Assembly (NCBI RefSeq): GCF_011392125.1
Contig: NZ_JAAJBU010000002.1
Location: forward strand, 124,001 to 188,000
DNA: 64,000 nt
Direction: 5' to 3'
From: Flavobacterium lotistagni
Lineage (GTDB): Bacteria; Bacteroidota; Bacteroidia; Flavobacteriales; Flavobacteriaceae
The notes below the pieces were generated by a model, which did no database searches, was not told where the DNA came from, and saw only the letters and a program-made list of their open reading frames with translations. The translations under genes were made by a program, and so were the position numbers. Shown one piece after another: positions 1-64,000 of the stretch. How positions within the stretch are numbered: position 1 is the first letter of the stretch; each line of letters starts with the position of its first letter.

Positions 1-26
1 TGCAATTTTTATTGGCACCACCAAAA

Positions 27-105
27 CCCTAGCCCGGATGGCAGCGACTATCCTTTTGCGCTGGGGTTCAGCGCAAAAGATAATAGTGTACAGCCGGATC
101 AGCTA
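27..105 (+). repeat. Flavobacterial structured intergenic element, copy A
   Basis: First of 12 related elements. Its ends read CCCTAGCCCGGAT on the left and AGCCGGATCAGCTA on the right, and between them is a perfect 11-bp stem (53-63 with 69-79) closed by a GGGTT loop. TAGC/GCTA and CCGG/CCGG allow the outer ends to pair. Seen directly: conserved ends, a variable inner stem and compensatory changes against the other copies. Inferred: a structured RNA or a REP/MITE-like mobile hairpin. It lies just past the terminator of the FN3/T9SS gene on the minus strand and is nearly identical to copy B, which occupies the same place beside the paralogous gene. Confidence 0.85.
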
Positions 106-110
106 CCCAT

Positions 111-148
111 AAAAAAAACCATCAACGGGAAACTGATGGCTTTCTTTT
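111..148 (-). terminator. Rho-independent terminator of the first FN3/T9SS gene
   Basis: CCATCA and TGATGG (119-124 and 134-139) form a 6-bp stem. On the minus strand it is followed by a run of eight T. It lies about 15 bp past the stop codon of the 1267-residue T9SS protein. The same stem recurs beside the paralogous gene at 4228-4248. Confidence 0.8.
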
Positions 149-163
149 ATAAATGCACTTTTA

Positions 164-3100
164 CTATTGTTTGATAACTTTTTGCGTTTGTGTTTGTGTG
201 CCAGCGATTACTTTGACAAAATAAGTTCCGGCTGAAAGATGGGCCATTGAAATGGCGGCGTTTTTAGCATGTAATGTTTGCTGTTGCACCAATTGACCCA
301 GCATGTTGTATATGTAAAGTTGCTCTATCGGCTCATCGTTAGACACATATAAAACACCGGAAGTTGGGTTTGGATACAGTGCCAAATGCTCCATTTGGTT
401 TTGTGCATTACTTAACACATTGGTACATTTTATAAACCTGCCGCGGTTGACATCTAAATCCGTGCAATTTGAATCGGTGTGGATGAAATAACGAACCACG
501 CCTGAATTACTGCCTGATTGCCAAACCAAAGGCGAAGTTCCGAAAGCATAAACGGTCGATGCATTGGCATTGGTAATGGTAATATAATCTGTGGATACCG
601 AACTCGTGAATGTATATTCTTTGTTGGTGCTAATGTTTACGTTTGAATATTCACCTGCCCAAGCGGTATTGGTGATTTGTTCGTTGGTTCCTGTGCAAGT
701 TGGCGTATAAGTAGTTGCTGGAAATAGTCCGTGGATCGCTGTGGTACATCCGGCCAAAGCCAAAGTAGTAAAACTTCCGCCCGAAACCCAAGCACTGGCA
801 TCAGGGCCACAAAAGCAACGGCCCCAAATGTAGTAAATGGTTCCCGGAGTCAAACCGGTGAGCACGCGTGTGGTACTGGTAGAACTTCCGCTGGCAGCCG
901 TTAAATTGGTCGGAGCTGTGCTGCTCGTGCTGATGTAATGCTGATAGGCTTGCGGTGTGGTGGCGCTGGTCCATTGTATTGTAGCTTGGGTAGTCGTTAT
1001 ACCACTTACAGTAACCGAAGTCGGTGCCGCACAAACTGAAGTACAAGTGATTGATCGGGTTCGGTTCGTGTTTTGTGAACCACAAGCTGAATTGCTATGA
1101 ATATAATAACGAATTGTTCCGGTGTTTGGCCCAGACTGCCATGCAAGCGGCGTCGTACCACTGTTATACACAACGGTTGCGTCGGCATTGGTAATTGTAA
1201 TGTAATCTGTAGCTACCGAACTGGTAAAAGTATATTGCTTATTGGTTTGGATGTTAATCAAAGTGTATTCACCGGCATAAGCATCAGTCACGATAACTTC
1301 TCCTGTTCCCGAGCAAGCCGGTGTAAAAGCTGCTGTTGGGTATAATCCGTAAATAGCCGTGGTACAATCTCCTTGAGATGGTGTGGTGAAACTTGCACCA
1401 GAAGCCCAACTGCTTTGACTGGTACCGCAATCAGAACGAACCCAAAAATAATAAGTGGTTCCAGCGGTCAAATTGATTAAGCTGGCTGTGAGCGCTGTAA
1501 CGCTGCCGCTCGGTGTTGTCGCAGCATTGGGCGCAGTGCTTGAGGTACTGAAATAAATATTGTATTGGGTTGGCGTTGGGGCTGCCGCAGACCAAGAAAT
1601 AGTAGCCGAGTTACTGGTAATACTACCACTGTTCAAATTGGTTGGCGCGTTACACGGAGCAGATAAAGTAGTAAAACTTCCGCCGGAAACCCAATTGCTT
1701 TGTATGCTACCGCAATTCGAGCGTACCCAAACATAATAAGTCGTTTGTGACAAAAGCCCAGAAAATGAGAAACTAGTGGTCGTTGATGAACTCGTTGGAG
1801 TTGTTGCTTGCGTAGGTGCTGTAGCCGATGGACTCAAATAAATCTGATACCCTAAAGCCGGTCCCGGAACCGGAGCCGTCCAACTGACAGTAGCTGTATT
1901 TTGTGTTGCGCCACTAACGGTAACTGCCACTGGAGCGCCACATGACGGAACAATAGGTTGACAAGTAATATATCGAGAGCGATTCACATTTTCGGAGCCA
2001 CATGCTGAATTAGCGTGAATGTAATAACGAACATTTCCGGTATTGGTGCCTGTATTCCAAACTAAAGGTGAATTTCCGGCAATATAGAACACCGAACCGT
2101 CTTGGTTGGTAATAGTAATATAATCGCTGCTCACCGAACTTCTGAAGGTATATTGTCTGTTTGAATTAACAGCAACCCAATTGAATTCTCCGGCATAAGC
2201 ATCAGATACAATCAGCTCTTCTACTCCACTGCTCAGACAAGTAGGTGTATAAATAGTCGTCGGATATTGTCCGTAAATGGCTGTGGTACATCCGCTGGAA
2301 TTGCCTAGAGTAGTAAAAGCGGTACCGAAAACCCACTGGCTCACACCGTTGGCGCAATTTGACCTCACCCAAAAATAATAGGTGCTATTTGCTGTTAAAC
2401 TGCCTGCGGTAACACTGTTGGTAATAGTAGTTCCGGTTGGTGTTGTCGAGGCATTGGGCGTGTTTTGATTCGTAGCGATATAGTATTGATAACCATTGGC
2501 CGGTACTGGGCTGGCGTGGTTCCATGTAGTAGTGACATTATTCGCTGTAACGGATGAAATCACTAAACCTGAAGGTGTTGTACAACTCGGAACCGCATTG
2601 GTACAAGTAATAGTAGTTGTTCTGCTGGTATTTTGAAAACCACAAGTTGAATTGGTATGCAGCATAAAACGAACCGTAGTTGTGTTGGCACCCGAGGACC
2701 AAACCAAAGGCGTTGGGCCGCTAGCATAAGTATACAAAGTGGTATCGTCTTTAATGGTGATATAATCTGTGGTGGTCGAACTGGTAAAAGTGTAGGTTTT
2801 ATTCGGAATAATATTGACTTTGCTGAATTCGCCCGCCCATGAATTGGAAGCGATAATCTCAGCTACTCCGGAACAAGCCGGTGTGAATGTAGCGGGTGGA
2901 TTTTGCCCATAAATACTGGTAACACAACCGGTTGGGTCGGAAGAAGCGGTGGTAAAACTGCCTCCGGAAATCCAATTAGAAAGATCGGTTCCGCAAGAAG
3001 AGCGCAACCAAAAATAATAGGTTGTATTGGCATTAAGCCCTGTAATTGCTTTATAGTTTTCGGTTGGCTCAATACCGCTGGGCGTTGTATTGACGGTTGG

Positions 3101-3967
3101 TGTTGTGCTGTTGGTGCTGACATAATATTCAGTAGCAGTAAACGAACCGCTAAACGACCAGCTCAAAACAGCACCGGTTGTTGAAATAGAATATACAATC
3201 GGGCTAATCGGCGGAACACAAGTTGATGGCACTACTTGGCACGTAACTGAGCGTGTTCTTTGTACTTCTTGCGTACCACAATTGCTGTTGCTATTTAAGA
3301 AATATCGAACAACCCCATCAAATGTTCCCGAATTCCATACATGAGGAACAGATCCGTGGCTCATCACGCCATCAACGCCTTGATTGGTGAGCGTGACATA
3401 ATCAGTATTACGAGAACTGTCAAAAATATATTGTCGGTTGGGAACTACCTGAATGTCGGCATATTCACCTGCCCAAGCATCGGTATTGATTACTTCGGCA
3501 CTACCAGTACATGAAGGCACAAAAGTGGTTGCCGGGTTTAGACCGTATGACCCGTTGGCACAACCCGAATTGGTAGCTAAAGTTGTGAATGTTCCGCCGG
3601 ATTGCCAGGTACTTGTTGTATTGTCAATGCAGCGGCTGCGCACAAAAATCTTGTAGGTAAAATTGGCGGTCAAACCAGTCCAAGTGGCCGAAGTTAAACT
3701 CGTAGACTGATAATTGGTTTCGGCACCAATAGGTGGAAAATTGATCAAATCGTTAGTGACATAATAGTCGAAATTAGGTGCCGAGGTGCCCGTTGTCGGG
3801 GCTTCCCAAGAAAACGAAACGCTGTCGGGAGTTAAAGAAGTTTTTTGAATGTTGGTCGGGCGATTGCATTGCGCGCGCAAACTCATTGGTATCGCGAATA
3901 ATATCAAACAACAAAAAGTGAATAAACTGTGCTTGATTTTCAAACTAAAAAAGTACTTCTGATCCAT
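164..3967 (-). CDS. Multi-domain FN3 cell-surface protein with T9SS type A sorting domain
   Basis: A 1267-residue secreted protein. A signal peptide ends at about residue 34 (...LRAQC). The body alternates six fibronectin type III modules (starts such as CNRPTN, CVPPIS, CTTPSG, CGAPVA, CNAPTN, CAAPTS) with five copies of a roughly 110-residue module of unknown fold carrying AGEY/F, YTF.SS, DYITI, PLVW and a paired-cysteine NRTR.I.C ending. The last 75 residues (LALYPNPTSG... to KVIKQ) are a T9SS type A sorting domain, so surface display or release is expected. The start was set at 3967 and not at the upstream ATG at 4036, because a TATCTTTG promoter box at 3995-4002 lies inside that extension. 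It is a tandem paralogue of the next gene with extra internal repeats. The ligand is unknown. Confidence 0.88.
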   Translation of the reverse strand: MDQKYFFSLKIKHSLFTFCCLILFAIPMSLRAQCNRPTNIQKTSLTPDSVSFSWEAPTTGTSAPNFDYYVTNDLINFPPIGAETNYQSTSLTSATWTGLTANFTYKIFVRSRCIDNTTSTWQSGGTFTTLATNSGCANGSYGLNPATTFVPSCTGSAEVINTDAWAGEYADIQVVPNRQYIFDSSRNTDYVTLTNQGVDGVMSHGSVPHVWNSGTFDGVVRYFLNSNSNCGTQEVQRTRSVTCQVVPSTCVPPISPIVYSISTTGAVLSWSFSGSFTATEYYVSTNSTTPTVNTTPSGIEPTENYKAITGLNANTTYYFWLRSSCGTDLSNWISGGSFTTASSDPTGCVTSIYGQNPPATFTPACSGVAEIIASNSWAGEFSKVNIIPNKTYTFTSSTTTDYITIKDDTTLYTYASGPTPLVWSSGANTTTVRFMLHTNSTCGFQNTSRTTTITCTNAVPSCTTPSGLVISSVTANNVTTTWNHASPVPANGYQYYIATNQNTPNASTTPTGTTITNSVTAGSLTANSTYYFWVRSNCANGVSQWVFGTAFTTLGNSSGCTTAIYGQYPTTIYTPTCLSSGVEELIVSDAYAGEFNWVAVNSNRQYTFRSSVSSDYITITNQDGSVFYIAGNSPLVWNTGTNTGNVRYYIHANSACGSENVNRSRYITCQPIVPSCGAPVAVTVSGATQNTATVSWTAPVPGPALGYQIYLSPSATAPTQATTPTSSSTTTSFSFSGLLSQTTYYVWVRSNCGSIQSNWVSGGSFTTLSAPCNAPTNLNSGSITSNSATISWSAAAPTPTQYNIYFSTSSTAPNAATTPSGSVTALTASLINLTAGTTYYFWVRSDCGTSQSSWASGASFTTPSQGDCTTAIYGLYPTAAFTPACSGTGEVIVTDAYAGEYTLINIQTNKQYTFTSSVATDYITITNADATVVYNSGTTPLAWQSGPNTGTIRYYIHSNSACGSQNTNRTRSITCTSVCAAPTSVTVSGITTTQATIQWTSATTPQAYQHYISTSSTAPTNLTAASGSSTSTTRVLTGLTPGTIYYIWGRCFCGPDASAWVSGGSFTTLALAGCTTAIHGLFPATTYTPTCTGTNEQITNTAWAGEYSNVNISTNKEYTFTSSVSTDYITITNANASTVYAFGTSPLVWQSGSNSGVVRYFIHTDSNCTDLDVNRGRFIKCTNVLSNAQNQMEHLALYPNPTSGVLYVSNDEPIEQLYIYNMLGQLVQQQTLHAKNAAISMAHLSAGTYFVKVIAGTQTQTQKVIKQ

Positions 3968-3994
3968 AGAAATGATTAAATATTTGACCAAGCG

Positions 3995-4002
3995 CAAAGA
4001 TA
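3995..4002 (-). promoter_or_regulatory. Bacteroidetes -7 box (TATCTTTG) for the 1267-residue T9SS gene
   Basis: TATCTTTG on the minus strand fits the Bacteroidetes TAnnTTTG consensus. It would start transcription roughly 20-25 nt upstream of the ATG at 3967 and so decides that start. No good TTG was found at the usual upstream spacing. Confidence 0.55.
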
Positions 4003-4137
4003 AAAATATCTTTTTTTTTTGCGGCCCAAAATGCATTAACTGACTTGATTCATCTGATAAGTGATGCTTTTGAGAAAGTATTTGCTTTCGGGCTTTAGAC
4101 TTTATTGCATTTGGAAAATTACAACATATACTTCGGC

Positions 4138-4216
4138 TCTAGCCCGGATGGCAGCGGCTATCCTTTTGTGCTGGGGTTCAGCGCAAAAGATAATAGCGTA
4201 CAGCCGGATCAGCTTC
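4138..4216 (+). repeat. Flavobacterial structured intergenic element, copy B
   Basis: Close twin of copy A: same ends, same GGGTT loop, and an 11-bp inner stem with one U-G wobble where copy A has C-G. It lies between the two FN3/T9SS paralogues, beyond the terminator of the 967-residue one. It was probably duplicated together with the gene. Confidence 0.85.
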
Positions 4217-4218
4217 AC

Positions 4219-4256
4219 AAAAAAAAACCATCAACGGAAAATTGATGGCTTTTTAA
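4219..4256 (-). terminator. Rho-independent terminator of the 967-residue T9SS gene
   Basis: CCATCA (4228-4233) pairs with TGATGG (4243-4248). On the minus strand a T run follows. It is the same stem as the terminator at 111-148, so the duplicated unit reaches beyond the coding sequence. Confidence 0.8.
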
Positions 4257-4272
4257 TTATGAAAAATGACTA

Positions 4273-7176
4273 CTACTCTTTGATGACCTTGAGCGTTTTT
4301 GAGGTTTCCCCTGAAATTACTCTTGCAAAATAAGTACCCGGCGATAGTGCACTCATATCGATTTTGCCTTCCTTGCTTCGAATGCTTTGTTGTTGGACCG
4401 TTTGCCCGAGCGTATTAATTAAGATAACGCTGTCGATGGCCGTATCGTTACTGATGTGAAGCCAATCTTTGGTAGGGTTTGGAAACAGTCTCAGGCTGCT
4501 GTTATCGAAATTCGCATTGGCCAAAGCGTTGGTGCACGAAATAAATTTGGAACGTTCTTCTGCATTGTTGCCGCATGAAGAATCGGTGTGGAAGTAATAA
4601 CGAATAGCGCCAGTATTAGAACCAGAAAGCCATACTACCGGCGAAGTGCCACTAATGCGAACCACAGTGCCGTTTTCGTCGGAAATGGTAATAAAATCAG
4701 TAGCTACAGAGCTAGAGAAAGTGTATTGCTTGTTCGGCAAAATATTGATAACGGAAAATTCGCCGCAATAAGCGTTGGTGACAATGGTTTCGCTGGCACC
4801 AGTACAAGAAGGTGTGTAAGGCGTACTCGGGAACTGGGGCCAAATCGCGTCGGTACAGCCGGTAAATACAATCGAAGCGGTGGAGAAAAATCCGCCGGAA
4901 GCCCAATTGCTTTGGCTGGTTCCGCAATTAGAGCGTACCCAATAGTAGTAAATCGTGCTGGCATTCAATCCGGTTAACGTAACGGAATTAGTGGTAACGT
5001 TTCCGGTAGGCTGTGTGGAAGCAGTAGGCGCTGTATTGCTGGTACTGTAATAATACTGATAACCGTTTGACGGCGTCGGGCTGGCAGCAGTCCAGTTCAA
5101 GGTAGCTCCGGAAGTAGAAATTCCTGAGGCAGAAAATCCGGAAGGTGTATTACAGGCTGTTGCTGCTTGACAAGCAATGTATCGAGTACGGTTACTGTTT
5201 TGTGATCCGCAGGCAACATTGGTATGAAAATAATAACGAATCACGCCGCTATTGCTACCTGAGGTCCAAACCAAAGGTGTGGTGCCAGCAGTATAGGTAA
5301 CTGTTGCATCGGCATTGGTGATGGTGATATAATCACTGGTCACAGAACTTTTGAAAGTGTATTGCGTGTTGGCGTTGATGTTCACGTTGCTGTATTCTCC
5401 GGCAAAAGCATCGGTAACCATAACTTCATCGTTGCCAAAACAAGTAGGTGTAAAAGTTTCTGTCGGATACAAGCCATATAAAGCATTGGTGCAACCTGCA
5501 TTGGCCCCTACTGTAGTGAAGTTGTTTCCGAAAACCCAATTGCCTTGAGTCGTGCCACAGTTCGAACGCACCCAAAAATAGTAAGTTGTGTTGGGGTTTA
5601 GAGCAGTCAAATTAAGGCTTACCGCTGTGGTGGAACCCGATGGTGTTGTGCTGGCTGTTGGTGCGGTATTGGTTGTACTATAATAATATTGATACCCGCC
5701 AGATGGTGCTGGGTTGGCAGCCACCCAACTGACATTAGCCGTTGTACTGGTTATTGAACCCAAAGTCAACGAGGCTGGTGCTGCACAACCGGCCACAGCA
5801 TTCTGGCAAGTAATTCTAAATGTTCTGTTGACATTTTGGCTTGCGCAACTGGAATTCGTGTGAATAAAAACTTTGAGCTCGGTGGTATTGCCACCCGAAG
5901 ACCAAACCAGTGGCGAGGTTCCGCTGGCATAGGCCACTGAAGTAATATTATCTCGAACTGTAAAAAAATCAGTGGCGACAGAACTAGTGAAAGTATAGGT
6001 TTTATTCGGCAAAATGTTAATCGTACTGTATTCTCCAGCCCACATATTGGTTGAAATGACTTCTGGGCTTCCCGAACAGGCCGGAGTAAAAGTCGTCGAC
6101 GGATTTTGTCCGTAAATCGCCGTGACACATCCACTAACCACAGTGGCTTGAGTGGTGAAGCTGCCGCCGGAAACCCATTCGCTCAGGTTCGGATTACAAC
6201 TGGATCGCATCCAATAATAATAAGTTGTATTGGGTGTCAAGCCTGTAATGGCACTCTGATAGGAACCACTGGTAACACCTCCGCTAGGTGTGGTATTGAT
6301 GGTTGGTGTAGCACTGCTGGTACTGATATAATAATTGGTCGGGTGATATATGCTGCTGCTGCTAAAAGCCCAATGGATAATGGCTCCTGTGCTCGTAATT
6401 GAATTAGTGTAGATCGTTGTCGGCGCTTCACAATCAGAAGGCACTACACCGCAAGTTACCGATCTGGTTCTTTCAAACTCCTGCGTACCACAAGTGCTGT
6501 TGGTATTCAAATAATAACGAATAACACCCGAATAACTCCCTGAGTCCCATACAAAAGGTACCGCTCCGTGAGCGACAATCGCAGTCAGGTTGGCATTTCC
6601 TAGTGTAATATAATCTGAAGCCACCGAGCTGGAAAAGGTATAACGTCTGTTCGCCACCACGTTGATATTACAGTATTCGCCAGCAAATGCATTGGTATTA
6701 ATTGTTTCAGCGTTTCCAGTACAAGAAGGCGTGAAAGTCGTGGTCGGATATAAACCATAAGGCGCATTGGCGCAACCTGAATTAGGAGCCAAAGGTGTAA
6801 ATGTTCCAGCCGTTGCCCAGCTACTTTTCGACAAACCGCATCTGGAACGCACATAAATTTTATAAGTAATAGAAGGATTCAAACCGGTCACCATCGCGGA
6901 AGTAGCTCCGGTTTGGGTAGAATTACTCTCGGAGCCGATTGGCGGATAATTAATCAAATCATTAGTAACATAATAATCATACGAAGTGGCTCCGGTGGCG
7001 GGTGGCGTCCATGAAAAACCTACACCGTCTGTGGTTAGCGATGTGCGTATTATAGGCGTAGGCGGGTCGCATTGTGCATAAAAAGCCGTTGAAGTCAGCA
7101 AGAAAGCTAGCGATAGTAGGCTGGCCTTTTTCCTAAAACCCATCAATGAAAAGTAGTTTGTTATCATAATACTCAT
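4273..7176 (-). CDS. FN3 cell-surface protein with T9SS type A sorting domain (paralogue)
   Basis: A 967-residue secreted protein. A signal peptide ends near FYAQC at residue 36. Four FN3 modules (CDPPTP, CEAPTT, CAAPAS, CNTPSG) alternate with four copies of the same second module as in the neighbouring 1267-residue protein (GEYC/S, YTFSSSVASDYI, PLVW, NRTR.I.C). The C-terminal 75 residues are a T9SS type A sorting domain (LRLFPNPTKD... LKVIKE). Starts at 7176, 7167 and 7143 are all possible; 7167 aligns best with the paralogue. It lies on the same strand about 170 bp downstream of a LytTR regulator gene, so control by that system is plausible but not shown. Confidence 0.88.
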   Translation of the reverse strand: MSIMITNYFSLMGFRKKASLLSLAFLLTSTAFYAQCDPPTPIIRTSLTTDGVGFSWTPPATGATSYDYYVTNDLINYPPIGSESNSTQTGATSAMVTGLNPSITYKIYVRSRCGLSKSSWATAGTFTPLAPNSGCANAPYGLYPTTTFTPSCTGNAETINTNAFAGEYCNINVVANRRYTFSSSVASDYITLGNANLTAIVAHGAVPFVWDSGSYSGVIRYYLNTNSTCGTQEFERTRSVTCGVVPSDCEAPTTIYTNSITSTGAIIHWAFSSSSIYHPTNYYISTSSATPTINTTPSGGVTSGSYQSAITGLTPNTTYYYWMRSSCNPNLSEWVSGGSFTTQATVVSGCVTAIYGQNPSTTFTPACSGSPEVISTNMWAGEYSTINILPNKTYTFTSSVATDFFTVRDNITSVAYASGTSPLVWSSGGNTTELKVFIHTNSSCASQNVNRTFRITCQNAVAGCAAPASLTLGSITSTTANVSWVAANPAPSGGYQYYYSTTNTAPTASTTPSGSTTAVSLNLTALNPNTTYYFWVRSNCGTTQGNWVFGNNFTTVGANAGCTNALYGLYPTETFTPTCFGNDEVMVTDAFAGEYSNVNINANTQYTFKSSVTSDYITITNADATVTYTAGTTPLVWTSGSNSGVIRYYFHTNVACGSQNSNRTRYIACQAATACNTPSGFSASGISTSGATLNWTAASPTPSNGYQYYYSTSNTAPTASTQPTGNVTTNSVTLTGLNASTIYYYWVRSNCGTSQSNWASGGFFSTASIVFTGCTDAIWPQFPSTPYTPSCTGASETIVTNAYCGEFSVINILPNKQYTFSSSVATDFITISDENGTVVRISGTSPVVWLSGSNTGAIRYYFHTDSSCGNNAEERSKFISCTNALANANFDNSSLRLFPNPTKDWLHISNDTAIDSVILINTLGQTVQQQSIRSKEGKIDMSALSPGTYFARVISGETSKTLKVIKE

Positions 7177-7239
7177 TTTTAAATTCTTTTTGAAAACAGT
7201 TTAAACGTCCGCAAAAGGATTTTCGGAACATTGTAAAAT

Positions 7240-7247
7240 CAAAAGTA
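7240..7247 (-). promoter_or_regulatory. Bacteroidetes -7 box (TACTTTTG) for the 967-residue T9SS gene
   Basis: TACTTTTG on the minus strand, 64 bp upstream of the first possible ATG. It fits TAnnTTTG, and no TTG at good spacing was found. It implies separate transcription from the regulator gene upstream. Confidence 0.45.
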
Positions 7248-7347
7248 CGCGTGCGCGTAGGACAAAAATGAGCAAATGAACAGCCGAACTATCTCTGTGA
7301 AAATTAGCTTGGGTTGGGTGAAAATTCGTAAGTGCGGTGATCTAAAT

Positions 7348-8097
7348 TTAAAACTTGCTGATCAGGGTGAGGAATTCTTCCTTCTTGCGGGTAGCCAACG
7401 GAATGTGTTGTTGGTTTTTCATTACAATCGTGTTACCTCCATCGGATTTGATGAAGTGATCGAAGTAGCGCATATTGATTAAGTGCGATTGGTGGGCGCG
7501 GAAAAAATTGAATGGTTTGAGCAGCGTTTCGTATTCTTTGAGCGTAGTGGAAACGACCAACTTCGGCGCATTTATGAAATTGAAAGTTGTATAGTTCTTA
7601 TCGGATTCGCAGTTCACGATGTCTTGCACATTCACCGAATAAATCTTGTCGGCGGTTTTGAGCACCAATTTTTGCTGCTCTTTGGGTTCGGCAAGGTTTG
7701 AAAATAACGTATTGAGTTTGAGCTCGAGGTATTCTTTGTGAATCGAGGCTTCGGCTTTCTTGACCGCATCGACCAAATCGTGTGCATCGAGTGGCTTGAG
7801 CAAATAGTCAATCGCGCTGAAACGAAACGCTCGGATGGCAAAATCTTCGTAGCCCGTTATGAAAATCACTTTAAATGCAAATGGATGCAGTTTTTGCAGC
7901 AAATCGAAACCGGTACCGTCGGGCATTTCCACGTCCAGAAAAACCAAATCGGGAAGGATTTCTTCAATCAGTTGAATACCACTTTTTACATCGCAGGCTT
8001 GACCAATAATAGCAACATTGGGGCAATGGGCTTTGATCAGTTCAATATTCTTGGTCCGAATCGTTTCTATATCGTCGATAATAACCGCTCTGAGCAT
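7348..8097 (-). CDS. LytTR-family two-component response regulator
   Basis: A 249-residue cytoplasmic regulator. An N-terminal receiver domain (about 1-120) has the acidic pair D8-D9, phospho-acceptor D55 in VFLDVEMPDG, and a YLLKP lysine motif. A C-terminal LytTR DNA-binding domain (about 145-245) has the family pattern VNCESDKNYT, LKEYE and FFRAHQSHLIN. The gene starts 5 bp after the stop of the TPR sensor kinase, so the two form an operon and a cognate pair. The next gene on the strand is a T9SS protein. The target genes are inferred only from position. Confidence 0.93.
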   Translation of the reverse strand: MLRAVIIDDIETIRTKNIELIKAHCPNVAIIGQACDVKSGIQLIEEILPDLVFLDVEMPDGTGFDLLQKLHPFAFKVIFITGYEDFAIRAFRFSAIDYLLKPLDAHDLVDAVKKAEASIHKEYLELKLNTLFSNLAEPKEQQKLVLKTADKIYSVNVQDIVNCESDKNYTTFNFINAPKLVVSTTLKEYETLLKPFNFFRAHQSHLINMRYFDHFIKSDGGNTIVMKNQQHIPLATRKKEEFLTLISKF

Positions 8098-8102
8098 GGC
8101 AA

Positions 8103-10082
8103 TTAATTTTCGTAAATATAGGGAATTTCAAAAGATACTTGGGCACCTACAATTTGCGAATGGTCATCAAAAAGGTTTTGCAGCCGGATTTCAAAATCAG
8201 ATTTTCCGGTGAGGCTTCTGAGTCTTTCCTTGGTGATTTTCATCGCTAAAGATTTTTTCCCGTCAGAATGATTCGATTCGCCAAACCCTACTCCATTATC
8301 GCTAATCGTGAAGAGCAGTTTTTGGTTTTCAAAATTGAAATCTATGGCAATGAGTCCGTTGTCGCGGCCCGCCAATCCGTGTTTGATAGCGTTTTCAATA
8401 AAAGGTTGGGTCAGCATCGGCGGCACCAGAATTAGTTCGGTATCAATCGCATCGGCCAGGTTCACCACAAAATTGAACTTGTTGCCGTACAGCAATCTTT
8501 GGATAGATAAGTAGTTGTCGATCATCATCAATTCTTCATCCAAAGTGATGTAATTCTCATTGGAATTCTCGAGAATTTGTCGCGTGAGTTTAGAGAATTT
8601 CGCTAAATAATCGACTGCTTCTTTGTCTTGTTTGTTGTAAATCAAACTTTGGATATTGTCTATGGAATTGAAGATAAAATGCGGATTCATCTGCGAGAGC
8701 AACAGTTTTTGTCGTAGTGAATTCTTCTCAAAAGCACTAATGGCCTGCTTCTGTTTGGCATTGCGATAGAAAAAATAGGCGCCGATAAACAACAGAATTA
8801 CCGCCGAGGTTAACAGCAAGAGTAAGTTGTTTTTTGCGGCATTTTTGCGCTGGGTTTCGAGTTCAAGGTTAAGTGCCTTTTTCTCAAAACTGTATTGAAG
8901 CTGTTGTCGTTTGAGCTCATTCTTGGTCTCTTCTACTTTGGTCGAATCCTGAATTGTGTTGTAAGCTTCGAGCATTTCGATGCCTTTTCGGTAATTCCCA
9001 TTTTCTTTACAAACTTGGTACAGCGAATAATAAGCATGTCCGTTCAGATCGACATTGTGTAAATTCTTGCTTATCGCCAAGCCTTGTTCGAGGCATTTTT
9101 CAGCTTTTGCATATTCTTTTTTATGTAAATACACATCTCCGAGATTGATTAACGCAAAGGCTTTGGCATCATTACTTTCAGATAATTCTTTGGCAAAAAT
9201 CAGTTTTTTCTCGGCAGCTTCATACCGCTTGAAATGCAAATCAATCGTTCCAAGCCTACCTATGGCAAAGCTCCGGAAAGAATTCTGGTTGTATTTTTCA
9301 GACAATTCCAAAGAAAGATGCAAGTACTTATCTGCCAGAGTGAAATTTTTCAGGATAAAATATTTCGTCCCGATGTTATAATAAATTAAGGATTTCTGTA
9401 GCCCATCTTCGACCGTCGGCGCTTCCTTCTTTCTATCAATATTTTCAACCGCTTTTTTTAGGTACTTGATTGAGGTAAGGTTCTGGTCTTGATCGCCATA
9501 TAATACGCCAAGATTGGTATAAACATAGGAAATTCCGTCGGCGTTTGCCTCCTTGTCTTTCTCGAAAAACTTCAATGCTTTGAAATAACACTCAATGGCT
9601 TCTTTGTAGCGTTTGCGTCGCGATAATAAAAGGCCTTTACTGACCAAGGAAGTATATAGCTCGTCATCGGCACCAACAGAGCGGTATAATTCGACCGACT
9701 TGTTCAGGTAATCGAGCGCTTTAGGGTTTTGGTTGTTTTCTAACTGGATGCTCACATTATTATAATAAGCCGCCAAATACATGGTGTACTTCTTACGGAG
9801 TTCGGTGCTCAGGTTTTTGCTGGCCAGGTTCCGTCGGGCAATTTTCCCCATGAGATCGGTATAAACATTGGCCGCTTTGTTTTCGAATAAGTTGTCGATC
9901 AGCAGCGCAATATTGGCCAGCTTAGTAGTATCGTGCAGTTTAGGATTATTAATATTGGCTTTCAGGGAATCGGTGTTGTACTGCGCCAGCAAGGGTGCGC
10001 TCGTCAAGAAGAGGAACATCAGGAAAATCCGAGAAGCAAAGTTCTTGGCAGGCATCTGAAAAATTTTCAGGTTAGTAGGCAA
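8103..10082 (-). CDS. TPR-containing LytS-type sensor histidine kinase
   Basis: 659 residues from the first ATG at 10082. A second ATG at 10055 (MPAKNFASR...) gives a better-looking signal peptide, cleaved near LLAQ. The N-terminal half is helical tetratricopeptide repeats, expected in the periplasm. One membrane segment follows (NNLLLLLTSAVILLFIGAYFF, written here only as its position near residue 420). The cytoplasmic part has the His_kinase motif QMNPHFIFNSIDN (phospho-accepting His near residue 460) and a HATPase domain with PFIENAIKHG and DNGVGFG. It autophosphorylates and should pass phosphate to the LytTR regulator immediately downstream. The stimulus is unknown. Confidence 0.92.
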   Translation of the reverse strand: MPTNLKIFQMPAKNFASRIFLMFLFLTSAPLLAQYNTDSLKANINNPKLHDTTKLANIALLIDNLFENKAANVYTDLMGKIARRNLASKNLSTELRKKYTMYLAAYYNNVSIQLENNQNPKALDYLNKSVELYRSVGADDELYTSLVSKGLLLSRRKRYKEAIECYFKALKFFEKDKEANADGISYVYTNLGVLYGDQDQNLTSIKYLKKAVENIDRKKEAPTVEDGLQKSLIYYNIGTKYFILKNFTLADKYLHLSLELSEKYNQNSFRSFAIGRLGTIDLHFKRYEAAEKKLIFAKELSESNDAKAFALINLGDVYLHKKEYAKAEKCLEQGLAISKNLHNVDLNGHAYYSLYQVCKENGNYRKGIEMLEAYNTIQDSTKVEETKNELKRQQLQYSFEKKALNLELETQRKNAAKNNLLLLLTSAVILLFIGAYFFYRNAKQKQAISAFEKNSLRQKLLLSQMNPHFIFNSIDNIQSLIYNKQDKEAVDYLAKFSKLTRQILENSNENYITLDEELMMIDNYLSIQRLLYGNKFNFVVNLADAIDTELILVPPMLTQPFIENAIKHGLAGRDNGLIAIDFNFENQKLLFTISDNGVGFGESNHSDGKKSLAMKITKERLRSLTGKSDFEIRLQNLFDDHSQIVGAQVSFEIPYIYEN

Positions 10083-10098
10083 TTGATACGAATCATTA

Positions 10099-10106
10099 CA
10101 AAAATA
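10099..10106 (-). promoter_or_regulatory. Bacteroidetes -7 box (TATTTTTG) for the TPR kinase operon
   Basis: TATTTTTG on the minus strand, 16 bp upstream of the ATG at 10082 and 43 bp upstream of the ATG at 10055. Compatible with either start. Confidence 0.5.
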
Positions 10107-10135
10107 GTGGTTAAGGCATTACCGTCTTGTTAAAA

Positions 10136-10172
10136 ATAAAAAAACCATCACTTTTGATGATGGCTTCTTTAC
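10136..10172 (-). terminator. Rho-independent terminator of typA
   Basis: CCATCA and TGATGG flank a short loop, with A-rich sequence on the left (T run on the minus strand). It lies just past the typA stop codon. Confidence 0.75.
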
Positions 10173-10183
10173 TTTATATTGTC

Positions 10184-11980
10184 TTATAGCTTGTATCGCT
10201 TGCGGTCATTCTCGTTTAGGTAGATTTTACGCAAACGGAGCGATTTGGGCGTAACTTCGACATATTCATCTTTTTGGATGTATTCGAGTGCTTCTTCGAG
10301 CGAGAACTTAATGGCCGGTGTGATGCGCGTTTTGTCATCGGCACCCGCTGAACGGAAATTCGTAAGCTGCTTGGTTTTGGTAATGTTGATGACCATATCG
10401 TCTCCGCGGGAATTCTCGCCCACGACTTGTCCTTCATATACATCTTCGTTCGGATCGACAAAGAAAGTGCCTCGGTCTTGCAATTTATTGATCGAATAAG
10501 GAATTGCTTTTCCGTTTTCCATTGAAATCAAAGAACCGTTGATACGGCCAGCGATTTCTCCTTTGAATGGTTCGTAACCTATAAAACGGTGGGCCATGAT
10601 GGCTTCTCCTGCCGTAGCAGTGAGCAATTGGTTTCTAAGCCCGATAATCCCGCGAGATGGAATGTTGAATTTAACAATCATCCGCTCGCCTTTGCCTTCC
10701 ATGGAAAGCATTTCGCCTTTTCTAACCGAAACGAATTCTACGGCGCGACCTGAAAGATGTTCCGGCAAATCGATGGTGAGTTCCTCTATCGGCTCACATT
10801 TTACACCGTCAATCTCTTTGATGATGACTTGTGGTTGCCCAATTTGCAATTCATAACCTTCACGGCGCATGGTTTCAATCAAAACGGACAAGTGCAAAAC
10901 ACCGCGTCCGAAGACCATGAATTTATCGGCAGAATCAGTATCCGCCACACGTAAAGCCAAGTTCTTTTCAAGTTCTTTAGCCAAACGATCTTTGATGTGA
11001 CGCGAGGTCACGAATTTTCCTTCTTTACCAAAAAACGGCGAATCGTTAATAGTGAAAAGCATACTCATCGTAGGCTCATCGATGGCAATGGTTTGCAAGG
11101 CTTCTGGATTTTCAAAATCGGCAATGGTGTCGCCAATCTCAAATCCTTCTACACCCACAATCGCACAAATATCTCCGGCTACGACTTCCTGCACTTTTTT
11201 ACGGCCTAAACCTTCAAAAGTGTGGAGTTCTTTAATTCGAGATTTGATTACTTTCCCGTCTCTTTTTACTAGTGAAATCGGCATCCCTTCTTTCAAAACG
11301 CCTCTTTCTAAACGACCAATAGCAATACGGCCGGTGAAAGATGAAAAGTCGAGCGAAGTAATAAGCATTTGTGGCGTTCCTTCAGATACTTTTGGCGCAG
11401 GAACATTATTGATAACCATATCGAGCAAAGGTTCGATACTGGTAGTTTGGTTTTTCCAGTCTTCTGACATCCAGTTGTTTTTGGCAGAACCATAAACGGT
11501 CGGGAAATCGAGTTGCCATTCTTCGGCACCGAGCTCGAACATCAGATCGAATACTTTCTCGTGCACTTCTTCAGGTGTACAATTTTCCTTGTCTACTTTG
11601 TTGATGACCACACACGGCTTCAAACCTAAATCAATCGCTTTTTGCAACACGAAACGCGTTTGCGGCATCGGGCCTTCGAAAGCATCTACAAGCAAACAAA
11701 CACCATCGGCCATGTTCAATACACGTTCTACTTCTCCACCAAAATCGGCGTGTCCGGGAGTATCAATGATGTTGATTTTGGTTCCTTTGTATGATACTGA
11801 AACGTTCTTTGAAGTAATTGTAATACCTCTTTCGCGTTCAAGATCGTTGTTATCCAGAATTAAATCGCCGGTATTTTCGTTCTCGCGGAACAGTTGGCAA
11901 TGGTACATAATCTTGTCAACTAAGGTTGTTTTTCCGTGGTCAACGTGGGCAATGATTGCAATGTTTCTGATAGATTCCAT
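10184..11980 (-). CDS. typA: Ribosome-associated translational GTPase TypA/BipA
   Basis: 598 residues, normal for the family. The G domain shows AHVDHGKTT (11-19), RGITITSK (G2 region), DTPGHADFGGEVERVL (G3) and NKVD (G4). EF-Tu-like domain 2, two EF-G-like domains and the TypA-specific C-terminal domain follow, ending in RKIYLNENDRKRY. Family knowledge: it binds the 70S ribosome and helps growth under stress and 50S assembly. It is monocistronic, with its own promoter box and terminator. No oddities were seen. Confidence 0.97.
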   Translation of the reverse strand: MESIRNIAIIAHVDHGKTTLVDKIMYHCQLFRENENTGDLILDNNDLERERGITITSKNVSVSYKGTKINIIDTPGHADFGGEVERVLNMADGVCLLVDAFEGPMPQTRFVLQKAIDLGLKPCVVINKVDKENCTPEEVHEKVFDLMFELGAEEWQLDFPTVYGSAKNNWMSEDWKNQTTSIEPLLDMVINNVPAPKVSEGTPQMLITSLDFSSFTGRIAIGRLERGVLKEGMPISLVKRDGKVIKSRIKELHTFEGLGRKKVQEVVAGDICAIVGVEGFEIGDTIADFENPEALQTIAIDEPTMSMLFTINDSPFFGKEGKFVTSRHIKDRLAKELEKNLALRVADTDSADKFMVFGRGVLHLSVLIETMRREGYELQIGQPQVIIKEIDGVKCEPIEELTIDLPEHLSGRAVEFVSVRKGEMLSMEGKGERMIVKFNIPSRGIIGLRNQLLTATAGEAIMAHRFIGYEPFKGEIAGRINGSLISMENGKAIPYSINKLQDRGTFFVDPNEDVYEGQVVGENSRGDDMVINITKTKQLTNFRSAGADDKTRITPAIKFSLEEALEYIQKDEYVEVTPKSLRLRKIYLNENDRKRYKL

Positions 11981-11999
11981 CTGTGATTTTTAATGGGCG

Positions 12000-12007
12000 C
12001 AAAGGTA
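12000..12007 (-). promoter_or_regulatory. Bacteroidetes -7 box (TACCTTTG) for typA
   Basis: TACCTTTG on the minus strand, 19 bp upstream of the typA ATG, fits TAnnTTTG and implies a short leader of roughly 14 nt. Confidence 0.5.
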
Positions 12008-12132
12008 CACTTTATTTCGGGATAAAAAATCTTTATTTCGGGCTTTACTTTTTGTTAACGGAGATGGCTTTTATTTGTTCAAAACTATCGCGAACTTTCA
12101 TTTTACTTTTTATAAACAAAGAATAAATTATT

Positions 12133-12140
12133 TATATTTG
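12133..12140 (+). promoter_or_regulatory. Bacteroidetes -7 box (TATATTTG) five bases before the PAS kinase ATG
   Basis: TATATTTG ends at 12140 and the ATG is at 12146. If this box is used, transcription would begin at or next to the start codon, giving a leaderless message. Two other genes in the window have the same layout (39801 and 54802). Confidence 0.45.
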
Positions 12141-12145
12141 AAGTA

Positions 12146-13861
12146 ATGAAAAACAAAGCCAACAAGATTACCCTGCTGTATATGCTTTTTTCCATACTGC
12201 TGGCAGTTGGCGGATATTACGGACTAAGCAGCCTTCAAGACAACTCGAACGCAACTTTTCAGAATTATAGTCTAATTAAGGACTTTCTTTTCATCATCAT
12301 TTCCGGAATTATTTTCAAAGTAGTTTTAACGCGGAACGACATCCGAAACAGCCGTATTTTCGAGAAACTGCAAACCACTAACGAAGAAATCAAAGAATCC
12401 AACGAACGCTATGACATTGTAGCTAAAGCCACCAGCGACACCATTTGGGATTGGAAAATACAAGAAGACAACTTCACTTGGAACAAAGGAATTCAGGGCG
12501 TTTTCGGTTACAAGAAAGAAGATGTAGGCAATACGTCAAAATGGTGGTTTGACCGTATTCATCCTGAAGATAGTATTAAAATGTCGATTAAACTGTATTC
12601 GTTCATTGAGCAAAAAACCGAAAAATGGCAAGACGAATATCGTTTTCAATGCGCCGACGGTACTTATAAATATGTCTTTGATAGAGGATTCTTGGTCAAA
12701 GATGAACACGGTAATGCGATTCGAATGATCGGAGCCATTCAAGACGTCACCAAACAAAAGGAAGAAGAACAACGACTCAAATTGCTCGAAACGGTGATTA
12801 CGCAAACCAAAGACGCGGTCATCATTACTGAATCTGAGAAGCAGAATAAGACCATACCGAAAATTGTATTTGTTAACCCAGCGTTCACTGAAATGACAGG
12901 CTATAAAGCCGCCGAGGTCATTGGCAAAACGCCTACGGTTTTCATGGGCAGAAAATCCATAAAAAACGATATTGCCAAACTTTCAAAAGCACTCAAAGGC
13001 CGTGAAGAATTTAAGTTTGAAACGCTCAATCACACCAAAGATGGGGAAGAATACTGGGTGAATTTCTCGATGATTCCGATCACCAACCAAGAAGGCGAAC
13101 ATTCCCACTGGATTTCAATTCAGCGCGACATTACCGAAGAGAAAAAACAAGAAAAGGAAAAAGAGCAACTCATCCGCGAGTTGACGCAAAACAACAAAGA
13201 TTTAAAACAATTCTCCTACATCACTTCACACAACCTGCGCGCGCCCCTTTCAAACCTGACCGGACTTTTGAATCTGATGCAAGAAATCCCAATCGAAAAC
13301 GAGGAACTGAAAGAAATTTTGAACGGCTTCTCTACCTCGACCAACTTGCTCAACGAAACCATCAATGATTTGGTGAAAGTGATTATTATTAAGGATAATC
13401 CGTCGATTAATAAAGAAGAAGTTTTAATTAAAGATGTTTTTGAGAACGTGTTTAATCAATTGAGTTACCTCATTAGCCTGCACAAACCGATCTTAAAAAT
13501 TGAACTGGAGAAAGTCACCATTCTCAATATCAATAAAGCCTATCTGGAAAGCATTTTGCTGAATCTGTTTACCAACGCTATTAAATACCGATCGCCCAAA
13601 AGAACACTTCGAATTTATGTTTCGTCAAAAGAAGTCGATAACCACATCGTACTGATTTTTAGAGACAACGGAATCGGTATCGACCTAGAACGAAATGGAG
13701 ATAAAATTTTTGGGCTCTACCAAAGATTCCATAATTATTCCGATAGTAAAGGTTTAGGGCTTTATCTAGTGAAATCGCAGGTAGAATCTATGGGCGGCTC
13801 TATTGCTGTGGAAAGCGAGGTAGACAAAGGCACAACATTCACAATAACTTTTAAAAAATAG
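12146..13861 (+). CDS. PAS-domain membrane sensor histidine kinase
   Basis: 571 residues. Two N-terminal membrane segments (about residues 9-28 and 46-62) hold almost no periplasmic loop. Two PAS/PAC modules follow (about 90-215 and 220-345; the first has DTIWDWKIQEDNFTWN, the second IVFVNPAFTEMTGY). Next come a HisKA-type domain with SHNLRAP around residue 361 and a HATPase domain with NLFTNAIKY, DNGIGID and KGLGLYLVKS. It likely senses a cytoplasmic cue through PAS. The single-domain receiver gene starts 5 bp after its stop, so they form an operon and probably a signalling pair. Confidence 0.93.
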   Translation: MKNKANKITLLYMLFSILLAVGGYYGLSSLQDNSNATFQNYSLIKDFLFIIISGIIFKVVLTRNDIRNSRIFEKLQTTNEEIKESNERYDIVAKATSDTIWDWKIQEDNFTWNKGIQGVFGYKKEDVGNTSKWWFDRIHPEDSIKMSIKLYSFIEQKTEKWQDEYRFQCADGTYKYVFDRGFLVKDEHGNAIRMIGAIQDVTKQKEEEQRLKLLETVITQTKDAVIITESEKQNKTIPKIVFVNPAFTEMTGYKAAEVIGKTPTVFMGRKSIKNDIAKLSKALKGREEFKFETLNHTKDGEEYWVNFSMIPITNQEGEHSHWISIQRDITEEKKQEKEKEQLIRELTQNNKDLKQFSYITSHNLRAPLSNLTGLLNLMQEIPIENEELKEILNGFSTSTNLLNETINDLVKVIIIKDNPSINKEEVLIKDVFENVFNQLSYLISLHKPILKIELEKVTILNINKAYLESILLNLFTNAIKYRSPKRTLRIYVSSKEVDNHIVLIFRDNGIGIDLERNGDKIFGLYQRFHNYSDSKGLGLYLVKSQVESMGGSIAVESEVDKGTTFTITFKK

Positions 13862-13866
13862 CAAGA

Positions 13867-14277
13867 ATGCTCGATTTAATTTTATGCGTTGACGACGACC
13901 CGATCACACTCATGCTCTGCAAAATGGTCATTAAAAAAGCAGAATTCGCAAAGGAACTTATTACCGCACAGAACGGAGAAGAAGCATTGAATTATTTCGA
14001 CGACTTAAAATTGAACAATTTAGGCAACGAAATCCAGAATTATCCACAATTGATTTTCCTCGATTTAAATATGCCGGTTATGGGCGGTTGGGAATTTCTA
14101 GACAGTTTCGCCAAAGACGATTACCGCGAATCTTTTAAAGATTGCAAAGTGATTGTGTTATCTTCTACGATTGATCCTGAAGACATCAATAAAGCAAAGA
14201 CCTACCCTATGGTGCTGGATTTTGTATCCAAACCAATCAACAAAGAAATGCTTGACGAACTCAAAAAGTTGTGGTAA
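13867..14277 (+). CDS. Single-domain (CheY-like) response regulator
   Basis: 136 residues, a receiver domain only. Acidic residues D9-D11, phospho-acceptor D66 in IFLDLNMPVMGG, VLSSTI and a SKPI lysine motif are visible. There is no output domain, so it must act by protein contact or as a phosphate relay. It immediately follows the PAS kinase and is its likely partner. Kinase/stand-alone receiver pairs of this type are common in Flavobacteria. A hairpin terminator follows. Confidence 0.92.
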   Translation: MLDLILCVDDDPITLMLCKMVIKKAEFAKELITAQNGEEALNYFDDLKLNNLGNEIQNYPQLIFLDLNMPVMGGWEFLDSFAKDDYRESFKDCKVIVLSSTIDPEDINKAKTYPMVLDFVSKPINKEMLDELKKLW

Positions 14278-14316
14278 AAAAAAAACGCCCCAGCAAATGT
14301 GGAGCGTTATTTATAA
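14276..14316 (+). terminator. Hairpin terminator after the PAS kinase operon
   Basis: AACGCCCC and GGAGCGTT pair imperfectly around a short loop between A-rich and T-rich flanks. It lies between convergent genes and may also stop rpsT transcription from the other side. Confidence 0.55.
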
Positions 14317-14329
14317 CAATAAAGTATAA

Positions 14330-14581
14330 TTACATTTTTGCAACGTGCTTTGTTAATTTCGATTTCAAGTTAGAGGCTTTGTTATCGTGAATTACGTTCT
14401 TCTTAGCCAATTTATCAATCATTGAGATAACACCTGACAATTTAGCAGCAGCATCTGATTTATCGGTAGCCATACGCAAAGCTTTGATCGCATTACGTGT
14501 GGTTTTGTGTTGATAACGGTTCAGCACTCTTCTCTTCTCGTTACTTCTGATTCTCTTTAAAGCTGACTTGTGATTTGCCAT
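14330..14581 (-). CDS. rpsT: 30S ribosomal protein S20
   Basis: 83 residues, the usual length. The N-terminus MANHKSALKRIRSNEKRRVLN and the basic helical sequence with TRNAIKALR are typical of S20, which binds 16S rRNA early in 30S assembly. It is preceded on the same strand by a tRNA-Glu gene only 28 bp upstream, so the two may be co-transcribed. Confidence 0.96.
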   Translation of the reverse strand: MANHKSALKRIRSNEKRRVLNRYQHKTTRNAIKALRMATDKSDAAAKLSGVISMIDKLAKKNVIHDNKASNLKSKLTKHVAKM

Positions 14582-14609
14582 TTTATTGTTCTCCTTAATT
14601 TAAATTTTG

Positions 14610-14681
14610 TAGCCCGTAGGGGAATCGAACCCCTCTTACCAGGATGAAAACCTGGCGTCCTAACCGATAGACGAACGGGCC
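14610..14681 (-). tRNA. tRNA-Glu (anticodon TTC)
   Basis: On the minus strand a cloverleaf folds from GGCCCGT (acceptor 5' side) to ACGGGCT plus discriminator A. The anticodon arm is CCAGG-TTTTCAT-CCTGG, giving anticodon TTC. The T arm GGGG-TTCGATT-CCCC is perfect. The first acceptor pair is G-U, as is usual for Bacteroidetes tRNA-Glu. CCA is not encoded. Confidence 0.96.
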
Positions 14682-14759
14682 ATACTTCTGTAATGCGGAT
14701 GCAAAAATACAACTATTTTCTATTCGCGCAATAGTTGAAGTGAAAAAATTTATTTTTTT

Positions 14760-16238
14760 TTAATAGGCCTTTGCAAACAGCACTCTGCCTGAGGATTTTG
14801 CGCCCGAAAAAACACAAACTCCTTCTTCTTTTTTCTGATCTAGTGGCACGCAACGAATGGTGGCTTTGGTCAAATCCTTGATTTTTTCTTCAGTTGCTGC
14901 TGTACCATCCCAATGTGCTGAAATGAATCCGCCTTTGGTTTCGAGTACACTTTTAAATTCCTCAAACGAATTGACTTCTGTAATATGCGATTCGCGGTAT
15001 TGCATTGCTTTGTTAAACAAATCGACTTGCATGCGTTCAAGCAAATCACCAATATGATTCACAATATTGTCTTTAGAAACCACTTCTTTTGTTAGCGTAT
15101 CACGACGGGCAACTTCGAAAGTTCCGTTTTCTATATCTTTCGGACCCACAGCAACTCGCACTGGAACACCTTTGAGTTCCCATTCGGCAAATTTGAAACC
15201 TGGTTTTTGGGTCGTTCTGTCATCGTATTTCACTGAAATCCTCAACTTGCGAAGCTGTGCGGTAAGTTCGTTCACTGCTGTAGTGATTTCAGTTAATTGC
15301 TCGTCCGATTTATAAATTGGAACAATCACAACCTGTATCGGCGCTAAATTTGGTGGCAACACCAGTCCTTGATCATCTGAATGCGTCATCACAAGCGCAC
15401 CCATCAAACGAGTGGAAACGCCCCAAGAAGTTCCCCAAACATGTTCGAGTTTTCCTTCAACATTAGCAAATTTCACATCAAATGCTTTGGCAAAATTTTG
15501 CCCTAAAAAGTGAGAAGTTCCGGCTTGCAATGCTTTCCCGTCTTGCATTAGAGCTTCAATGCAATACGTTTCTTCAGCTCCGGCAAATCGTTCTGATTCT
15601 GTTTTCAATCCTTTGATGACCGGAATTGCCATGAAATTCTCAACAAAATCGGCATAAACGTTCATCATTTTTTCTGACTCTTCAATCGCTTCCGCTTTTG
15701 TTGCATGAGCCGTATGGCCTTCCTGCCATAAAAATTCTGCGGTTCTCAAAAACAAACGCGTTCTCATTTCCCAGCGCACCACATTTGCCCATTGGTTAAT
15801 TAGCAATGGTAAATCACGATAAGATTGCACCCAATTTTTGTAAGTTGACCAGATAATCGCCTCGCTGGTCGGACGCACAATAAGTTCTTCTTCAAGCTTG
15901 GCATTTGGATCAACCATGAGTTTTCCATCTTTATCCGGATCATTCTTTAAACGATAGTGGGTTACGATAGCGCACTCTTTAGCAAAACCTTCCGCATTTT
16001 TTTCTTCTGCTTCGAACATACTTTTCGGGACAAACAAAGGAAAATAGGCATTGCTGTGTCCAGTTTCTTTGAACATTCGGTCGAGTTCTGCTTGCATTTT
16101 TTCCCAGATAGCATAACCGTAGGGCTTGATTACCATGCAGCCTCTAACACCAGAGTTTTCAGCTAAATCAGCCTTGACAACCAGTTCGTTGTACCATTTT
16201 GAATAATCATCAGATCGTGTAGTAAGGTTCTTGCTCAT
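14760..16238 (-). CDS. proS: Prolyl-tRNA synthetase (short, archaeal/eukaryotic-like form)
   Basis: 492 residues. Class II synthetase charging tRNA-Pro. Visible motifs include [33 protein letters not shown] and [10 protein letters not shown], with an anticodon-binding domain and a C-terminal ProS extension ending in KAY. There is no INS editing domain, as expected for this form. The start was placed at 16238 ([17 protein letters not shown]); a longer frame to 16322 would run through the promoter box at 16292-16299. It is divergent from the lipoprotein gene, with almost touching promoters. Confidence 0.96.
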
Positions 16239-16291
16239 AGCAGTATGATGGCATAAAAATTGTTTAACTTTTTTTAAACTAAAATGTTTGG

Positions 16292-16299
16292 CAAAACTA
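16292..16299 (-). promoter_or_regulatory. Bacteroidetes -7 box (TAGTTTTG) for proS
   Basis: TAGTTTTG on the minus strand, 53 bp upstream of the chosen proS ATG. Only two bases separate it from the divergent box at 16302-16309. Confidence 0.55.
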
Positions 16300-16301
16300 A
16301 C

Positions 16302-16309
16302 TATTTTTG
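16302..16309 (+). promoter_or_regulatory. Bacteroidetes -7 box (TATTTTTG) for the Trp/Asn-rich lipoprotein
   Basis: TATTTTTG on the plus strand, 29 bp upstream of the lipoprotein ATG. It lies back to back with the proS box, so the two polymerase footprints must overlap. Confidence 0.55.
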
Positions 16310-16338
16310 TGTAGCCTGACAATAAAAAAACTGGTGCT

Positions 16339-17310
16339 ATGAAAACTAAATCTTACCCAATCTCGAATATTTTTCCCTTCTTCATTTTGGGAATATTCTC
16401 GCTGCTCCTTTCCTCATGCGGTACTTATCAAAACACTTCTTATTACGACCGCGACGGTATTTACGGATACTCCGAACCACAAAGCAGATATTCATCTGAC
16501 ACTCCGAATTCCCCAGCAAGCAACCAATACAAAGACTACTTCAATTCCCTTCAAGACCAGCCACAAAAAGACGAAATCTTTAGTGATGTGGAAAGCTACT
16601 CCTCTAACAATTCTAATGAAAGTACCAATACCGCTCAAGGTTACACATCTAGTTATTCTGATTGGAGTAACAGCGCAGACAACGTAAATATCAACGTTTA
16701 TGGCAATAATTGGAATTGGGGATGGAACAATTACTGGGGATGGAACTTAGGTTGGGGTTGGAACTCTTGGTATGGCCCGTACTACGGCTGGAATTTCGAC
16801 CCTTGGTATTTTCCTTATTCTGGATGGGGATGGGGATATGCCTGGAATCCATACAATTATTATCCGTATTGTAATTATCAACCTTATTCTCATGGCATCC
16901 GAACTTATGCTTCTCCTGGTCGATCTTATGCCACTAGCTCCTATGGCACCCGAGGCAATAGTACTTACGCTGCGGGAACTCGGACTTATAATTCAGGTGT
17001 GAGAACGAATTCAACACCAACCAATAACAACAATACGATTCGTAATTACAGCGGCCCAACTAGGACAATCATCAGAAATACCAGCCCACAAAATAATTCA
17101 TACAACAACGGAAACATAGGTAGAAATCCAAATTCGCAATACAACAATCCGTCATACAATAGCGGCAACACCACGCGTTCTAACTCCAATACAACTAGAA
17201 CACCTAATGCTACCAGAAGCTATAACAATTACAATTCTGCACCCACAAGATCGTATAGTTCTCCTAGCTATAACAGCGGTTCAGGAAGATCGGCTGGCGG
17301 AAGAAGATAA
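16339..17310 (+). CDS. Low-complexity Trp/Tyr/Asn-rich lipoprotein of unknown function
   Basis: 323 residues. A lipoprotein signal peptide ends in the lipobox LLLSSC (Cys at about 27). The middle (about 115-180) is very rich in W, G, N and Y ([14 protein letters not shown]-type runs). The C-terminal third is rich in N, S, T, R and Y with RN/TR-type repeats ([10 protein letters not shown]). I recognise the general type from Flavobacterium genomes, where it is annotated hypothetical, but no function can be assigned. It is probably outer-membrane anchored. A strong terminator follows at 17324-17358. Confidence 0.85.
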
Positions 17311-17323
17311 AAATAATAAACCA

Positions 17324-17358
17324 CCTGCGTTTTGTACCCTCAAGACGCAGTTTTTTTT
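17324..17358 (+). terminator. Rho-independent terminator of the low-complexity lipoprotein gene
   Basis: CTGCGT (17325-17330) pairs with ACGCAG (17345-17350), followed by eight T. It lies only 14 bp before the next gene. Confidence 0.85.
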
Positions 17359-17371
17359 ATGAAAATTTGCG

Positions 17372-18883
17372 ATGAAAAAATCCCTTGCCCTTTTTATTAC
17401 AATATGCAGTATTCTTAGCGCTCAAGCCCAAAGTGTTGCGGATGCTTTACTATTCTCCAAAGAAAACCTAACAGGCACCGCCAGATTCAATGCCATGAGT
17501 GGTGCTTTTGGTGCTTTAGGTGGAGATTTTTCGGCTATTCAAGTCAACCCGGCGGGAAGTGCTGTATTTGCCAACAATCAAGTGAGTATTTCCTTGAACA
17601 GCAATAGTATTAAAAACAAATCAGAATATTTTGGTTCGAAAATAAGTACCTCGAATGCTGCTTTCGATATTAGCCAAGCCGGCGGTATATTGGTTTTTCA
17701 TAACACCGATGAAAAAAGTGACTGGAAAAAATTTGTACTTGCGATTGACTACGAGAACAACTCTAATTATGACAATTCGGTGACTACCTTTGGAACCAAT
17801 CCAAACCAGTCGGTAGCCAGTTATTTTTTGAGTTATGCCAATCCTGAATTGTATGGCTCAAACATTCCTTTAAGTCAGCTTGAAAATTCTTATTTTGAAG
17901 ATTTAGATACCCGAACCCAACAAGCTTTTCTGGGCAATCAAACCCACGTAATCACTGTAGATGAGAACAATCCGAATTATAATACTTACTTGTTGAATGT
18001 GCCAGCCGGAGATTTTTATCAGGAAAATTATATCGACACTCGTGGCAACAGCGGTAAAGTAGCTTTCAACTTCGGATCACAATATAAAGACCGCTTTTAC
18101 TTTGGTTTTAACCTGAACTCACACTTTGTGGATTATAAGAAACAAACCCTTTTCTATGAGTTTAATGACAATGCACAAGATCCAAAGAAAGTTAGTGAGT
18201 TATTGTTCAGTAATTACCAACGTACGTACGGAAATGGTTTTTCGTTTCAGCTCGGAGCCATTGCCAAAATCAATAATTCGCTTCGGGCAGGGCTGTCTTA
18301 CGAATCGCCAACTTGGTATCGTTTGGTGGATGAAAAATCGCAAATCTTGGCCAGTTCCAGATACGGCTTTACCGGCAACGAGTATGAAACTGTGTCTGAT
18401 TCCAACATCATTCTGGTTTACCCAACCTATAAATTACAAACACCCAGCAAATTTACTGGAAGCTTGGCTTATGTTTTTGGCAAGAAAGGTTTGTTGAGCA
18501 TAGATTATAGTATTAATGATTATAGCAACGCGAAATACAAACCCAATGATTCTTTTTTTGGGCCATTGAATTCCGGCATTGACAATCAGTTGCAAGTTGC
18601 TAGCGAATTCAGACTCGGTGGCGAATACCGCATCAAAGAATGGAGCCTGCGTGGCGGCTACCGTTATGAGCAAAGCCCTTACAAAGACAGTAAAATTATG
18701 GGCGACTTATCTGGATTTTCTACCGGTTTTGGTTATAATTTTCCGAACACACGATTGGATTTGGCTTACGCTTATTCGCAAAGAAAATCCCAAGAAGCTT
18801 TATTTAACCAAGGTTTCACAGCCGCTCCAAAAATCAATACAACCCAAAGTAATTTTGTTTTGACTCTGGTTTTTGATTTATAA
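17372..18883 (+). CDS. OmpP1/FadL-type outer membrane beta-barrel protein
   Basis: 503 residues. A signal peptide is cleaved after ILSAQAQ (about residue 20). The mature N-terminus, with ARFNAMSGAFGALGGDFSAIQVNPAGSAVF, is the hallmark of the Bacteroidetes FadL/OmpP1-like family, which transports hydrophobic compounds across the outer membrane. The rest is alternating beta strands and ends in an aromatic/hydrophobic strand (FVLTLVFDL). The substrate is not predictable. It is transcribed alone, between terminators. Confidence 0.88.
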   Translation: MKKSLALFITICSILSAQAQSVADALLFSKENLTGTARFNAMSGAFGALGGDFSAIQVNPAGSAVFANNQVSISLNSNSIKNKSEYFGSKISTSNAAFDISQAGGILVFHNTDEKSDWKKFVLAIDYENNSNYDNSVTTFGTNPNQSVASYFLSYANPELYGSNIPLSQLENSYFEDLDTRTQQAFLGNQTHVITVDENNPNYNTYLLNVPAGDFYQENYIDTRGNSGKVAFNFGSQYKDRFYFGFNLNSHFVDYKKQTLFYEFNDNAQDPKKVSELLFSNYQRTYGNGFSFQLGAIAKINNSLRAGLSYESPTWYRLVDEKSQILASSRYGFTGNEYETVSDSNIILVYPTYKLQTPSKFTGSLAYVFGKKGLLSIDYSINDYSNAKYKPNDSFFGPLNSGIDNQLQVASEFRLGGEYRIKEWSLRGGYRYEQSPYKDSKIMGDLSGFSTGFGYNFPNTRLDLAYAYSQRKSQEALFNQGFTAAPKINTTQSNFVLTLVFDL

Positions 18884-18900
18884 CTGATATACAAAACATT

Positions 18901-18943
18901 AAAGACCACAAATAACTGAACACCGGTAATTAGTGGTTTTTTT
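18901..18943 (+). terminator. Terminator after the FadL-like gene
   Basis: ACCAC (18905-18909) and GTGGT (18933-18937) pair around a long loop, followed by a T run. Weaker than the other terminators because the stem is only 5 bp. Confidence 0.5.
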
Positions 18944-18968
18944 ATGGATTTTCAGTTCCATACTACTG

Positions 18969-19073
18969 CCCTAGCCCGGGTAGCAGCGGCATCCTTTTGC
19001 GGCATCGTTAGTGCTGGTTTTAAGATAAATTCTTTTGCCGCGAAAGATACAGCGGATAACCGGATGAGCTTCT
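18969..19073 (+). repeat. Flavobacterial structured intergenic element, copy C
   Basis: CCCTAGCCCGGGT on the left and CCGGATGAGCTTCT on the right, with an enlarged middle. CTTTTGCGGC pairs with GCCGCGAAAG across a longer AT-rich loop, including one G-U pair. It lies between the FadL-like gene and rimO. Confidence 0.8.
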
Positions 19074-19090
19074 AAAAAAATAACTTTCCA

Positions 19091-19123
19091 TTGCGCTTTA
19101 AGGAATAAAAAGAAGTAATTTTG
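19091..19123 (+). promoter_or_regulatory. Bacteroidetes promoter for rimO
   Basis: TTG at 19091-19093 and TAATTTTG at 19116-19123 are separated by 22 bp, fitting the TTG/TAnnTTTG consensus. The box ends 44 bp before the ATG. Confidence 0.65.
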
Positions 19124-19167
19124 CAGCCCGCCAGAATGGAAATGGGAAAACTTAAAGCAGCAAATTC

Positions 19168-20481
19168 ATGAGAACCAAGTCGTTAAAGAAAAATAAAATC
19201 AATGTAATTACTTTGGGTTGTTCCAAAAACGTGTACGACAGTGAAGTGCTGATGGGCCAGTTGCGCGCCAACGGAAAAGACGTGCAGCACGAAGCACCCG
19301 CAGACCAAGAAGGCAACATCATCGTGATCAATACTTGTGGTTTTATTGACAATGCCAAAGCCGAATCGGTAAACATGATTTTGGAATATGCCGACAAAAA
19401 AGAACGCGGTTTGGTCGATAAAGTTTTTGTAACCGGTTGCTTGTCTGAGCGCTACCGACCTGATTTAGAAAAAGAAATCCCAAATGTCGACCAATATTTC
19501 GGAACCACCGAATTGCCGTTGCTATTGAAAGCTTTGGGCGCCGATTACAAACACGAGTTGCTCGGCGAACGTTTGACAACCACACCTAAAAATTACGCTT
19601 ACCTCAAAATTGCTGAAGGTTGCGACCGACCTTGCAGTTTCTGTGCGATTCCGCTGATGCGAGGCAAACACGTTTCGCAACCGATTGAAAAGCTGGTCAA
19701 AGAAGCAGAAGGTTTGGCCCGCGACGGCGTGAAAGAACTGATTTTGATTGCCCAAGACCTAACTTATTACGGTTTGGATTTGTACAAAAAACGCAACTTG
19801 GCCGAATTGCTCGAGAACTTAGTGAAAGTCGAAGGCATCGAATGGATTCGTTTGCATTATGCGTTCCCGACGGGTTTTCCGATGGATGTTTTGGATTTGA
19901 TGAAACGCGAACCTAAGATTTGTAATTATATTGATATTCCGCTGCAACATATTGCTGACCCGATTTTAAAATCAATGCGACGCGGTACCACACAAGCCAA
20001 AACGACTCAGTTACTCAAGGATTTCCGCGCGGCTGTTCCGGGCATGGCCATTCGCACCACTTTAATTGTAGGCTATCCGGGCGAGACACAAGAAGACTTT
20101 GAAAAACTGCGCGATTTTGTGCAGGAAATGAAGTTCGACCGTTTGGGTTGTTTTGCTTATTCGCACGAAGAAAATACCCATGCTTATTTACTAGAAGATG
20201 ACGTTCCCGACGAGGTAAAACAAGCGCGCGCCGAAGAAATCATGGAACTGCAATCGCAAATTTCCTGGGATTTGAACCAAGAAAAAGTAGGTCAGGTTTT
20301 CAAATGTATCATTGATCGCAAGGAAGGCGCGCATTTTATTGGCCGAACAGAATTCGATAGCCCCGATGTAGACAATGAAGTTTTGATTGACGCCTCGAAA
20401 TTTTACCTCAAAACCGGCGATTTCGCACAAATCAGAATTACCGAAGCCACCGAGTTCGACTTATACGGAGAGCCGGCTTAA
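19168..20481 (+). CDS. rimO: Ribosomal protein S12 methylthiotransferase RimO
   Basis: 437 residues. Radical SAM enzyme that adds a methylthio group to the conserved Asp of ribosomal protein S12. An N-terminal UPF0004/MTTase domain has cysteines in LGCSKN, NTCGF and TGCLSERY (a second Fe-S cluster). The radical SAM motif CDRPCSFC is at about 152-159, and a C-terminal TRAM domain begins near 370. VITLGCSKNVYDSE separates it from MiaB. In many Bacteroidetes rimO is next to ftsY; here it is apart. Its stop codon directly abuts the stop codon of the convergent porin gene. Confidence 0.96.
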   Translation: MRTKSLKKNKINVITLGCSKNVYDSEVLMGQLRANGKDVQHEAPADQEGNIIVINTCGFIDNAKAESVNMILEYADKKERGLVDKVFVTGCLSERYRPDLEKEIPNVDQYFGTTELPLLLKALGADYKHELLGERLTTTPKNYAYLKIAEGCDRPCSFCAIPLMRGKHVSQPIEKLVKEAEGLARDGVKELILIAQDLTYYGLDLYKKRNLAELLENLVKVEGIEWIRLHYAFPTGFPMDVLDLMKREPKICNYIDIPLQHIADPILKSMRRGTTQAKTTQLLKDFRAAVPGMAIRTTLIVGYPGETQEDFEKLRDFVQEMKFDRLGCFAYSHEENTHAYLLEDDVPDEVKQARAEEIMELQSQISWDLNQEKVGQVFKCIIDRKEGAHFIGRTEFDSPDVDNEVLIDASKFYLKTGDFAQIRITEATEFDLYGEPA

Positions 20482-21333
20482 CTACTTGTAATTAAAAGTA
20501 ATTCCGGCCACTAAAAAATTCTTTCCGAAAAATTCGGTGTTTTTGGTAGCGGCATTGTGGATGTAGTTCAGTGATAATGGCATCGTAAACCGCTCGGTAA
20601 ACTGAATCTCGCGAATGGCTTTCACGCTCAGATTCACCAGCGAAGGTTGATTATAATCGCCGTATGAATAATATTCTGCCTGATTGTTCAAAACTGCGCC
20701 GGCAGTAGTTTCGAAAGTGATTTTAGCGATTAGTTCTTCAAACGTATACAATGCTTCAAAATAGGTGGTAAAATTCTGTTTGGGGTTTTCTCCGTTGCGG
20801 TCATAGCGGAAATCATTCCCGGCAACCAACGTACTTAGAGTGAGGCAAAGCGGCAGTTTGTGATCGGTGAAATCCAGAATTAAATTGGCATCAACGGTTT
20901 TGGTTCCGTCTTTTCCGTAGTTGAAATAACCATTGTCGACGCCTTCGACTCTTTCTACCGAAGGCCAATAATAATCCCAAAGTTCTAGAGTTAGATACGA
21001 ATTGATATCGTAGCTGATGCTAAAATCGATTTCTTGATAACCTTTGCCGTCAGTGCCATCAGGATAAAAATAGTCATTCTTGAAATTGGTCGTGGCCCAA
21101 AAACCCAAAGTGATTTTATCGGACAATTCGTAATTAATCGTAGGCTGCACCACGGCATAATCGCCGCCCCAACATTGCCCGCGCCAAAGATATCGGCTAG
21201 CCAAATCAAGATTGAGTTCGAGCCTGCTTTTTCGCGGCTGAATCGTGTCAACGGATGCAATTGTGTCATTCACCTGTGCCTGCATTAGACTGACCATCCA
21301 AATCAAAAGGAAACAGGAAAATAACTTTTTCAT
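20482..21333 (-). CDS. TorF/Gcw_chp-like outer membrane beta-barrel protein
   Basis: 283 residues. A signal peptide ends near LMQAQ (about 20). The mature start, with LDLASRYLWRGQCWGGDYAVVQPTINY, resembles the putative porin family TIGR02001 (SRY.WRG motif). The remainder alternates amphipathic strands and ends in the outer-membrane-type strand LVAGITFNYK. It begins 3 bp after the stop of a hybrid sensor kinase and is therefore probably co-expressed with it. Convergent with rimO at zero distance. The transported compound is unknown. Confidence 0.8.
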   Translation of the reverse strand: MKKLFSCFLLIWMVSLMQAQVNDTIASVDTIQPRKSRLELNLDLASRYLWRGQCWGGDYAVVQPTINYELSDKITLGFWATTNFKNDYFYPDGTDGKGYQEIDFSISYDINSYLTLELWDYYWPSVERVEGVDNGYFNYGKDGTKTVDANLILDFTDHKLPLCLTLSTLVAGNDFRYDRNGENPKQNFTTYFEALYTFEELIAKITFETTAGAVLNNQAEYYSYGDYNQPSLVNLSVKAIREIQFTERFTMPLSLNYIHNAATKNTEFFGKNFLVAGITFNYK

Positions 21334-21336
21334 CCT

Positions 21337-23439
21337 TTAGTGTTTGTTTTTTAAAACCTCATCAATGGTGTCGAACAACTTCTCGCGGTTGATGGGTTTG
21401 GTCAGATAACCGTAGAAACCGGCTTTGAGAATTCTTTCTTCATCTTCTACTGAGGCGTAGGCAGTTTGCGCAATCACGACCAACTCCGGACGAATAGCTT
21501 TGATTTTCTCTAGGGCTTCAAAACCGTTCATGACCGGCATTTTGATATCCATCAGCACAATGTCGATGTTTGGGTTGTTGAGGCTGAATTCAACTGCTTC
21601 CAAACCATTCACCGCACGAATGATAGTGAAATTCTTCACCTGAATCATTTTCTGGAACAACAAGAAATTGATATTGTCATCTTCAGCAATTAATACTGTT
21701 ATACCATCGCCATGCGGAATGGCCGCAGCACTTTTCACTGGTTGGACAGTGATGGTATGACCATGGTCGTATTGTAGCGGAATCGTAAAAGTAAACGTTG
21801 AGCCTTTGCCCAATTTAGAACTTAAGCTAATGGTGCCGCCGAGCATTTCGACATACGCTTTTGAAATGGCCAAGCCCAAACCCAAACCGCCGGCTTTGAT
21901 TGTGGCATCGTTCTCAACCCTTTTAAAACGGTCGAAAATGTATTGCTGGCTTTTCTTCTCGATGCCTGGGCCTGTGTCTTTCACTCTGAAGATGATTTGT
22001 TCTTTTTTCTCATCAAGTTGGTATCCGAAAGCCACCAAACCGTCATTGGTAAACTTAATCGCATTGGTTACCAAATTGACAATCACTTGCTTGAGTTTGA
22101 CCTCGTCGGTAATAATGTTGTAATCGGCAGGTTGGTTGTTCTGGAGAATCTGAAAATCGATTTTCTTAGATTTTGGAATAGTAATCCGGATGGTTTCGTA
22201 CAACTCACCAATACAACCCTCAAGATTCAGCGGCGTATAATTCGGAGCGATTTGGTTCGAATCAATTTTCGACATTTCGATCAAGTCGTCGATGATTGAA
22301 ACCAGATTTTTCCCGCTTTTATCTACGACTTTGAGGTATTCCATTTGTTCCTCTTTGCTGAGTTGGGTATTGAGAATTAAATCGGTGAAACCATTAATGG
22401 CGTTCATTGGTGTGCGAATCTCGTGGGAAAGGTTGGCCAAGAATGACGATTTGAGCCGTTCGCCTTCTTCTGCTTTGAGTTTGGCCTTGACCAACTCGAT
22501 TTTTTGGTTGCTGTTTTCTTCAAATAAAATCCCAATGTTGCTGAACTCACCGGTGGTTTCCTTGAGTTGTTTGATGGCTTTTTTATTACCGGTTTCTAGT
22601 GCGCGGGTAATGAGTTCCAGCGGCATATACACCAATTTTCGGGTATAAAATAAATTGACAATCAGGTTAACAAAAAAAGCAAAAAAGATCAAATACAATA
22701 TCGAAAGCATGTTCTCAAAATACACTTCAAACTTTCTTTTGAAAAGCAACTTGCCTACTGCATTAGAATCGCCATCGCGTAAAGCAACTGTTGTGGAAAT
22801 AACGTGATCGGTTTCAATATCGGTATGTTCCGGACCAATAAATGCGATTTGGGAATCGGTTATTTTTTCGAGTTCGGTGAGTAAAGCTTGATCTAAAAGT
22901 CGGGCAACAAAGAAATAACCAGACGGCTTGGTTTTGTTCTTCAACGGATCGTTCGACGGGTGAATGCTCGCGCCGGTGACTTCAATCAAACCCTCAGGGA
23001 TTTTCATATAAAATCGGCTCCAACCCAAACGGTTTAGGGCTTGCATTGCTTTGGGAGGAATGATGTCTTTAGACTTGATTTTCTTAGAAGCAGTTCTGAT
23101 AATAAATTGATGATTCAAGTCATAAGCGCCTAAGTAATCGGCGTTGTAGATGCTGAGTTCATTGCCAATGGTTTCGTTGTACCAAGTCGTGTCTTTGGTT
23201 TGGATGAAATTGACGAACTCATCCCAGTTGGTGTCATTATTAATAGCAACTTGAATGGGTTTATGGTCTAAATCCAGAAGTTTGTTGACCTCGTTGTTGA
23301 ACTGTATTTTGGTACTACTTCGCACCTGCAGCTCAACTTGTTTGGTATAGTAGTATAAAAAGAAAAACAGCAGCATGAAGAATATACTCGAGGAAAAAAT
23401 CAGGAGCAATATTTTCGGGTACGTTTTTTTGACTTCCAT
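21337..23439 (-). CDS. Hybrid sensor histidine kinase with CHASE4-like periplasmic domain
   Basis: 700 residues. Membrane segment 1 is at about 9-30. A periplasmic domain of about 210 residues with NDTNWDEFVNF and TWYNETIG resembles CHASE4, and membrane segment 2 is near 240-260. HisKA (LSHEIRTPMNAI, His near 339), HATPase (NLVTNAIKF, DTGPGI, GLGLGLAI) and a C-terminal receiver (VLIAEDDNIN, VLMDIKMPVMNG, LTKPI) follow. A hybrid kinase normally needs an Hpt protein and a final regulator; neither is adjacent, but an orphan Hpt gene lies at 50040. The porin gene downstream is separated by 3 bp. Confidence 0.92.
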   Translation of the reverse strand: MEVKKTYPKILLLIFSSSIFFMLLFFFLYYYTKQVELQVRSSTKIQFNNEVNKLLDLDHKPIQVAINNDTNWDEFVNFIQTKDTTWYNETIGNELSIYNADYLGAYDLNHQFIIRTASKKIKSKDIIPPKAMQALNRLGWSRFYMKIPEGLIEVTGASIHPSNDPLKNKTKPSGYFFVARLLDQALLTELEKITDSQIAFIGPEHTDIETDHVISTTVALRDGDSNAVGKLLFKRKFEVYFENMLSILYLIFFAFFVNLIVNLFYTRKLVYMPLELITRALETGNKKAIKQLKETTGEFSNIGILFEENSNQKIELVKAKLKAEEGERLKSSFLANLSHEIRTPMNAINGFTDLILNTQLSKEEQMEYLKVVDKSGKNLVSIIDDLIEMSKIDSNQIAPNYTPLNLEGCIGELYETIRITIPKSKKIDFQILQNNQPADYNIITDEVKLKQVIVNLVTNAIKFTNDGLVAFGYQLDEKKEQIIFRVKDTGPGIEKKSQQYIFDRFKRVENDATIKAGGLGLGLAISKAYVEMLGGTISLSSKLGKGSTFTFTIPLQYDHGHTITVQPVKSAAAIPHGDGITVLIAEDDNINFLLFQKMIQVKNFTIIRAVNGLEAVEFSLNNPNIDIVLMDIKMPVMNGFEALEKIKAIRPELVVIAQTAYASVEDEERILKAGFYGYLTKPINREKLFDTIDEVLKNKH

Positions 23440-23569
23440 TGAGGATTATTTACCGCTCTAAGATAAAATAATAAGAATGCCATTGGCAGAAAAATAAAAT
23501 TAATAAACCAAAAGTTTTTAACAGCTGTTTGAAAGCAGTTCTTATTTATTCCTTTATTTTCAAAACGAC

Positions 23570-23600
23570 AAAAAAAAACTCCGGAACAAAATCCGGAGCT
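23570..23600 (-). terminator. Rho-independent terminator of the DUF1573 gene
   Basis: CTCCGGA and TCCGGAG (23579-23585, 23592-23598) form a perfect 7-bp stem with T-rich sequence after it on the minus strand. Confidence 0.85.
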
Positions 23601-23622
23601 TCTCATTCAAACTAAACTCAAA

Positions 23623-24024
23623 TTAAATTACGGTACCTTTGAATGACAACACTTTTGGAGCATCCTCAGCGCTAGTAGTAACAGTGACTGTTTTAGAAAA
23701 TGCACCTTTAGCAGCAGCGTTATAAGTGGCGATTACTGTAGCTGTTTCTCCAGGTTTCACAGGCGTTTTGGTATAATTGGTAGCGGTACATCCGCAAGAG
23801 GCTTTGACTTCTTTAATGACTACAGTAGTGTTGCCGGTATTTTTGAACTCAAAACTGACTTCTTTAGGCTTGTTTTGTGGAATTTGACCGAGTTCAATGG
23901 TTTCGCTTTTCCAGGCGATGGATGAAGTGTTGGTGTAAATTTCATGATTTTGCTGCGTTGGCAAAACAGTAAAAGAGAATAATCCGAAGAGGCTGGCCAT
24001 AATGGCAATTTTCATTGTTTTCAT
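23623..24024 (-). CDS. DUF1573 secreted protein
   Basis: 133 residues. A signal peptide ends around residue 20. An immunoglobulin-like DUF1573 domain follows with IELGQIPQNKP, VSFEFKNTGNT, VKASCGCTATNY and KPGETATV, the usual conserved points including the CGC motif. The family is widespread in Bacteroidetes and has no established role; cell-envelope location is inferred. It is a single gene with its own promoter box and terminator. An in-frame ATG at codon 4 is an equally good start. Confidence 0.9.
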   Translation of the reverse strand: MKTMKIAIMASLFGLFSFTVLPTQQNHEIYTNTSSIAWKSETIELGQIPQNKPKEVSFEFKNTGNTTVVIKEVKASCGCTATNYTKTPVKPGETATVIATYNAAAKGAFSKTVTVTTSAEDAPKVLSFKGTVI

Positions 24025-24071
24025 AAGATGGAATTTTTAAAGTTGATTATTATTAGGGTTATTGAACAAGC

Positions 24072-24079
24072 CAAAAGTA
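24072..24079 (-). promoter_or_regulatory. Bacteroidetes -7 box (TACTTTTG) for the DUF1573 gene
   Basis: TACTTTTG on the minus strand, 47 bp upstream of the ATG. No TTG at good spacing. Confidence 0.5.
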
Positions 24080-24216
24080 GTAGGGCAATTTCAGGTTAGC
24101 TGTTAAGCAGTTTTGAATCTTTGTTAATGAGTTGTTAACGGTGAAACGGCGGCGAATTTTTGATTAATATTGCGTAAGTCATCTTAGGGCAATTGACTTT
24201 ATTCTAAGCACTAAAA

Positions 24217-24286
24217 CCCTAGCCCTGATGGAAGCGACAGCCCGCAGCTTGCGAGGACTATAGCGTACAGCAGGTTCCCGGCTTCT
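24217..24286 (+). repeat. Flavobacterial structured intergenic element, copy D
   Basis: CCCTAGCCCTGATGG on the left and GCAGGTTCCCGGCTTC on the right. The middle is the short type with CGCAGCTTGCG, shared with copies J and K. CCTG/CAGG replaces the CCGG/CCGG pairing of copies A, B, C and F. It lies upstream of the HK/RR operon. Confidence 0.85.
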
Positions 24287-24288
24287 TA

Positions 24289-24353
24289 CTAAGAAACTCA
24301 AGAACCAAGGAACTCAGGCACTAAGGCACTAAGAAACTCAGGCACTAAAAAAA
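24289..24353 (+). repeat. Word-like repeats (GGCACTAAG / GAACTCAG type) before the kinase ATG
   Basis: Irregular tandem copies of AAGAAACTC, GGCACTAAG and GGAACTCAG that end in an A run merging with the ATG. The same words occur near elements G and H, upstream of cinA and after the methyltransferase gene. Confidence 0.75.
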
Positions 24354-24355
24354 AA

Positions 24356-25618
24356 ATGAACAAACTCAACAGCATTATCGTTCTCGGCTTACTCGCCATC
24401 GTGGGCATTCTGATCGCGCAGTTGCTCTGGACGCGGCAGGCTTTTACGCTTGAGGAAAAAAAGTTCAGCCAGAAAGTGCACATTGCGCTGCTGGAAGTGG
24501 CCAAGAAACTCTACGAAGGCACCAATCATGAGCTTCCGGCGGAAAATCCGGTGCAGAAAATTTCGAACGACTATTATATTGTCAATATAGACAATGATTT
24601 TGAACCGAAAATCCTGGAGTTTTACCTGAAATCGGAGTTTGAGAAAATTGGTGTTTCGACCGACTATGAATATGCGATGTACAACTGCCAGAGCGACGAA
24701 ATGGTCTATGGCAACTATGTTTCAATGACGCAAAACCCAGACGCAGAGCGCTCAGTGTATTTTCCGAAACACAAAAATCTGGTGTATTATTTTGCGATTC
24801 GCTTTCCGAACGAGACGAGTTTTTTGTTCAGTTCGCTGAAATTTTGGTTTGTGCTTTCGTTTGCTTTAGTGGTGATTTTATTGGTATATGTGTATTCGAT
24901 TTTCACGATTTTGCAGCAGAAGAAGTACTCCGAACTCCAACGTGATTTCATCAACAACATGACGCATGAATTTAAAACGCCCTTGTCGTCGATTTTGATT
25001 GCGTCGAACTTTTTGAAGCAACAGCCCGCCATTGCAGCCGATGAAAAACTAGAAAAATACACCGGCATCATCATCAGCCAAAGCAACAAACTCAACCAGC
25101 ACATTGAAACAATTTTGAACAGCGCCAAGTCAGACAATTCGCCGTTGGTACTCGATTTGAAGCCACTTTCGGTACTGCCGGTTTTAAACGATGTCCGTGA
25201 AAATATCTTGCTGAAATATCCCAATAGCCAAGTAAAAATAGTTTCCGATAGCGAACCGGTAGTGATCATCGCAGATGCGTTTCATTTTACCAATATCGTC
25301 TATAATTTGCTAGACAACGCGGTGAAATATTGCGAGCGGCAACCCGAAATTACGCTCTCTGTTACTACTTTAGAAAACCAAATTCGAATGGATTTTTCAG
25401 ACAACGGTATCGGCATTGCTGCGAAAAAATTGCCCTTTATTTTTGATAAGTTCTATCGGATTCCGAGCACGAAAAGCAATGAAGTGAACGGCTTTGGGTT
25501 GGGTTTATATTATGTGAAAAAAATCTGCACCTTGCACCATTGGAAGATTTTGGCTAAAAATAATACTAATGACGGGCTCACCGTTTCGATTTTAATTCCA
25601 AAGCATCATGACCACTAA
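24356..25618 (+). CDS. Membrane sensor histidine kinase (OmpR-system partner)
   Basis: 420 residues. Membrane segments at about 5-25 and 165-190 enclose a periplasmic region of about 140 residues without a recognised domain. HisKA with NNMTHEFKTPLSS (His204) and HATPase with NLLDNAVKYC, DNGIGIAA and GFGLGLYYVKKI follow. The ATG directly follows a repeat-rich leader. The 3' end overlaps the response regulator gene by 11 bp, indicating translational coupling and a cognate pair. The signal is unknown. Confidence 0.93.
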   Translation: MNKLNSIIVLGLLAIVGILIAQLLWTRQAFTLEEKKFSQKVHIALLEVAKKLYEGTNHELPAENPVQKISNDYYIVNIDNDFEPKILEFYLKSEFEKIGVSTDYEYAMYNCQSDEMVYGNYVSMTQNPDAERSVYFPKHKNLVYYFAIRFPNETSFLFSSLKFWFVLSFALVVILLVYVYSIFTILQQKKYSELQRDFINNMTHEFKTPLSSILIASNFLKQQPAIAADEKLEKYTGIIISQSNKLNQHIETILNSAKSDNSPLVLDLKPLSVLPVLNDVRENILLKYPNSQVKIVSDSEPVVIIADAFHFTNIVYNLLDNAVKYCERQPEITLSVTTLENQIRMDFSDNGIGIAAKKLPFIFDKFYRIPSTKSNEVNGFGLGLYYVKKICTLHHWKILAKNNTNDGLTVSILIPKHHDH

Positions 25619-26294
25619 TAAAATTCTCTACGTCGAAGACGACGAAACCTTAGCATTCCTGACCAAAGACAATCTAGAGCAACACGGTTATCAAGTGGTG
25701 CATTGTAGTGACGGAAAGCTTTGTCTAGAGCAGTTCACGGCTGAAAAGTTCGATATCTGTATTCTTGATATTATGCTGCCGAAAATGGACGGCTTTGATT
25801 TGGCCAGCGAAATCCGTAAGACAGATGCTGAGATTCCGATTATTTTTCTTTCGGCAAAAACACTCAAAGAAGATCGAATTAAAGGTTTGCGTTTGGGCGC
25901 CGATGATTATCTGGTAAAGCCTTTCAGCATTGAGGAACTGCTACTGAAGATTGAGATTTTCCTCAAACGCTCGCAAAAAAGCCAACAACGCGCCAAGGTG
26001 CATTATACTGTCGGACGTTACGCTTTCGACCCGAAGAACTTTTTGGTTTACAATGACGAGGAAAAAATCAGCTTGACCCAACGCGAATCGGAATTACTCA
26101 AGTTATTTCTCGACCACAAAAATGAAGTTTTAAAACGTGAGCAAATACTCAAAGCGCTTTGGGGCGACGACGACTATTTCATGGGCAGAAGCTTAGACGT
26201 TTTTATTTCGCGCTTGCGGAAAATTTTGGCTAAAGAAACCGGAATTTCAATTGAGAATTTACACGGCATCGGCTTTAGATTCAAATGCGACTGA
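25608..26294 (+). CDS. OmpR/PhoB-family response regulator
   Basis: 228 residues. Receiver domain with E10-D11-D12, phospho-acceptor D54 in CILDIMLPKMDG, and VKPFS. A winged-helix Trans_reg_C domain (about 130-227) has LTQRESELLKLF, VLKREQILKALWG, RSLDVFISRLRK and a terminal GIGFRF. It is a DNA-binding transcription factor controlled by the kinase whose gene overlaps it. Confidence 0.95.
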   Translation: MTTNKILYVEDDETLAFLTKDNLEQHGYQVVHCSDGKLCLEQFTAEKFDICILDIMLPKMDGFDLASEIRKTDAEIPIIFLSAKTLKEDRIKGLRLGADDYLVKPFSIEELLLKIEIFLKRSQKSQQRAKVHYTVGRYAFDPKNFLVYNDEEKISLTQRESELLKLFLDHKNEVLKREQILKALWGDDDYFMGRSLDVFISRLRKILAKETGISIENLHGIGFRFKCD

Positions 26295-26358
26295 ATCAAA
26301 TTCTAATTCAAACTTATCGAATTCTAATTGGGGTGTAGCAGCCAGCAAATTCATCGCT

Positions 26359-26366
26359 TATATTTG
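26359..26366 (+). promoter_or_regulatory. Bacteroidetes -7 box (TATATTTG) for the second TPR kinase
   Basis: TATATTTG lies 24 bp before the ATG at 26391 and inside the longer open frame that begins at 26328. It therefore argues for the start at 26391. Confidence 0.55.
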
Positions 26367-26390
26367 CTAGGTCAACTGGAAATACCCAAG

Positions 26391-28355
26391 ATGAAAAAAC
26401 TTCGCCTCAAAATTATCGCCAGCTTATTACTGCTCTTTTTCAGTGTGCTGGGTTGGTCGCAAAATCCGGTCGTGGACAGTTTAAAAAATGTATTGAAAAC
26501 CAGCATGTCGGATACGACAAAAGTTCGGGTGCTCAATGCCATGGCCAACACGCTCAAAGAATTAGACCCGCAAGCCACGACGAGTTATGCTCGGCAAGCC
26601 AGCAAAATTGCACAACCTATCCGTTTCTATTTCGGACTAGCTGAAGCAGCTATGAATCAGGGCAATGCCAACATTATTCTCAGCCAATATAAAATCGCAC
26701 TTACTTATTTCAACCAAGCAGAAACCCACTACAAAAAACAGCTTGACCGAACCACTACTGACGACCAGTTACAAAAAACCAAAAACGGATTGGCGCGTGC
26801 TTATGCCAGTATGGGCGTAGTGTATTCGGAGGTGAACAACTATTCGATCGCACTGCACTATTATTTTAAAGCGCTCAAAATTTATCAGGAAATCAACAAC
26901 CAGAAAAGTGTTTCTAAAGCCTACAACAATATTGCAGTAGTGTACAAATCAGAAAATCAACTCGAGAAGGCATTGGTTTATTTGAAAAAAGCGCTCAGCA
27001 TCCAGCAAAAACTTCACGAGCCCACTTTTGGCGTTACCTTGATGAATATCGGCCAAGTTTATTTTGAGCAAGGCAATGTAAAACAAGCTTTCCAATATTA
27101 TTCTAAAGCACAAAAAGAATTGGAAAGCAACCAAAATGACCGCAACCACGCTTTACTGCAAAGTTACTGGGGCGACTATTTCAAAAAGCAGAACGATATT
27201 GAAAAGGCATTCGTTTATTACCAAAAATCGCTCACGGCGTACGAAAATCTTCAGAATCCGTTCGGTGCTGCTTTGGCTTTGTACAATATGGGCGAATTGT
27301 ATTTCGAGCTTCAAAAACACAATGATGCTTTAACCTATGCGCAAAAATCACTTGATTTGGCGCAATCCATCGGTGTAATTGACCAAACCATTCACAGCGA
27401 AAAACTGCTCAGCGATATCTATAGCGCGATGAACAATCCGGCGAAATCACTCGAACATTACAAAGGATACGTGGCCGCGCGCGATTCGCTGACAAACGAA
27501 GACAACAACAAAAAATTCCTTCGGGCCGAACTCAACTACGAATTCCAGAAACGCGAAGCTATACTCCTTGAACAGAACAAAAGGCAAAACCTGTTTACTT
27601 GGTTCATCGTCATCGGCGGTTTGTTGCTGATTGGGCTGGTTTTTGTCACCTACAACCGGCTCCAAATTAAACGTCGTTTGACCTTGCAGAAAGAAGTAGC
27701 AGAATACGAGCAAAAAGCGCTGCACTTGCAAATGAATCCGCATTTTGTATTCAATTGTTTGGGTTCGATTTCTAGTTTTATCGTACAAAACGGCGCCGAT
27801 TTGGCCATTATGTACCTGTCGAAATTCTCGAAACTGATGCGGCTTACGCTAGAATATTCTAAAGGTTCGCTAATTCCGATTGATAAAGAAATTGAAAGTT
27901 TACAGAATTATCTCGAACTTGAACAGCTCAGGTTCAACAACAAATTCGAGTTCCGTATCGGAGTGAGCCCGTCTATTGAAGATGATATGGCTTTACCGCC
28001 ACTATTAATTCAACCGTTTGTGGAAAATGCAATTCTGCATGGCATCGTTCCCAAAGACGGCAACGGAAATATTGATGTATATTTCAACCTGATTGACAAC
28101 CAACTTATTTGTACCGTAACCGACGATGGGATTGGCATTTCAAAATCGATGCAGATGAAAGAGAATTCGGTGAAAGCACACCAATCTATGGCGATGGAAA
28201 TCACTAAAAAAAGACTCGAAATCATCGAAAGCAAAACCCAACAGAAAGCCGATGTGCGCCTAGAAGAGATTCGAAATGAAAAGAACGCAATTGCCGGAAC
28301 CAGAATCGTCATTTCGCTGCCGGTGCAATACCTAGACATAAAACCCAGGACATGA
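26391..28355 (+). CDS. TPR-containing LytS-type sensor histidine kinase (second)
   Basis: 654 residues. A signal peptide ends near LGWSQ. At least six tetratricopeptide repeats follow (about 80-380; patterns such as AYASMGVVYSEVNNYSIALHYYFKALKIY). One membrane segment lies near 405-425, then a coiled stretch, then the His_kinase motif QMNPHFVFNCLGSIS (His near 451) and HATPase with PFVENAILHGI and DDGIGI. The start was chosen from the promoter box. Its stop overlaps the LytTR regulator start by 4 bp (ATGA). It has the same architecture as the kinase at 8103-10082. Confidence 0.93.
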   Translation: MKKLRLKIIASLLLLFFSVLGWSQNPVVDSLKNVLKTSMSDTTKVRVLNAMANTLKELDPQATTSYARQASKIAQPIRFYFGLAEAAMNQGNANIILSQYKIALTYFNQAETHYKKQLDRTTTDDQLQKTKNGLARAYASMGVVYSEVNNYSIALHYYFKALKIYQEINNQKSVSKAYNNIAVVYKSENQLEKALVYLKKALSIQQKLHEPTFGVTLMNIGQVYFEQGNVKQAFQYYSKAQKELESNQNDRNHALLQSYWGDYFKKQNDIEKAFVYYQKSLTAYENLQNPFGAALALYNMGELYFELQKHNDALTYAQKSLDLAQSIGVIDQTIHSEKLLSDIYSAMNNPAKSLEHYKGYVAARDSLTNEDNNKKFLRAELNYEFQKREAILLEQNKRQNLFTWFIVIGGLLLIGLVFVTYNRLQIKRRLTLQKEVAEYEQKALHLQMNPHFVFNCLGSISSFIVQNGADLAIMYLSKFSKLMRLTLEYSKGSLIPIDKEIESLQNYLELEQLRFNNKFEFRIGVSPSIEDDMALPPLLIQPFVENAILHGIVPKDGNGNIDVYFNLIDNQLICTVTDDGIGISKSMQMKENSVKAHQSMAMEITKKRLEIIESKTQQKADVRLEEIRNEKNAIAGTRIVISLPVQYLDIKPRT

Positions 28356-29113
28356 TTACAGCTTTACTTATAGACGACGACCAACATTTACGCATCGGGC
28401 TCAAAGGCCTTTTAGAACGCCATGCTCCTGAGGTGCATATCTTGGGTGAAGCCGATAGCGTCAAGAGCGGTATTCTGGCCATCGAACAATTTAAACCGCA
28501 AGTGGTTTTCTTGGATATTCGCCTTAGCGACGGAACCGGTTTCGACATTCTCGAACAAGTGGCAATGGTTCACGGCAAAGTCAATTCGCATATCGTGTTC
28601 ATTACCGCGCACGAGCAATATGCGTTGATGGCTTTCAAATTCAGTGCGTTGGATTATCTGCTCAAGCCGGTGGATCCGATCGAGCTGAAAAAAGCCATTG
28701 GCAAAGTGAAAGATGCTTTGGAAAAAAACACGTCATTCGAGCATATCGATTTGTTGCTGGAGAACATCCGCAAGAAAGTAGATCATTTCAAACGCATTGC
28801 CTTATCGACCACTGACGGAATCCATCTTTTTGAGATCAATGACATCATCCGTTGCGAATCCAAGGACAATTATACCCAGTTTTTCATCAAGAACCATAAA
28901 CCGCTGCTGATTTCCAAAACGCTCAAGGAATATGAAGAACTTTTGGCCGAGCACGGTTTCGAACGCATCCACCAATCGCATTTGATCAATCTGGCTTATC
29001 TCAAATCATACATCAAAACCGACGGCGGTTATGTGATCATGGGCGATAACAGCAAACTACCGATTGCCCAGCGCAAAAAAGAACGACTGCAGGAATTGCT
29101 CAAATCGCTTTAA
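28352..29113 (+). CDS. LytTR-family response regulator (second)
   Basis: 253 residues. Receiver domain with D8-D10, D55 in VFLDIRLSDGTG, and LLKPVD. A LytTR DNA-binding domain (about 148-250) has IIRCESKDNYTQF, LKEYEELL and FERIHQSHLINLAYL. It overlaps the TPR kinase gene by 4 bp. Only 39 bp separate it from the next gene, a T9SS-secreted LRR protein on the same strand, so read-through into that gene is likely. Parallel to the 7348-8097 regulator. Confidence 0.94.
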   Translation: MITALLIDDDQHLRIGLKGLLERHAPEVHILGEADSVKSGILAIEQFKPQVVFLDIRLSDGTGFDILEQVAMVHGKVNSHIVFITAHEQYALMAFKFSALDYLLKPVDPIELKKAIGKVKDALEKNTSFEHIDLLLENIRKKVDHFKRIALSTTDGIHLFEINDIIRCESKDNYTQFFIKNHKPLLISKTLKEYEELLAEHGFERIHQSHLINLAYLKSYIKTDGGYVIMGDNSKLPIAQRKKERLQELLKSL

Positions 29114-29152
29114 AACCAGACCAAAACAAACAAAAACAAACAAACTCAAACC

Positions 29153-31258
29153 ATGAAAAATATAGTCCTTTTTTTATTGCTTTTTTCAGGAATCGCGAAA
29201 GGGCAATTTGTAAATATTCCGGATGCGAATTTCAAATCCAGATTGATATCACTCGGTATTGATAGTAATACTGATGGAGAAATTCAATTTGAAGAGGCCG
29301 ACGCCGCGACGACTTTGAACCTGTTTAACGCTTCAATTTCAGATTTAACCGGAATCGAAGCTTTTGTTAATCTGACCGGCCTTAATTGCTCAACCAACAA
29401 TTTGACCAGCCTTCCGATCAGCGCACTGAATCAACTGACTAATTTGAACTGTATGGCAAATCAAATTACCACATTGAATTTGAGTTCGCTTACCCAACTC
29501 AGGGATTTGTTTTGTTCGAATAACCCGCTAGGAACACTCGATGTGCAAAACATGACCAATCTCACCACGCTCACTTGTGCCAACAACCAATTGACTTCAT
29601 TAAATGTTTCAGGCTGTACCGCTTTAGATATTTTACACGCAGATCTTAACCCAATAGCCACTTTAGATATTTCAAGTTCTTCTGTTAGAGAATTTTCTGC
29701 CGAACAATGCCCGAATTTAACCCACATCATTATCAAAAACGGAGTGATTTCTGGTCATGAAAATGTATTTCCGCCTGTTTTGTCATTCTCCGGTTCTGAT
29801 GCCTTACGTTTTGTTTGTACTGATGAAGGCGAAGAGGTATTTGTTTTTGAGGTATTATCCGGAGATGTATTGAACAATATATCGGTATCTACTTATTGCT
29901 CTTTTACTCCGGGCGGCGATTACAATACAATCACTGGAAATACTACATTCGATTTGTCGAACGATGGCTGTAGCAACGACGCGCCTAGTCCATACATCAA
30001 AATGGCTATCAATGATGGAACAAATACTGGTAGTACTTTCTCGAACAATAATGGTAATTATTCGTTTTTCACCGGCAGCGGAATTTTTAACGTGGCTCCC
30101 GATTTAGAAAACCCGACTTGGTTTAACTTATCGCCACTCAATGCTAGTGTTAGTTTTCCCATAATAGACAACTCGGTGCAAACGCGCGATTTTTGTATTT
30201 CAACCGTTGGTAACCATCCTGATTTAGAAGTGATTTTTGCTCCAACCAGCCCAGCACAACCGGGCTTTGAAGCTTCTTATAAAATTGTTTATCGCAACAA
30301 AGGTAATCAGGTGCAAAGCGGCACAGTTACTTTTAGTTTTGACAATGTGCTGTTTACTTATCTCAATGCCAACCCTACTTTTAATTTGTTACAGCCCGGA
30401 CTATTCACGTGGGATTACAGCAATTTAAAGCCTTTTGAAACCAGAACCATCAATCTTACTTTGCTTTTGCACAACAATCTTGGTTTGAACGCAGGAGACA
30501 CACTCGAATTTACCGCAACAGTCAACCCAATGCCGAGCGATGAAACGCCGCTGGATAATGTATCGACGCATGTTCAAACCGTAGTAGAATCAGGCGCTGC
30601 CAATCAAACCATTTGCATAGAAGGCCATACTATTTCACAAGAGCAAGCCACCAGGTACTTGCACTACAACATCAATTTTGAAAATATTGGAACTGCCGAA
30701 GCCTTGAATGTAGTGGTCAAAGACACCATTGATACTGCCAAATTCAAGCTCAATTCGTTACGACTTTTGTATAGCTCGCATCCGGTAGAAACCAAAATCA
30801 CTGATAATATTGTTGAATTCATTTTCAAAAACATTCAATTGCCACCACGTAACGGCGGCCCAATTGGAGGTCATGGCAATGTTTTATTCAAGATAGAACC
30901 TGAATCAAATTTGGCTATCGGCACAGAAATCATTCAAGAAGCTCAAATTTATTTCGACTACAACATTCCCATTAACACCAATCAAGAACGCACGACTGTT
31001 GCGCTAATGGGTCGAGAAAACTTTACAGACGCAAACGTTTGGATGGCGCCGAATCCGGCGAAAGATTACCTCGATATTTCAGCCAAAAACAAAATCAATT
31101 CCTTGGAGCTCTACGATGCACAAGGCCGAATTTTGGAAACCCATACCTTGAGTAAATTCAGTACGAGATTCAATTTTACTAAACATCCACAAGGCGTTTA
31201 TTTCTTGAAAACCGTGACCGAAAAAGGAAGTTCAGTTCAAAAGATTGTTAAAGAATAA
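29153..31258 (+). CDS. Leucine-rich-repeat surface protein with T9SS type A sorting domain
   Basis: 701 residues. A signal peptide ends near AKGQF (about 18). A short N-terminal unit, IPDANFKSRLISLG with DSNTDGEIQFEEA, looks like a calcium-binding loop. About seven Bacteroidetes-type LRRs of about 21 residues (LNCSTNNLTSLP, LTCANNQLTSLNVSGC) follow. A DUF7619-like conserved region (about 340-610, with RYLHYNINFENIGTAEALNVVVKD and GGPIGGHGNVLFKI) precedes the T9SS domain (WMAPNPAKDYL... KIVKE). It probably acts on the cell surface in binding. It follows a TPR kinase/LytTR pair and precedes a paralogue. Confidence 0.9.
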   Translation: MKNIVLFLLLFSGIAKGQFVNIPDANFKSRLISLGIDSNTDGEIQFEEADAATTLNLFNASISDLTGIEAFVNLTGLNCSTNNLTSLPISALNQLTNLNCMANQITTLNLSSLTQLRDLFCSNNPLGTLDVQNMTNLTTLTCANNQLTSLNVSGCTALDILHADLNPIATLDISSSSVREFSAEQCPNLTHIIIKNGVISGHENVFPPVLSFSGSDALRFVCTDEGEEVFVFEVLSGDVLNNISVSTYCSFTPGGDYNTITGNTTFDLSNDGCSNDAPSPYIKMAINDGTNTGSTFSNNNGNYSFFTGSGIFNVAPDLENPTWFNLSPLNASVSFPIIDNSVQTRDFCISTVGNHPDLEVIFAPTSPAQPGFEASYKIVYRNKGNQVQSGTVTFSFDNVLFTYLNANPTFNLLQPGLFTWDYSNLKPFETRTINLTLLLHNNLGLNAGDTLEFTATVNPMPSDETPLDNVSTHVQTVVESGAANQTICIEGHTISQEQATRYLHYNINFENIGTAEALNVVVKDTIDTAKFKLNSLRLLYSSHPVETKITDNIVEFIFKNIQLPPRNGGPIGGHGNVLFKIEPESNLAIGTEIIQEAQIYFDYNIPINTNQERTTVALMGRENFTDANVWMAPNPAKDYLDISAKNKINSLELYDAQGRILETHTLSKFSTRFNFTKHPQGVYFLKTVTEKGSSVQKIVKE

Positions 31259-31282
31259 AGCTAGTTCAAAACGCTCCGTAGC

Positions 31283-33946
31283 ATGAAAAAAATAATTCTC
31301 CCGATACTATTCCTGTGCAGCATCACCTATGGGCAAAATGTTTCTATTCCTAACACTTTGATAAAAGAAGCTTTAGTCAATAGTAACTGTGTAGATCTGA
31401 ACGCTGATGGAATTGGCGATGCCGACGCCGACACTGACAATGATGGCGAAATTCAAGTCGCAGAGGCTCAAGCAGTAGTCGGCTTATATTGCGGGATTAT
31501 TTTGGGCGGTACAGATTTAACGGGGTTAGAAGAGTTTACTAATCTACAGCATCTTCAGATAAGCTTTATCAACTTCACCGGCGTATTGGATTTCACGATT
31601 TTGCCACAACTTAAATCCATAGATTGTAATGGAACTTTGTGCTCAGGCTTAAATTTTAATGGGCTTACACAGTTGGAGTCGCTCAACTGTTCGGGTTGTT
31701 TGCTCGCCAATCTGGATGTGTCTACCTTGGTCAGTTTAAAAAATTTGAATTGCCAGAACAACAACTTGACTTCGCTCGATTTGTCTGTATTGACCAATTT
31801 GGAGAACTTAGACTGTTCGGGCAACCAGCTTACAAGTTTGAATGTACAAGGCTGTACAGGTTTGACCAAAATCAACTGTTATCAGAACCAGCTCACTGAC
31901 GTGGATTTTTCGAACCTAGTTAATTTACAGACTGCGCAAATCATGGTATCGAGCAGCTTTGACCAGCAATTGACCAGCATCAATCTTTCGGGTTGCGCTG
32001 CCTTGACCAACGACCAAATCTATTTCAGCCCAAACCTGAGTACGTTGAATTTTCAGAATTGTGCTACTTTGCAAACTATCAGAATGAGTTTCAACACGGT
32101 CAACTCGATTAATTTGGCGGGTTGCAGTGCGCTGCTGAATCTCAACATCGGACGAAGCACTTTTACCAATATCGATTTTACAGATAGTCCAAACCTTTAC
32201 GCATTGAGCCTGCAATTCAACAACTTATCTACTTTAGATTTGTCCGGCTATACCAATTTGTTTGCACTCGATGTATCGCATGGCAACTTGACTTCGTTGA
32301 ACCTAAATGGCTGTACGAATCTGAATGAACTCAACGTCAACACCAATCCGCAATTGGCCACTTTAGATGTGAGTACTTGCACCAACCTAGACACTTTGAT
32401 TCTTTTAGACAACGATTTGACATCGCTTTTCATCAAAAATGGCCGCAATGAGAATATTCTATTTTCGGGGAACTCAAACCTGCAATACATTTGCGCCGAC
32501 GAAAGTCAGTTTACCTCTATCGAGCAACAAATCTTGAGTGCGCTTCCTAACGCGGTAATGAATTCTTATTGCTCGTTTGTTCCGGGCGGGAATTACAATA
32601 CCATCACAGGTGCTTTGCCATTCGACCTTGCAGGCGATGGTTGCGACGCCGGTGATAGCAGTAATCCATACATCAAAGTGAAAATCGACGACGGCACCAA
32701 TGCTGAAACTGCCTTTACCAATAACGCTGGAAACTATGCTTTTTATACGCAATCTGGCAATTTCACAGTAACGCCATTACTGGAGAACCCATCGTATTTC
32801 AATTTCTCACCAGTAAATGCTTCTATCAATTTTCCACTGGTAGACAACTCGGTGCAAACGCAAGATTTTTGTCTCACTGCCAATGGCTTTCATTTGGATC
32901 TTGAAGTGGTTTTGGTGCCTATCGATGCGCCGCGTCCGGGTTTTGACACGCGCTATCAAATCATTTTCCGCAACAAAGGCAACCAAATACAAAACGCGTC
33001 TGTTTTACTGGATTTTGACGATACACGCATGGATTTAGTCTCATCGAACCCAGCGATTACTTTACAGAATGTGAATCAGCTAGAATGGGATTTTGTTAAT
33101 TTAAAGCCTTTCGAAACCCGAAAGATCGACTTTGTGATGAACATCAACACACCGTTGGAAACGCCCGCGGTGAACATCGGCGATATTCTGAATTTCGATG
33201 TTTTGATCGTGGAAGACGATGTTGACGAAAATCCAGCGGACAATACTTTTAGCTGTCATCAAACTGTCGTGAGTTCGCACGACCCAAATGACAAAGCCTG
33301 TTTGGAAGGTCGCACCATTACACCCGATCAAGTTGGAAAATACATCCATTACAACATCAACTTTGAAAATCTCGGAACTGCCGATGCCACCAATATCGTA
33401 GTGAAAGATATTATCGATATACATAAACTAGACATCAGCAGTATGCAGTTGCTTTACGCTTCGCATCCGGTAGAAAGCAAAATACGCGACAGTATTTCTG
33501 AATTTGTGTTTAGAAATATTCACTTACCGCCGACAAATGGCCCTATCGGCGGTCATGGCAATGTATTGTTCAAAATCAAGACGCTTCCCGATTTAGAAAT
33601 TGACGACGAGATTCTGAACACCGCCAATATTTATTTTGATTACAACGCGCCGATCAGCACCAACGAAGCCAGAACCGTTATTGCCAGTTTAAAAAACCCG
33701 AGTTTCATACAAGACAAATCTATTCAAATCGCTCCGAACCCGGCGAAAGACAAACTGAATATTACTGCCGGTGGAATCATTAAATCAATCCAACTTTTCG
33801 ATGCGCAAGGCCGGATATTGCAAACGATTTTAGAACACAAGAAGAACTCAACACTTGATATTTCAGACAAAGCCAACGGCGTTTATTTCGTCAAAGTGAT
33901 GACTGAAAATGGTGGTGAAGTGCAGAAAATTGTGAAAGAGAATTAA
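31283..33946 (+). CDS. Leucine-rich-repeat surface protein with T9SS type A sorting domain (paralogue)
   Basis: 887 residues, 24 bp after its paralogue. A signal peptide ends near TYGQN. An N-terminal unit with DADTDNDGEIQVAEA (calcium-binding-loop-like) is followed by about 14 LRRs (LNCQNNNLTSLDLSVLTN, LDCSGNQLTSLNVQGC), twice as many as the upstream gene. The same DUF7619-like region follows (SSHDPNDKACLEGRTITPDQVGKYIHYN, GPIGGHGNVLFKI), then a T9SS type A domain (IAPNPAKDKL... KIVKEN). The difference in size is mostly LRR expansion. A terminator lies at 33970-34014. Confidence 0.9.
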   Translation: MKKIILPILFLCSITYGQNVSIPNTLIKEALVNSNCVDLNADGIGDADADTDNDGEIQVAEAQAVVGLYCGIILGGTDLTGLEEFTNLQHLQISFINFTGVLDFTILPQLKSIDCNGTLCSGLNFNGLTQLESLNCSGCLLANLDVSTLVSLKNLNCQNNNLTSLDLSVLTNLENLDCSGNQLTSLNVQGCTGLTKINCYQNQLTDVDFSNLVNLQTAQIMVSSSFDQQLTSINLSGCAALTNDQIYFSPNLSTLNFQNCATLQTIRMSFNTVNSINLAGCSALLNLNIGRSTFTNIDFTDSPNLYALSLQFNNLSTLDLSGYTNLFALDVSHGNLTSLNLNGCTNLNELNVNTNPQLATLDVSTCTNLDTLILLDNDLTSLFIKNGRNENILFSGNSNLQYICADESQFTSIEQQILSALPNAVMNSYCSFVPGGNYNTITGALPFDLAGDGCDAGDSSNPYIKVKIDDGTNAETAFTNNAGNYAFYTQSGNFTVTPLLENPSYFNFSPVNASINFPLVDNSVQTQDFCLTANGFHLDLEVVLVPIDAPRPGFDTRYQIIFRNKGNQIQNASVLLDFDDTRMDLVSSNPAITLQNVNQLEWDFVNLKPFETRKIDFVMNINTPLETPAVNIGDILNFDVLIVEDDVDENPADNTFSCHQTVVSSHDPNDKACLEGRTITPDQVGKYIHYNINFENLGTADATNIVVKDIIDIHKLDISSMQLLYASHPVESKIRDSISEFVFRNIHLPPTNGPIGGHGNVLFKIKTLPDLEIDDEILNTANIYFDYNAPISTNEARTVIASLKNPSFIQDKSIQIAPNPAKDKLNITAGGIIKSIQLFDAQGRILQTILEHKKNSTLDISDKANGVYFVKVMTENGGEVQKIVKEN

Positions 33947-33969
33947 TTATTTGGTTAGTTTGTTTTCAA

Positions 33970-34014
33970 CGAAAAAACCGCCAGTCTTAAAATGCCAAGA
34001 CGAGCGGTTTTTTC
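33970..34014. terminator. Bidirectional terminator between the LRR gene and the carboxylase operon
   Basis: AAAAAACCGC and GCGGTTTTTT form the outer stem, and GTCTT/AAGAC pairs inside it. It lies between convergent genes and has T runs on both strands. Confidence 0.85.
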
Positions 34015-34034
34015 TATTTGGGTTGATAGCAAAA

Positions 34035-35576
34035 TTACAACGGAATATTACCGTGCTTGCGTTTCGGCGTATCAACCACTTTGTTCTCCAGCATGCTAAA
34101 CGCTTTGATGAGTTTGCGACGCGTTTGGTTGGGCAAGATGACTTCATCGATAAATCCGCGTTGGGCTGCGGTATATGGATTGGCAAACAATTCGGCGTAT
34201 TCGGCTTCTTTTTCGAGCAGTTTGGCTTCTGGATTTTCGGCCTCGCTGATTTCTTTCTTGAAGATAATTTCACTCGCTCCTTTAGCTCCCATTACGGCAA
34301 TTTCAGCACTTGGCCAAGCAAAGTTCATATCGGCTCCGATGTGTTTTGAATTCATTACATCGTAAGCGCCGCCGTAAGCTTTTCGGGTAATGACAGTAAC
34401 TCTCGGCACCGTGGCTTCGCTTAATGCATAAAGTAATTTGGCTCCGTGTACGATGATTCCGTTCCATTCCTGGTCGGTTCCGGGCAAGAATCCAGGCACA
34501 TCCACCAATACCAATAACGGAATATTAAACGCATCGCAAAAACGCGTGAACCTCGCCGCTTTAATGGAGCTTTTCACATCGAGGCAACCGGCCAAAAACA
34601 TAGGATTGTTGGCTACAATTCCGATACTTCTTCCGGCAATTCGGGCAAAACCGACAATAATGTTCTCCGCATAATCCTTATGGATTTCAAAAAACGATTC
34701 CTCGTCGATAATGCCTTTGATGACTTCATGCATATCGTAAGGTTTGCTCGCGTTATCGGGCACAATCGAATCGAGCTCGCTACGAGTTTCCTCGCCAAGT
34801 TCGTATGGCAACCGAGGAGTAGTTTCTTTATTGTTTTGTGGAATGTAGCCGAGTAAAGTTTTAATATCTTCCAAACAAGCCACTCCATTAGGCGAAGTCG
34901 TATGCGCCACACCTGATTTGGTCGAATGCGTAATGGCACCACCCAAAGCTTCAGAAGTCACTTCTTCATTGGTCACGGTTTTCACGACATTCGGCCCAGT
35001 CACAAACATATAACTGTTGTTCTCGACCATCATCGTGAAATCGGTCATGGCCGGAGAATATACTGCACCACCGGCACATGGCCCGAGAATCGCCGAGATT
35101 TGCGGAATCACACCCGAGGATTGTACGTTGCGGTAAAAGATATCGGCATAACCGCCCAACGACCGAACGCCTTCCTGAATACGAGCGCCGCCTGAATCGT
35201 TGAGCCCAATCATTGGAGCACCGACTTTGAGCGCCATATCCATCACTTTGCAGATTTTCTCGGCGTGGGTTTCAGACAAAGCACCACCAAATACCGTAAA
35301 ATCTTGCGCAAAAATATAGACCAACCGGCCATTGATGGTACCGTAACCGGTAATGACCCCGTCGCCGTAATAAACTTCTTTGTCCATACCGAAATCAGTG
35401 GTTCGGTGCGTGACCAGCAAACCGATTTCTTCAAACGAACCTTCGTCCATGAGATATTCTACACGTTCACGGGCAGTGAGCTTTTTCTTTTCGTGCTGCT
35501 TGGCAATACGCTTTTCGCCGCCGCCTAAATGGGCCAGCTCAATTTTATCGTTGAGGGTTTTTATCTTGGATTCCAT
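34035..35576 (-). CDS. Acyl-CoA (probably propionyl-CoA) carboxylase carboxyltransferase subunit
   Basis: 513 residues, the family length. N- and C-terminal carboxyltransferase domains are visible ([77 protein letters not shown], and the terminal HGNIPL). It transfers CO2 from carboxybiotin to an acyl-CoA. HGNIPL and the overall sequence match the propionyl-CoA carboxylase beta type, but substrate choice is inferred. It is the last gene of a three-gene operon with the biotin carboxylase and biotin carrier. Confidence 0.93.
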
Positions 35577-35578
35577 AA

Positions 35579-37021
35579 TTATTGTATTGGTAAACGAACG
35601 ATTTTTTGGTCTTCGAAATATTGCTTCAGCGCCACCATAGCGGCAATTTCTGCTTCGGTTTTCCTTTGGTTCTGCAGGATTTCAGCATCGTAATATTTTT
35701 TCACGAAGTGCGTGTCAAAGTTACCCGAACGGAAGGCTTCATGTTCAAAAACAAATTTCCCAAAAGGTAAAGTAGTCTGAACACCTTCAACCTTATAATC
35801 ATCGATGGCTTTGAGCATGAGCTCGATGGCTTCTTCACGCGTTTTTCCGTAAGTAATCAGTTTGGACAACATCGGATCGTAATAAATCGGGATGTCCATG
35901 CCTTGCTCGAAACCGTTATCCACACGAACGCCTTCACCGGTTGGCAATTGATAAACATCGAGATGCCCGACACTCGGCAAGAAATCGTTCATCGGGTCTT
36001 CGGCATACACCCGCAATTCGAGCGCATGTCCGTGAATAAATAAATCTTCTTGCTTCATCGGTAAGGCTTCTCCGCGAGCAACTTTAATCTGCAGTTCGAC
36101 CAAGTCAACCCCGGAAATCAATTCGGTCACCGGATGCTCGACTTGCAAACGCGTGTTCATTTCCAAAAAGTAGAAGTTATGGTTTTCATCGAGCAAAAAC
36201 TCGACGGTTCCGGCACCTAAATAATCGCAAGCTTTGGCGACCATCACCGCCGCTTCACCCATTTTCTTGCGAAGTTCGGGCGTTAAAACCGCGGATGGCG
36301 CTTCCTCGACGACTTTTTGATGGCGGCGCTGTACACTACATTCACGTTCAAAGAAGTACAGAATATTGCCGTGACTGTCAGCCATAACCTGAATTTCGAT
36401 GTGGCGAGGCGAGGCGACATATTTTTCGATAAATACCGAACCATCGCCAAAAGCTGCTGTGGCTTCACTAATCGCGCGGTTCATCTGGGCTTCAAAATCG
36501 GCCTCTTTTTCTACCACGCGCATTCCTTTTCCGCCACCGCCGGCAGAAGCTTTGATTAGAATCGGAAACCCAACGGCATTGGCAGTTTTCTTGGCTTCTT
36601 CGATATCGATAATAGCGTGGTCTACACCGGGAACCATCGGAATATTGTAATGCATCACGGCTTCCTTGGCGGCGAGTTTGCTTCCCATCACGCGAATGGC
36701 TTTGGATTTCGGCCCGATAAAAATCAGGTTGTTCTTCTCGACTTCTTCGGCAAAATCAGCGTTTTCACTTAAAAATCCGTAACCGGGATGGATCGCATCG
36801 ACGTTTAAAGATTTGGCAACTTCAATGATTTTACTGCTTAACAAATAAGATTGGTTCGAAGGCGCTTCACCGATACAAACGGCTTGGTCGGCAAACTTCA
36901 CGTGCGGCGAGTTCCTATCGATTGTAGAATAAACAGCAACGGTTTGAATGCCCATTTTTTTGGCGGTTTTCATCACCCGAATGGCAATTTCACCGCGATT
37001 GGCCACTAATATTTTTTTCAT
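35579..37021 (-). CDS. accC: Biotin carboxylase subunit of acyl-CoA carboxylase
   Basis: 480 residues. ATP-grasp biotin carboxylase with [15 protein letters not shown] (1-20), [15 protein letters not shown], the glycine-rich loop [38 protein letters not shown] and [13 protein letters not shown]. It carboxylates the carrier biotin using ATP and bicarbonate. Only 2 bp separate its stop from the carboxyltransferase start, and the carrier protein gene is 27 bp upstream. The symbol is by family; the enzyme may be the alpha part of propionyl-CoA carboxylase rather than of acetyl-CoA carboxylase. Confidence 0.93.
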
Positions 37022-37048
37022 TTTTCTAGAGATAATAGAAGTAATTGA

Positions 37049-37531
37049 CTACTCGAATTCAACCAACAATTGTCCTTTTTCGACGGCATCGCCCACAGCC
37101 ACTGCAATCGACTTAATGACCCCATCACGCGGCGAAAGGAAACTGTTCTCCATTTTCATCGCACTCAGGATGAGCAAATTGTCGTTTTCCTTGACTTCTT
37201 GCCCGACGCTCACACCAATTTCGATAATCAGCCCGGGCATCGGTGCTTTGATTGCGTTGATTTGTTTGGTTGCGCCGATGTCAAAGCCCATTTTCTGGAT
37301 CAGTTGGTCGAGCGCGCCCGCAATCGAGACCGAATAGGTGTTGTTGTTTACTTTTACCGTGTATTTTTTCTGGTTGAAATCAGCCGAGAGAATTTCGGCG
37401 CGGTAAGGTTGGTTTTGCTGCAAGATGTGGAATTTGTCTTTTTCCACGCTCACGGCATCGAGTTGGGAAAGGCTTTCATGGCCCAGTTCGAATTCGAATC
37501 CGCCACTGACCTTTACTTTATAATCGCTCAT
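37049..37531 (-). CDS. Biotin carboxyl carrier protein of acyl-CoA carboxylase
   Basis: 160 residues. The C-terminal biotinyl domain (about 90-160) has APMPGLIIEIGV and LSAMKMEN, with the biotinylated Lys at about 127, and ends GQLLVEFE. The N-terminal 85 residues form the small domain found in stand-alone carriers of propionyl-CoA-type carboxylases. It is the first gene of the operon carrier, biotin carboxylase, carboxyltransferase. Confidence 0.92.
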   Translation of the reverse strand: MSDYKVKVSGGFEFELGHESLSQLDAVSVEKDKFHILQQNQPYRAEILSADFNQKKYTVKVNNNTYSVSIAGALDQLIQKMGFDIGATKQINAIKAPMPGLIIEIGVSVGQEVKENDNLLILSAMKMENSFLSPRDGVIKSIAVAVGDAVEKGQLLVEFE

Positions 37532-37626
37532 AGATTAGGTTTTTAATCGACGTAAATGTAAGCGTAAATTTATTTTTATTAGCTGATATTTCTCAATATA
37601 AATGCAAAATAAATATACATCTTTTG

Positions 37627-39801
37627 CTAAATCGTCAACAAACCACTTTGACGCAAAGTTTGCATCGGCCTAGAAAACCAGAACAATTCAAAATCCTCGA
37701 ATTGGGTTTCGAAGTCTTTTCTAAATTCTTGTAAGGACAGCGTTTTGGCATTTGAAACCGCCATTTGAACGAGCATTTTCACCAACCATTCACCTTCTGA
37801 CTGATTGAGTTGAATTGTAAAAGTGGCACTCTTGTCATGAAAAGTGAGCGAAATCATTTCCCAAGTTTGCCCTTTTTTGGATTTCGTAAAAGTTGCTGCT
37901 ATCGGAATACCGCCGAGCCAAATGATTTTCGCATTGGCCTTCAGTTGGAAAGCAGTTTCGTCTATCAAAGCGTTTTCGATAAAATCAGGTGGAATAGTCG
38001 TTTTCGGGATTTTAAAATCAAACCAATCCTGCAACGGATAATCGAAACAGATGCCGTGCATGAAATTATAAAGCGACTTCTTCAATCCGAAACTAAATTG
38101 GTCGTGATTGATACCGGTTTTGTCTCTATACAACAAATCATTATTGGCGAATGAGCCTATGGTTTCTGTTTCTTTGAGTACGCCGAATTTTTCTGGATGC
38201 AAACCCACCGGACTGTGCGCCGTTAAAGCAAACTGGTGCCAAAACCCGGATTGCAAAACCCCGGCTTCGAAGAGTTGGCGTACCATTTCCAGGCTGTCAA
38301 TGGTTTCCTGAACGGTTTGCGTCGGATAGCCGTACATTAAGTAAGCGTGTACCATGATTCCGGCTTGGGTGAAATTCCGAGTGACTTTGGCTACTTGTTC
38401 TACCGTGACGCCTTTGTCAATGAGTTTCAATAAACGATCTGACGCTACTTCGAGCCCACCCGAAACGGCAATGCAACCGGAAGCTTTGAGTAATAAACAC
38501 AAATCTTGGGTAAAGCTTTTTTCAAAACGGATGTTCGTCCACCAAGTCACCACGATTTTCCTGCGTATAATTTCTAATGCTACTTCACGCATGAGCGCTG
38601 GTGGTGCAGCTTCGTCTACGAAATGAAATCCGGTTTCGCCGGTTTGTGAGATAAGCTGTTCGATGCGGTCAACGATTAATTTGGCGGCAATCGGTTCGTA
38701 AATCTTGATATAATCGAGCGAAATATCGCAGAAAGTGCATTTGCCCCAATAGCAACCGTGCGCCATCGTGAGCTTGTTCCAACGGCCGTCGCTCCACATT
38801 TTGTGCATCGGGTTGACGATTTCAATGACCGAAATATATCGGTCAAGAAGCAAACCGGAATAATCGGGTGTGCCGACTTCACTTTGTTTGTAATCGGGCT
38901 GGAGGGAATTGTTCTTATAAACGACTTCGCCGTCTTCGAGTAAAAAAGTTCTTTTGTATTCTGAAACGGAAGTCAGTAGCAATTCTACCGGAAGTTCACC
39001 GTCATCTAAAGTGATAAAGTCAAAAAACTCAAAAACACGTGACTCGGTGAGTGAGCGCAATTCGGTATTGGGAAATCCGCCACCCATTGCGGTTTTAATA
39101 TTGGGATGGTGCTTTTTGATCCATTGGGCACAGCGGAAAGCCGAATATAAATTCCCCGGAAATGGCACCGAAATAAGTAAAAATTCGGGTTGCACTTCGG
39201 CTATTCTTTCTTTCAAAATGGAAAACAATACTTCGTCGATATAAGTTGGCTCGGCCTGTAAAACTTCGTAAAGTTTGTCAAACGAATTCGCGCTGCGACC
39301 CAAACGTTCGGCATAACGGCTAAAACCAAAATGCGCATCAACGCATTCGACAATAAAATCCGATAAATCTTCGAGGTATAAAGTGGCTAAATGCTTGGCT
39401 TTGTCTTGCGTGCCCATGCTGCCAAAGGCCCAATCCAGTTCGTCGAGTTGCGCAAAACGGGAAGCTTCGGGCAGAAAATCGCCTTGGGTAATCTGCAAGG
39501 CCAGCGTTGGATTTTTGCCTTGCAGAAAAGCGATAACCGAATCAATGGTTTGGATGTAATGGTCTTTGAGCGCAAGAATACGTGAGCAATTGTCAGATGT
39601 CGGTTGCTGGTTCTGTGAAGCGTATTCAAAAAGCGATTGCAACCCCGATTTGGAAAACAGTTTCAGAATGACCTCAATGCCCAAATCGGCTTGTGCTGAA
39701 CTAATTTGTTTGGTGTTCAGGAAACCTTTGAGGTAAGCCGTAGCCGGATATGGCGTGTTGAGTTGCGTGAACGGCGGCGTGATGAGCAAAGCTTGGGTCA
39801 T
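37627..39801 (-). CDS. B12-binding-type radical SAM protein
   Basis: 724 residues. The N-terminal region (TQALLITPPFTQLNTPYPATAYLKGFL and later FLLISVPFPGN, AMGGGFPNTELRS) resembles the cobalamin-binding domain of class B radical SAM proteins. The central domain has the cluster motif CYWGKCTFCD at about 349-358, that is CX4CX2C where CX3CX2C is usual. FHFVDEAAPPALM and HAYLMYGYPTQT are typical later strands. The C-terminal part (about 600-724) is unassigned. Substrate unknown. A TACATTTG box lies 4 bp before the ATG, suggesting a leaderless message. Confidence 0.82.
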   Translation of the reverse strand: MTQALLITPPFTQLNTPYPATAYLKGFLNTKQISSAQADLGIEVILKLFSKSGLQSLFEYASQNQQPTSDNCSRILALKDHYIQTIDSVIAFLQGKNPTLALQITQGDFLPEASRFAQLDELDWAFGSMGTQDKAKHLATLYLEDLSDFIVECVDAHFGFSRYAERLGRSANSFDKLYEVLQAEPTYIDEVLFSILKERIAEVQPEFLLISVPFPGNLYSAFRCAQWIKKHHPNIKTAMGGGFPNTELRSLTESRVFEFFDFITLDDGELPVELLLTSVSEYKRTFLLEDGEVVYKNNSLQPDYKQSEVGTPDYSGLLLDRYISVIEIVNPMHKMWSDGRWNKLTMAHGCYWGKCTFCDISLDYIKIYEPIAAKLIVDRIEQLISQTGETGFHFVDEAAPPALMREVALEIIRRKIVVTWWTNIRFEKSFTQDLCLLLKASGCIAVSGGLEVASDRLLKLIDKGVTVEQVAKVTRNFTQAGIMVHAYLMYGYPTQTVQETIDSLEMVRQLFEAGVLQSGFWHQFALTAHSPVGLHPEKFGVLKETETIGSFANNDLLYRDKTGINHDQFSFGLKKSLYNFMHGICFDYPLQDWFDFKIPKTTIPPDFIENALIDETAFQLKANAKIIWLGGIPIAATFTKSKKGQTWEMISLTFHDKSATFTIQLNQSEGEWLVKMLVQMAVSNAKTLSLQEFRKDFETQFEDFELFWFSRPMQTLRQSGLLTI

Positions 39802-39805
39802 GGGG

Positions 39806-39813
39806 CAAATGTA
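39806..39813 (-). promoter_or_regulatory. Bacteroidetes -7 box (TACATTTG) four bases before the radical SAM ATG
   Basis: The context CTACATTTGCCCCATG is almost the same as that of the glycosyltransferase gene at 54802 (CTATATTTGCGCCATG). It implies a transcript starting at or beside the ATG. Confidence 0.5.
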
Positions 39814-40121
39814 GGATTTTTGGTTGAAAGTTGTTGGTCGGGCTTCGGTCGTCAGTCGTCGGTCGTCGGGATTCGGTTGTGAGTTGTTGGATTTGTGGAA
39901 TTAGCGGTATGATTAGCTGTCAGCTATCAGCGATTAGCTTTTAGCTTGAATCGTGGAATTAACGGTCAACAGGTACTGTATTTTAAAAACCACTTTGATA
40001 AAACTACAATTCAAGCTTCCTTAAATATCTTGCAGCGAAGCGGTCTACACGCAGTGCCTCTAAAAAATCAACTTTCCGTAAACCAATTCAAAAATCGACA
40101 ATCGACAATCATAAATCCACA

Positions 40122-40205
40122 GCCCTAGCCCTGATGGAAGTGAAAATCCTTTTGTTCTGGGGTTCAGAACAAAAGATTGAAACGTACAGCAGGTTCCCGG
40201 CTCCT
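40122..40205 (+). repeat. Flavobacterial structured intergenic element, copy E
   Basis: GCCCTAGCCCTGATGG on the left and GCAGGTTCCCGGCTCCT on the right. The inner 11-bp stem is CTTTTGTTCTG with CAGAACAAAAG around the same GGGTT loop as copies A and B. Two base pairs differ from copy A by compensatory changes. Confidence 0.88.
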
Positions 40206-40289
40206 GAAAACAAAACTACTGCAGTGACTGAGAAAAATTTGTCATTCCTTTAACGTTCGTTTTCTTTACTTTTACAAAAATTTCTGACT

Positions 40290-41879
40290 ATGCCCAGCGA
40301 CTGTATTAGCTACCAGGATTCTGGTTATTTTATTCCTTTGATGAATGATTATTTGAACCAGCAACCGCAGCTTTCAGGGCTTTACCACCGATTTCCTAAC
40401 CTAGAGAATTTTGGCGAACAACTGCGTGAAAAACAAGCGGATTTTCCTGCTGCGCATCGCGAAGTTTTGGTGTCCGTACTCCAAAAACAATATGCCAACC
40501 AAATGGTTAGTGAGGCGACGAAAATGAACATCAAAGCGCTAGCCGAGAACAGTACATTTACCGTAACTACCGGCCATCAACTGAATTTGTTTACCGGGCC
40601 GATGTACTTTTTGTATAAAATTATCACGGCAATCAATTTGGCAAAAACGCTTAAGGCAAAATATCCGGCGCAAGATTTTGTTCCGGTGTATTGGATGGCT
40701 ACCGAAGACCACGATTTTGAGGAAATCAACCACTTTTATTTGCGTGGAAAAAAAATCCGTTGGAACACTGAGAGTTCAGGACCAGTCGGACGACATTCCA
40801 CTGAAGGTTTGGCGGAAGTTTACAGTGTTTTCGAGAAAGAAATCGGGCAAAGCACCAACGCGCAATTCCTAAAAGACTTGTTCAAAAAAGCGTATCTGCA
40901 GCACAAAACCTTGACCGAAGCCACGCGATTTATTGCTAACGAGCTTTTTGGAAAACACGGCTTGGTAATTATTGATGCTGATGATGTTTCGCTAAAGAAA
41001 GAATTCACACCTTATATAAAGGAAGAATTGTTGCAGCAAACCGCTCATCGGGAAGTGTTGGCCACGATTGAGCAACTGAAGGATTATGCCATTCAGGTGA
41101 ATCCGCGCGAGATTAATTTATTTTATATTGAAGATGAATTGCGCGAAAGGATTGTTCTTGAAAATGGAAAGTACAAGGTGAACGACACCAAAATAGCATT
41201 CACCAAAGATGAAATCTTGAATTTGGTAGAAAAACATCCGGAAAAATTCAGCCCAAATGTGATGTTGCGTCCGTTGTACCAAGAAGTGATTTTGCCAAAC
41301 TTGTGCTATATTGGCGGCGGCGGCGAATTGGCTTATTGGCTCGAACTGAAATCCTATTTTGAAGCAGTGAAAGTGCCGTTTCCCATCTTGCTCTTGCGGA
41401 ATTCTGCTTTGATTGCAACTCAAAAACAAGCAGACAAAGCAGACAAATTGGGTTTGAGTTGGAAAAATTTGTTCTCAAAAACTATCGATTTGGTCAACCA
41501 AAAAACTAAAGAACTTTCAGATTTCCCGATAGATTTATCGATTCAGAAAGACCATTTGAAAACGCAATTTCATTACTTACACGCCTTAGCTCACAAAACC
41601 GATCCTTCATTCTCCGGCGCAGTGAAAGCGCAAGAGGCTAAGCAAATCAAAGGTTTGGAGTATCTCGAAAAAAGATTGCTCAAAGCCCAGAAAAGAAAAT
41701 ACGAGCAAGAACTTTCGCGAATGACCGAATTGCAAAATGCGTTGTTCCCGAGCGGCGGCTTGCAGGAGAGAAAAGCCAATTTCTCTGAGTTTTATGTGGA
41801 GTTTGGACAGGAAATGATTTCAAAGATGATCGACGAGTTTGACCCTTTGGGAAATGAGTTTAAGGTGTTGGTGTTGTGA
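40290..41879 (+). CDS. bshC: Bacillithiol biosynthesis cysteine-adding enzyme BshC
   Basis: 529 residues, the family length. Recognised by the N-terminal SDCISYQDSGYFIPLMNDYL, the GHQLNLFTGPMYFLYKIITAI core, PVYWMATEDHDFEEINHF and RPLYQEVILPNLCYIGGGGELAYW. BshC joins cysteine to glucosaminyl-malate, the last step of bacillithiol synthesis, a low-molecular-weight thiol known in Flavobacteria. The C-terminal part contains a coiled coil (KAQEAKQIKGLEYLEKRLLK region). bshA and bshB are not in the window. A TACTTTTA sequence just upstream is a weak -7 candidate. Confidence 0.95.
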   Translation: MPSDCISYQDSGYFIPLMNDYLNQQPQLSGLYHRFPNLENFGEQLREKQADFPAAHREVLVSVLQKQYANQMVSEATKMNIKALAENSTFTVTTGHQLNLFTGPMYFLYKIITAINLAKTLKAKYPAQDFVPVYWMATEDHDFEEINHFYLRGKKIRWNTESSGPVGRHSTEGLAEVYSVFEKEIGQSTNAQFLKDLFKKAYLQHKTLTEATRFIANELFGKHGLVIIDADDVSLKKEFTPYIKEELLQQTAHREVLATIEQLKDYAIQVNPREINLFYIEDELRERIVLENGKYKVNDTKIAFTKDEILNLVEKHPEKFSPNVMLRPLYQEVILPNLCYIGGGGELAYWLELKSYFEAVKVPFPILLLRNSALIATQKQADKADKLGLSWKNLFSKTIDLVNQKTKELSDFPIDLSIQKDHLKTQFHYLHALAHKTDPSFSGAVKAQEAKQIKGLEYLEKRLLKAQKRKYEQELSRMTELQNALFPSGGLQERKANFSEFYVEFGQEMISKMIDEFDPLGNEFKVLVL

Positions 41880-41932
41880 TTTTAGCGATATCAACTTTTC
41901 TACGACAACAGATGTCAGATAATCTTATCAAC

Positions 41933-41948
41933 ACGAAAACGTTTTCGT
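41933..41948. promoter_or_regulatory. 16-bp palindrome with LacI-type half sites
   Basis: ACGAAAACGTTTTCGT is a perfect palindrome with a central CG, the general form of LacI-family operators. It lies 82 bp upstream of the SusE/F-like gene. It is also followed by a T-rich stretch, so it could equally be the bshC terminator. Confidence 0.4.
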
Positions 41949-42030
41949 TTTGTTTTTTAAGAGTTGTATAATCGGTAAGAAACATTTTTACCTTAAATTA
42001 GCGAAGTATAAATTATTTAACTAAAATATT

Positions 42031-43542
42031 ATGAAAACAAAATTACTTTTATTAGTTACGGTTTGCATGATGGCGTTCGGTGTGAATGCACAGGTAAATT
42101 CTGTAGCTTTGGTAGGAACAGCCGTTGGTGGTTGGCCTGGAGAGCCTGGAAACCCTGGCCCGACTGACATTAACCAATTGACCCAAGTGGATGCCGATAA
42201 CTGGATTATCGAAAACATTACTATCGCTGCTGGTCCTTGTAAATTGAGAGCCAACAACTGCTGGTGTGGTGCAGGATTCGAGTGGGCTGGGGCTTTCCCA
42301 ACTGCAACAGGTACTAGCTCTGGCGACATTATCGTTCCTATTGCTGGTGTTTACACTGTTACTTTGAATGCTACAACAGGTGTATACAACTTCGAATCAG
42401 GATCGCCACTTCCGGTTGTAAAATTAATTGGTTCATCTGTAACAGAGGCTGGTGGAATTGTTTTAGCTCCTTTTGCTACAGATACTTTCCGTGCTACCAA
42501 CGTTACTTTGGTTGATGGTACTGGTCAATTTGATATTGATGGTTCTGTGTTTGGAGAAACTTCTTTTCCAACGGGTACTTTGCAAGGAAATGCTGACAAC
42601 ATTCCAGTGGTAGCTGGCGTATATTCAACTGTTACTTTGAACATTTCAACAGGTGACTATTCATTTGAATTGGCTCCACTAATTCCACCTGTAAGTATTG
42701 TAGGTGATGCTGTGGGCGGATGGCCTGGAAGCACTGGAAATCCTGGTCCAGAAGACACTAATCAATTAACCTCGACCGATGGTGAAAATTACAAAATTGA
42801 AAAATTGGCTTGTGTCGTAGGACCTGCTAAATTCCGTCAAGATAATGCATGGACAATCAACTGGGGTGATACAGCTTTCCCAACTGGAACAGGTACTCAA
42901 GGTGGTCCAGATATTCCAGTAGCTGCTGCTGGTACTTATGATATTACTTTTGTTAGATCAACTGGTGCATACAATTTCTTAATCCCAACTATCGCTATTG
43001 TAGGTGATGCAGTAGGCGGATGGCCAGGAAGCACTGGAAACCCGGGTCCAGAAGATGTACACCAAATGGCTACAACTGATGGTCTTACTTACACTATCAG
43101 CAATTTGAACGTAGTTGTCGGACCTGCAAAATTCCGTCAAGGAAATGCTTGGGATATCAACTGGGGTAGCGTAGATTTCCCATCAGGCACAGCTACTCAA
43201 AACGGTGCTGATATTTCAGTAACTACTGCTGGTACTTATGATGTAACTTTAAACAGAGTAACTGGTGAATACAACTTCACTCCTTCTTTGGCTACCACTA
43301 CTTTCAACTCCAATAACTTTAGAGTATCTCCTAACCCAACCAATAACGTTTGGAACTTCGTATCGGCTAAACAAGCTATCGAGTCTATCCAAATCGTGGA
43401 TATGTTAGGAAAAACAGTAATGACTATCAATCCGAAAGATATGAACGTTACTGTAGATGCTACAAGCTTAAACGCTGGAATGTATTTCGCAAAAATTTCA
43501 ACGGCTAATGCTACTGAAACAGCGAAGTTGATTAAGAACTAA
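42031..43542 (+). CDS. SusE/SusF-like glycan-binding protein with T9SS type A sorting domain
   Basis: 503 residues. A signal peptide ends at VNAQ (about 21). Four repeats of about 95 residues follow; repeats 1, 3 and 4 carry GGWPG..GNPGP.D..QL, a K(L/F)R..N.W core and a TGVYNF/TGAYNF end, resembling the starch-binding modules of SusE/SusF. Repeat 2 is divergent. The end (RVSPNPTNNVWNF... KLIKN) is a T9SS sorting domain. SusE/F proteins are normally lipoproteins beside SusC/D; here there is neither a lipobox nor a SusCD pair. Codons look biased to those of strongly expressed genes. Binding partner unknown. Confidence 0.85.
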   Translation: MKTKLLLLVTVCMMAFGVNAQVNSVALVGTAVGGWPGEPGNPGPTDINQLTQVDADNWIIENITIAAGPCKLRANNCWCGAGFEWAGAFPTATGTSSGDIIVPIAGVYTVTLNATTGVYNFESGSPLPVVKLIGSSVTEAGGIVLAPFATDTFRATNVTLVDGTGQFDIDGSVFGETSFPTGTLQGNADNIPVVAGVYSTVTLNISTGDYSFELAPLIPPVSIVGDAVGGWPGSTGNPGPEDTNQLTSTDGENYKIEKLACVVGPAKFRQDNAWTINWGDTAFPTGTGTQGGPDIPVAAAGTYDITFVRSTGAYNFLIPTIAIVGDAVGGWPGSTGNPGPEDVHQMATTDGLTYTISNLNVVVGPAKFRQGNAWDINWGSVDFPSGTATQNGADISVTTAGTYDVTLNRVTGEYNFTPSLATTTFNSNNFRVSPNPTNNVWNFVSAKQAIESIQIVDMLGKTVMTINPKDMNVTVDATSLNAGMYFAKISTANATETAKLIKN

Positions 43543-43561
43543 TTTTAGTTTTCTAATATTT

Positions 43562-43596
43562 AAAAGTCCCTTGCCCAAAGCAGGGGATTTTTTTTT
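43562..43596 (+). terminator. Terminator of the SusE/F-like gene
   Basis: TCCC..GC pairs with GC..GGGGA over a short loop, followed by nine T. Confidence 0.7.
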
Positions 43597-43614
43597 GATA
43601 ATCGTCAAAATAGT

Positions 43615-43647
43615 TTGTAATTATCGATTATTAAGGCTTATTTTTGC
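43615..43647 (+). promoter_or_regulatory. Bacteroidetes promoter for ndk
   Basis: TTG at 43615-43617 and TATTTTTG at 43640-43647 with a 22-bp spacer. It ends 56 bp before the chosen ndk ATG. Confidence 0.65.
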
Positions 43648-43703
43648 ACGCCGCCCGAGCCAGGATGGCGAATTGAATGAAAATTAATTTTAAAACAAAA
43701 CAA

Positions 43704-44123
43704 ATGGCAACCAATAGAACTTTTACCATGATTAAACCGGATGCTGTCGAGAACGGACACATCGGAGGCATTTTGAATATGATTACTGAAGCAGGCTTCA
43801 AAATCGTGTCTTTGAAACTGACACAACTTACGGTGGCTGACGCTCAAAAATTTTACTCTGTTCACTCTGAAAGACCGTTCTTCGGCGAATTGGTTGAATT
43901 CATGACTCGCGGCCCAATCGTAGCAGCTATACTTGAGAAAGACAACGCTGTAGAAGCTTTCCGTACTTTAATCGGTGCTACCAACCCTGCTGATGCTGCT
44001 GAAGGAACTATCCGTAAAAAATACGCTAAGTCAATCGGTGAAAATGCCGTTCACGGTTCAGACAGCGATGAGAATGCGGCTATTGAAAGCGCTTTCCACT
44101 TTGCGGGAAGAGAGCAGTTCTAA
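43704..44123 (+). CDS. ndk: Nucleoside diphosphate kinase
   Basis: 139 residues. It transfers the gamma phosphate among nucleoside tri- and diphosphates. [34 protein letters not shown] and the active-site NAVHGSDS (phospho-His at about 117) are clear. The start was set at MATNRTF; the open frame begins 27 bp earlier without similarity to the family. It has its own promoter and a strong terminator. Confidence 0.97.
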
Positions 44124-44144
44124 TTTTCAAAATTGAAATAAAAC

Positions 44145-44178
44145 AAAAATCCCACTTCAAAACGAGTGGGATTTTTTT
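44145..44178. terminator. Bidirectional terminator after ndk
   Basis: AAAAATCCCACT and AGTGGGATTTTT form a long perfect stem with T runs on both strands, between convergent ndk and the DUF721 gene. Confidence 0.9.
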
Positions 44179-44195
44179 ATTCCTTGTGCTTTATT

Positions 44196-44492
44196 TTATC
44201 TCAAAATGACGTCTTTCACGACCTCACTTTGCAATTCCTCGTTGAGCATTTTAATAATCTTTTCCTTGCCGTAACTGAGTTCCTGACGCAAAACCGCAGA
44301 AGTAAGCTCAACGTACAAAGTTGTTCCCTTCAAGGTAATTTTACGCGTGTAATTATTAACGCCATTGCCCATGAGGTTTTTCCATGCATCGGCCACCGCC
44401 ACTTGGTTCATACCTGGTTGCAGTTTATTGACCTGGATAATTTCTTTAAGGATATCGCCTATGGCACTGTCGTTACTGAGCCTTTTTGCCAT
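44196..44492 (-). CDS. DUF721 domain protein (DciA-like)
   Basis: 98 residues from MAKRLSNDSAIGDIL. The DUF721 pattern is visible (WKNLMGNGVNNYTRKITLKGTTLYVELTSAVLRQELSYGKEKII read as a whole). Relatives include DciA, a helicase-loading factor; that role is not established for this short form. The start overlaps the end of the upstream lipoprotein gene by 20 bp, so the two are translated from one message. A longer frame to 44573 lacks family similarity. Confidence 0.82.
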   Translation of the reverse strand: MAKRLSNDSAIGDILKEIIQVNKLQPGMNQVAVADAWKNLMGNGVNNYTRKITLKGTTLYVELTSAVLRQELSYGKEKIIKMLNEELQSEVVKDVILR

Positions 44493-44913
44493 GAGATAAA
44501 AGATTAATCGCCGCCGCGCGTTTGTAATGGTATTCTTTTTTCGACGGATTGCGCAACACCAACTCTTTGTCATTTAACTTGATTATCTCTTCCTTCCATT
44601 TTGCGAAATCAGTACTGCAATTAATGAAATAGCTTCCGTTGCGATTTTCAATGACAATGGTTTCATAGGTATCGTTGACCAGAAAAGTACCGTCTAATTG
44701 CGGCATTACTTTCTTGCGGAAGCCTTTGTTGTCTTTCACCTCGAAGAAATCGTACACTTCATTGATAGTATACTGTTTTTCATTCCCGTCATCGAAAACC
44801 ACTTTTTCGATTTCCCAATAACCATTTATTTTTGAAAGATCTGAAGCGGAAATTTGCTTCTGACAACTTGAAAATACAAGTAACACCAGTAGGAATGAAA
44901 GCACTTTTTTCAT
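44473..44913 (-). CDS. Small lipocalin-like lipoprotein
   Basis: 146 residues. A lipoprotein signal peptide has the lipobox VFSSC (Cys at about 16). The body (INGYWEIEKVVFDDG, FFEVKDNKGFRKKV, DTYETIVIE) looks like the lipocalin-type beta sheet common in small Flavobacterium lipoproteins. No function is known. The start at MKKVLSFLLV was chosen over the upstream frame start at 44964. It overlaps the DUF721 gene by 20 bp. Confidence 0.78.
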   Translation of the reverse strand: MKKVLSFLLVLLVFSSCQKQISASDLSKINGYWEIEKVVFDDGNEKQYTINEVYDFFEVKDNKGFRKKVMPQLDGTFLVNDTYETIVIENRNGSYFINCSTDFAKWKEEIIKLNDKELVLRNPSKKEYHYKRAAAINLLSHGKKAQ

Positions 44914-45013
44914 AGTTTTAAAAAAAATAAATGTAGCGATAAATTTCCATCGAAGAAATGCCAAAATAAACTATTTCTGTTTGATGTGGTCTGACGAAAA
45001 AAAAAAAGAAACT

Positions 45014-46084
45014 ATGAAAAAACTATGGCTTGCTGTATTTTTGGTTCCGCTACTGGCGTGCAGCTCAGACGACGCAGCTAGAACTGAAAACCCCATACCT
45101 ACCGAATCGCTTTATTTTCCGCCTACTGCCAGTGATACTTGGGAAACCAAAAGTATAACCGACTTAAATTGGAATACGGCAGCCGTTCAACCTTTGCTAG
45201 ATTACTTAGAACTCAAACACAGCAAAAGCTTCATGATTTTGGTAAATGGCCGAATCGTGATGGAAAATTATTTCAATGGCCATAGTGCTTCCTCGCCTTG
45301 GTATTGGGCCAGTGCTGGAAAAACCTTAACTTCAACATTGACCGGAATTGCCCAGCAAGAAAACCTTCTGAATATCAACAATAAGGTTTCGCAATACATA
45401 GGAACTGGTTGGACTAGCGCACCGCTTGAAAAAGAAAACCTGATTACGTGCAAACATTTACTTACCATGAGTTCTGGTTTGGACGATGCTTTAGGAGATA
45501 ATGTAGCGCCGGCCAATTTGCAATATAAAGCCGATGCCGGAACGCGATGGGCTTACCACAACGTTTATGTAAAACTGCAAGATGTTGTGGCTGCAGCAAG
45601 CGGGCAAACTTGGACAAATTATTTCAATACAAAACTTCGAGATAGAATCGGAATGACCGGTGGTTGGTTTGCCTCTGGAGACAACATTGTTTACTGGAGC
45701 ACTACCCGCAGCATGGCGCGTTTCGGGCTTTTGATGTATAATAAAGGAAAATGGAATTCGACACAAATCCTGAATGAAGATTTCTTCAACCAGGCGACAA
45801 CGACTTCGCAAAACATCAATTTGGCCTATGGCTATTTGTGGTGGCTTAACGGAAAAACGAGCTACCATTTGCCACAAACCCAATTTGAATTTCCCGGAAG
45901 CATAATCCCAAATGGGCCGACTGATATGTATATGGCGTTAGGAAAGAATGACCAAAAAATCTACATTGTTCCCTCGAAGAAAATGGTTGTCATAAGAATG
46001 GGCGAAGCAGCTGATGCAAAAACTGCAGCACTGTCTGATTTCGACGACGTGCTATGGCAGAAAATCAATGCGCTTTACAATTGA
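45014..46084 (+). CDS. Serine hydrolase of the class C beta-lactamase/penicillin-binding family (lipoprotein)
   Basis: 356 residues. A lipobox LLAC lies near residue 16. The catalytic S-x-x-K is SAGK at about 100-103 and Y-x-N is YHN at about 181-183; GYLWWLNG and FPGSIIPNGPTDMYMALG lie where the third motif is expected. Such enzymes hydrolyse esters, amides or peptides in the periplasm; the substrate cannot be predicted. The start at MKKLWLAVF gives a proper signal peptide. Its 3' end overlaps the convergent membrane-protein gene by 10 bp. Confidence 0.87.
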   Translation: MKKLWLAVFLVPLLACSSDDAARTENPIPTESLYFPPTASDTWETKSITDLNWNTAAVQPLLDYLELKHSKSFMILVNGRIVMENYFNGHSASSPWYWASAGKTLTSTLTGIAQQENLLNINNKVSQYIGTGWTSAPLEKENLITCKHLLTMSSGLDDALGDNVAPANLQYKADAGTRWAYHNVYVKLQDVVAAASGQTWTNYFNTKLRDRIGMTGGWFASGDNIVYWSTTRSMARFGLLMYNKGKWNSTQILNEDFFNQATTTSQNINLAYGYLWWLNGKTSYHLPQTQFEFPGSIIPNGPTDMYMALGKNDQKIYIVPSKKMVVIRMGEAADAKTAALSDFDDVLWQKINALYN

Positions 46085-46404
46085 TGGTTGAGGAAAAAAT
46101 TGATGATTGTTGGGTAAAAAACCTGTACACCAACCAAAACTAATACAGAGATTAATATTATAGCGTATAGCTTTTTTTTAGTATAGAAACTCCAAATATT
46201 GGCAGCGGCTACCGATAGATAAATCACGGTAAAGAATATAATGTAATTGCGAATTCCAGTTTCTAAATTCTGCGGAAATAGAGGATTCTCTACTGGCACA
46301 CGTTCCAGAAAGGCTTTCCACATTCTCGAAACCTGAAACCCGCAAAAAAGCACAACGATTATTGCAGTGCCTTTGCGAACGATTTCAAATAACTGCGCGT
46401 TCAC
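46075..46404 (-). CDS. Small three-helix membrane protein of unknown function
   Basis: 109 residues from a GTG at 46404, one base after the ftsY stop codon. An ATG at 46476 lies inside ftsY and would give 133 residues. Three hydrophobic segments are visible (about 10-28, 51-71 and 80-100). I do not recognise a family. The tight junction with ftsY suggests co-transcription. It overlaps the convergent serine hydrolase gene by 10 bp. Confidence 0.6.
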   Translation of the reverse strand: MNAQLFEIVRKGTAIIVVLFCGFQVSRMWKAFLERVPVENPLFPQNLETGIRNYIIFFTVIYLSVAAANIWSFYTKKKLYAIILISVLVLVGVQVFYPTIINFFLNHQL

Positions 46405-46405
46405 T

Positions 46406-47377
46406 TTACTTGAAAAACGAATCGACAAATTCGTATTTGTTGAATACTTGCAAATCTTCAATGCCTTCGCCAACACCGATGTATTTCACCGGAATCTGGA
46501 ATTGGTCTGAAATGCCAATCACAACGCCACCTTTGGCCGTACCATCGAGTTTGGTAACTGCTAGTGACGTAACCTCTGTAGCAGCTGTAAATTGTTTGGC
46601 TTGCTCAAAAGCGTTTTGACCGGTCGAACCGTCGAGTACTAAAAGTACATCGTTTGGTGTATTCTCCACCACTTTTTGCATGACGCGCTTGACTTTGGTG
46701 AGTTCGTTCATGAGGTTGGTTTTGTTGTGCAAGCGGCCTGCGGTATCAATGATAACCACATCGGCGTTTTGGGCTACGGCACTTTGCAAAGTATCGAAAG
46801 CAACTGAAGCCGGATCACTGCCCATTTGTTGTTTGACCAGCGGCACTCCTACTCTATCGGCCCAAACTTGCAACTGGTCAATGGCGGCGGCTCGGAACGT
46901 ATCTGCGGCTCCGAGTACTACTTTGTAACCTTGCTTTTTGAACTGGTGCGCGAGTTTCCCGATTGTGGTGGTTTTTCCAACACCGTTCACGCCGACAATC
47001 ATCAGCACGTAAGGCTTCACGTTGACCGGAATGACAAATTCTGTAGCTTCTCCGGAATTGGTTTCGGAAAGCAAACCGGAAATTTCATCGCGCAGGATTT
47101 GATTGAGCTCGTCGGTGCCGAGGTATTTGTCTTCGGCGACACGCTTCTCGATGCGCTCGATAATTTTGAGTGTTGTATTGACCCCGACATCTGAGGAAAC
47201 CAAAATTTCTTCGAGGTTGTCTAAGACTTCATCATCAACCTTAGATTTTCCGGCGATGGCTTTGGTGAGCTTCGAGAAAAAACTGGTTTTGGATTTTTCG
47301 AGTCCTTTGTCGAGGGTTTCTTTTTGCTCTTCGGTGATTTTCTTTTCGGAAGAGAATATTCTTTTGAAAAAACTCAT
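46406..47377 (-). CDS. ftsY: Signal recognition particle receptor FtsY
   Basis: 323 residues, a short form without the long acidic A domain. The N domain (residues 1-105) is helical. The G domain has GVNGVGKTTTIGKLA, VLGAADTFRAAAIDQL, DTAGRLHNK, TKLDGTAKGG and GVGEGIEDL. It receives SRP-bound ribosomes at the membrane. The start at MSFFKRIFSSEKK was chosen over the frame start at 47416. In many Bacteroidetes it directly follows rpmB-rpmG-DUF4295; here a terminator and element copy F separate it from them. Confidence 0.95.
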   Translation of the reverse strand: MSFFKRIFSSEKKITEEQKETLDKGLEKSKTSFFSKLTKAIAGKSKVDDEVLDNLEEILVSSDVGVNTTLKIIERIEKRVAEDKYLGTDELNQILRDEISGLLSETNSGEATEFVIPVNVKPYVLMIVGVNGVGKTTTIGKLAHQFKKQGYKVVLGAADTFRAAAIDQLQVWADRVGVPLVKQQMGSDPASVAFDTLQSAVAQNADVVIIDTAGRLHNKTNLMNELTKVKRVMQKVVENTPNDVLLVLDGSTGQNAFEQAKQFTAATEVTSLAVTKLDGTAKGGVVIGISDQFQIPVKYIGVGEGIEDLQVFNKYEFVDSFFK

Positions 47378-47397
47378 GGTTTGTTGTTTGATGGTGA

Positions 47398-47426
47398 TGG
47401 CTCGCAAAGACGCCAAGGCGCAAAGT
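47398..47426 (+). repeat. Word repeat (TCGCAAAGACGCCAAGGCGC) in the ftsY leader
   Basis: GCTCGCAAAGACGCCAAGGCGCAAAG is near-periodic in GCAAAG/GCCAAGG. Only one copy occurs in this window; I recall similar words from other Bacteroidetes genomes, which I cannot verify here. Confidence 0.5.
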
Positions 47427-47548
47427 GATACCGATTTCCTAGCTCATTTGATATAAGAGCAGAATGTTTGGTTGAACATCCAGCTTTACTTTAATTGATT
47501 TTGGCGCAATAGTTCTGATTAAAAGTGAAACCTCAAATGTAATCAGAA

Positions 47549-47628
47549 CCCCTAGCCCGGATGGGAACGGCATCCTTTTGCGGCGCGCAGCAGAGCAAAA
47601 GATACAGTGGACAGCCGGATCAGCTTCT
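47549..47628 (+). repeat. Flavobacterial structured intergenic element, copy F
   Basis: CCCCTAGCCCGGATGG on the left and AGCCGGATCAGCTTC on the right. The inner stem is CTTTTGC with GCAAAAG around a GC-rich loop. It sits between ftsY and the DUF4295 gene. Confidence 0.82.
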
Positions 47629-47651
47629 AAAAAAACTGCGTAAATGTATAA

Positions 47652-47685
47652 AATAAAAAAGCTACTTCCGAATGAAAGTAGCTGT
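47652..47685 (-). terminator. Terminator of the rpmB-rpmG-DUF4295 operon
   Basis: AGCTACTT and AAGTAGCT (47660-47667 and 47676-47683) pair. On the minus strand a T run follows. Confidence 0.8.
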
Positions 47686-47705
47686 TCTATATGCTGAGTT
47701 TGCGA

Positions 47706-47858
47706 TTATTTCTTTTTCAAGAATTCGTCTACCAATTCTGGAGCCATGATTGACTCTACGAAAGTGTAAGCGCCAGTCTTAGGAGATTTTACCATTTTGA
47801 TGGCTTTGGATAATCTCTTAGAAGCGGTTTGCAGGGTTGCTACGGTTTTCTTTGCCAT
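47706..47858 (-). CDS. DUF4295 small basic protein
   Basis: 50 residues: MAKKTVATLQTASKRLSK at the start, a basic middle (KMVKSPKTGAYTF) and ESIMAPELVDEFLKKK at the end. It matches the Bacteroidetes DUF4295 family that lies directly after rpmG. Basic character and ribosomal neighbours suggest a ribosome-linked role (inference). The gene starts 25 bp after rpmG. Confidence 0.9.
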   Translation of the reverse strand: MAKKTVATLQTASKRLSKAIKMVKSPKTGAYTFVESIMAPELVDEFLKKK

Positions 47859-47883
47859 GATTCAATATAATTAAAACCTCTTG

Positions 47884-48066
47884 TTATTTAATTTCTTTAT
47901 GAACGGTTACTCTTTTTAGGATCGGGTTGAATTTTTTGATCTCCATACGATCCGGAGTGTTCTTTTTGTTTTTAGTCGTAATGTAACGAGATGTTCCAGG
48001 AACACCTGAAGCTTTGTGCTCGGTACACTCTAAAATCACTTGGATTCTGTTGCCTTTCTTTGCCAT
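47884..48066 (-). CDS. rpmG: 50S ribosomal protein L33
   Basis: 60 residues. [18 protein letters not shown] and [21 protein letters not shown] are typical of L33. It has the form with a single Cys (ECTEHK) and no CXXC zinc pair, so it is zinc-independent. It lies 12 bp after rpmB in the operon rpmB-rpmG-DUF4295. Confidence 0.96.
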
Positions 48067-48078
48067 CTTGCTGTATTA

Positions 48079-48315
48079 TTATTTGATGAAACCATCGGCT
48101 TGCGCTTGTTTAAGCACAGCAGAAATTCCATTTTTATTGATTGTTTTTATAGTAGAAGCCGCTACTCTTAGCGTGATCCATCTGTCTTCTTCAGGAAGAT
48201 AAAAACGCTTTTTGATGAGGTTCACGGAGAACTTTCTTTTCGTTTTGTTCATCGCGTGGGAAACGTTGTTTCCAACCATCGCTCTTTTACCTGTAAGGTC
48301 ACAAACTCTTGACAT
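48079..48315 (-). CDS. rpmB: 50S ribosomal protein L28
   Basis: 78 residues. [21 protein letters not shown] and [14 protein letters not shown] with [16 protein letters not shown] are typical of L28. First gene of the small ribosomal operon, with a TATTTTTG promoter box 46 bp upstream. Confidence 0.96.
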
Positions 48316-48361
48316 GATGCTTTATCTTTTATCGTTATTCAAAATCAGGGTGCAAAGAAAA

Positions 48362-48369
48362 CAAAAATA
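48362..48369 (-). promoter_or_regulatory. Bacteroidetes -7 box (TATTTTTG) for rpmB
   Basis: TATTTTTG on the minus strand, giving a leader of about 40 nt. No TTG at good spacing. Confidence 0.5.
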
Positions 48370-48471
48370 AACCTTACTGCAAAATAATTATTACAGATTT
48401 TTTTCATTTTTTTTATTTGGTTTAACTACCGTGAAAACAGCCGAATTATTTAAGGAAAATATGGCTTGAAA

Positions 48472-49728
48472 TCAGTTTGCAAAGTCTTCAAGGATTTCTT
48501 TCTGTAAGAGTTCCATGCTTTTGTTGACGGTGCGGTCGATGACTTTCTCGCGCGGTTGACCGAAATTGAACTTGTGCGAAACCACTTCGCTCGGCGATGC
48601 TATGGCAATAAACACCACGCCTACTTCCTCATTGGTTTCATCTGTAGTTGGGCCAGCGTTTCCGGTGACAGCTATCGAATAATCAGTTTTGAGGATTTTT
48701 CGAACTTGCGTAGCCATTTCTTCGGCTACTTCTGCGCTGACAACTGTATATTTTTCGATGGTTTGCTCAGAAACGCCGAGCACATCTACTTTCACTTCTT
48801 TGGCATAACTCACCACGCTGCCTTTGAAATATTGCGACGAACCCGGAATGGAAGTTAGAATTTGCGCAATTTTTCCGCCGGTGCAGCTTTCGGCTGTGGA
48901 AACTGTTTTACCGTATTGCGTGAGCAGTTTGCCTAAAACGACTTCTAAAGTTTCGCCTTCGTCAAAGCCAACAATAATGTCTCCGATAATTTTAGTTAAG
49001 GAAGTGACTTGATCTGCTACGGCCCTTTCTAAAAGCTCTTTGTCAGTGCCACGCGCGGTCAGTCTTAAACGAACACGACCGGGATTGGGCAAGTAAGCGA
49101 GCTTTACAAACTCCGGTAAATTGTTTTCCCAAGCTTCGATGCGCTCGGCAATCATGCTTTCGCCTTGTCCGTATGTCAGAATGGTTTTGTGAAGAATGTA
49201 CGGCCGTTTGAATTCCTTGACAATTTTAGGAATAATTTCATTGGTGACAATCGCTTTCATCTCGAACGGAACACCCGGAAGTGAAATAAAAACGGTGTTT
49301 TCTTTCTGAATCCACATGCCCGGAGCAGTGCCGTGGGCGTTGTGCAACACCGTACATTTTGAAGGAACCAAAGCTTGGTCTTTATTGACTTGCGAAAGCC
49401 TAATGGTAGAAATTTTCTCGAACAGCTTCACGATGTGGTCTTCAACAGCTTGGTTGCGAACCAATGAATCCTCGAAATACTCGCAAAAAGTGTGTTTGGT
49501 GATATCGTCTTTGGTCGGGCCGAGGCCGCCGGTGATGATTACAAAATCAGTTTGGTTCTGCAATCGTGAAAAAGTGTCTAAAATGTGGTTGCGGTCGTCG
49601 GAAATGGAAATCATTTCGTGCACCGCTACGCCCACTTTGTCGAGCGCTTTGGCTATGAAACCGGAATTGGTATCGATAATCTGGCCTATGAGAATTTCGT
49701 CGCCGATGGTGACTATGGTTGCTTTCAT
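48472..49728 (-). CDS. cinA: CinA-family protein (nicotinamide-nucleotide amidohydrolase type)
   Basis: 418 residues, the two-domain form. The N-terminal MoCF-like domain has [16 protein letters not shown] and [12 protein letters not shown] (about 63-75). The C-terminal CinA domain (about 260-415) has [40 protein letters not shown] and AVTGNAGP. Family knowledge: the C-terminal domain deamidates NMN in pyridine-nucleotide recycling. A tandem octamer lies 6-72 bp upstream of the ATG, which is unusual for a housekeeping gene. Confidence 0.95.
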
Positions 49729-49733
49729 ATTGG

Positions 49734-49800
49734 GTGCCTTAGTGCCTTAGTGCCTTAGTGCCTTAGTGCCTTAGTGCCTTAGTGCCTTAGTGCCTTAGTG
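49734..49800 (-). repeat. Tandem octamer repeat (GGCACTAA)n in the cinA leader
   Basis: On the plus strand GTGCCTTA repeats about 8.4 times without a mismatch, ending 6 bp before the cinA ATG. Eight bases is not a multiple of three, but the repeat lies outside the coding frame. Perfect identity suggests recent expansion by slippage. Confidence 0.95.
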
Positions 49801-49890
49801 CAAAATTATTAAGTTAATCGATGTACAATGAATGAATCGATTATTTTTTAGAAAGTACTAACTATATCGGGAAATGCTTGATTATCTGTT

Positions 49891-49995
49891 GCCCTAGCCC
49901 TGATAGCAGTGGAAATCTTTTTTGAGGATTGGCCGCAGCAACAGCGAAGGCAAATTTTCAAAAAAATTGCAACGAATAGCAGGTTCCCGGCTCCT
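49891..49995 (+). repeat. Flavobacterial structured intergenic element, copy G
   Basis: GCCCTAGCCCTGAT on the left and GCAGGTTCCCGGCTCCT on the right. It is a long form: TTTTTTGA pairs with TCAAAAAAA across a GC-rich inner part. It is directly followed by GGCACTAAGG-type words. Confidence 0.82.
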
Positions 49996-50001
49996 AAAAA
50001 A

Positions 50002-50036
50002 ACTCAGGCACTAAGGAACTCAGCCGCTAAGGCACC
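50002..50036 (+). repeat. Word repeats (ACTCAGGCACTAAGG type) after element G
   Basis: AACTCAGGCACTAAGGAACTCAG followed by CCGCTAAGGCACC, the same word set as at 24289-24353, between element G and the Hpt stop codon. Confidence 0.7.
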
Positions 50037-50039
50037 TCC

Positions 50040-50384
50040 TTATAATTCGAAATCTTTGGTAATTTCCTTCACGGCCTTCTCAATCTGAGACGCGACGCTT
50101 TTAAAAGTTTCTTTGATTTCCTTTTTCTTGCCTTCAGCTTTGGTCCAGGCTTCGATTTGTAGGATTTCTTCGAACGCTTGGTCCATCCCGAGTAAATCCA
50201 AGGTAGGCTTGATTTTGTGGGCGTAGCTGTAAGCTAATTTGTGGTCTTTGGTCTTGATACCGAGTTTGATTTGTTCTAAATCCAGCGGAACTTCGGTAAC
50301 GAATAAAGTGATGATCTGGTTCACGAATTCCGGGTCGTTGTCTGAAAGCGCGTAGACTTTCGCTAGGTTGTAATTTAGGGCCAT
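50040..50384 (-). CDS. Stand-alone Hpt (histidine phosphotransfer) protein
   Basis: 114 residues, all-helical. The phosphotransfer motif is YAHKIKPTLDLLG with His56. Hpt proteins pass phosphate from the receiver of a hybrid kinase to a final regulator. No kinase is adjacent; the hybrid kinase at 21337-23439 is the only hybrid seen here and a possible but unproven partner. It begins 2 bp after the stop of the FAH-family gene, so the two share a message. Confidence 0.9.
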   Translation of the reverse strand: MALNYNLAKVYALSDNDPEFVNQIITLFVTEVPLDLEQIKLGIKTKDHKLAYSYAHKIKPTLDLLGMDQAFEEILQIEAWTKAEGKKKEIKETFKSVASQIEKAVKEITKDFEL

Positions 50385-50386
50385 TT

Positions 50387-50998
50387 TTATTTTACATTAA
50401 TTCTGAATAATTTGTTGTCTTGTAGATATCCTTCCAGAATATCATTGGGTTTTACCGCGGCCACACCTGCTGGCGTTCCTGTGAAAATCAGGTCGCCAAT
50501 TTTCAAGGTAAAATACTGCGAAACATGCGAAATCAGCTCGTCAATGGTCCAGAGCATCAGGCTTGAATTGCCTTTCTGAACGGCTTCTCCATTTTTTCGA
50601 AGCTCAAAATTAAGACTTTCCACCGAACTAAAAACTTTTTTCGATATAAAGTCGCCAATCACCGCTGAACCGTCAAATGCCTTCGCTTTTTCCCACGGCA
50701 GCCCTTTGTCTTTGAGCCTTTGCTGCAAATCGCGCGCAGTAAAATCAATACCCACGGTGAGTTCTTCGTAATATTTATGCGCAAACTTGGGCTCGATATA
50801 TTTGCCTACTTTGCTGATTTTCACCACCAATTCAATTTCGTGGTGGATGTCCGAAGAAAACTCCGGTATCACAAACGGATGTTGCTTGAGTAATATTGCA
50901 GAGTCGGGCTTTAAAAAAACCACAGGCTCGTCAGGGCGCTCGTTCTGGAGCTCTTCAATGTGTTGCGCGTAATTGCGTCCGATGCAGATTAGCTTCAT
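50387..50998 (-). CDS. Fumarylacetoacetate hydrolase (FAH) family protein
   Basis: 203 residues, the short single-domain form. MKLICIGRNYAQHIEELQNE, PVVFLKPDSAIL, HHEIELVVKISK (metal-binding E-x-E), VGIDFTARDLQ, WEKAKAFDGSAVIG and FTGTPAGV are the family landmarks. Members include acylpyruvases and oxaloacetate decarboxylase/tautomerases; the substrate is not decidable from sequence. First gene of a two-gene unit with the Hpt protein; element copy H lies upstream. Confidence 0.92.
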   Translation of the reverse strand: MKLICIGRNYAQHIEELQNERPDEPVVFLKPDSAILLKQHPFVIPEFSSDIHHEIELVVKISKVGKYIEPKFAHKYYEELTVGIDFTARDLQQRLKDKGLPWEKAKAFDGSAVIGDFISKKVFSSVESLNFELRKNGEAVQKGNSSLMLWTIDELISHVSQYFTLKIGDLIFTGTPAGVAAVKPNDILEGYLQDNKLFRINVK

Positions 50999-51024
50999 TT
51001 TTTTAAGGTGCTGAGTTTTTTTTT

Positions 51025-51094
51025 AGGAGCCGGGAACCTGCTGTACGCTGTAGTCCTCGCTGGGCTGCGGGCTGCCGCTACCATCAGGGCTAGG
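51025..51094 (-). repeat. Flavobacterial structured intergenic element, copy H (reverse orientation)
   Basis: On the minus strand it begins CCTAGCCCTGATGG and ends GCAGGTTCCCGGCTCCT. The inner part is the short CCCGC...GCGAGG type. GTGCCTGAGT words lie on one side and CACCTT words on the other. Confidence 0.85.
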
Positions 51095-51124
51095 AAGTGC
51101 CTGAGTAGCTGAGTGCCTGAGTTA
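51095..51124 (-). repeat. Word repeats (GTGCCTGAGT type) beside element H
   Basis: GTGCCTGAGTAGCTGAGTGCCTGAG on the plus strand is the reverse complement of the CTCAGGCAC words seen elsewhere. A further copy lies at 51219-51245, running into the stop codon of the exonuclease gene. Confidence 0.65.
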
Positions 51125-51244
51125 TTTTAGTCCCGATTTCAACTACTGTTTCCTAAAGGTATTTCTGTTGATATTCAAATTAGATTTTACTACTAAAAGT
51201 ACAATTTTCCGAATCCAAACTCAGGCACTCAGCTTCTAAGGCAC

Positions 51245-52021
51245 TTACAACAACTTATTATTAAGTTTCCTAAGCTTAATCGCCGTCAAAACCTTCTTAG
51301 TATACAACGGAAAATCCGCATTCTGGATCCAGCCGAAATAACCCGGTTCTTCTTCTAGAATTTTCTCTACCAATGCGCCTTTGTGTTTGCCGAAAGTAAA
51401 TACTTCGTTGCCGTCTTTGTCGTAAGCGATGAATCCGGCGAAATCAGCAGCCTTTTTACGGGTCGTGAATTCCGACAAAGATTTCATGTCGTTTTCCAGT
51501 TCCGGATAGCGTTCCAGTTGTGCTTTAAGGATTTCGTAGGTCGCCATCGTATCTGCCGCAGCAGAATGCGCATTGTCTAAGCTTTTTCCGCAATAGAACT
51601 TCAGCGCGGCGCTCAAAGTGCGTTCTTCCATCTTGTGGAAAATCGTCTGCACATCAACCGAAACGCGGCTTTTCATGTCAAAATCTACTCCGGCGCGAAG
51701 CAGTTCTTCCGCCAGCAATGGAATATCAAAACGATCGGAATTAAAACCCGCCAAATCGCTGTCCTTAATCATGTGGTGAATCTGATGCGCGAGTTCTTTA
51801 AAAGTCGGTTCGTTGGCCACCTTTTCGTTTGTAATACCATGCACCGCGACCACTTGCGGCGGAATCGGCATTTCGGGGTTCACCAGCCAAGTCTTACTTT
51901 CTTTGTTGCCGTTGGGAAACACCTTAAAAATTGAGATTTCGACGATGCGGTCTTTACTTATGTCGATACCTGTTGTTTCAAGGTCGAAGAAGCAAATGGG
52001 TTTGTTCAGCTTGAGTTCCAT
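51245..52021 (-). CDS. DnaQ-like 3'-5' exonuclease
   Basis: 258 residues. DEDDh exonuclease: CFFDLETTGID (Asp13, Glu15), AVHGITNEKV, GFNSDRFDIPLLAEELL and HSAAADTMATYEIL. The C-terminal 70 residues (VFTFGKHKGALVEKILEEEPGYFGWIQNADFP) are the extension of the Bacteroidetes exonuclease family, also seen in some epsilon-subunit-like proteins. It probably trims DNA or RNA 3' ends in proofreading or repair; the partner is unknown. Its own promoter box lies 18 bp upstream. Confidence 0.92.
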   Translation of the reverse strand: MELKLNKPICFFDLETTGIDISKDRIVEISIFKVFPNGNKESKTWLVNPEMPIPPQVVAVHGITNEKVANEPTFKELAHQIHHMIKDSDLAGFNSDRFDIPLLAEELLRAGVDFDMKSRVSVDVQTIFHKMEERTLSAALKFYCGKSLDNAHSAAADTMATYEILKAQLERYPELENDMKSLSEFTTRKKAADFAGFIAYDKDGNEVFTFGKHKGALVEKILEEEPGYFGWIQNADFPLYTKKVLTAIKLRKLNNKLL

Positions 52022-52039
52022 TTTGGTGTTTTAGGGCGA

Positions 52040-52047
52040 CAAAGATA
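52040..52047 (-). promoter_or_regulatory. Bacteroidetes -7 box (TATCTTTG) for the exonuclease gene
   Basis: TATCTTTG on the minus strand, 18 bp upstream of the ATG. Confidence 0.5.
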
Positions 52048-52048
52048 T

Positions 52049-52085
52049 TCAATTAATAATGAATAATTAATAGTTAATAATTGGG
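52049..52085 (-). repeat. AT-rich word repeat, copy 1 (ATTATTAACTATTAATTATTC type)
   Basis: On the minus strand it reads CCCAATTATTAACTATTAA and continues to ATTATTAATTGAAT. A nearly identical sequence lies on the plus strand at 61006-61044, so the two are inverted copies 9 kb apart. Confidence 0.75.
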
Positions 52086-52086
52086 T

Positions 52087-52117
52087 ATAAAAAAGCCCTC
52101 CGTTTCAGAAAGGCTTC
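52087..52117 (-). terminator. Terminator of the E2 acyltransferase gene
   Basis: AAGCC (52093-52097) pairs with GGCTT (52112-52116); a T run follows on the minus strand. Confidence 0.65.
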
Positions 52118-52135
52118 TTTGTTTATTTCTGGTGA

Positions 52136-53533
52136 TTAAAAGCTTCTGTTCTCATCAAACGCTTCCATATATTCAGCAACGCGCTTTACGAAACTTCCTC
52201 CGAGTGCGCCATCGATCACACGGTGGTCATAGCTGTGCGAAAGGAACATTTTCTTGCGGATGCCAATAAAGTCACCTTCTGGCGTTTCAATTACTGCAGG
52301 CACTTTTCGGATGGCTCCCAAAGCCAAAATTCCTACTTGTGGTTGGTTGATAATCGGCGTTCCGAACACGCTGCCAAATGTACCAACGTTGGTTACGGTG
52401 TAAGTTCCTCCTTGTGTATCGTCTGGTTTTAATTTACCTGCTTTGGCTCGATTGCCCAAATCATTTACAGCTTTCGCCATACCCAGTAAATTCAATTGGT
52501 CTGCGTTTTTGATTACCGGAACAATCAGGTTTCCGTTGGGCAAGGCAGCCGCCATACCAAGATTAATGTTTTTCTTTTTGATGATATAATCGCCATCGAC
52601 TGAAATGTTCATCATCGGGAAATCTTTCAAAGCTTTTGCAATGATTTCCATGAATATTGGGGTGAAGGTCAACTTCTCGCCTTCTCTTTTCTCGAATGCG
52701 TTTTTGTTTTTCTCGCGCCAATCCCAAATTGCGGTAACGTCGACTTCGATAAACGATTGCACATGCGCCGAAGTTTGTACCGACTGCACCATATAACCCG
52801 AAATGAGTTTGCGCATGCGGTCCATCTCGACGATTTCGTCTTGGCCGTTGACTGAAACCGGAATGGCTTTTTGAGTTGTTGGTTGTTGGTTGTTGGTTGC
52901 CAGTTGTGTTTCGGCTGCTGCACTTGGGACGGGCGTTACAGGTTGTACTACAGACTGGACCGGAGCTGGAGCGGCTTGGGCAACAACCGGAGCATTCGTC
53001 CTATTCTTGATGTAATCTAATATATCGTTTTTGGTAACGCGGCCTTCGCTTCCTGTGCCTTGGATAGATTCGAGTTCTGCTACGCTGACGCCTTCTTCTT
53101 TGGCAATGTTGCGCACTAGTGGCGAAAAGAATTTTCCTGAAGTGCTGAAATCTTGTGGTGCGCTTGGTACAGCCGGAGCTGGAGCGGCCACGTAATCTTT
53201 TGCGGCTTCTACGGTTTTGGCTACTGCTTCTACTGCTGCGGCTGGTGCTGGTGCTGCCTCAACTGCTGGCGTTGGCGTCGTGGCTGCTGCGCTATCGGTT
53301 TCAATGATGGCGATGGTTTGGCCTACTTGAACAAGATCGTCTTTTTGAAACAGTTGCTCAACGAGAATCCCGCTGACTTCAGACGGTACTTCGCTATCTA
53401 CTTTATCGGTCGCGATTTCTAGTACGGCTTCGTCCATTTCGATTTTGTCGCCGACTGCTTTGAGCCAATTGGTAATGGTTGCCTCGGCAACGCTTTCTCC
53501 CATTTTCGGAAGCTTCAATTCAAATCTTGCCAT
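52136..53533 (-). CDS. Dihydrolipoamide acyltransferase (E2) of a 2-oxoacid dehydrogenase complex
   Basis: 465 residues. Lipoyl domain 1-80 with EIATDKVDSEVPSE (lipoyl Lys44). An Ala/Pro-rich linker precedes the E1/E3-binding domain (SPLVRNIAKEEGVSVAELESIQGTG, about 138-172). A second linker (about 180-225) contains ATNNQQPTTQKA, encoded by an intergenic-type repeat word. The catalytic acyltransferase domain ends in SHSYDHRVIDGALGG (His and Asp-Gly of the active site). It may serve the branched-chain or 2-oxoglutarate/pyruvate complex; no E1 or E3 gene is adjacent, so the substrate is open. Confidence 0.93.
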   Translation of the reverse strand: MARFELKLPKMGESVAEATITNWLKAVGDKIEMDEAVLEIATDKVDSEVPSEVSGILVEQLFQKDDLVQVGQTIAIIETDSAAATTPTPAVEAAPAPAAAVEAVAKTVEAAKDYVAAPAPAVPSAPQDFSTSGKFFSPLVRNIAKEEGVSVAELESIQGTGSEGRVTKNDILDYIKNRTNAPVVAQAAPAPVQSVVQPVTPVPSAAAETQLATNNQQPTTQKAIPVSVNGQDEIVEMDRMRKLISGYMVQSVQTSAHVQSFIEVDVTAIWDWREKNKNAFEKREGEKLTFTPIFMEIIAKALKDFPMMNISVDGDYIIKKKNINLGMAAALPNGNLIVPVIKNADQLNLLGMAKAVNDLGNRAKAGKLKPDDTQGGTYTVTNVGTFGSVFGTPIINQPQVGILALGAIRKVPAVIETPEGDFIGIRKKMFLSHSYDHRVIDGALGGSFVKRVAEYMEAFDENRSF

Positions 53534-53641
53534 ATTGTTAACCTAAAGGTATATTCTTATTTTGTGTTTGCGAAATTAATAAAATAAATCAGTTTCGGTT
53601 AAGAATCGTTTATTTTTTCAATCTCGGTTTGGTGCTTTCTG

Positions 53642-54802
53642 TTACGATAACCGAATCACTTCGCCTCGGTCGTTACTGCTGTTGCTTCCGATTAAAAAAC
53701 GGCTTTTCTCGGGCAAAATCTTGAACGTGAACTGATTGTTGTTGTGCCGCTGCATCAATTCAATAATCGAACGGAAAGAACAACTGTTATTATCGAAAAT
53801 AATTTCGACGTTTTTACCCGCTACACCTGAAGGCGAATTTAGATTATTTTCGGTTGCAGCATCGAGCAGCCGTACTTTTTTTCCTAACAAGTTTTCAACT
53901 TCACCAGCACGCTCGACATCGTTTGAGAACAGGCAGTAAGCGTCGATATTCCGTGGCTTGGCATCTGATTTTTTCATCTTCACTACCGAAAATACGTAGG
54001 CTCCGAAATCCATAAAAACTTTAAAAACAAACGAAACTTTAAAATGTTTATGATAAAAAAGTTGCATTGCGGTTTGAAAGCGCTCTAAATATTTTCGGTC
54101 TTTGACAGTGCTTTCGCCTTTGTAATGAATCACGGTGGTTCCGGCAAAATAATAGTTTTCGTTACCGGATTTGAGCGAACGGTAGGACAAATCGATGTCT
54201 TCTCCGTACATGAAAAAAGCCTCATCAAAACCACTGAGTTCATTGTACAGACTTCGTTTCATTAACATAAAAGCGCCTACCAACACATCGACTTTTCCGG
54301 TTTGATTCTCGGTGAGATGTTGCGCATAATACTTTCCGAATAGCGGTACTTTGGGAAATAATTTGTAAAGTCCACTTATTTTTGCCATCGCAACAAACGG
54401 CGTTGGAATGCCGCGCTTGCTTTCGGGTAGGAAATTCCCGGTTCCATCGATAAGTTTGCAGCCTACAATTCCTAAGTTGGTTTTGGTTTTGGCGAATTCG
54501 AGCAGTTTCTCGAAAGTATCTTCGGCCACCACCGTATCGGGATTCAGAATGCACAAATATTCGCCTTGGGCTACTGCTACACCGATGTTATTGCCTTTGG
54601 GGAAACCTGAATTTTCCTTGTTCTCGATGAGTTTGACGTTGGGAAAACGCTGCTTAATCATGGTGCAACTGTCGTCGGGAGAATTATTGTCGACCACAAT
54701 GATTTCGCCGTCAAGGTTTTGCAATGCTTTTTGCACACTGAGCACACATTGCTCCAGAAAATAGCGCACATTGTAATTGAGGATGACGACAGAAATTTGC
54801 AT
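53642..54802 (-). CDS. Family 2 glycosyltransferase
   Basis: 386 residues. An N-terminal GT-A domain (1-240) has ISVVILNYNVRYFLEQCV, IIVVDNNSPDDSC, NSGFPKGNNIGV, LNPDTVV and GAFMLMKRSLY...GFDEAFFMYGEDIDLSYR, as in rhamnosyltransferase-like enzymes. A membrane-associated stretch lies near 255-275, and about 90 unassigned residues end the protein. It likely adds a sugar in envelope polysaccharide or glycoprotein synthesis. The -7 box lies 4 bp before the ATG, so the message may be leaderless. Confidence 0.92.
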   Translation of the reverse strand: MQISVVILNYNVRYFLEQCVLSVQKALQNLDGEIIVVDNNSPDDSCTMIKQRFPNVKLIENKENSGFPKGNNIGVAVAQGEYLCILNPDTVVAEDTFEKLLEFAKTKTNLGIVGCKLIDGTGNFLPESKRGIPTPFVAMAKISGLYKLFPKVPLFGKYYAQHLTENQTGKVDVLVGAFMLMKRSLYNELSGFDEAFFMYGEDIDLSYRSLKSGNENYYFAGTTVIHYKGESTVKDRKYLERFQTAMQLFYHKHFKVSFVFKVFMDFGAYVFSVVKMKKSDAKPRNIDAYCLFSNDVERAGEVENLLGKKVRLLDAATENNLNSPSGVAGKNVEIIFDNNSCSFRSIIELMQRHNNNQFTFKILPEKSRFLIGSNSSNDRGEVIRLS

Positions 54803-54806
54803 GGCG

Positions 54807-54814
54807 CAAATATA
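54807..54814 (-). promoter_or_regulatory. Bacteroidetes -7 box (TATATTTG) four bases before the glycosyltransferase ATG
   Basis: The context CTATATTTGCGCCATG mirrors that at 39801-39813. Transcription would start at or beside the ATG. Confidence 0.5.
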
Positions 54815-54854
54815 GCAGATTCAGGATAGGTTTGGAATACCGTCACAAAAAGCC

Positions 54855-54882
54855 ATAAAAAAAGCGCCCATCTCGGACGCTT
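54855..54882 (-). terminator. Terminator of the small heat-shock protein gene
   Basis: On the minus strand AGCGTCC pairs with GGGCGCT (7 bp with one T-G), followed by seven T. Confidence 0.85.
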
Positions 54883-54886
54883 GTAC

Positions 54887-55318
54887 TTAGGCGATTTCTA
54901 TCAGCCTTTTGGGTTTTGGTAGTGCTTCTTCGCGTTTGGGCAAGCTGATTTTCAGGATGCCGTTTTCATAACTTGCGCTGATGTCGTCGCTTTTGACTGT
55001 TTCTGGCAAAGTGAATGAACGGCGGAATGCTGAAAACGAAAATTCTTTGCGGGTGTATTTGCCTTCCTCGGTGGTGTTTTCGGTTTTGTGTTCCGAAGAA
55101 ATCGTTAGCATATCATTGTCGATCTCGATATTGAAATCTTCTTTTTGCTTGCCTGGAGCCGAAAGCTCGACTTCAAAGGCAGTTTCAGTTTCGCGGATAT
55201 TCACCGGTGGCACGCTCAGTGCGTTGGGATTTTGAGATCCGCCCATCCAGTCGGGTCTGAAGAATTCTTCCATTAAGGCTGGAAAAAAATTGTTCGGGTT
55301 GCGCTTTACTAAGTTCAT
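54887..55318 (-). CDS. Small heat-shock protein (Hsp20/alpha-crystallin family)
   Basis: 143 residues. MNLVKRNPNNFFPALMEEFF is followed by the alpha-crystallin domain (about 38-130) with VNIRETETAFEVELSAPGKQKEDFNIEIDNDMLTI as a whole, FRRSFTLPE, and YENGILKISLPKRE. ATP-independent chaperone holding unfolded proteins. No HrcA/CIRCE operator was recognised in the leader. A single gene with its own terminator. Confidence 0.94.
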   Translation of the reverse strand: MNLVKRNPNNFFPALMEEFFRPDWMGGSQNPNALSVPPVNIRETETAFEVELSAPGKQKEDFNIEIDNDMLTISSEHKTENTTEEGKYTRKEFSFSAFRRSFTLPETVKSDDISASYENGILKISLPKREEALPKPKRLIEIA

Positions 55319-55462
55319 TTTTAAAAGATTTAAAGTTAAACTTGATTAAACATTTCGAACTGGTTTTGACAAGTTTTGTACCAACACAAAAAATCCTGTC
55401 AACCGGCGTTAACCAAGGACAAATTGACATTTTTAAGACCGAAAAAAGTGAAAATTTGACAG

Positions 55463-55612
55463 CAGCCCTAGCCCTGATTATTTAGCTTCGCTCAGTTCGG
55501 CTAAAGCCTCGGGTAGATATTAAGAGGAGACCCGAGACCGAAAGGTCGAATCGTATGGAGCGATAGCGGAATAAAAGTCCAGTGGACTTCAGGTACAACT
55601 ATACTTGAATTG
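55463..55612 (+). repeat. Divergent element, copy I: conserved head with a multi-hairpin body
   Basis: It begins AGCCCTAGCCCTGAT like the other copies, but the body differs. CTCGGGT pairs with ACCCGAG, GACC-GAAA-GGTC is a GNRA tetraloop hairpin, and AAGTCC-AGT-GGACTT is a third stem. The usual right end (GGTTCCCGGCTCC) is absent. It may be a variant class or a truncated copy joined to another structured repeat. Confidence 0.6.
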
Positions 55613-55640
55613 AAATCCTAAACTTCAAGAATTACGGCTT

Positions 55641-55713
55641 GCCTTAGCCCTGATGGAAGTGGAAAGCCCGCAGCTTGCGAGGACTTGAAACGAACAGCAG
55701 GTTCCCGGCTCCT
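55641..55713 (+). repeat. Flavobacterial structured intergenic element, copy J
   Basis: GCCTTAGCCCTGATGG on the left (one base off the usual CCTAG) and GCAGGTTCCCGGCTCCT on the right. It has the short CGCAGCTTGCG inner hairpin shared with D and K. It lies 68 bp before the ABC-F start. Confidence 0.85.
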
Positions 55714-55756
55714 AAAAAATCCGACGACGAACCATCACCAACCGACAACTAAACAC

Positions 55757-55764
55757 TATTTTTG
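55757..55764 (+). promoter_or_regulatory. Bacteroidetes -7 box (TATTTTTG) for the ABC-F gene
   Basis: TATTTTTG, 16 bp before the GTG at 55781 and inside the longer frame that begins at 55685 within element J. It argues for the GTG start. Confidence 0.55.
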
Positions 55765-55780
55765 CGCAAAATTTATTGCT

Positions 55781-57637
55781 GTGAATTATCTTTCTGTAGA
55801 AAATATATCGAAATCGTACGGCGAACGCACGCTGTTTGAAAACCTGTCTTTCGGCATCAACAAAGACCAGAAAATTGCGTTCATCGCCAAGAACGGTTCG
55901 GGAAAAACGACCATCATGAACATCCTCAACGGAATCGACGAACCCGATGCCGGTCAAGTCGTGGTGCGCAAAGAAATTAAAATGGCATTCCTCTCTCAAG
56001 TGCCGAATTTGCAGGAAGAACTCACCATTGAGGAAAGTATTTTCGCTTCAGACAACGCGATTCTGAAAGTAATTGAGCAATACGAAAAAGCGCTCGAAAA
56101 CCCCAACGATACTGAGAATTACCAGAAAGCGTTCGACCTGATGGACCGCCACAACGCTTGGGATTTTGAAACACAATACAAGCAAATTTTGTTCAAGCTC
56201 AAGCTGGAAGATTTCAAACTCAAAGTAAAAAACCTTTCGGGCGGGCAGAAAAAAAGATTGGCGCTCGCGATTATCTTGATTGACCGACCCGATTTGCTGA
56301 TCTTGGATGAGCCTACCAACCACCTCGATTTGGAAATGATTGAATGGCTGGAGAGTTATTTCGCCAAGGAAAGCATTACCTTATTTATGGTCACGCACGA
56401 CCGTTTCTTTTTGGAACGCGTATGCAATGAAATTATTGAACTCGACAACGGGAAACTGTATCAATATAAAGGCAACTATTCCTATTATCTACAGAAGAAA
56501 GAAGAACGTATAGCCTCGGAAAACGCGAGTATAGACAAAGCACAAAACTTGTTCGTGAAGGAACTCGCTTGGATGCGCCGCCAACCCAAAGCGCGTACGA
56601 CCAAATCGAAATCGCGTCAGGATGATTTTTACATCATCAAGCAAAAAGCCGAAAGCCGCCGCAAGGAAAATGTGGTCGAGCTTGAAATCAATATGGAGCG
56701 TTTGGGCAGCAAAGTGATTGAGTTGCACAAAGTGAGCAAAAAGTTCAAAGACCGCGTGATTTTGGAGAATTACAGTTATGACTTCCAACGCTCGGAACGC
56801 ATTGGTATTATCGGAAAAAATGGCACTGGAAAATCGACATTTCTGAATTTGGTCACCGGAACGATTCCGCCCGATAGCGGCAAAGTGGTTGTGGGCGATA
56901 CGATCAAAATCGGGTATTACACCCAAAGCGGCATTAACCCAAAGCAAGGCCAGAAAGTGATTGATGTGATTAAGGAATACGGCGAATACATTCCGCTGAT
57001 GAAAGGCAGGACGATTTCTGCCGGGCAATTGTTGGAGCGATTCTTATTCGACCGCAAGAAGCAGCACGACTACGTAGAAAAACTCAGCGGTGGCGAGCTC
57101 AAGCGGTTGTATTTGTGTACGGTGCTCATTCAGAACCCGAACTTTTTGATTCTTGATGAGCCGACTAACGATTTGGATATTGTGACGTTGAACGTTTTGG
57201 AAAGTTTCCTTTTAGATTATCCGGGTTGTTTGATTGTGGTTTCGCACGACCGCTATTTTATGGATAAGATTGTCGACCATTTATTTGTATTCCGCGGACA
57301 AGGCGAAATTGAAGATTTTCCCGGGAATTACTCTGATTTCAGGGCATACGAAGACAGTGCCGAACCCGTGAAAGACGACAGCCCGAAAGAAAAAAACAAC
57401 TGGAAAGAAAAACAAGTCAGCCAAGGTTTGAGCTTCAACGAGCAGAAGGAATTCCAGAAAATTGAGCGCGAGATCAAAGACTTGGAATACGAAAAAAAAC
57501 AAATCGAGCAACAGTTCGCCGACGGAAAAGTGGCTGATGCAGACATCGAGAAAAAGGCCAACGAACTGCAAGCCGTAATTCAAAAACTGGAAGCAAAAGA
57601 AGAACGCTGGTTTGAGCTTAGTGCGAAGATTGAATAA
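55781..57637 (+). CDS. ABC-F family ATPase (Uup/EttA-like)
   Basis: 618 residues from a GTG start (VNYLSVENISKSYGERTLFENL). Two ATPase domains: Walker A AKNGSGKTT (near 36) and GKNGTGKST (near 346), signatures LSGGQKKRLALA and LSGGELKRLYL, Walker B LLILDEPTNHLD and FLILDEPTNDLD. No membrane segments. The C-terminal 80 residues are a coiled coil (QKIEREIKDLEYEKKQIEQQF). ABC-F proteins act on the ribosome; the Uup-like layout with a C-terminal coiled coil suggests that group. The upstream in-frame ATG lies within a repeat and was rejected. Confidence 0.93.
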   Translation: MNYLSVENISKSYGERTLFENLSFGINKDQKIAFIAKNGSGKTTIMNILNGIDEPDAGQVVVRKEIKMAFLSQVPNLQEELTIEESIFASDNAILKVIEQYEKALENPNDTENYQKAFDLMDRHNAWDFETQYKQILFKLKLEDFKLKVKNLSGGQKKRLALAIILIDRPDLLILDEPTNHLDLEMIEWLESYFAKESITLFMVTHDRFFLERVCNEIIELDNGKLYQYKGNYSYYLQKKEERIASENASIDKAQNLFVKELAWMRRQPKARTTKSKSRQDDFYIIKQKAESRRKENVVELEINMERLGSKVIELHKVSKKFKDRVILENYSYDFQRSERIGIIGKNGTGKSTFLNLVTGTIPPDSGKVVVGDTIKIGYYTQSGINPKQGQKVIDVIKEYGEYIPLMKGRTISAGQLLERFLFDRKKQHDYVEKLSGGELKRLYLCTVLIQNPNFLILDEPTNDLDIVTLNVLESFLLDYPGCLIVVSHDRYFMDKIVDHLFVFRGQGEIEDFPGNYSDFRAYEDSAEPVKDDSPKEKNNWKEKQVSQGLSFNEQKEFQKIEREIKDLEYEKKQIEQQFADGKVADADIEKKANELQAVIQKLEAKEERWFELSAKIE

Positions 57638-57654
57638 AAAAAAATTGAACACAG

Positions 57655-57722
57655 ATTCCACGGATTAGCACAGATTTTATTCGCAACAATCCTAATCTGT
57701 GTAAATCTGTGTAATCTGTGTT
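57655..57722. repeat. Word repeat (ACAGATT / AATCTGTGTA type)
   Basis: ACACAGATTCCACGGATTAG and AGCACAGATT on the left face AATCTGTGTAAATCTGTGTA on the right, forming an inverted arrangement around about 20 bp. It ends about 10 bp before the GTG of the methyltransferase gene. I recall similar sequences from other Bacteroidetes genomes; unverified here. Confidence 0.7.
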
Positions 57723-57731
57723 GTATAAATA

Positions 57732-58523
57732 GTGTTACATCAAATAAAATCCTATTTCCGATTTCTTTGGCACTCCAAAAACGAGCATGGGGTGCATTCG
57801 CCATTTGTGTTTGCTTTGGTCACGAAATGTTTTTATGACAGAACACCCAAAACTGAATATTCCATCCTGAGGAATTACCGCAATGCATTGCTAGAAAACA
57901 AGAACACGATTGAAGTAACTGATTTCGGTGCCGGTTCGCGCGTTTTTAACAGCAATACACGAAGAATCGACCAAATCGCTAAAAACGCCGGCATTACCGA
58001 AAAGCGGGCAGAATTGTTGTTCCGATTGTCGCGTTATTTTGAACCGGAAAATGTGCTCGAAATCGGCACTTCATTAGGATTGTCCACTTCAGCACTTTTA
58101 CTCGGAAACCCAAAAGCGAAAATCACAACACTTGAAGGCTGTCCAGAAACCGCAAAAATCGCCCAACAACAATTCGAGAAATTCGGTTTTCAAAACATTG
58201 AACTCATCAATACGGAATTCGAAACCTACCTGTCCAATTCCGCCACCAACCAACAACCATCAACCAACAACCATCAATTAACCTACTTCGACGGCAACCA
58301 CTCCAAAGCCGCGACTTTGAAATACTTTGAACTTTTGTTGCCCACAATTACCAACGAAACCGTCTGGATTTTCGATGACATTCACTGGTCTGCCGATATG
58401 GAAGAAGCTTGGGAAACCATCAAGAACCATCCAAAAGTGACTGTGACCATCGATACGTTTCAATGGGGTTTGGTTTTCTTTAGATACGAACAGCAGAAAG
58501 AGCATTTTGTGATTCGGATATGA
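57732..58523 (+). CDS. Class I SAM-dependent methyltransferase
   Basis: 263 residues from a GTG start. NEHGVHSPFVFALVTKCFY is a conserved head of a Bacteroidetes methyltransferase family. The SAM-binding motif is VLEIGTSLGLSTSALL (about 113-128), followed by ITTLEGCPE, IELINTEFE and WIFDDIHWSADMEEAWE. The stretch ATNQQPSTNNHQLTY (about 172-186) is encoded by ACCAACAACC words matching intergenic repeats. The methyl acceptor is unknown. Confidence 0.85.
   Translation: MLHQIKSYFRFLWHSKNEHGVHSPFVFALVTKCFYDRTPKTEYSILRNYRNALLENKNTIEVTDFGAGSRVFNSNTRRIDQIAKNAGITEKRAELLFRLSRYFEPENVLEIGTSLGLSTSALLLGNPKAKITTLEGCPETAKIAQQQFEKFGFQNIELINTEFETYLSNSATNQQPSTNNHQLTYFDGNHSKAATLKYFELLLPTITNETVWIFDDIHWSADMEEAWETIKNHPKVTVTIDTFQWGLVFFRYEQQKEHFVIRI
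58242..58281 (+). repeat. ACCAACAACC word repeat inside the methyltransferase gene
   Basis: Imperfect copies of CAACCAACAACCAT within the coding frame, encoding an N/Q/P/T/S/H-rich stretch. The same words occur intergenically at 58741-58767 and in reverse at 59578-59597, and in reverse inside the E2 gene at 52872-52905. Confidence 0.75.
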
Positions 58524-58886
58524 AGTGCCTGAGTGCCTTAGTGCCTGAGTTTAAAATCGGAAAAGTGTACTTTCAGCTGTAAAATCCAACTAGAATAATG
58601 GCAGAAAGAGTTTTATATAATTCGGGTTTGAAAGTTCACCTGTATTTCAGGATTTACGGACTGCCCTAGCCCTGATGGCCGCGACAGCCCGCAGCTTGCG
58701 AGGACTATAGCGAACAGCAGGTTCCCGGCTCCTGAGAAAATCCAACAACCGTCAACCAACAACCAATATTCACAACCATTTATAAAACTCTTAAGTCGAA
58801 AAGTAACATCGATTAAAAAACGGCTACTTATTCGCGGAAATTTTCCGGTGCAATTCGTACTTTTAGAAACTCAAAATATTCTTGGC
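58524..58886. other. Intergenic region between the methyltransferase and LolD-like genes
   Basis: 363 bp. GTGCCTGAGTGCCTTAGTGCC words (58525-58552), about 100 bp unassigned, element copy K, AACCAACAACC words (58741-58767) and a leader with TACTTTTA as a weak -7 candidate. No gene seen. Confidence 0.7.
58663..58733 (+). repeat. Flavobacterial structured intergenic element, copy K
   Basis: GCCCTAGCCCTGATGG on the left and GCAGGTTCCCGGCTCCT on the right, with the CGCAGCTTGCG inner hairpin. Nearly identical to copies D and J. Confidence 0.88.
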
Positions 58887-59576
58887 ATGGCCCATCCTTT
58901 AATTCAGATTACCCAAATCAAACGCGATTTCATCCTCGGCAATGAAACGGTATATGTACTCAAAGGCATCGATCTCGAAATCAACAAAGGCGAATATGTG
59001 GCACTCATGGGCCCTTCGGGTTCCGGAAAATCAACGCTGATGAACCTTTTAGGATGTCTCGATACGCCGACCTCAGGAACCTACATTCTTAACGGCAAAG
59101 ACGTCAGCCAAATGCACGATGACGAACTGGCCGAAATTCGCAACAAGGAAATTGGTTTCGTGTTTCAAACTTTTAACCTTTTACCCAGAACCACCGCACT
59201 CGATAATGTTGCGCTACCGATGATTTATGCCGGATATGGCAAAGCCGACCGCTACGAGCGCGCCAAGGAAGTGTTGGCTCAAGTAAACCTAGCCGACAGA
59301 ATGGATCACCAGCCGAACCAACTCTCCGGCGGACAAAGGCAAAGGGTAGCCATCGCTCGGGCCATGGTCAACAAACCGTCGATCATTTTGGCTGATGAGC
59401 CCACCGGAAACCTCGACAGCAAAACCTCTATCGAAATCATGAAGCTTTTCGGCGACATCCACGTCCAAGGCAACACGGTCATTTTGGTCACGCACGAAGA
59501 GGAAATTGCCGCATACGCCCATCGGGTAATTCGTTTGCGCGACGGGATGATTGAGAGCGATACGGTCAATAAATAG
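58887..59576 (+). CDS. ABC transporter ATP-binding protein (LolD/MacB type)
   Basis: 229 residues from [15 protein letters not shown]. Walker [10 protein letters not shown] (about 41-49), Q-loop [11 protein letters not shown], signature [14 protein letters not shown] (about 146-159), Walker [14 protein letters not shown] and the switch VTHEEEIA. The [20 protein letters not shown] pattern is that of the LolD/MacB/FtsE-like group, which extracts lipids or proteins from the inner membrane or drives mechanotransmission. No permease gene is adjacent. The longer frame to 58848 has no similarity. Confidence 0.92.
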
Positions 59577-59603
59577 TTGATGGTTGGTGGTTGGTGGATT
59601 TTC

Positions 59604-59703
59604 AGGAGCCGGGAACCTGCTGTACGCTATATCTTTTTAAACCTACTAGGTTTTGTAAACCTAGTAGGTTTAAAAAGGATGCCGCTGCCATCAGGGCTAG
59701 GGC
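59604..59703 (-). repeat. Flavobacterial structured intergenic element, copy L, with a 21-bp perfect inner stem
   Basis: On the minus strand it begins CCCTAGCCCTGATGGCAGCGG and ends GCAGGTTCCCGGCTCCT. The inner hairpin (59633-59653 with 59657-59677) is perfect over 21 bp with a 3-base loop; its core CCTAGTAGG is itself palindromic. Only the flanks of the stem (CTTTTT/AAAAAG) resemble the other copies. Confidence 0.88.
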
Positions 59704-59728
59704 TATTGATTTAACAAAACCATTTTCG

Positions 59729-60109
59729 ATGAAAAAGATATTGTTGTTGTTGTTCGTTCTTCTAACCGGCCTTTTTGTTTTGGGGCAAAACCCTATGCAG
59801 CAGCAAGCCATTCAAACTTTTCAATCGGATTACAACAACAATGATTTTCAGAAAATCTACCAATCGTTTTCCGCCAAAATGAAACAGGCGCGTTCGAAAC
59901 AATATTACTTCCAGATTTTGTCACGCGTCAAAAAAGAACGAGGCAATTTACGGTCGGTTGAAATCACCAATTATACAGAAATTGACCTAAAGAAAACCCG
60001 TGCACAATATCTGGGGCATTTTGATTATGGAACGGCAATGATTAGAATAACGATGAACGAGCGAAGTCAAATCATTGGGTTTTATATCTTTAAAGAAAAT
60101 CTTTTATAA
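59729..60109 (+). CDS. DUF3887-like small secreted protein
   Basis: 126 residues. A signal peptide ends near FVLGQN (about 19). A DUF3887-like body has QQAIQTFQSDYNNNDFQKIYQSFSAKM and IEITNYTEID-type strands. No function is known; periplasmic location is inferred. The start at MKKILLLLF was chosen because the longer frame begins inside element L. The ATP-grasp gene follows 28 bp later. Confidence 0.78.
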   Translation: MKKILLLLFVLLTGLFVLGQNPMQQQAIQTFQSDYNNNDFQKIYQSFSAKMKQARSKQYYFQILSRVKKERGNLRSVEITNYTEIDLKKTRAQYLGHFDYGTAMIRITMNERSQIIGFYIFKENLL

Positions 60110-60137
60110 TTTAATCTACCCAGAAAACTTACATGCC

Positions 60138-60995
60138 ATGAAAATCGCCTTGCTTACCTGCGAACGATTACCCGAGCTTACCGAAAGCGACCGGTTATTG
60201 ATTCCCGAACTGGCCAAACACCAAATTGAAGCACAAGCCGTTATTTGGAACGACAAAACCATCGACTGGACCAAGTTTGATTGTCTGATTTTCCGCAACA
60301 CTTGGGATTATTACCAAAATGAAAAAGAGTTCAATCTTTGGCTGTCGCAACTCGAAAAAGCTAAAATCAAGACGCTCAATGCGCTAGAAATCGTCCAAAG
60401 AAACAAACACAAATTCTACCTACGGGATTTGCAACAACAAGGTATTGCCATTCTGCCCACAATTTTCATCGACCCAACCAGTACTTTAAATTTAGGCGAA
60501 CTCCTACCGAAAGAATGGAAAAAAGCCGTAATTAAACCCGCGTTCTCAGCCGGTTCTTATCTGACGGAAGTTTTCGAAGTCAGCGAAATAACAACCATTA
60601 ACCAAAAATACCGAACCCTAGCCGCCGAGAAAGCACTTCTATTGCAAGAATTTTGGCCTCAAATCCAGACCGAAGGCGAAACCTCGTTGGTGTTTTTCAA
60701 CAAACAATTTTCGCATGCGGTAAACAAAAAACCAGCAACCGGAGATTTTCGTATTCAGGTGCAGTTCGGCGGAAAATATACTTCGGTTGTTCCCGAAAAA
60801 TCGGTAATCGAACAGGCTCAAAAAATCGTCGACACTTTTCCCGAAAAGCTACTTTATGCCAGAGTTGACGGCATCATTACCAACGGAAAACTCTACTTGA
60901 TGGAAGTGGAATGCATCGAACCGGATTTATATTTCAGTTATAGTCACGGCGCCAGAGAAAAATTTGTATCGGCCACTCTCGAATTAATCCACTAA
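60138..60995 (+). CDS. ATP-grasp domain protein (glutathione synthetase/RimK-like)
   Basis: 285 residues from MKIALLTCERLPELTESD. The N-terminal part (DWTKFDCLIFRNTWDYY) and the ATP-grasp part (VIKPAFSAGSYLTEVF, LLQEFWPQI, GETSLVFFNKQFSHAVNKKP, VDGIITNGKLYLMEVECIEPDLYF) match the prokaryotic glutathione-synthetase-like ATP-grasp family, which forms amide bonds between a carboxylate and an amine. The substrate is unknown. It is 28 bp after the DUF3887-like gene. Confidence 0.87.
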   Translation: MKIALLTCERLPELTESDRLLIPELAKHQIEAQAVIWNDKTIDWTKFDCLIFRNTWDYYQNEKEFNLWLSQLEKAKIKTLNALEIVQRNKHKFYLRDLQQQGIAILPTIFIDPTSTLNLGELLPKEWKKAVIKPAFSAGSYLTEVFEVSEITTINQKYRTLAAEKALLLQEFWPQIQTEGETSLVFFNKQFSHAVNKKPATGDFRIQVQFGGKYTSVVPEKSVIEQAQKIVDTFPEKLLYARVDGIITNGKLYLMEVECIEPDLYFSYSHGAREKFVSATLELIH

Positions 60996-61000
60996 CTTTG
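60993..61000 (+). promoter_or_regulatory. Bacteroidetes -7 box (TAACTTTG) for the cobalamin adenosyltransferase
   Basis: TAACTTTG overlaps the stop codon of the ATP-grasp gene and lies 45 bp before the next ATG. A TTG lies 26 bp upstream, slightly too far. Confidence 0.4.
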
Positions 61001-61005
61001 ATTCC

Positions 61006-61044
61006 CCAATTATTAATTATTAACTATTCATTATTAATTGAATA
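61006..61044 (+). repeat. AT-rich word repeat, copy 2
   Basis: CCCCAATTATTAATTATTAA continues to CATTATTAATTGAAT and matches the inverse of 52049-52085 with few differences. It fills the leader of the cobalamin adenosyltransferase gene up to the base before the ATG. Confidence 0.75.
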
Positions 61045-61045
61045 A

Positions 61046-61615
61046 ATGAAAGTCTATACTAAAACCGGCGACAAAGGCACCACGGCTCTTTTCGGAGGCA
61101 CGCGTGTTCCCAAAGACCATATCCGAATCGAAAGCTACGGCACCGTAGACGAACTCAATTCGCATATTGGGCTCATTCGCGACCAAGACATGAACGCACA
61201 TTACAAAGACATACTCATTGAAATTCAAGACCGGTTGTTTACCATCGGAGCCATCTTGGCTACACCTCCAGAAAAAGAAGTGATGAAAAATGGGGAATTG
61301 CGCCTTCAGAATTTGGGTTTGCTCGAAAGCGATATCGAACTGCTCGAACGCGAGATCGACACCATGGAAGAAAGCCTGCCGCCGATGACGCATTTTGTTT
61401 TACCGGGCGGACATACCACGGTGTCATATTGTCATATTGCGCGCTGTGTGTGCCGCAGGGCCGAACGTTTGGCAGTGCATTTAAGCCATAACGAACCGGT
61501 TTTACCTATGGCAATCCAATACCTAAACCGACTTTCTGACTACCTTTTTGTGCTGGCACGGAAGTTGACTTTCGACCTAAAAGCCGAGGAAGTCAAATGG
61601 ATTCCAAGGAAATAA
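61046..61615 (+). CDS. Cob(I)alamin adenosyltransferase, PduO type
   Basis: 189 residues. MKVYTKTGDKGTTALFGG, the ATP-binding YGTVDELNSHIG and the C-terminal HIARCVCRRAERLAVHL with LNRLSDYLFVLARKL are the PduO-type hallmarks. It transfers the 5'-deoxyadenosyl group from ATP to cobalamin, giving the cofactor of methylmalonyl-CoA mutase. This fits the acyl-CoA carboxylase operon at 34-37.5 kb, though the mutase is not in the window. Confidence 0.95.
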   Translation: MKVYTKTGDKGTTALFGGTRVPKDHIRIESYGTVDELNSHIGLIRDQDMNAHYKDILIEIQDRLFTIGAILATPPEKEVMKNGELRLQNLGLLESDIELLEREIDTMEESLPPMTHFVLPGGHTTVSYCHIARCVCRRAERLAVHLSHNEPVLPMAIQYLNRLSDYLFVLARKLTFDLKAEEVKWIPRK

Positions 61616-61790
61616 AAGTTAGTAGTTAGTAAACAGTCGTTAGTAGTTAGTGGAAATTCCATTTTTAAATTGAATGCTTCGTAATAAATACTAATTTTTA
61701 GCTAGTGCTAAGTAATCGATTTTCTTACTAAATAGTTCAAAATAGAAGCTAATTACCAACCACTAATTACTGTTTACTAACTACTAAAAA
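61616..61790. repeat. Inverted word repeats (TTAGTAGTTAGTAAACAGT type)
   Basis: GTTAGTAGTTAGTAAACAGT followed by CGTTAGTAGTTAGTGG (61618-61653) is matched in reverse complement by CCACTAATTACTGTTTACTA followed by ACTACTAA (61760-61787). About 105 bp of AT-rich sequence lies between. The arms could pair as a long hairpin. Confidence 0.75.
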
Positions 61791-61829
61791 CCACGCTCTT
61801 ACTTTTTTTTGAAATAAATTGATTTTTAC

Positions 61830-61859
61830 TTGACTGTTAAAGTAAAAAAATTATTTTTG
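61830..61859 (+). promoter_or_regulatory. Bacteroidetes promoter for the DUF2795 gene
   Basis: TTG at 61830-61832 and TATTTTTG at 61852-61859 with a 19-bp spacer, 24 bp before the ATG. It also rules out the longer frame beginning at 61830. Confidence 0.7.
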
Positions 61860-61883
61860 CACAAAACTAAAAATCGAAAGAAG

Positions 61884-62105
61884 ATGTATTGGACATTAGA
61901 ACTAGCGTCATATTTGAGCGACGCGCCGTGGCCAGCAACCAAAGATGAGCTTATCGATTACGCGATCAGAGCTGGTGCTCCGCTAGAAGTGGTGGAAAAC
62001 CTGCAATCTATAGAAGACGAAGGAGAGATCTACGAATCAATGGAAGAAATTTGGCCAGACTATCCCACCGACGAAGATTACCTTTGGAACGAGGATGAAT
62101 ATTAA
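61884..62105 (+). CDS. DUF2795 small acidic protein
   Basis: 73 residues from MYWTLELASYLSDAPWPATKDELIDYAIRAGAP read as a whole, followed by VVENLQSIEDEGEIYESMEEIWPDYP and an acidic end (DEDYLWNEDEY). It matches the DUF2795 family found in Bacteroidetes, often next to secA. No function is known. Highly acidic and cytoplasmic. A terminator and the secA promoter follow. Confidence 0.9.
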   Translation: MYWTLELASYLSDAPWPATKDELIDYAIRAGAPLEVVENLQSIEDEGEIYESMEEIWPDYPTDEDYLWNEDEY

Positions 62106-62120
62106 AAAAATAATCCCAAT

Positions 62121-62148
62121 GAAAGTCTCGAGAAGAGGCTTTTTTTTT
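62121..62148 (+). terminator. Terminator of the DUF2795 gene
   Basis: AGTCTC and GAGGCT pair (with one T-G) around a short loop, followed by eight T. Confidence 0.75.
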
Positions 62149-62151
62149 GTT

Positions 62152-62159
62152 TAAATTTG
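62152..62159 (+). promoter_or_regulatory. Bacteroidetes -7 box (TAAATTTG) for secA
   Basis: TAAATTTG directly after the T run of the preceding terminator, 34 bp before the secA ATG. Confidence 0.5.
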
Positions 62160-62192
62160 CACACTTTATAAATTAGAAATTACCACTTAATT

Positions 62193-64000
62193 ATGAGTTT
62201 CATCAATAGCATTATCAAAGCGTTTGTAGGCGACAAATCTGAGAAAGACGTCAAAGCTTTACAGGGAAACCTCAATAAAATCAAAGCCTTTGAAAGCACT
62301 TTGTCTGGTTTGTCACACGATCAGCTTCGCGCCAAAACTGCAGAGTTCAAAGAAAAGATCAAGCAAGCCCGTGCCGAAAAAGATGCCAAGATCAGTGCCT
62401 TATTGCAAGAAGTGGAAGCCGTAGAAGACATCGACAAAAGAGAAGAAATTTACGCTTCTATTGATATCTTAGAAAAAGAAGCCTACGAGATTTCAGAGAA
62501 AACCCTCAACGATATCTTACCCGAAGCGTTTGCTGTTGTAAAAGAAACTGCCAGACGTTTCAAAGAAAATACTCAAATTGCTGTAACTGCGACACCAAAA
62601 GATCGCGAACTTTCAGCAACCAAATCCTATATCACTCTAGACGGCGACCAAGCCATCTGGGCCAACACTTGGAATGCCGCCGGAAAAGAAATCACTTGGG
62701 ACATGATCCATTACGATGTCCAGCTTATTGGCGGTATGGTGTTGCACAGCGGAAAAATCTCGGAAATGCAGACCGGTGAAGGAAAAACCTTGGTAGCCAC
62801 CTTGCCTCTGTACTTGAATGCTTTAACCGGAAACGGCGTGCACTTGGTGACCGTGAACGATTACCTCGCCAAACGTGACAGCGCCTGGAAAGCACCACTT
62901 TTTGAATTCCACGGTTTGACGGTGGAATGCATCGACAATTACCAGCCGAACACAGCAGAGCGTAGGAAAGCCTATGATGCCGACATCACTTACGGAACCA
63001 ACAACGAGTTTGGCTTTGATTACCTTAGAGACAACATGGCACATTCTCCGGAAGATTTGGTACAACGCAAACACAATTTCGCGATTGTAGACGAGGTCGA
63101 TTCGGTTTTGATCGACGATGCGAGAACACCGCTGATTATTTCTGGTCCGGTTCCGCAAGGCGACCGCCACGAATTCAATGAGCTCAAGCCAAAAATTGAA
63201 AATTTAGTGAACCTTCAAAGACAGCTGGCCAACGGTTTCCTAGCCGAATCCAAGCGTTTGTTCAAAGAAGGAAATATGAAAGATGCCGGTTTCAACCTGC
63301 TCAGAGCTTATCGTGCGCTACCAAAAAACAAGGCACTCATCAAGTTCCTTTCAGAAGAAGGTGTGAAACAGTTGTTGCAGAAAACCGAAAACCAGTACAT
63401 GCAAGACAACAACCGCGAAATGCACAAAATCGATGAGGCTTTGTATTTCGTGATTGAAGAAAAAAACAATCAAGTCGAACTTACTGACAACGGAATCAAA
63501 TTCCTTTCTACCGATACCGACGAAAATTTCTTCTTGTTACCCGATATCGGAACTGAAATCGCACGCATCGAAAAACTCGGCATGGAAAAAGACAAAGAAG
63601 CCGAGGAAAAAGAGAAGCTGTTCCAAGATTTTTCTATCAAAAGCGAGCGCATCCATACATTGACGCAATTGTTGAAAGCCTATGCCTTGTTTGAAAAAGA
63701 TGTCGAATACGTTATCATGGACAACAAGATCCTAATTGTAGACGAACAAACCGGCCGTATCATGGATGGTCGCCGTTATTCCGACGGATTGCACCAAGCC
63801 ATCGAAGCCAAGGAAAACGTGAAAATCGAAGCCGCGACCCAGACTTTTGCTACTGTTACTTTACAAAACTATTTCAGAATGTACAGCAAACTCGCCGGAA
63901 TGACCGGAACTGCTGTTACAGAAGCAGCCGAGCTTTGGGAAATCTACAAACTCGACGTAGTAGAAATACCGACCAACAAGCCGCTGGCCAGAAAAGACAA
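62193..64000 (+). CDS. secA: Preprotein translocase ATPase SecA (3' end beyond the window)
   Basis: The first 602 codons are present; the gene runs off the right edge without a stop. From ATG 62193 ([19 protein letters not shown]) the frame shows [14 protein letters not shown] (Walker A, near 193), [47 protein letters not shown] and AGMTGTA. The Bacteroidetes-type insertion after LIISGP ([18 protein letters not shown]... region) is present. SecA drives Sec-dependent export, which the T9SS substrates here need to reach the periplasm. Confidence 0.97.

Follow-up and report, generated by a model that had tools for sequence, protein, structure and literature searches.

REP/BIME and MITE-like elements are dispersed intergenic inverted repeats. 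Satellites and short tandem repeats in the gaps between bacterial genes are already known as well (PMC6749651). The known repeat that is nearest in position to the array described here is the intergenic direct repeat TAACTGA, which is found in Beggiatoaceae, Cyanobacteria and some Bacteroidetes (PMC4679880). A different type of insert is the rRNA intervening sequence of Coxiella, for which an ORF of the S23 family, a 28-bp stem and excision by RNase III are reported (PMC4990558). For the Flavo-1 RNA, the published data are stated to have given no real functional clue (PMC9723704).

The window, that is, the whole 64-kb stretch of DNA that was analysed, corresponds to positions 124001-188000 on contig 2 in a Flavobacterium assembly of 3.34 Mb in 51 contigs. 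It contains a perfect octamer array between two codirectional genes, which we take to be hpt and cinA by recognition, in the case of cinA without a family search. This array is probably one arm of an inverted octamer pair, which brackets an insert of around 90 bp plus a Flavo-1 RNA, reaches from the hpt stop to the cinA start and is part of a pattern of the genus. The features are as follows:

48472-49728, minus strand: cinA-like gene of 418 aa, whose start lies 5 bp from the array (ORF)
49734-49801, plus strand: perfect octamer array (GTGCCTTA)8.5, the cinA-side arm (Tandem Repeats Finder)
49801-49828, minus strand: promoter-like TTG-N17-TAATTTTG, directed into the array and cinA (pattern only)
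49892-49990, plus strand: Flavo-1 RNA element (RF01705) between both arms, 61.4 bits against a gathering score of 42, an assignment that concerns the cargo and not the array
50001-50035, minus strand: imperfect octamer array in inverted orientation, which forms the hpt-side arm and lies 4 bp from the stop codon of hpt (profile)
50040-50384, minus strand: Hpt-like gene of 114 aa, upstream of the gap and codirectional with cinA (ORF)
51096-51123, plus strand: arm of a second inverted octamer pair (profile)
51218-51245, minus strand: the other arm of this second pair, abutting the stop codon of a gene at 51245-52021 (profile)
27-104, 4137-4214, 18969-19070, 40123-40200, 47550-47625, 49892-49990, 55642-55708 and 59609-59702: Flavo-1 elements in the window

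Tandem Repeats Finder assigns the array a period of 8, 100% matches and a score of 136, which is the highest of any short-period array among the 51 rows returned for the window. The preliminary description had noticed a perfect octamer array beside cinA, and this array is real; however, its end had been placed one base early, the true end being 49801, and its distance from the ATG had been given as 6 bp, whereas 5 bp (49729-49733) lie in between. From cinA outward, the 311-bp hpt-cinA gap consists of the array, around 90 bp of AT-rich DNA, Flavo-1 and the inverted array. The two arms align in inverted orientation over 35 bp with a score of 25, and the RNA fold of the gap has a z of -3.71, with the arms at its base. 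We read the array as one arm of this inverted pair, which may lately have been homogenised by slippage. The second pair (51096/51218), the arms of which are around 95 bp apart, has an RNA fold z of -6.34; a Flavo-1 element lies beside this pair and none inside it.

Imperfect tandem arrays of related words are found in the window at 24287-24348, 50001-50035, 51096-51123, 51218-51245 and 58524-58551. The same word had been said to occur in non-tandem form at other gene starts; related words are indeed present, but they form imperfect tandem arrays, some of which lie at gene starts and others at gene ends. Heptamer arrays built from other units (AATTAAT, AATTATT and CCAACAA) are located at 52051-52082, 61008-61039, 58243-58277 and 58742-58766 and are perhaps further arms. 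Most of the eight Flavo-1 elements in the 64 kb are without adjoining octamer arms, as judged by eye. An octamer-like run of a different unit, GCAAAGAC GCCAAGGC GCAAAG at 47404-47425, lies at the 5' end of an ORF on the minus strand (46406-47416, FtsY-like by eye), and a 300-bp tandem repeat with 1.9 copies and 75% matches is present at 42696-43278.

The array is a member of a dispersed family. Seven perfect arrays were found in the genome with an exact 21-bp word; they comprise 6.5 to 10.5 copies, have the same end phase and all end in GTGC on their inner side. In addition, the genome contains many imperfect arrays, which are mixtures of GTGCCTTA, GTGCCTGA and relatives. A periodic unit profile, run on 864 kb (C1:1-400000 and C2:4001-468000), detected 27 arrays at a threshold of 22 compared to none in reversed sequence, and the array is therefore not a product of chance; at a threshold of 18, there were 38 arrays compared to 17. 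Two of the 27 arrays lie inside genes and were left out. Among the 25 outside called genes, the outer end, defined as the side of the first GTGCC, has a CDS edge no more than 10 bp away in 15 cases, nine at stops and six at starts, and the inner end in two; random placement in the same gaps gave a mean of 3.3 and at most 9 for the outer end in 20,000 trials. Array polarity is thus set by the gene edge and not by the direction of transcription. A Flavo-1 5' word, which has 58 sites against 10 for a scrambled word, lies within 400 bp of 20 of the 25 arrays, but of 18.6% of random intergenic points, and for Flavo-1 itself, the scoring of 150 out of 885 candidates yielded at least 149 genomic matches. 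A higher-order repeat that includes arms was seen at the locus L048 (contig 7, around 156250-156600), where five octamer arrays follow each other at a spacing of 79 bp.

It had been proposed that slippage of the array varies the expression of cinA among cells. Such a contingency locus, a switch acting via the length of the leader or the spacing of the promoter, would agree with perfect tandem octamers 5 bp from an ATG and with the promoter-like site that abuts the array. TTG-N17-TAATTTTG is found at 49828-49801 on the minus strand, abuts the far edge of the array and ends in its last base, and has a chance expectation of 0.086 in the gap. The motif TAnnTTTG is described as the -7 box that the primary sigma factor recognises in F. 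psychrophilum (PMC9723704). By eye, CAAAnnTA is present at the inner edge of all seven perfect arrays, with a chance expectation of 0.0083 at an intergenic C. If the promoter-like site is real, the array would be part of a transcribed leader, the length of which would change with that of the array. Changes in whole 8-bp steps have indirect support from the copy numbers of 6.5 to 10.5 with a common end phase and from an apparent ortholog with a different homogeneous unit and copy number, which was identified by eye.

The distribution of the arrays points mostly in another direction. In favour of a switch, three of the seven perfect arrays are located upstream of starts, the downstream genes presumably being cinA, a response regulator gene and grpE according to recognition, but four lie at stop codons (two by gene calls and two by eye). 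Because of these four, at which a promoter would be antisense, a general promoter function of the arrays is not read. Moreover, the arrays are directed away from genes and into the gaps regardless of how these genes are transcribed, which fits poorly with a regulator of start codons. A phase switch specific to cinA is unsupported given this polarity and the stop-side copies, and a specific role in cinA expression is likewise not supported, as arrays lie at stops (nine) as well as at starts (six). Phase variation of cinA is conceivable, but we consider the contingency reading very improbable.

Inverted arms were also found around genes of the S23 family. Between the perfect array at C2:111818 and an inverted one at around C2:112300 lies a gene for a four-helix-bundle protein from the family of 23S rRNA intervening-sequence proteins (PF05635), and the arrays sit tight against the genes on both sides. 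PF05635 has four matches in the genome, none of them within the window; the other three genes also lie between short repeats (by eye), and one of these three is located between groES-like and groEL-like genes (by eye) and has a low arm score (L171, 12). In two species (L171 and L190), S23 genes are apparently wedged between two genes that we take, from recognition, to be groES and groEL.

The sample of the genus consisted of 73 S23 loci, which are mostly best-scoring matches and include many orthologs (23 sites). Two of them, which are without full flanks, were left out of arm scoring; the inverted left-right flank score of the other 71 has a median of 21, compared to a median of 11 and a 95th percentile of 19 for mismatched partners and a median of 12 in direct orientation. 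The 154 control genes of this genome have a median inverted score of 10 and a 95th percentile of 15.3, and 39 of the 71 S23 loci exceed the 95th percentile of mismatched partners. Strong tandem periodicity was detected in 47 of 144 S23 flanks, with a period of 7 or 8 bp in 43 of these, in contrast to 2 of 144 shuffled flanks and 16 of 308 control gene flanks. Using a trained gene finder and leaving out the three of 73 loci without usable neighbours, both neighbours were codirectional at 69 of 70 loci and 20 of 21 sites, compared to 405 of 669 ordinary gene triples. Distances of the arms to these neighbours were determined for 56 of the 69 codirectional loci, namely those with an arm score of at least 14. 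At 52 of 56 loci, no more than 10 bp separate the left arm from the upstream stop (55% for different-site partners); the same holds for the right arm and the following start at 40 of 56 (71%, compared to 59%), so that flushness clearly exceeds the control on the left side only. Grouped by site, the median distance stays within 10 bp for the left arm at all 19 sites and for the right arm at 12 of the 19.

Within sites represented by several species, covariation means that an arm is matched better by its partner from the same species than by those of other species. This was observed at four of six such sites (P 0.0002, 0.0004, 0.0032 and 0.0040) and was not significant at the other two S23 sites (P 0.078 and 0.68). 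Transposon ends conserved among copies were considered and rejected, since the units of the arms differ by site. A recurring pattern is seen in the genus, in which gap inserts, that is, an S23 gene, Flavo-1 or a short sequence, are edged by inverted repeats, often made of 7-8-bp tandem units.

The junction at C2:111818 was compared across species at 30 loci, 29 of which were usable, as one is without the upstream gene. Seven loci contain a long ORF of S23 size in a gap of 467-539 bp and have arm scores of 20-32. In the remaining 22, the gap is 24-211 bp long. The S23 gene therefore comes or goes at this junction. Five of these 22 gaps, at 24-59 bp, offer no room for arms, and the remaining S23-free gaps score 11-32, values that are not comparable because the two halves overlap and ordinary hairpins are counted. 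By eye, octamer-like arms without S23 are present at L262, L263 and L266, and some S23-free junctions hold another inverted repeat. This other repeat is of the CTCTCC...GGAGAG type at L255, L258, L265 and L271 (by eye). At this one junction, inverted repeats are thus often present in S23-free gaps too, which counts against the insert reading.

A search with this DNA matched 344 of 398 genomes of the genus, the best listed matches lying mainly in cinA, and the sample of relatives comprised 19 cinA loci plus one array of another species. Upstream of cinA, degenerate octamer arrays built from other units are present in several relatives (by eye), with GTTGCTGA-like units in G225, G251 and G100 and GATTGTTC-like units in G362 and G317. 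Flavo-1 reaches the cut-off in the cinA gap at 13 of 19 loci, and inverted arms around it score 25 in this genome, 27 in G251, 22 in G225 and 19 in G100. When the four of 20 hpt-cinA gaps outside the length filter are left out, the arm score of the other 16 has a median of 11.5 compared to 8 for mismatched pairs, and three of 16 exceed the 95th percentile of the latter (21). Not every Flavo-1 element in these gaps is framed by arms, a point against the insert reading, and the two modules are separable.

The exact unit is rare: the 21-bp word is found with at most one mismatch in two of 101 genomes, this genome counted, and with at most three mismatches in six of 12 relatives. Perfect GTGCCTTA or GTGCCTGA arrays were seen in G214, G285 and G287. 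The array at G285 C14:633715, which by eye shares its stop codon with C2:111818 of our genome and resembles its ortholog, consists of 6.5 copies of GTGCCTGA, and the array at C2:111818 of 8.5 copies of GTGCCTTA. Flavobacterium sp. UBA7665 possesses arrays as in this genome, one of them at a gene start whose likely counterpart here is without an array (by eye). An exact match to 28 bases of the array is present in 29 stretches from several phyla among 84,980 species genomes, a search that included no control octamer. A link between S23 and the octamer word in other phyla was rejected, as an S23-like ORF was found at two of the 29 loci; in the clear case, L073, the ORF lies around 800 bp from the array, and no link is claimed.

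These matches in several phyla, together with the periodicity of 7-8 bp in 16 of 308 control gene flanks of this genome, are what would be expected if gaps simply gather 7-8-bp repeats by slippage and all relations to their flanks are incidental. However, plain expansion of simple sequence would not explain that units are common to many loci and that the arrays have a polarity, nor the inverted pairing and covariation of the arms, and we regard it as unlikely.

The arm of an inverted pair is preferred as the reading of the array; the inserts may be mobile, and the arms may be renewed as DNA, through slippage inside each arm and the copying of one arm onto the other. The two arms would thereby stay alike while the unit drifts between species; a unit that is uniform inside each arm, similar in both arms and variable among species is expected from slippage and inverted-arm copying. 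At hpt-cinA, one arm would lately have been made perfect through slippage. In an hpt-cinA transcript, a long stem could form from the arms and bring the stop of hpt close to the start of cinA; it is through this leader that cinA would be affected, if at all. In its broader form, the proposal states that operons carry intergenic inserts with S23 or Flavo-1 cargo, the ends of which are self-renewing inverted 7-8-bp arrays at stop and start that are copied mutually; these inserts would be a counterpart of the rRNA intervening sequences, and their folding would let the operon tolerate the insert. We put this forward tentatively, as possible rather than probable. If it is true, the unit drifts by species and site and yet matches within one insert.

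Alternatively, the arms might act at the RNA level as an operon bridge or in excision, with an mRNA stem that either serves as a substrate of RNase III or places stop and start next to each other, as in 23S rRNA intervening sequences. An S23 gene and inverted arms inside codirectional runs resemble the Coxiella element, and the folds of hpt-cinA (z -3.71, arms at the base) and 51096/51218 (z -6.34) are in line with this. On the other hand, one octamer pair (C2:393422-393604) is flanked by convergent genes, and G-U mismatches did not exceed A-C mismatches in the transcribed orientation (83 compared to 122; 58 of the 73 S23 elements entered the count). With this negative G-U test, maintenance of the arms at the RNA level was rejected and DNA-level renewal is therefore preferred, with a possible role of the RNA; as an explanation of the arms, the RNA-level reading appears improbable.

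Taken together, the original observation of the array was right, its interpretation as a switch is weak, and the arm of a recurrent bracketed insert is the best reading. To our knowledge, neither the Flavo-1 RNA nor free-standing S23 genes have an assigned function, and we found no description of octamer arms around Flavo-1 or S23 genes in the literature covered, a search that left most subscription journals outside. Flavo-1 (at least 149 matches in this genome) and free-standing S23 genes (four matches in this genome) are abundant in Flavobacterium; the presence of both cargoes in a similar stop/start bracket, with arms that covary although their sequence drifts, provides a handle on how inserts enter operons and persist there. 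The locus also serves as a warning that a perfect repeat before a start codon should not be equated with a phase switch until its inverted partner and its other copies have been checked.

Among the known systems, the TAACTGA repeats (PMC4679880) likewise consist of short tandem units between genes, often by start codons, which hold stop codons and occur sporadically among phyla. However, their unit has 7 bp and in Maribeggiatoa mostly one orientation toward starts, whereas the unit here is GTGCCTTA with a period of 8, and the arrays follow the gene edge, lie on the stop side as well as the start side and have inverted partners, so that the array is not of the TAACTGA type. The dispersed intergenic inverted repeats are a feature shared with REP/BIME and MITE-like elements, but the sequence of the arms differs among sites. 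In MITEs, the inverted repeats would be conserved among copies; at S23 loci, true pairs have a median score of 21 and mismatched pairs of 11. A REP/RAYT system was rejected, since a search of the 51-contig assembly for the Y1 transposase (PF01797) gave no match at an E of 0.001, while five of 14 control genomes matched. The element between the hpt-cinA arms is a member of the Flavo-1 RNA family (RF01705), but the arms are a separate module, as Flavo-1 occurs without arms and arms occur without Flavo-1. With the 23S rRNA intervening sequences (PMC4990558), the inserts share an S23-family gene in terminal inverted repeats within a transcription unit, and the hpt-cinA arms are terminal inverted repeats capable of forming a stem (35 bp, score 25, z -3.71). 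In contrast to these, the Flavobacterium inserts lie between protein genes and not in rRNA, as is the case for hpt-cinA, and their arms are often built from tandem units of 7-8 bp, which vary from site to site. No S23 gene is present in the hpt-cinA insert, but sister inserts elsewhere carry one. It is the bracketed architecture, rather than the array alone, that is new.
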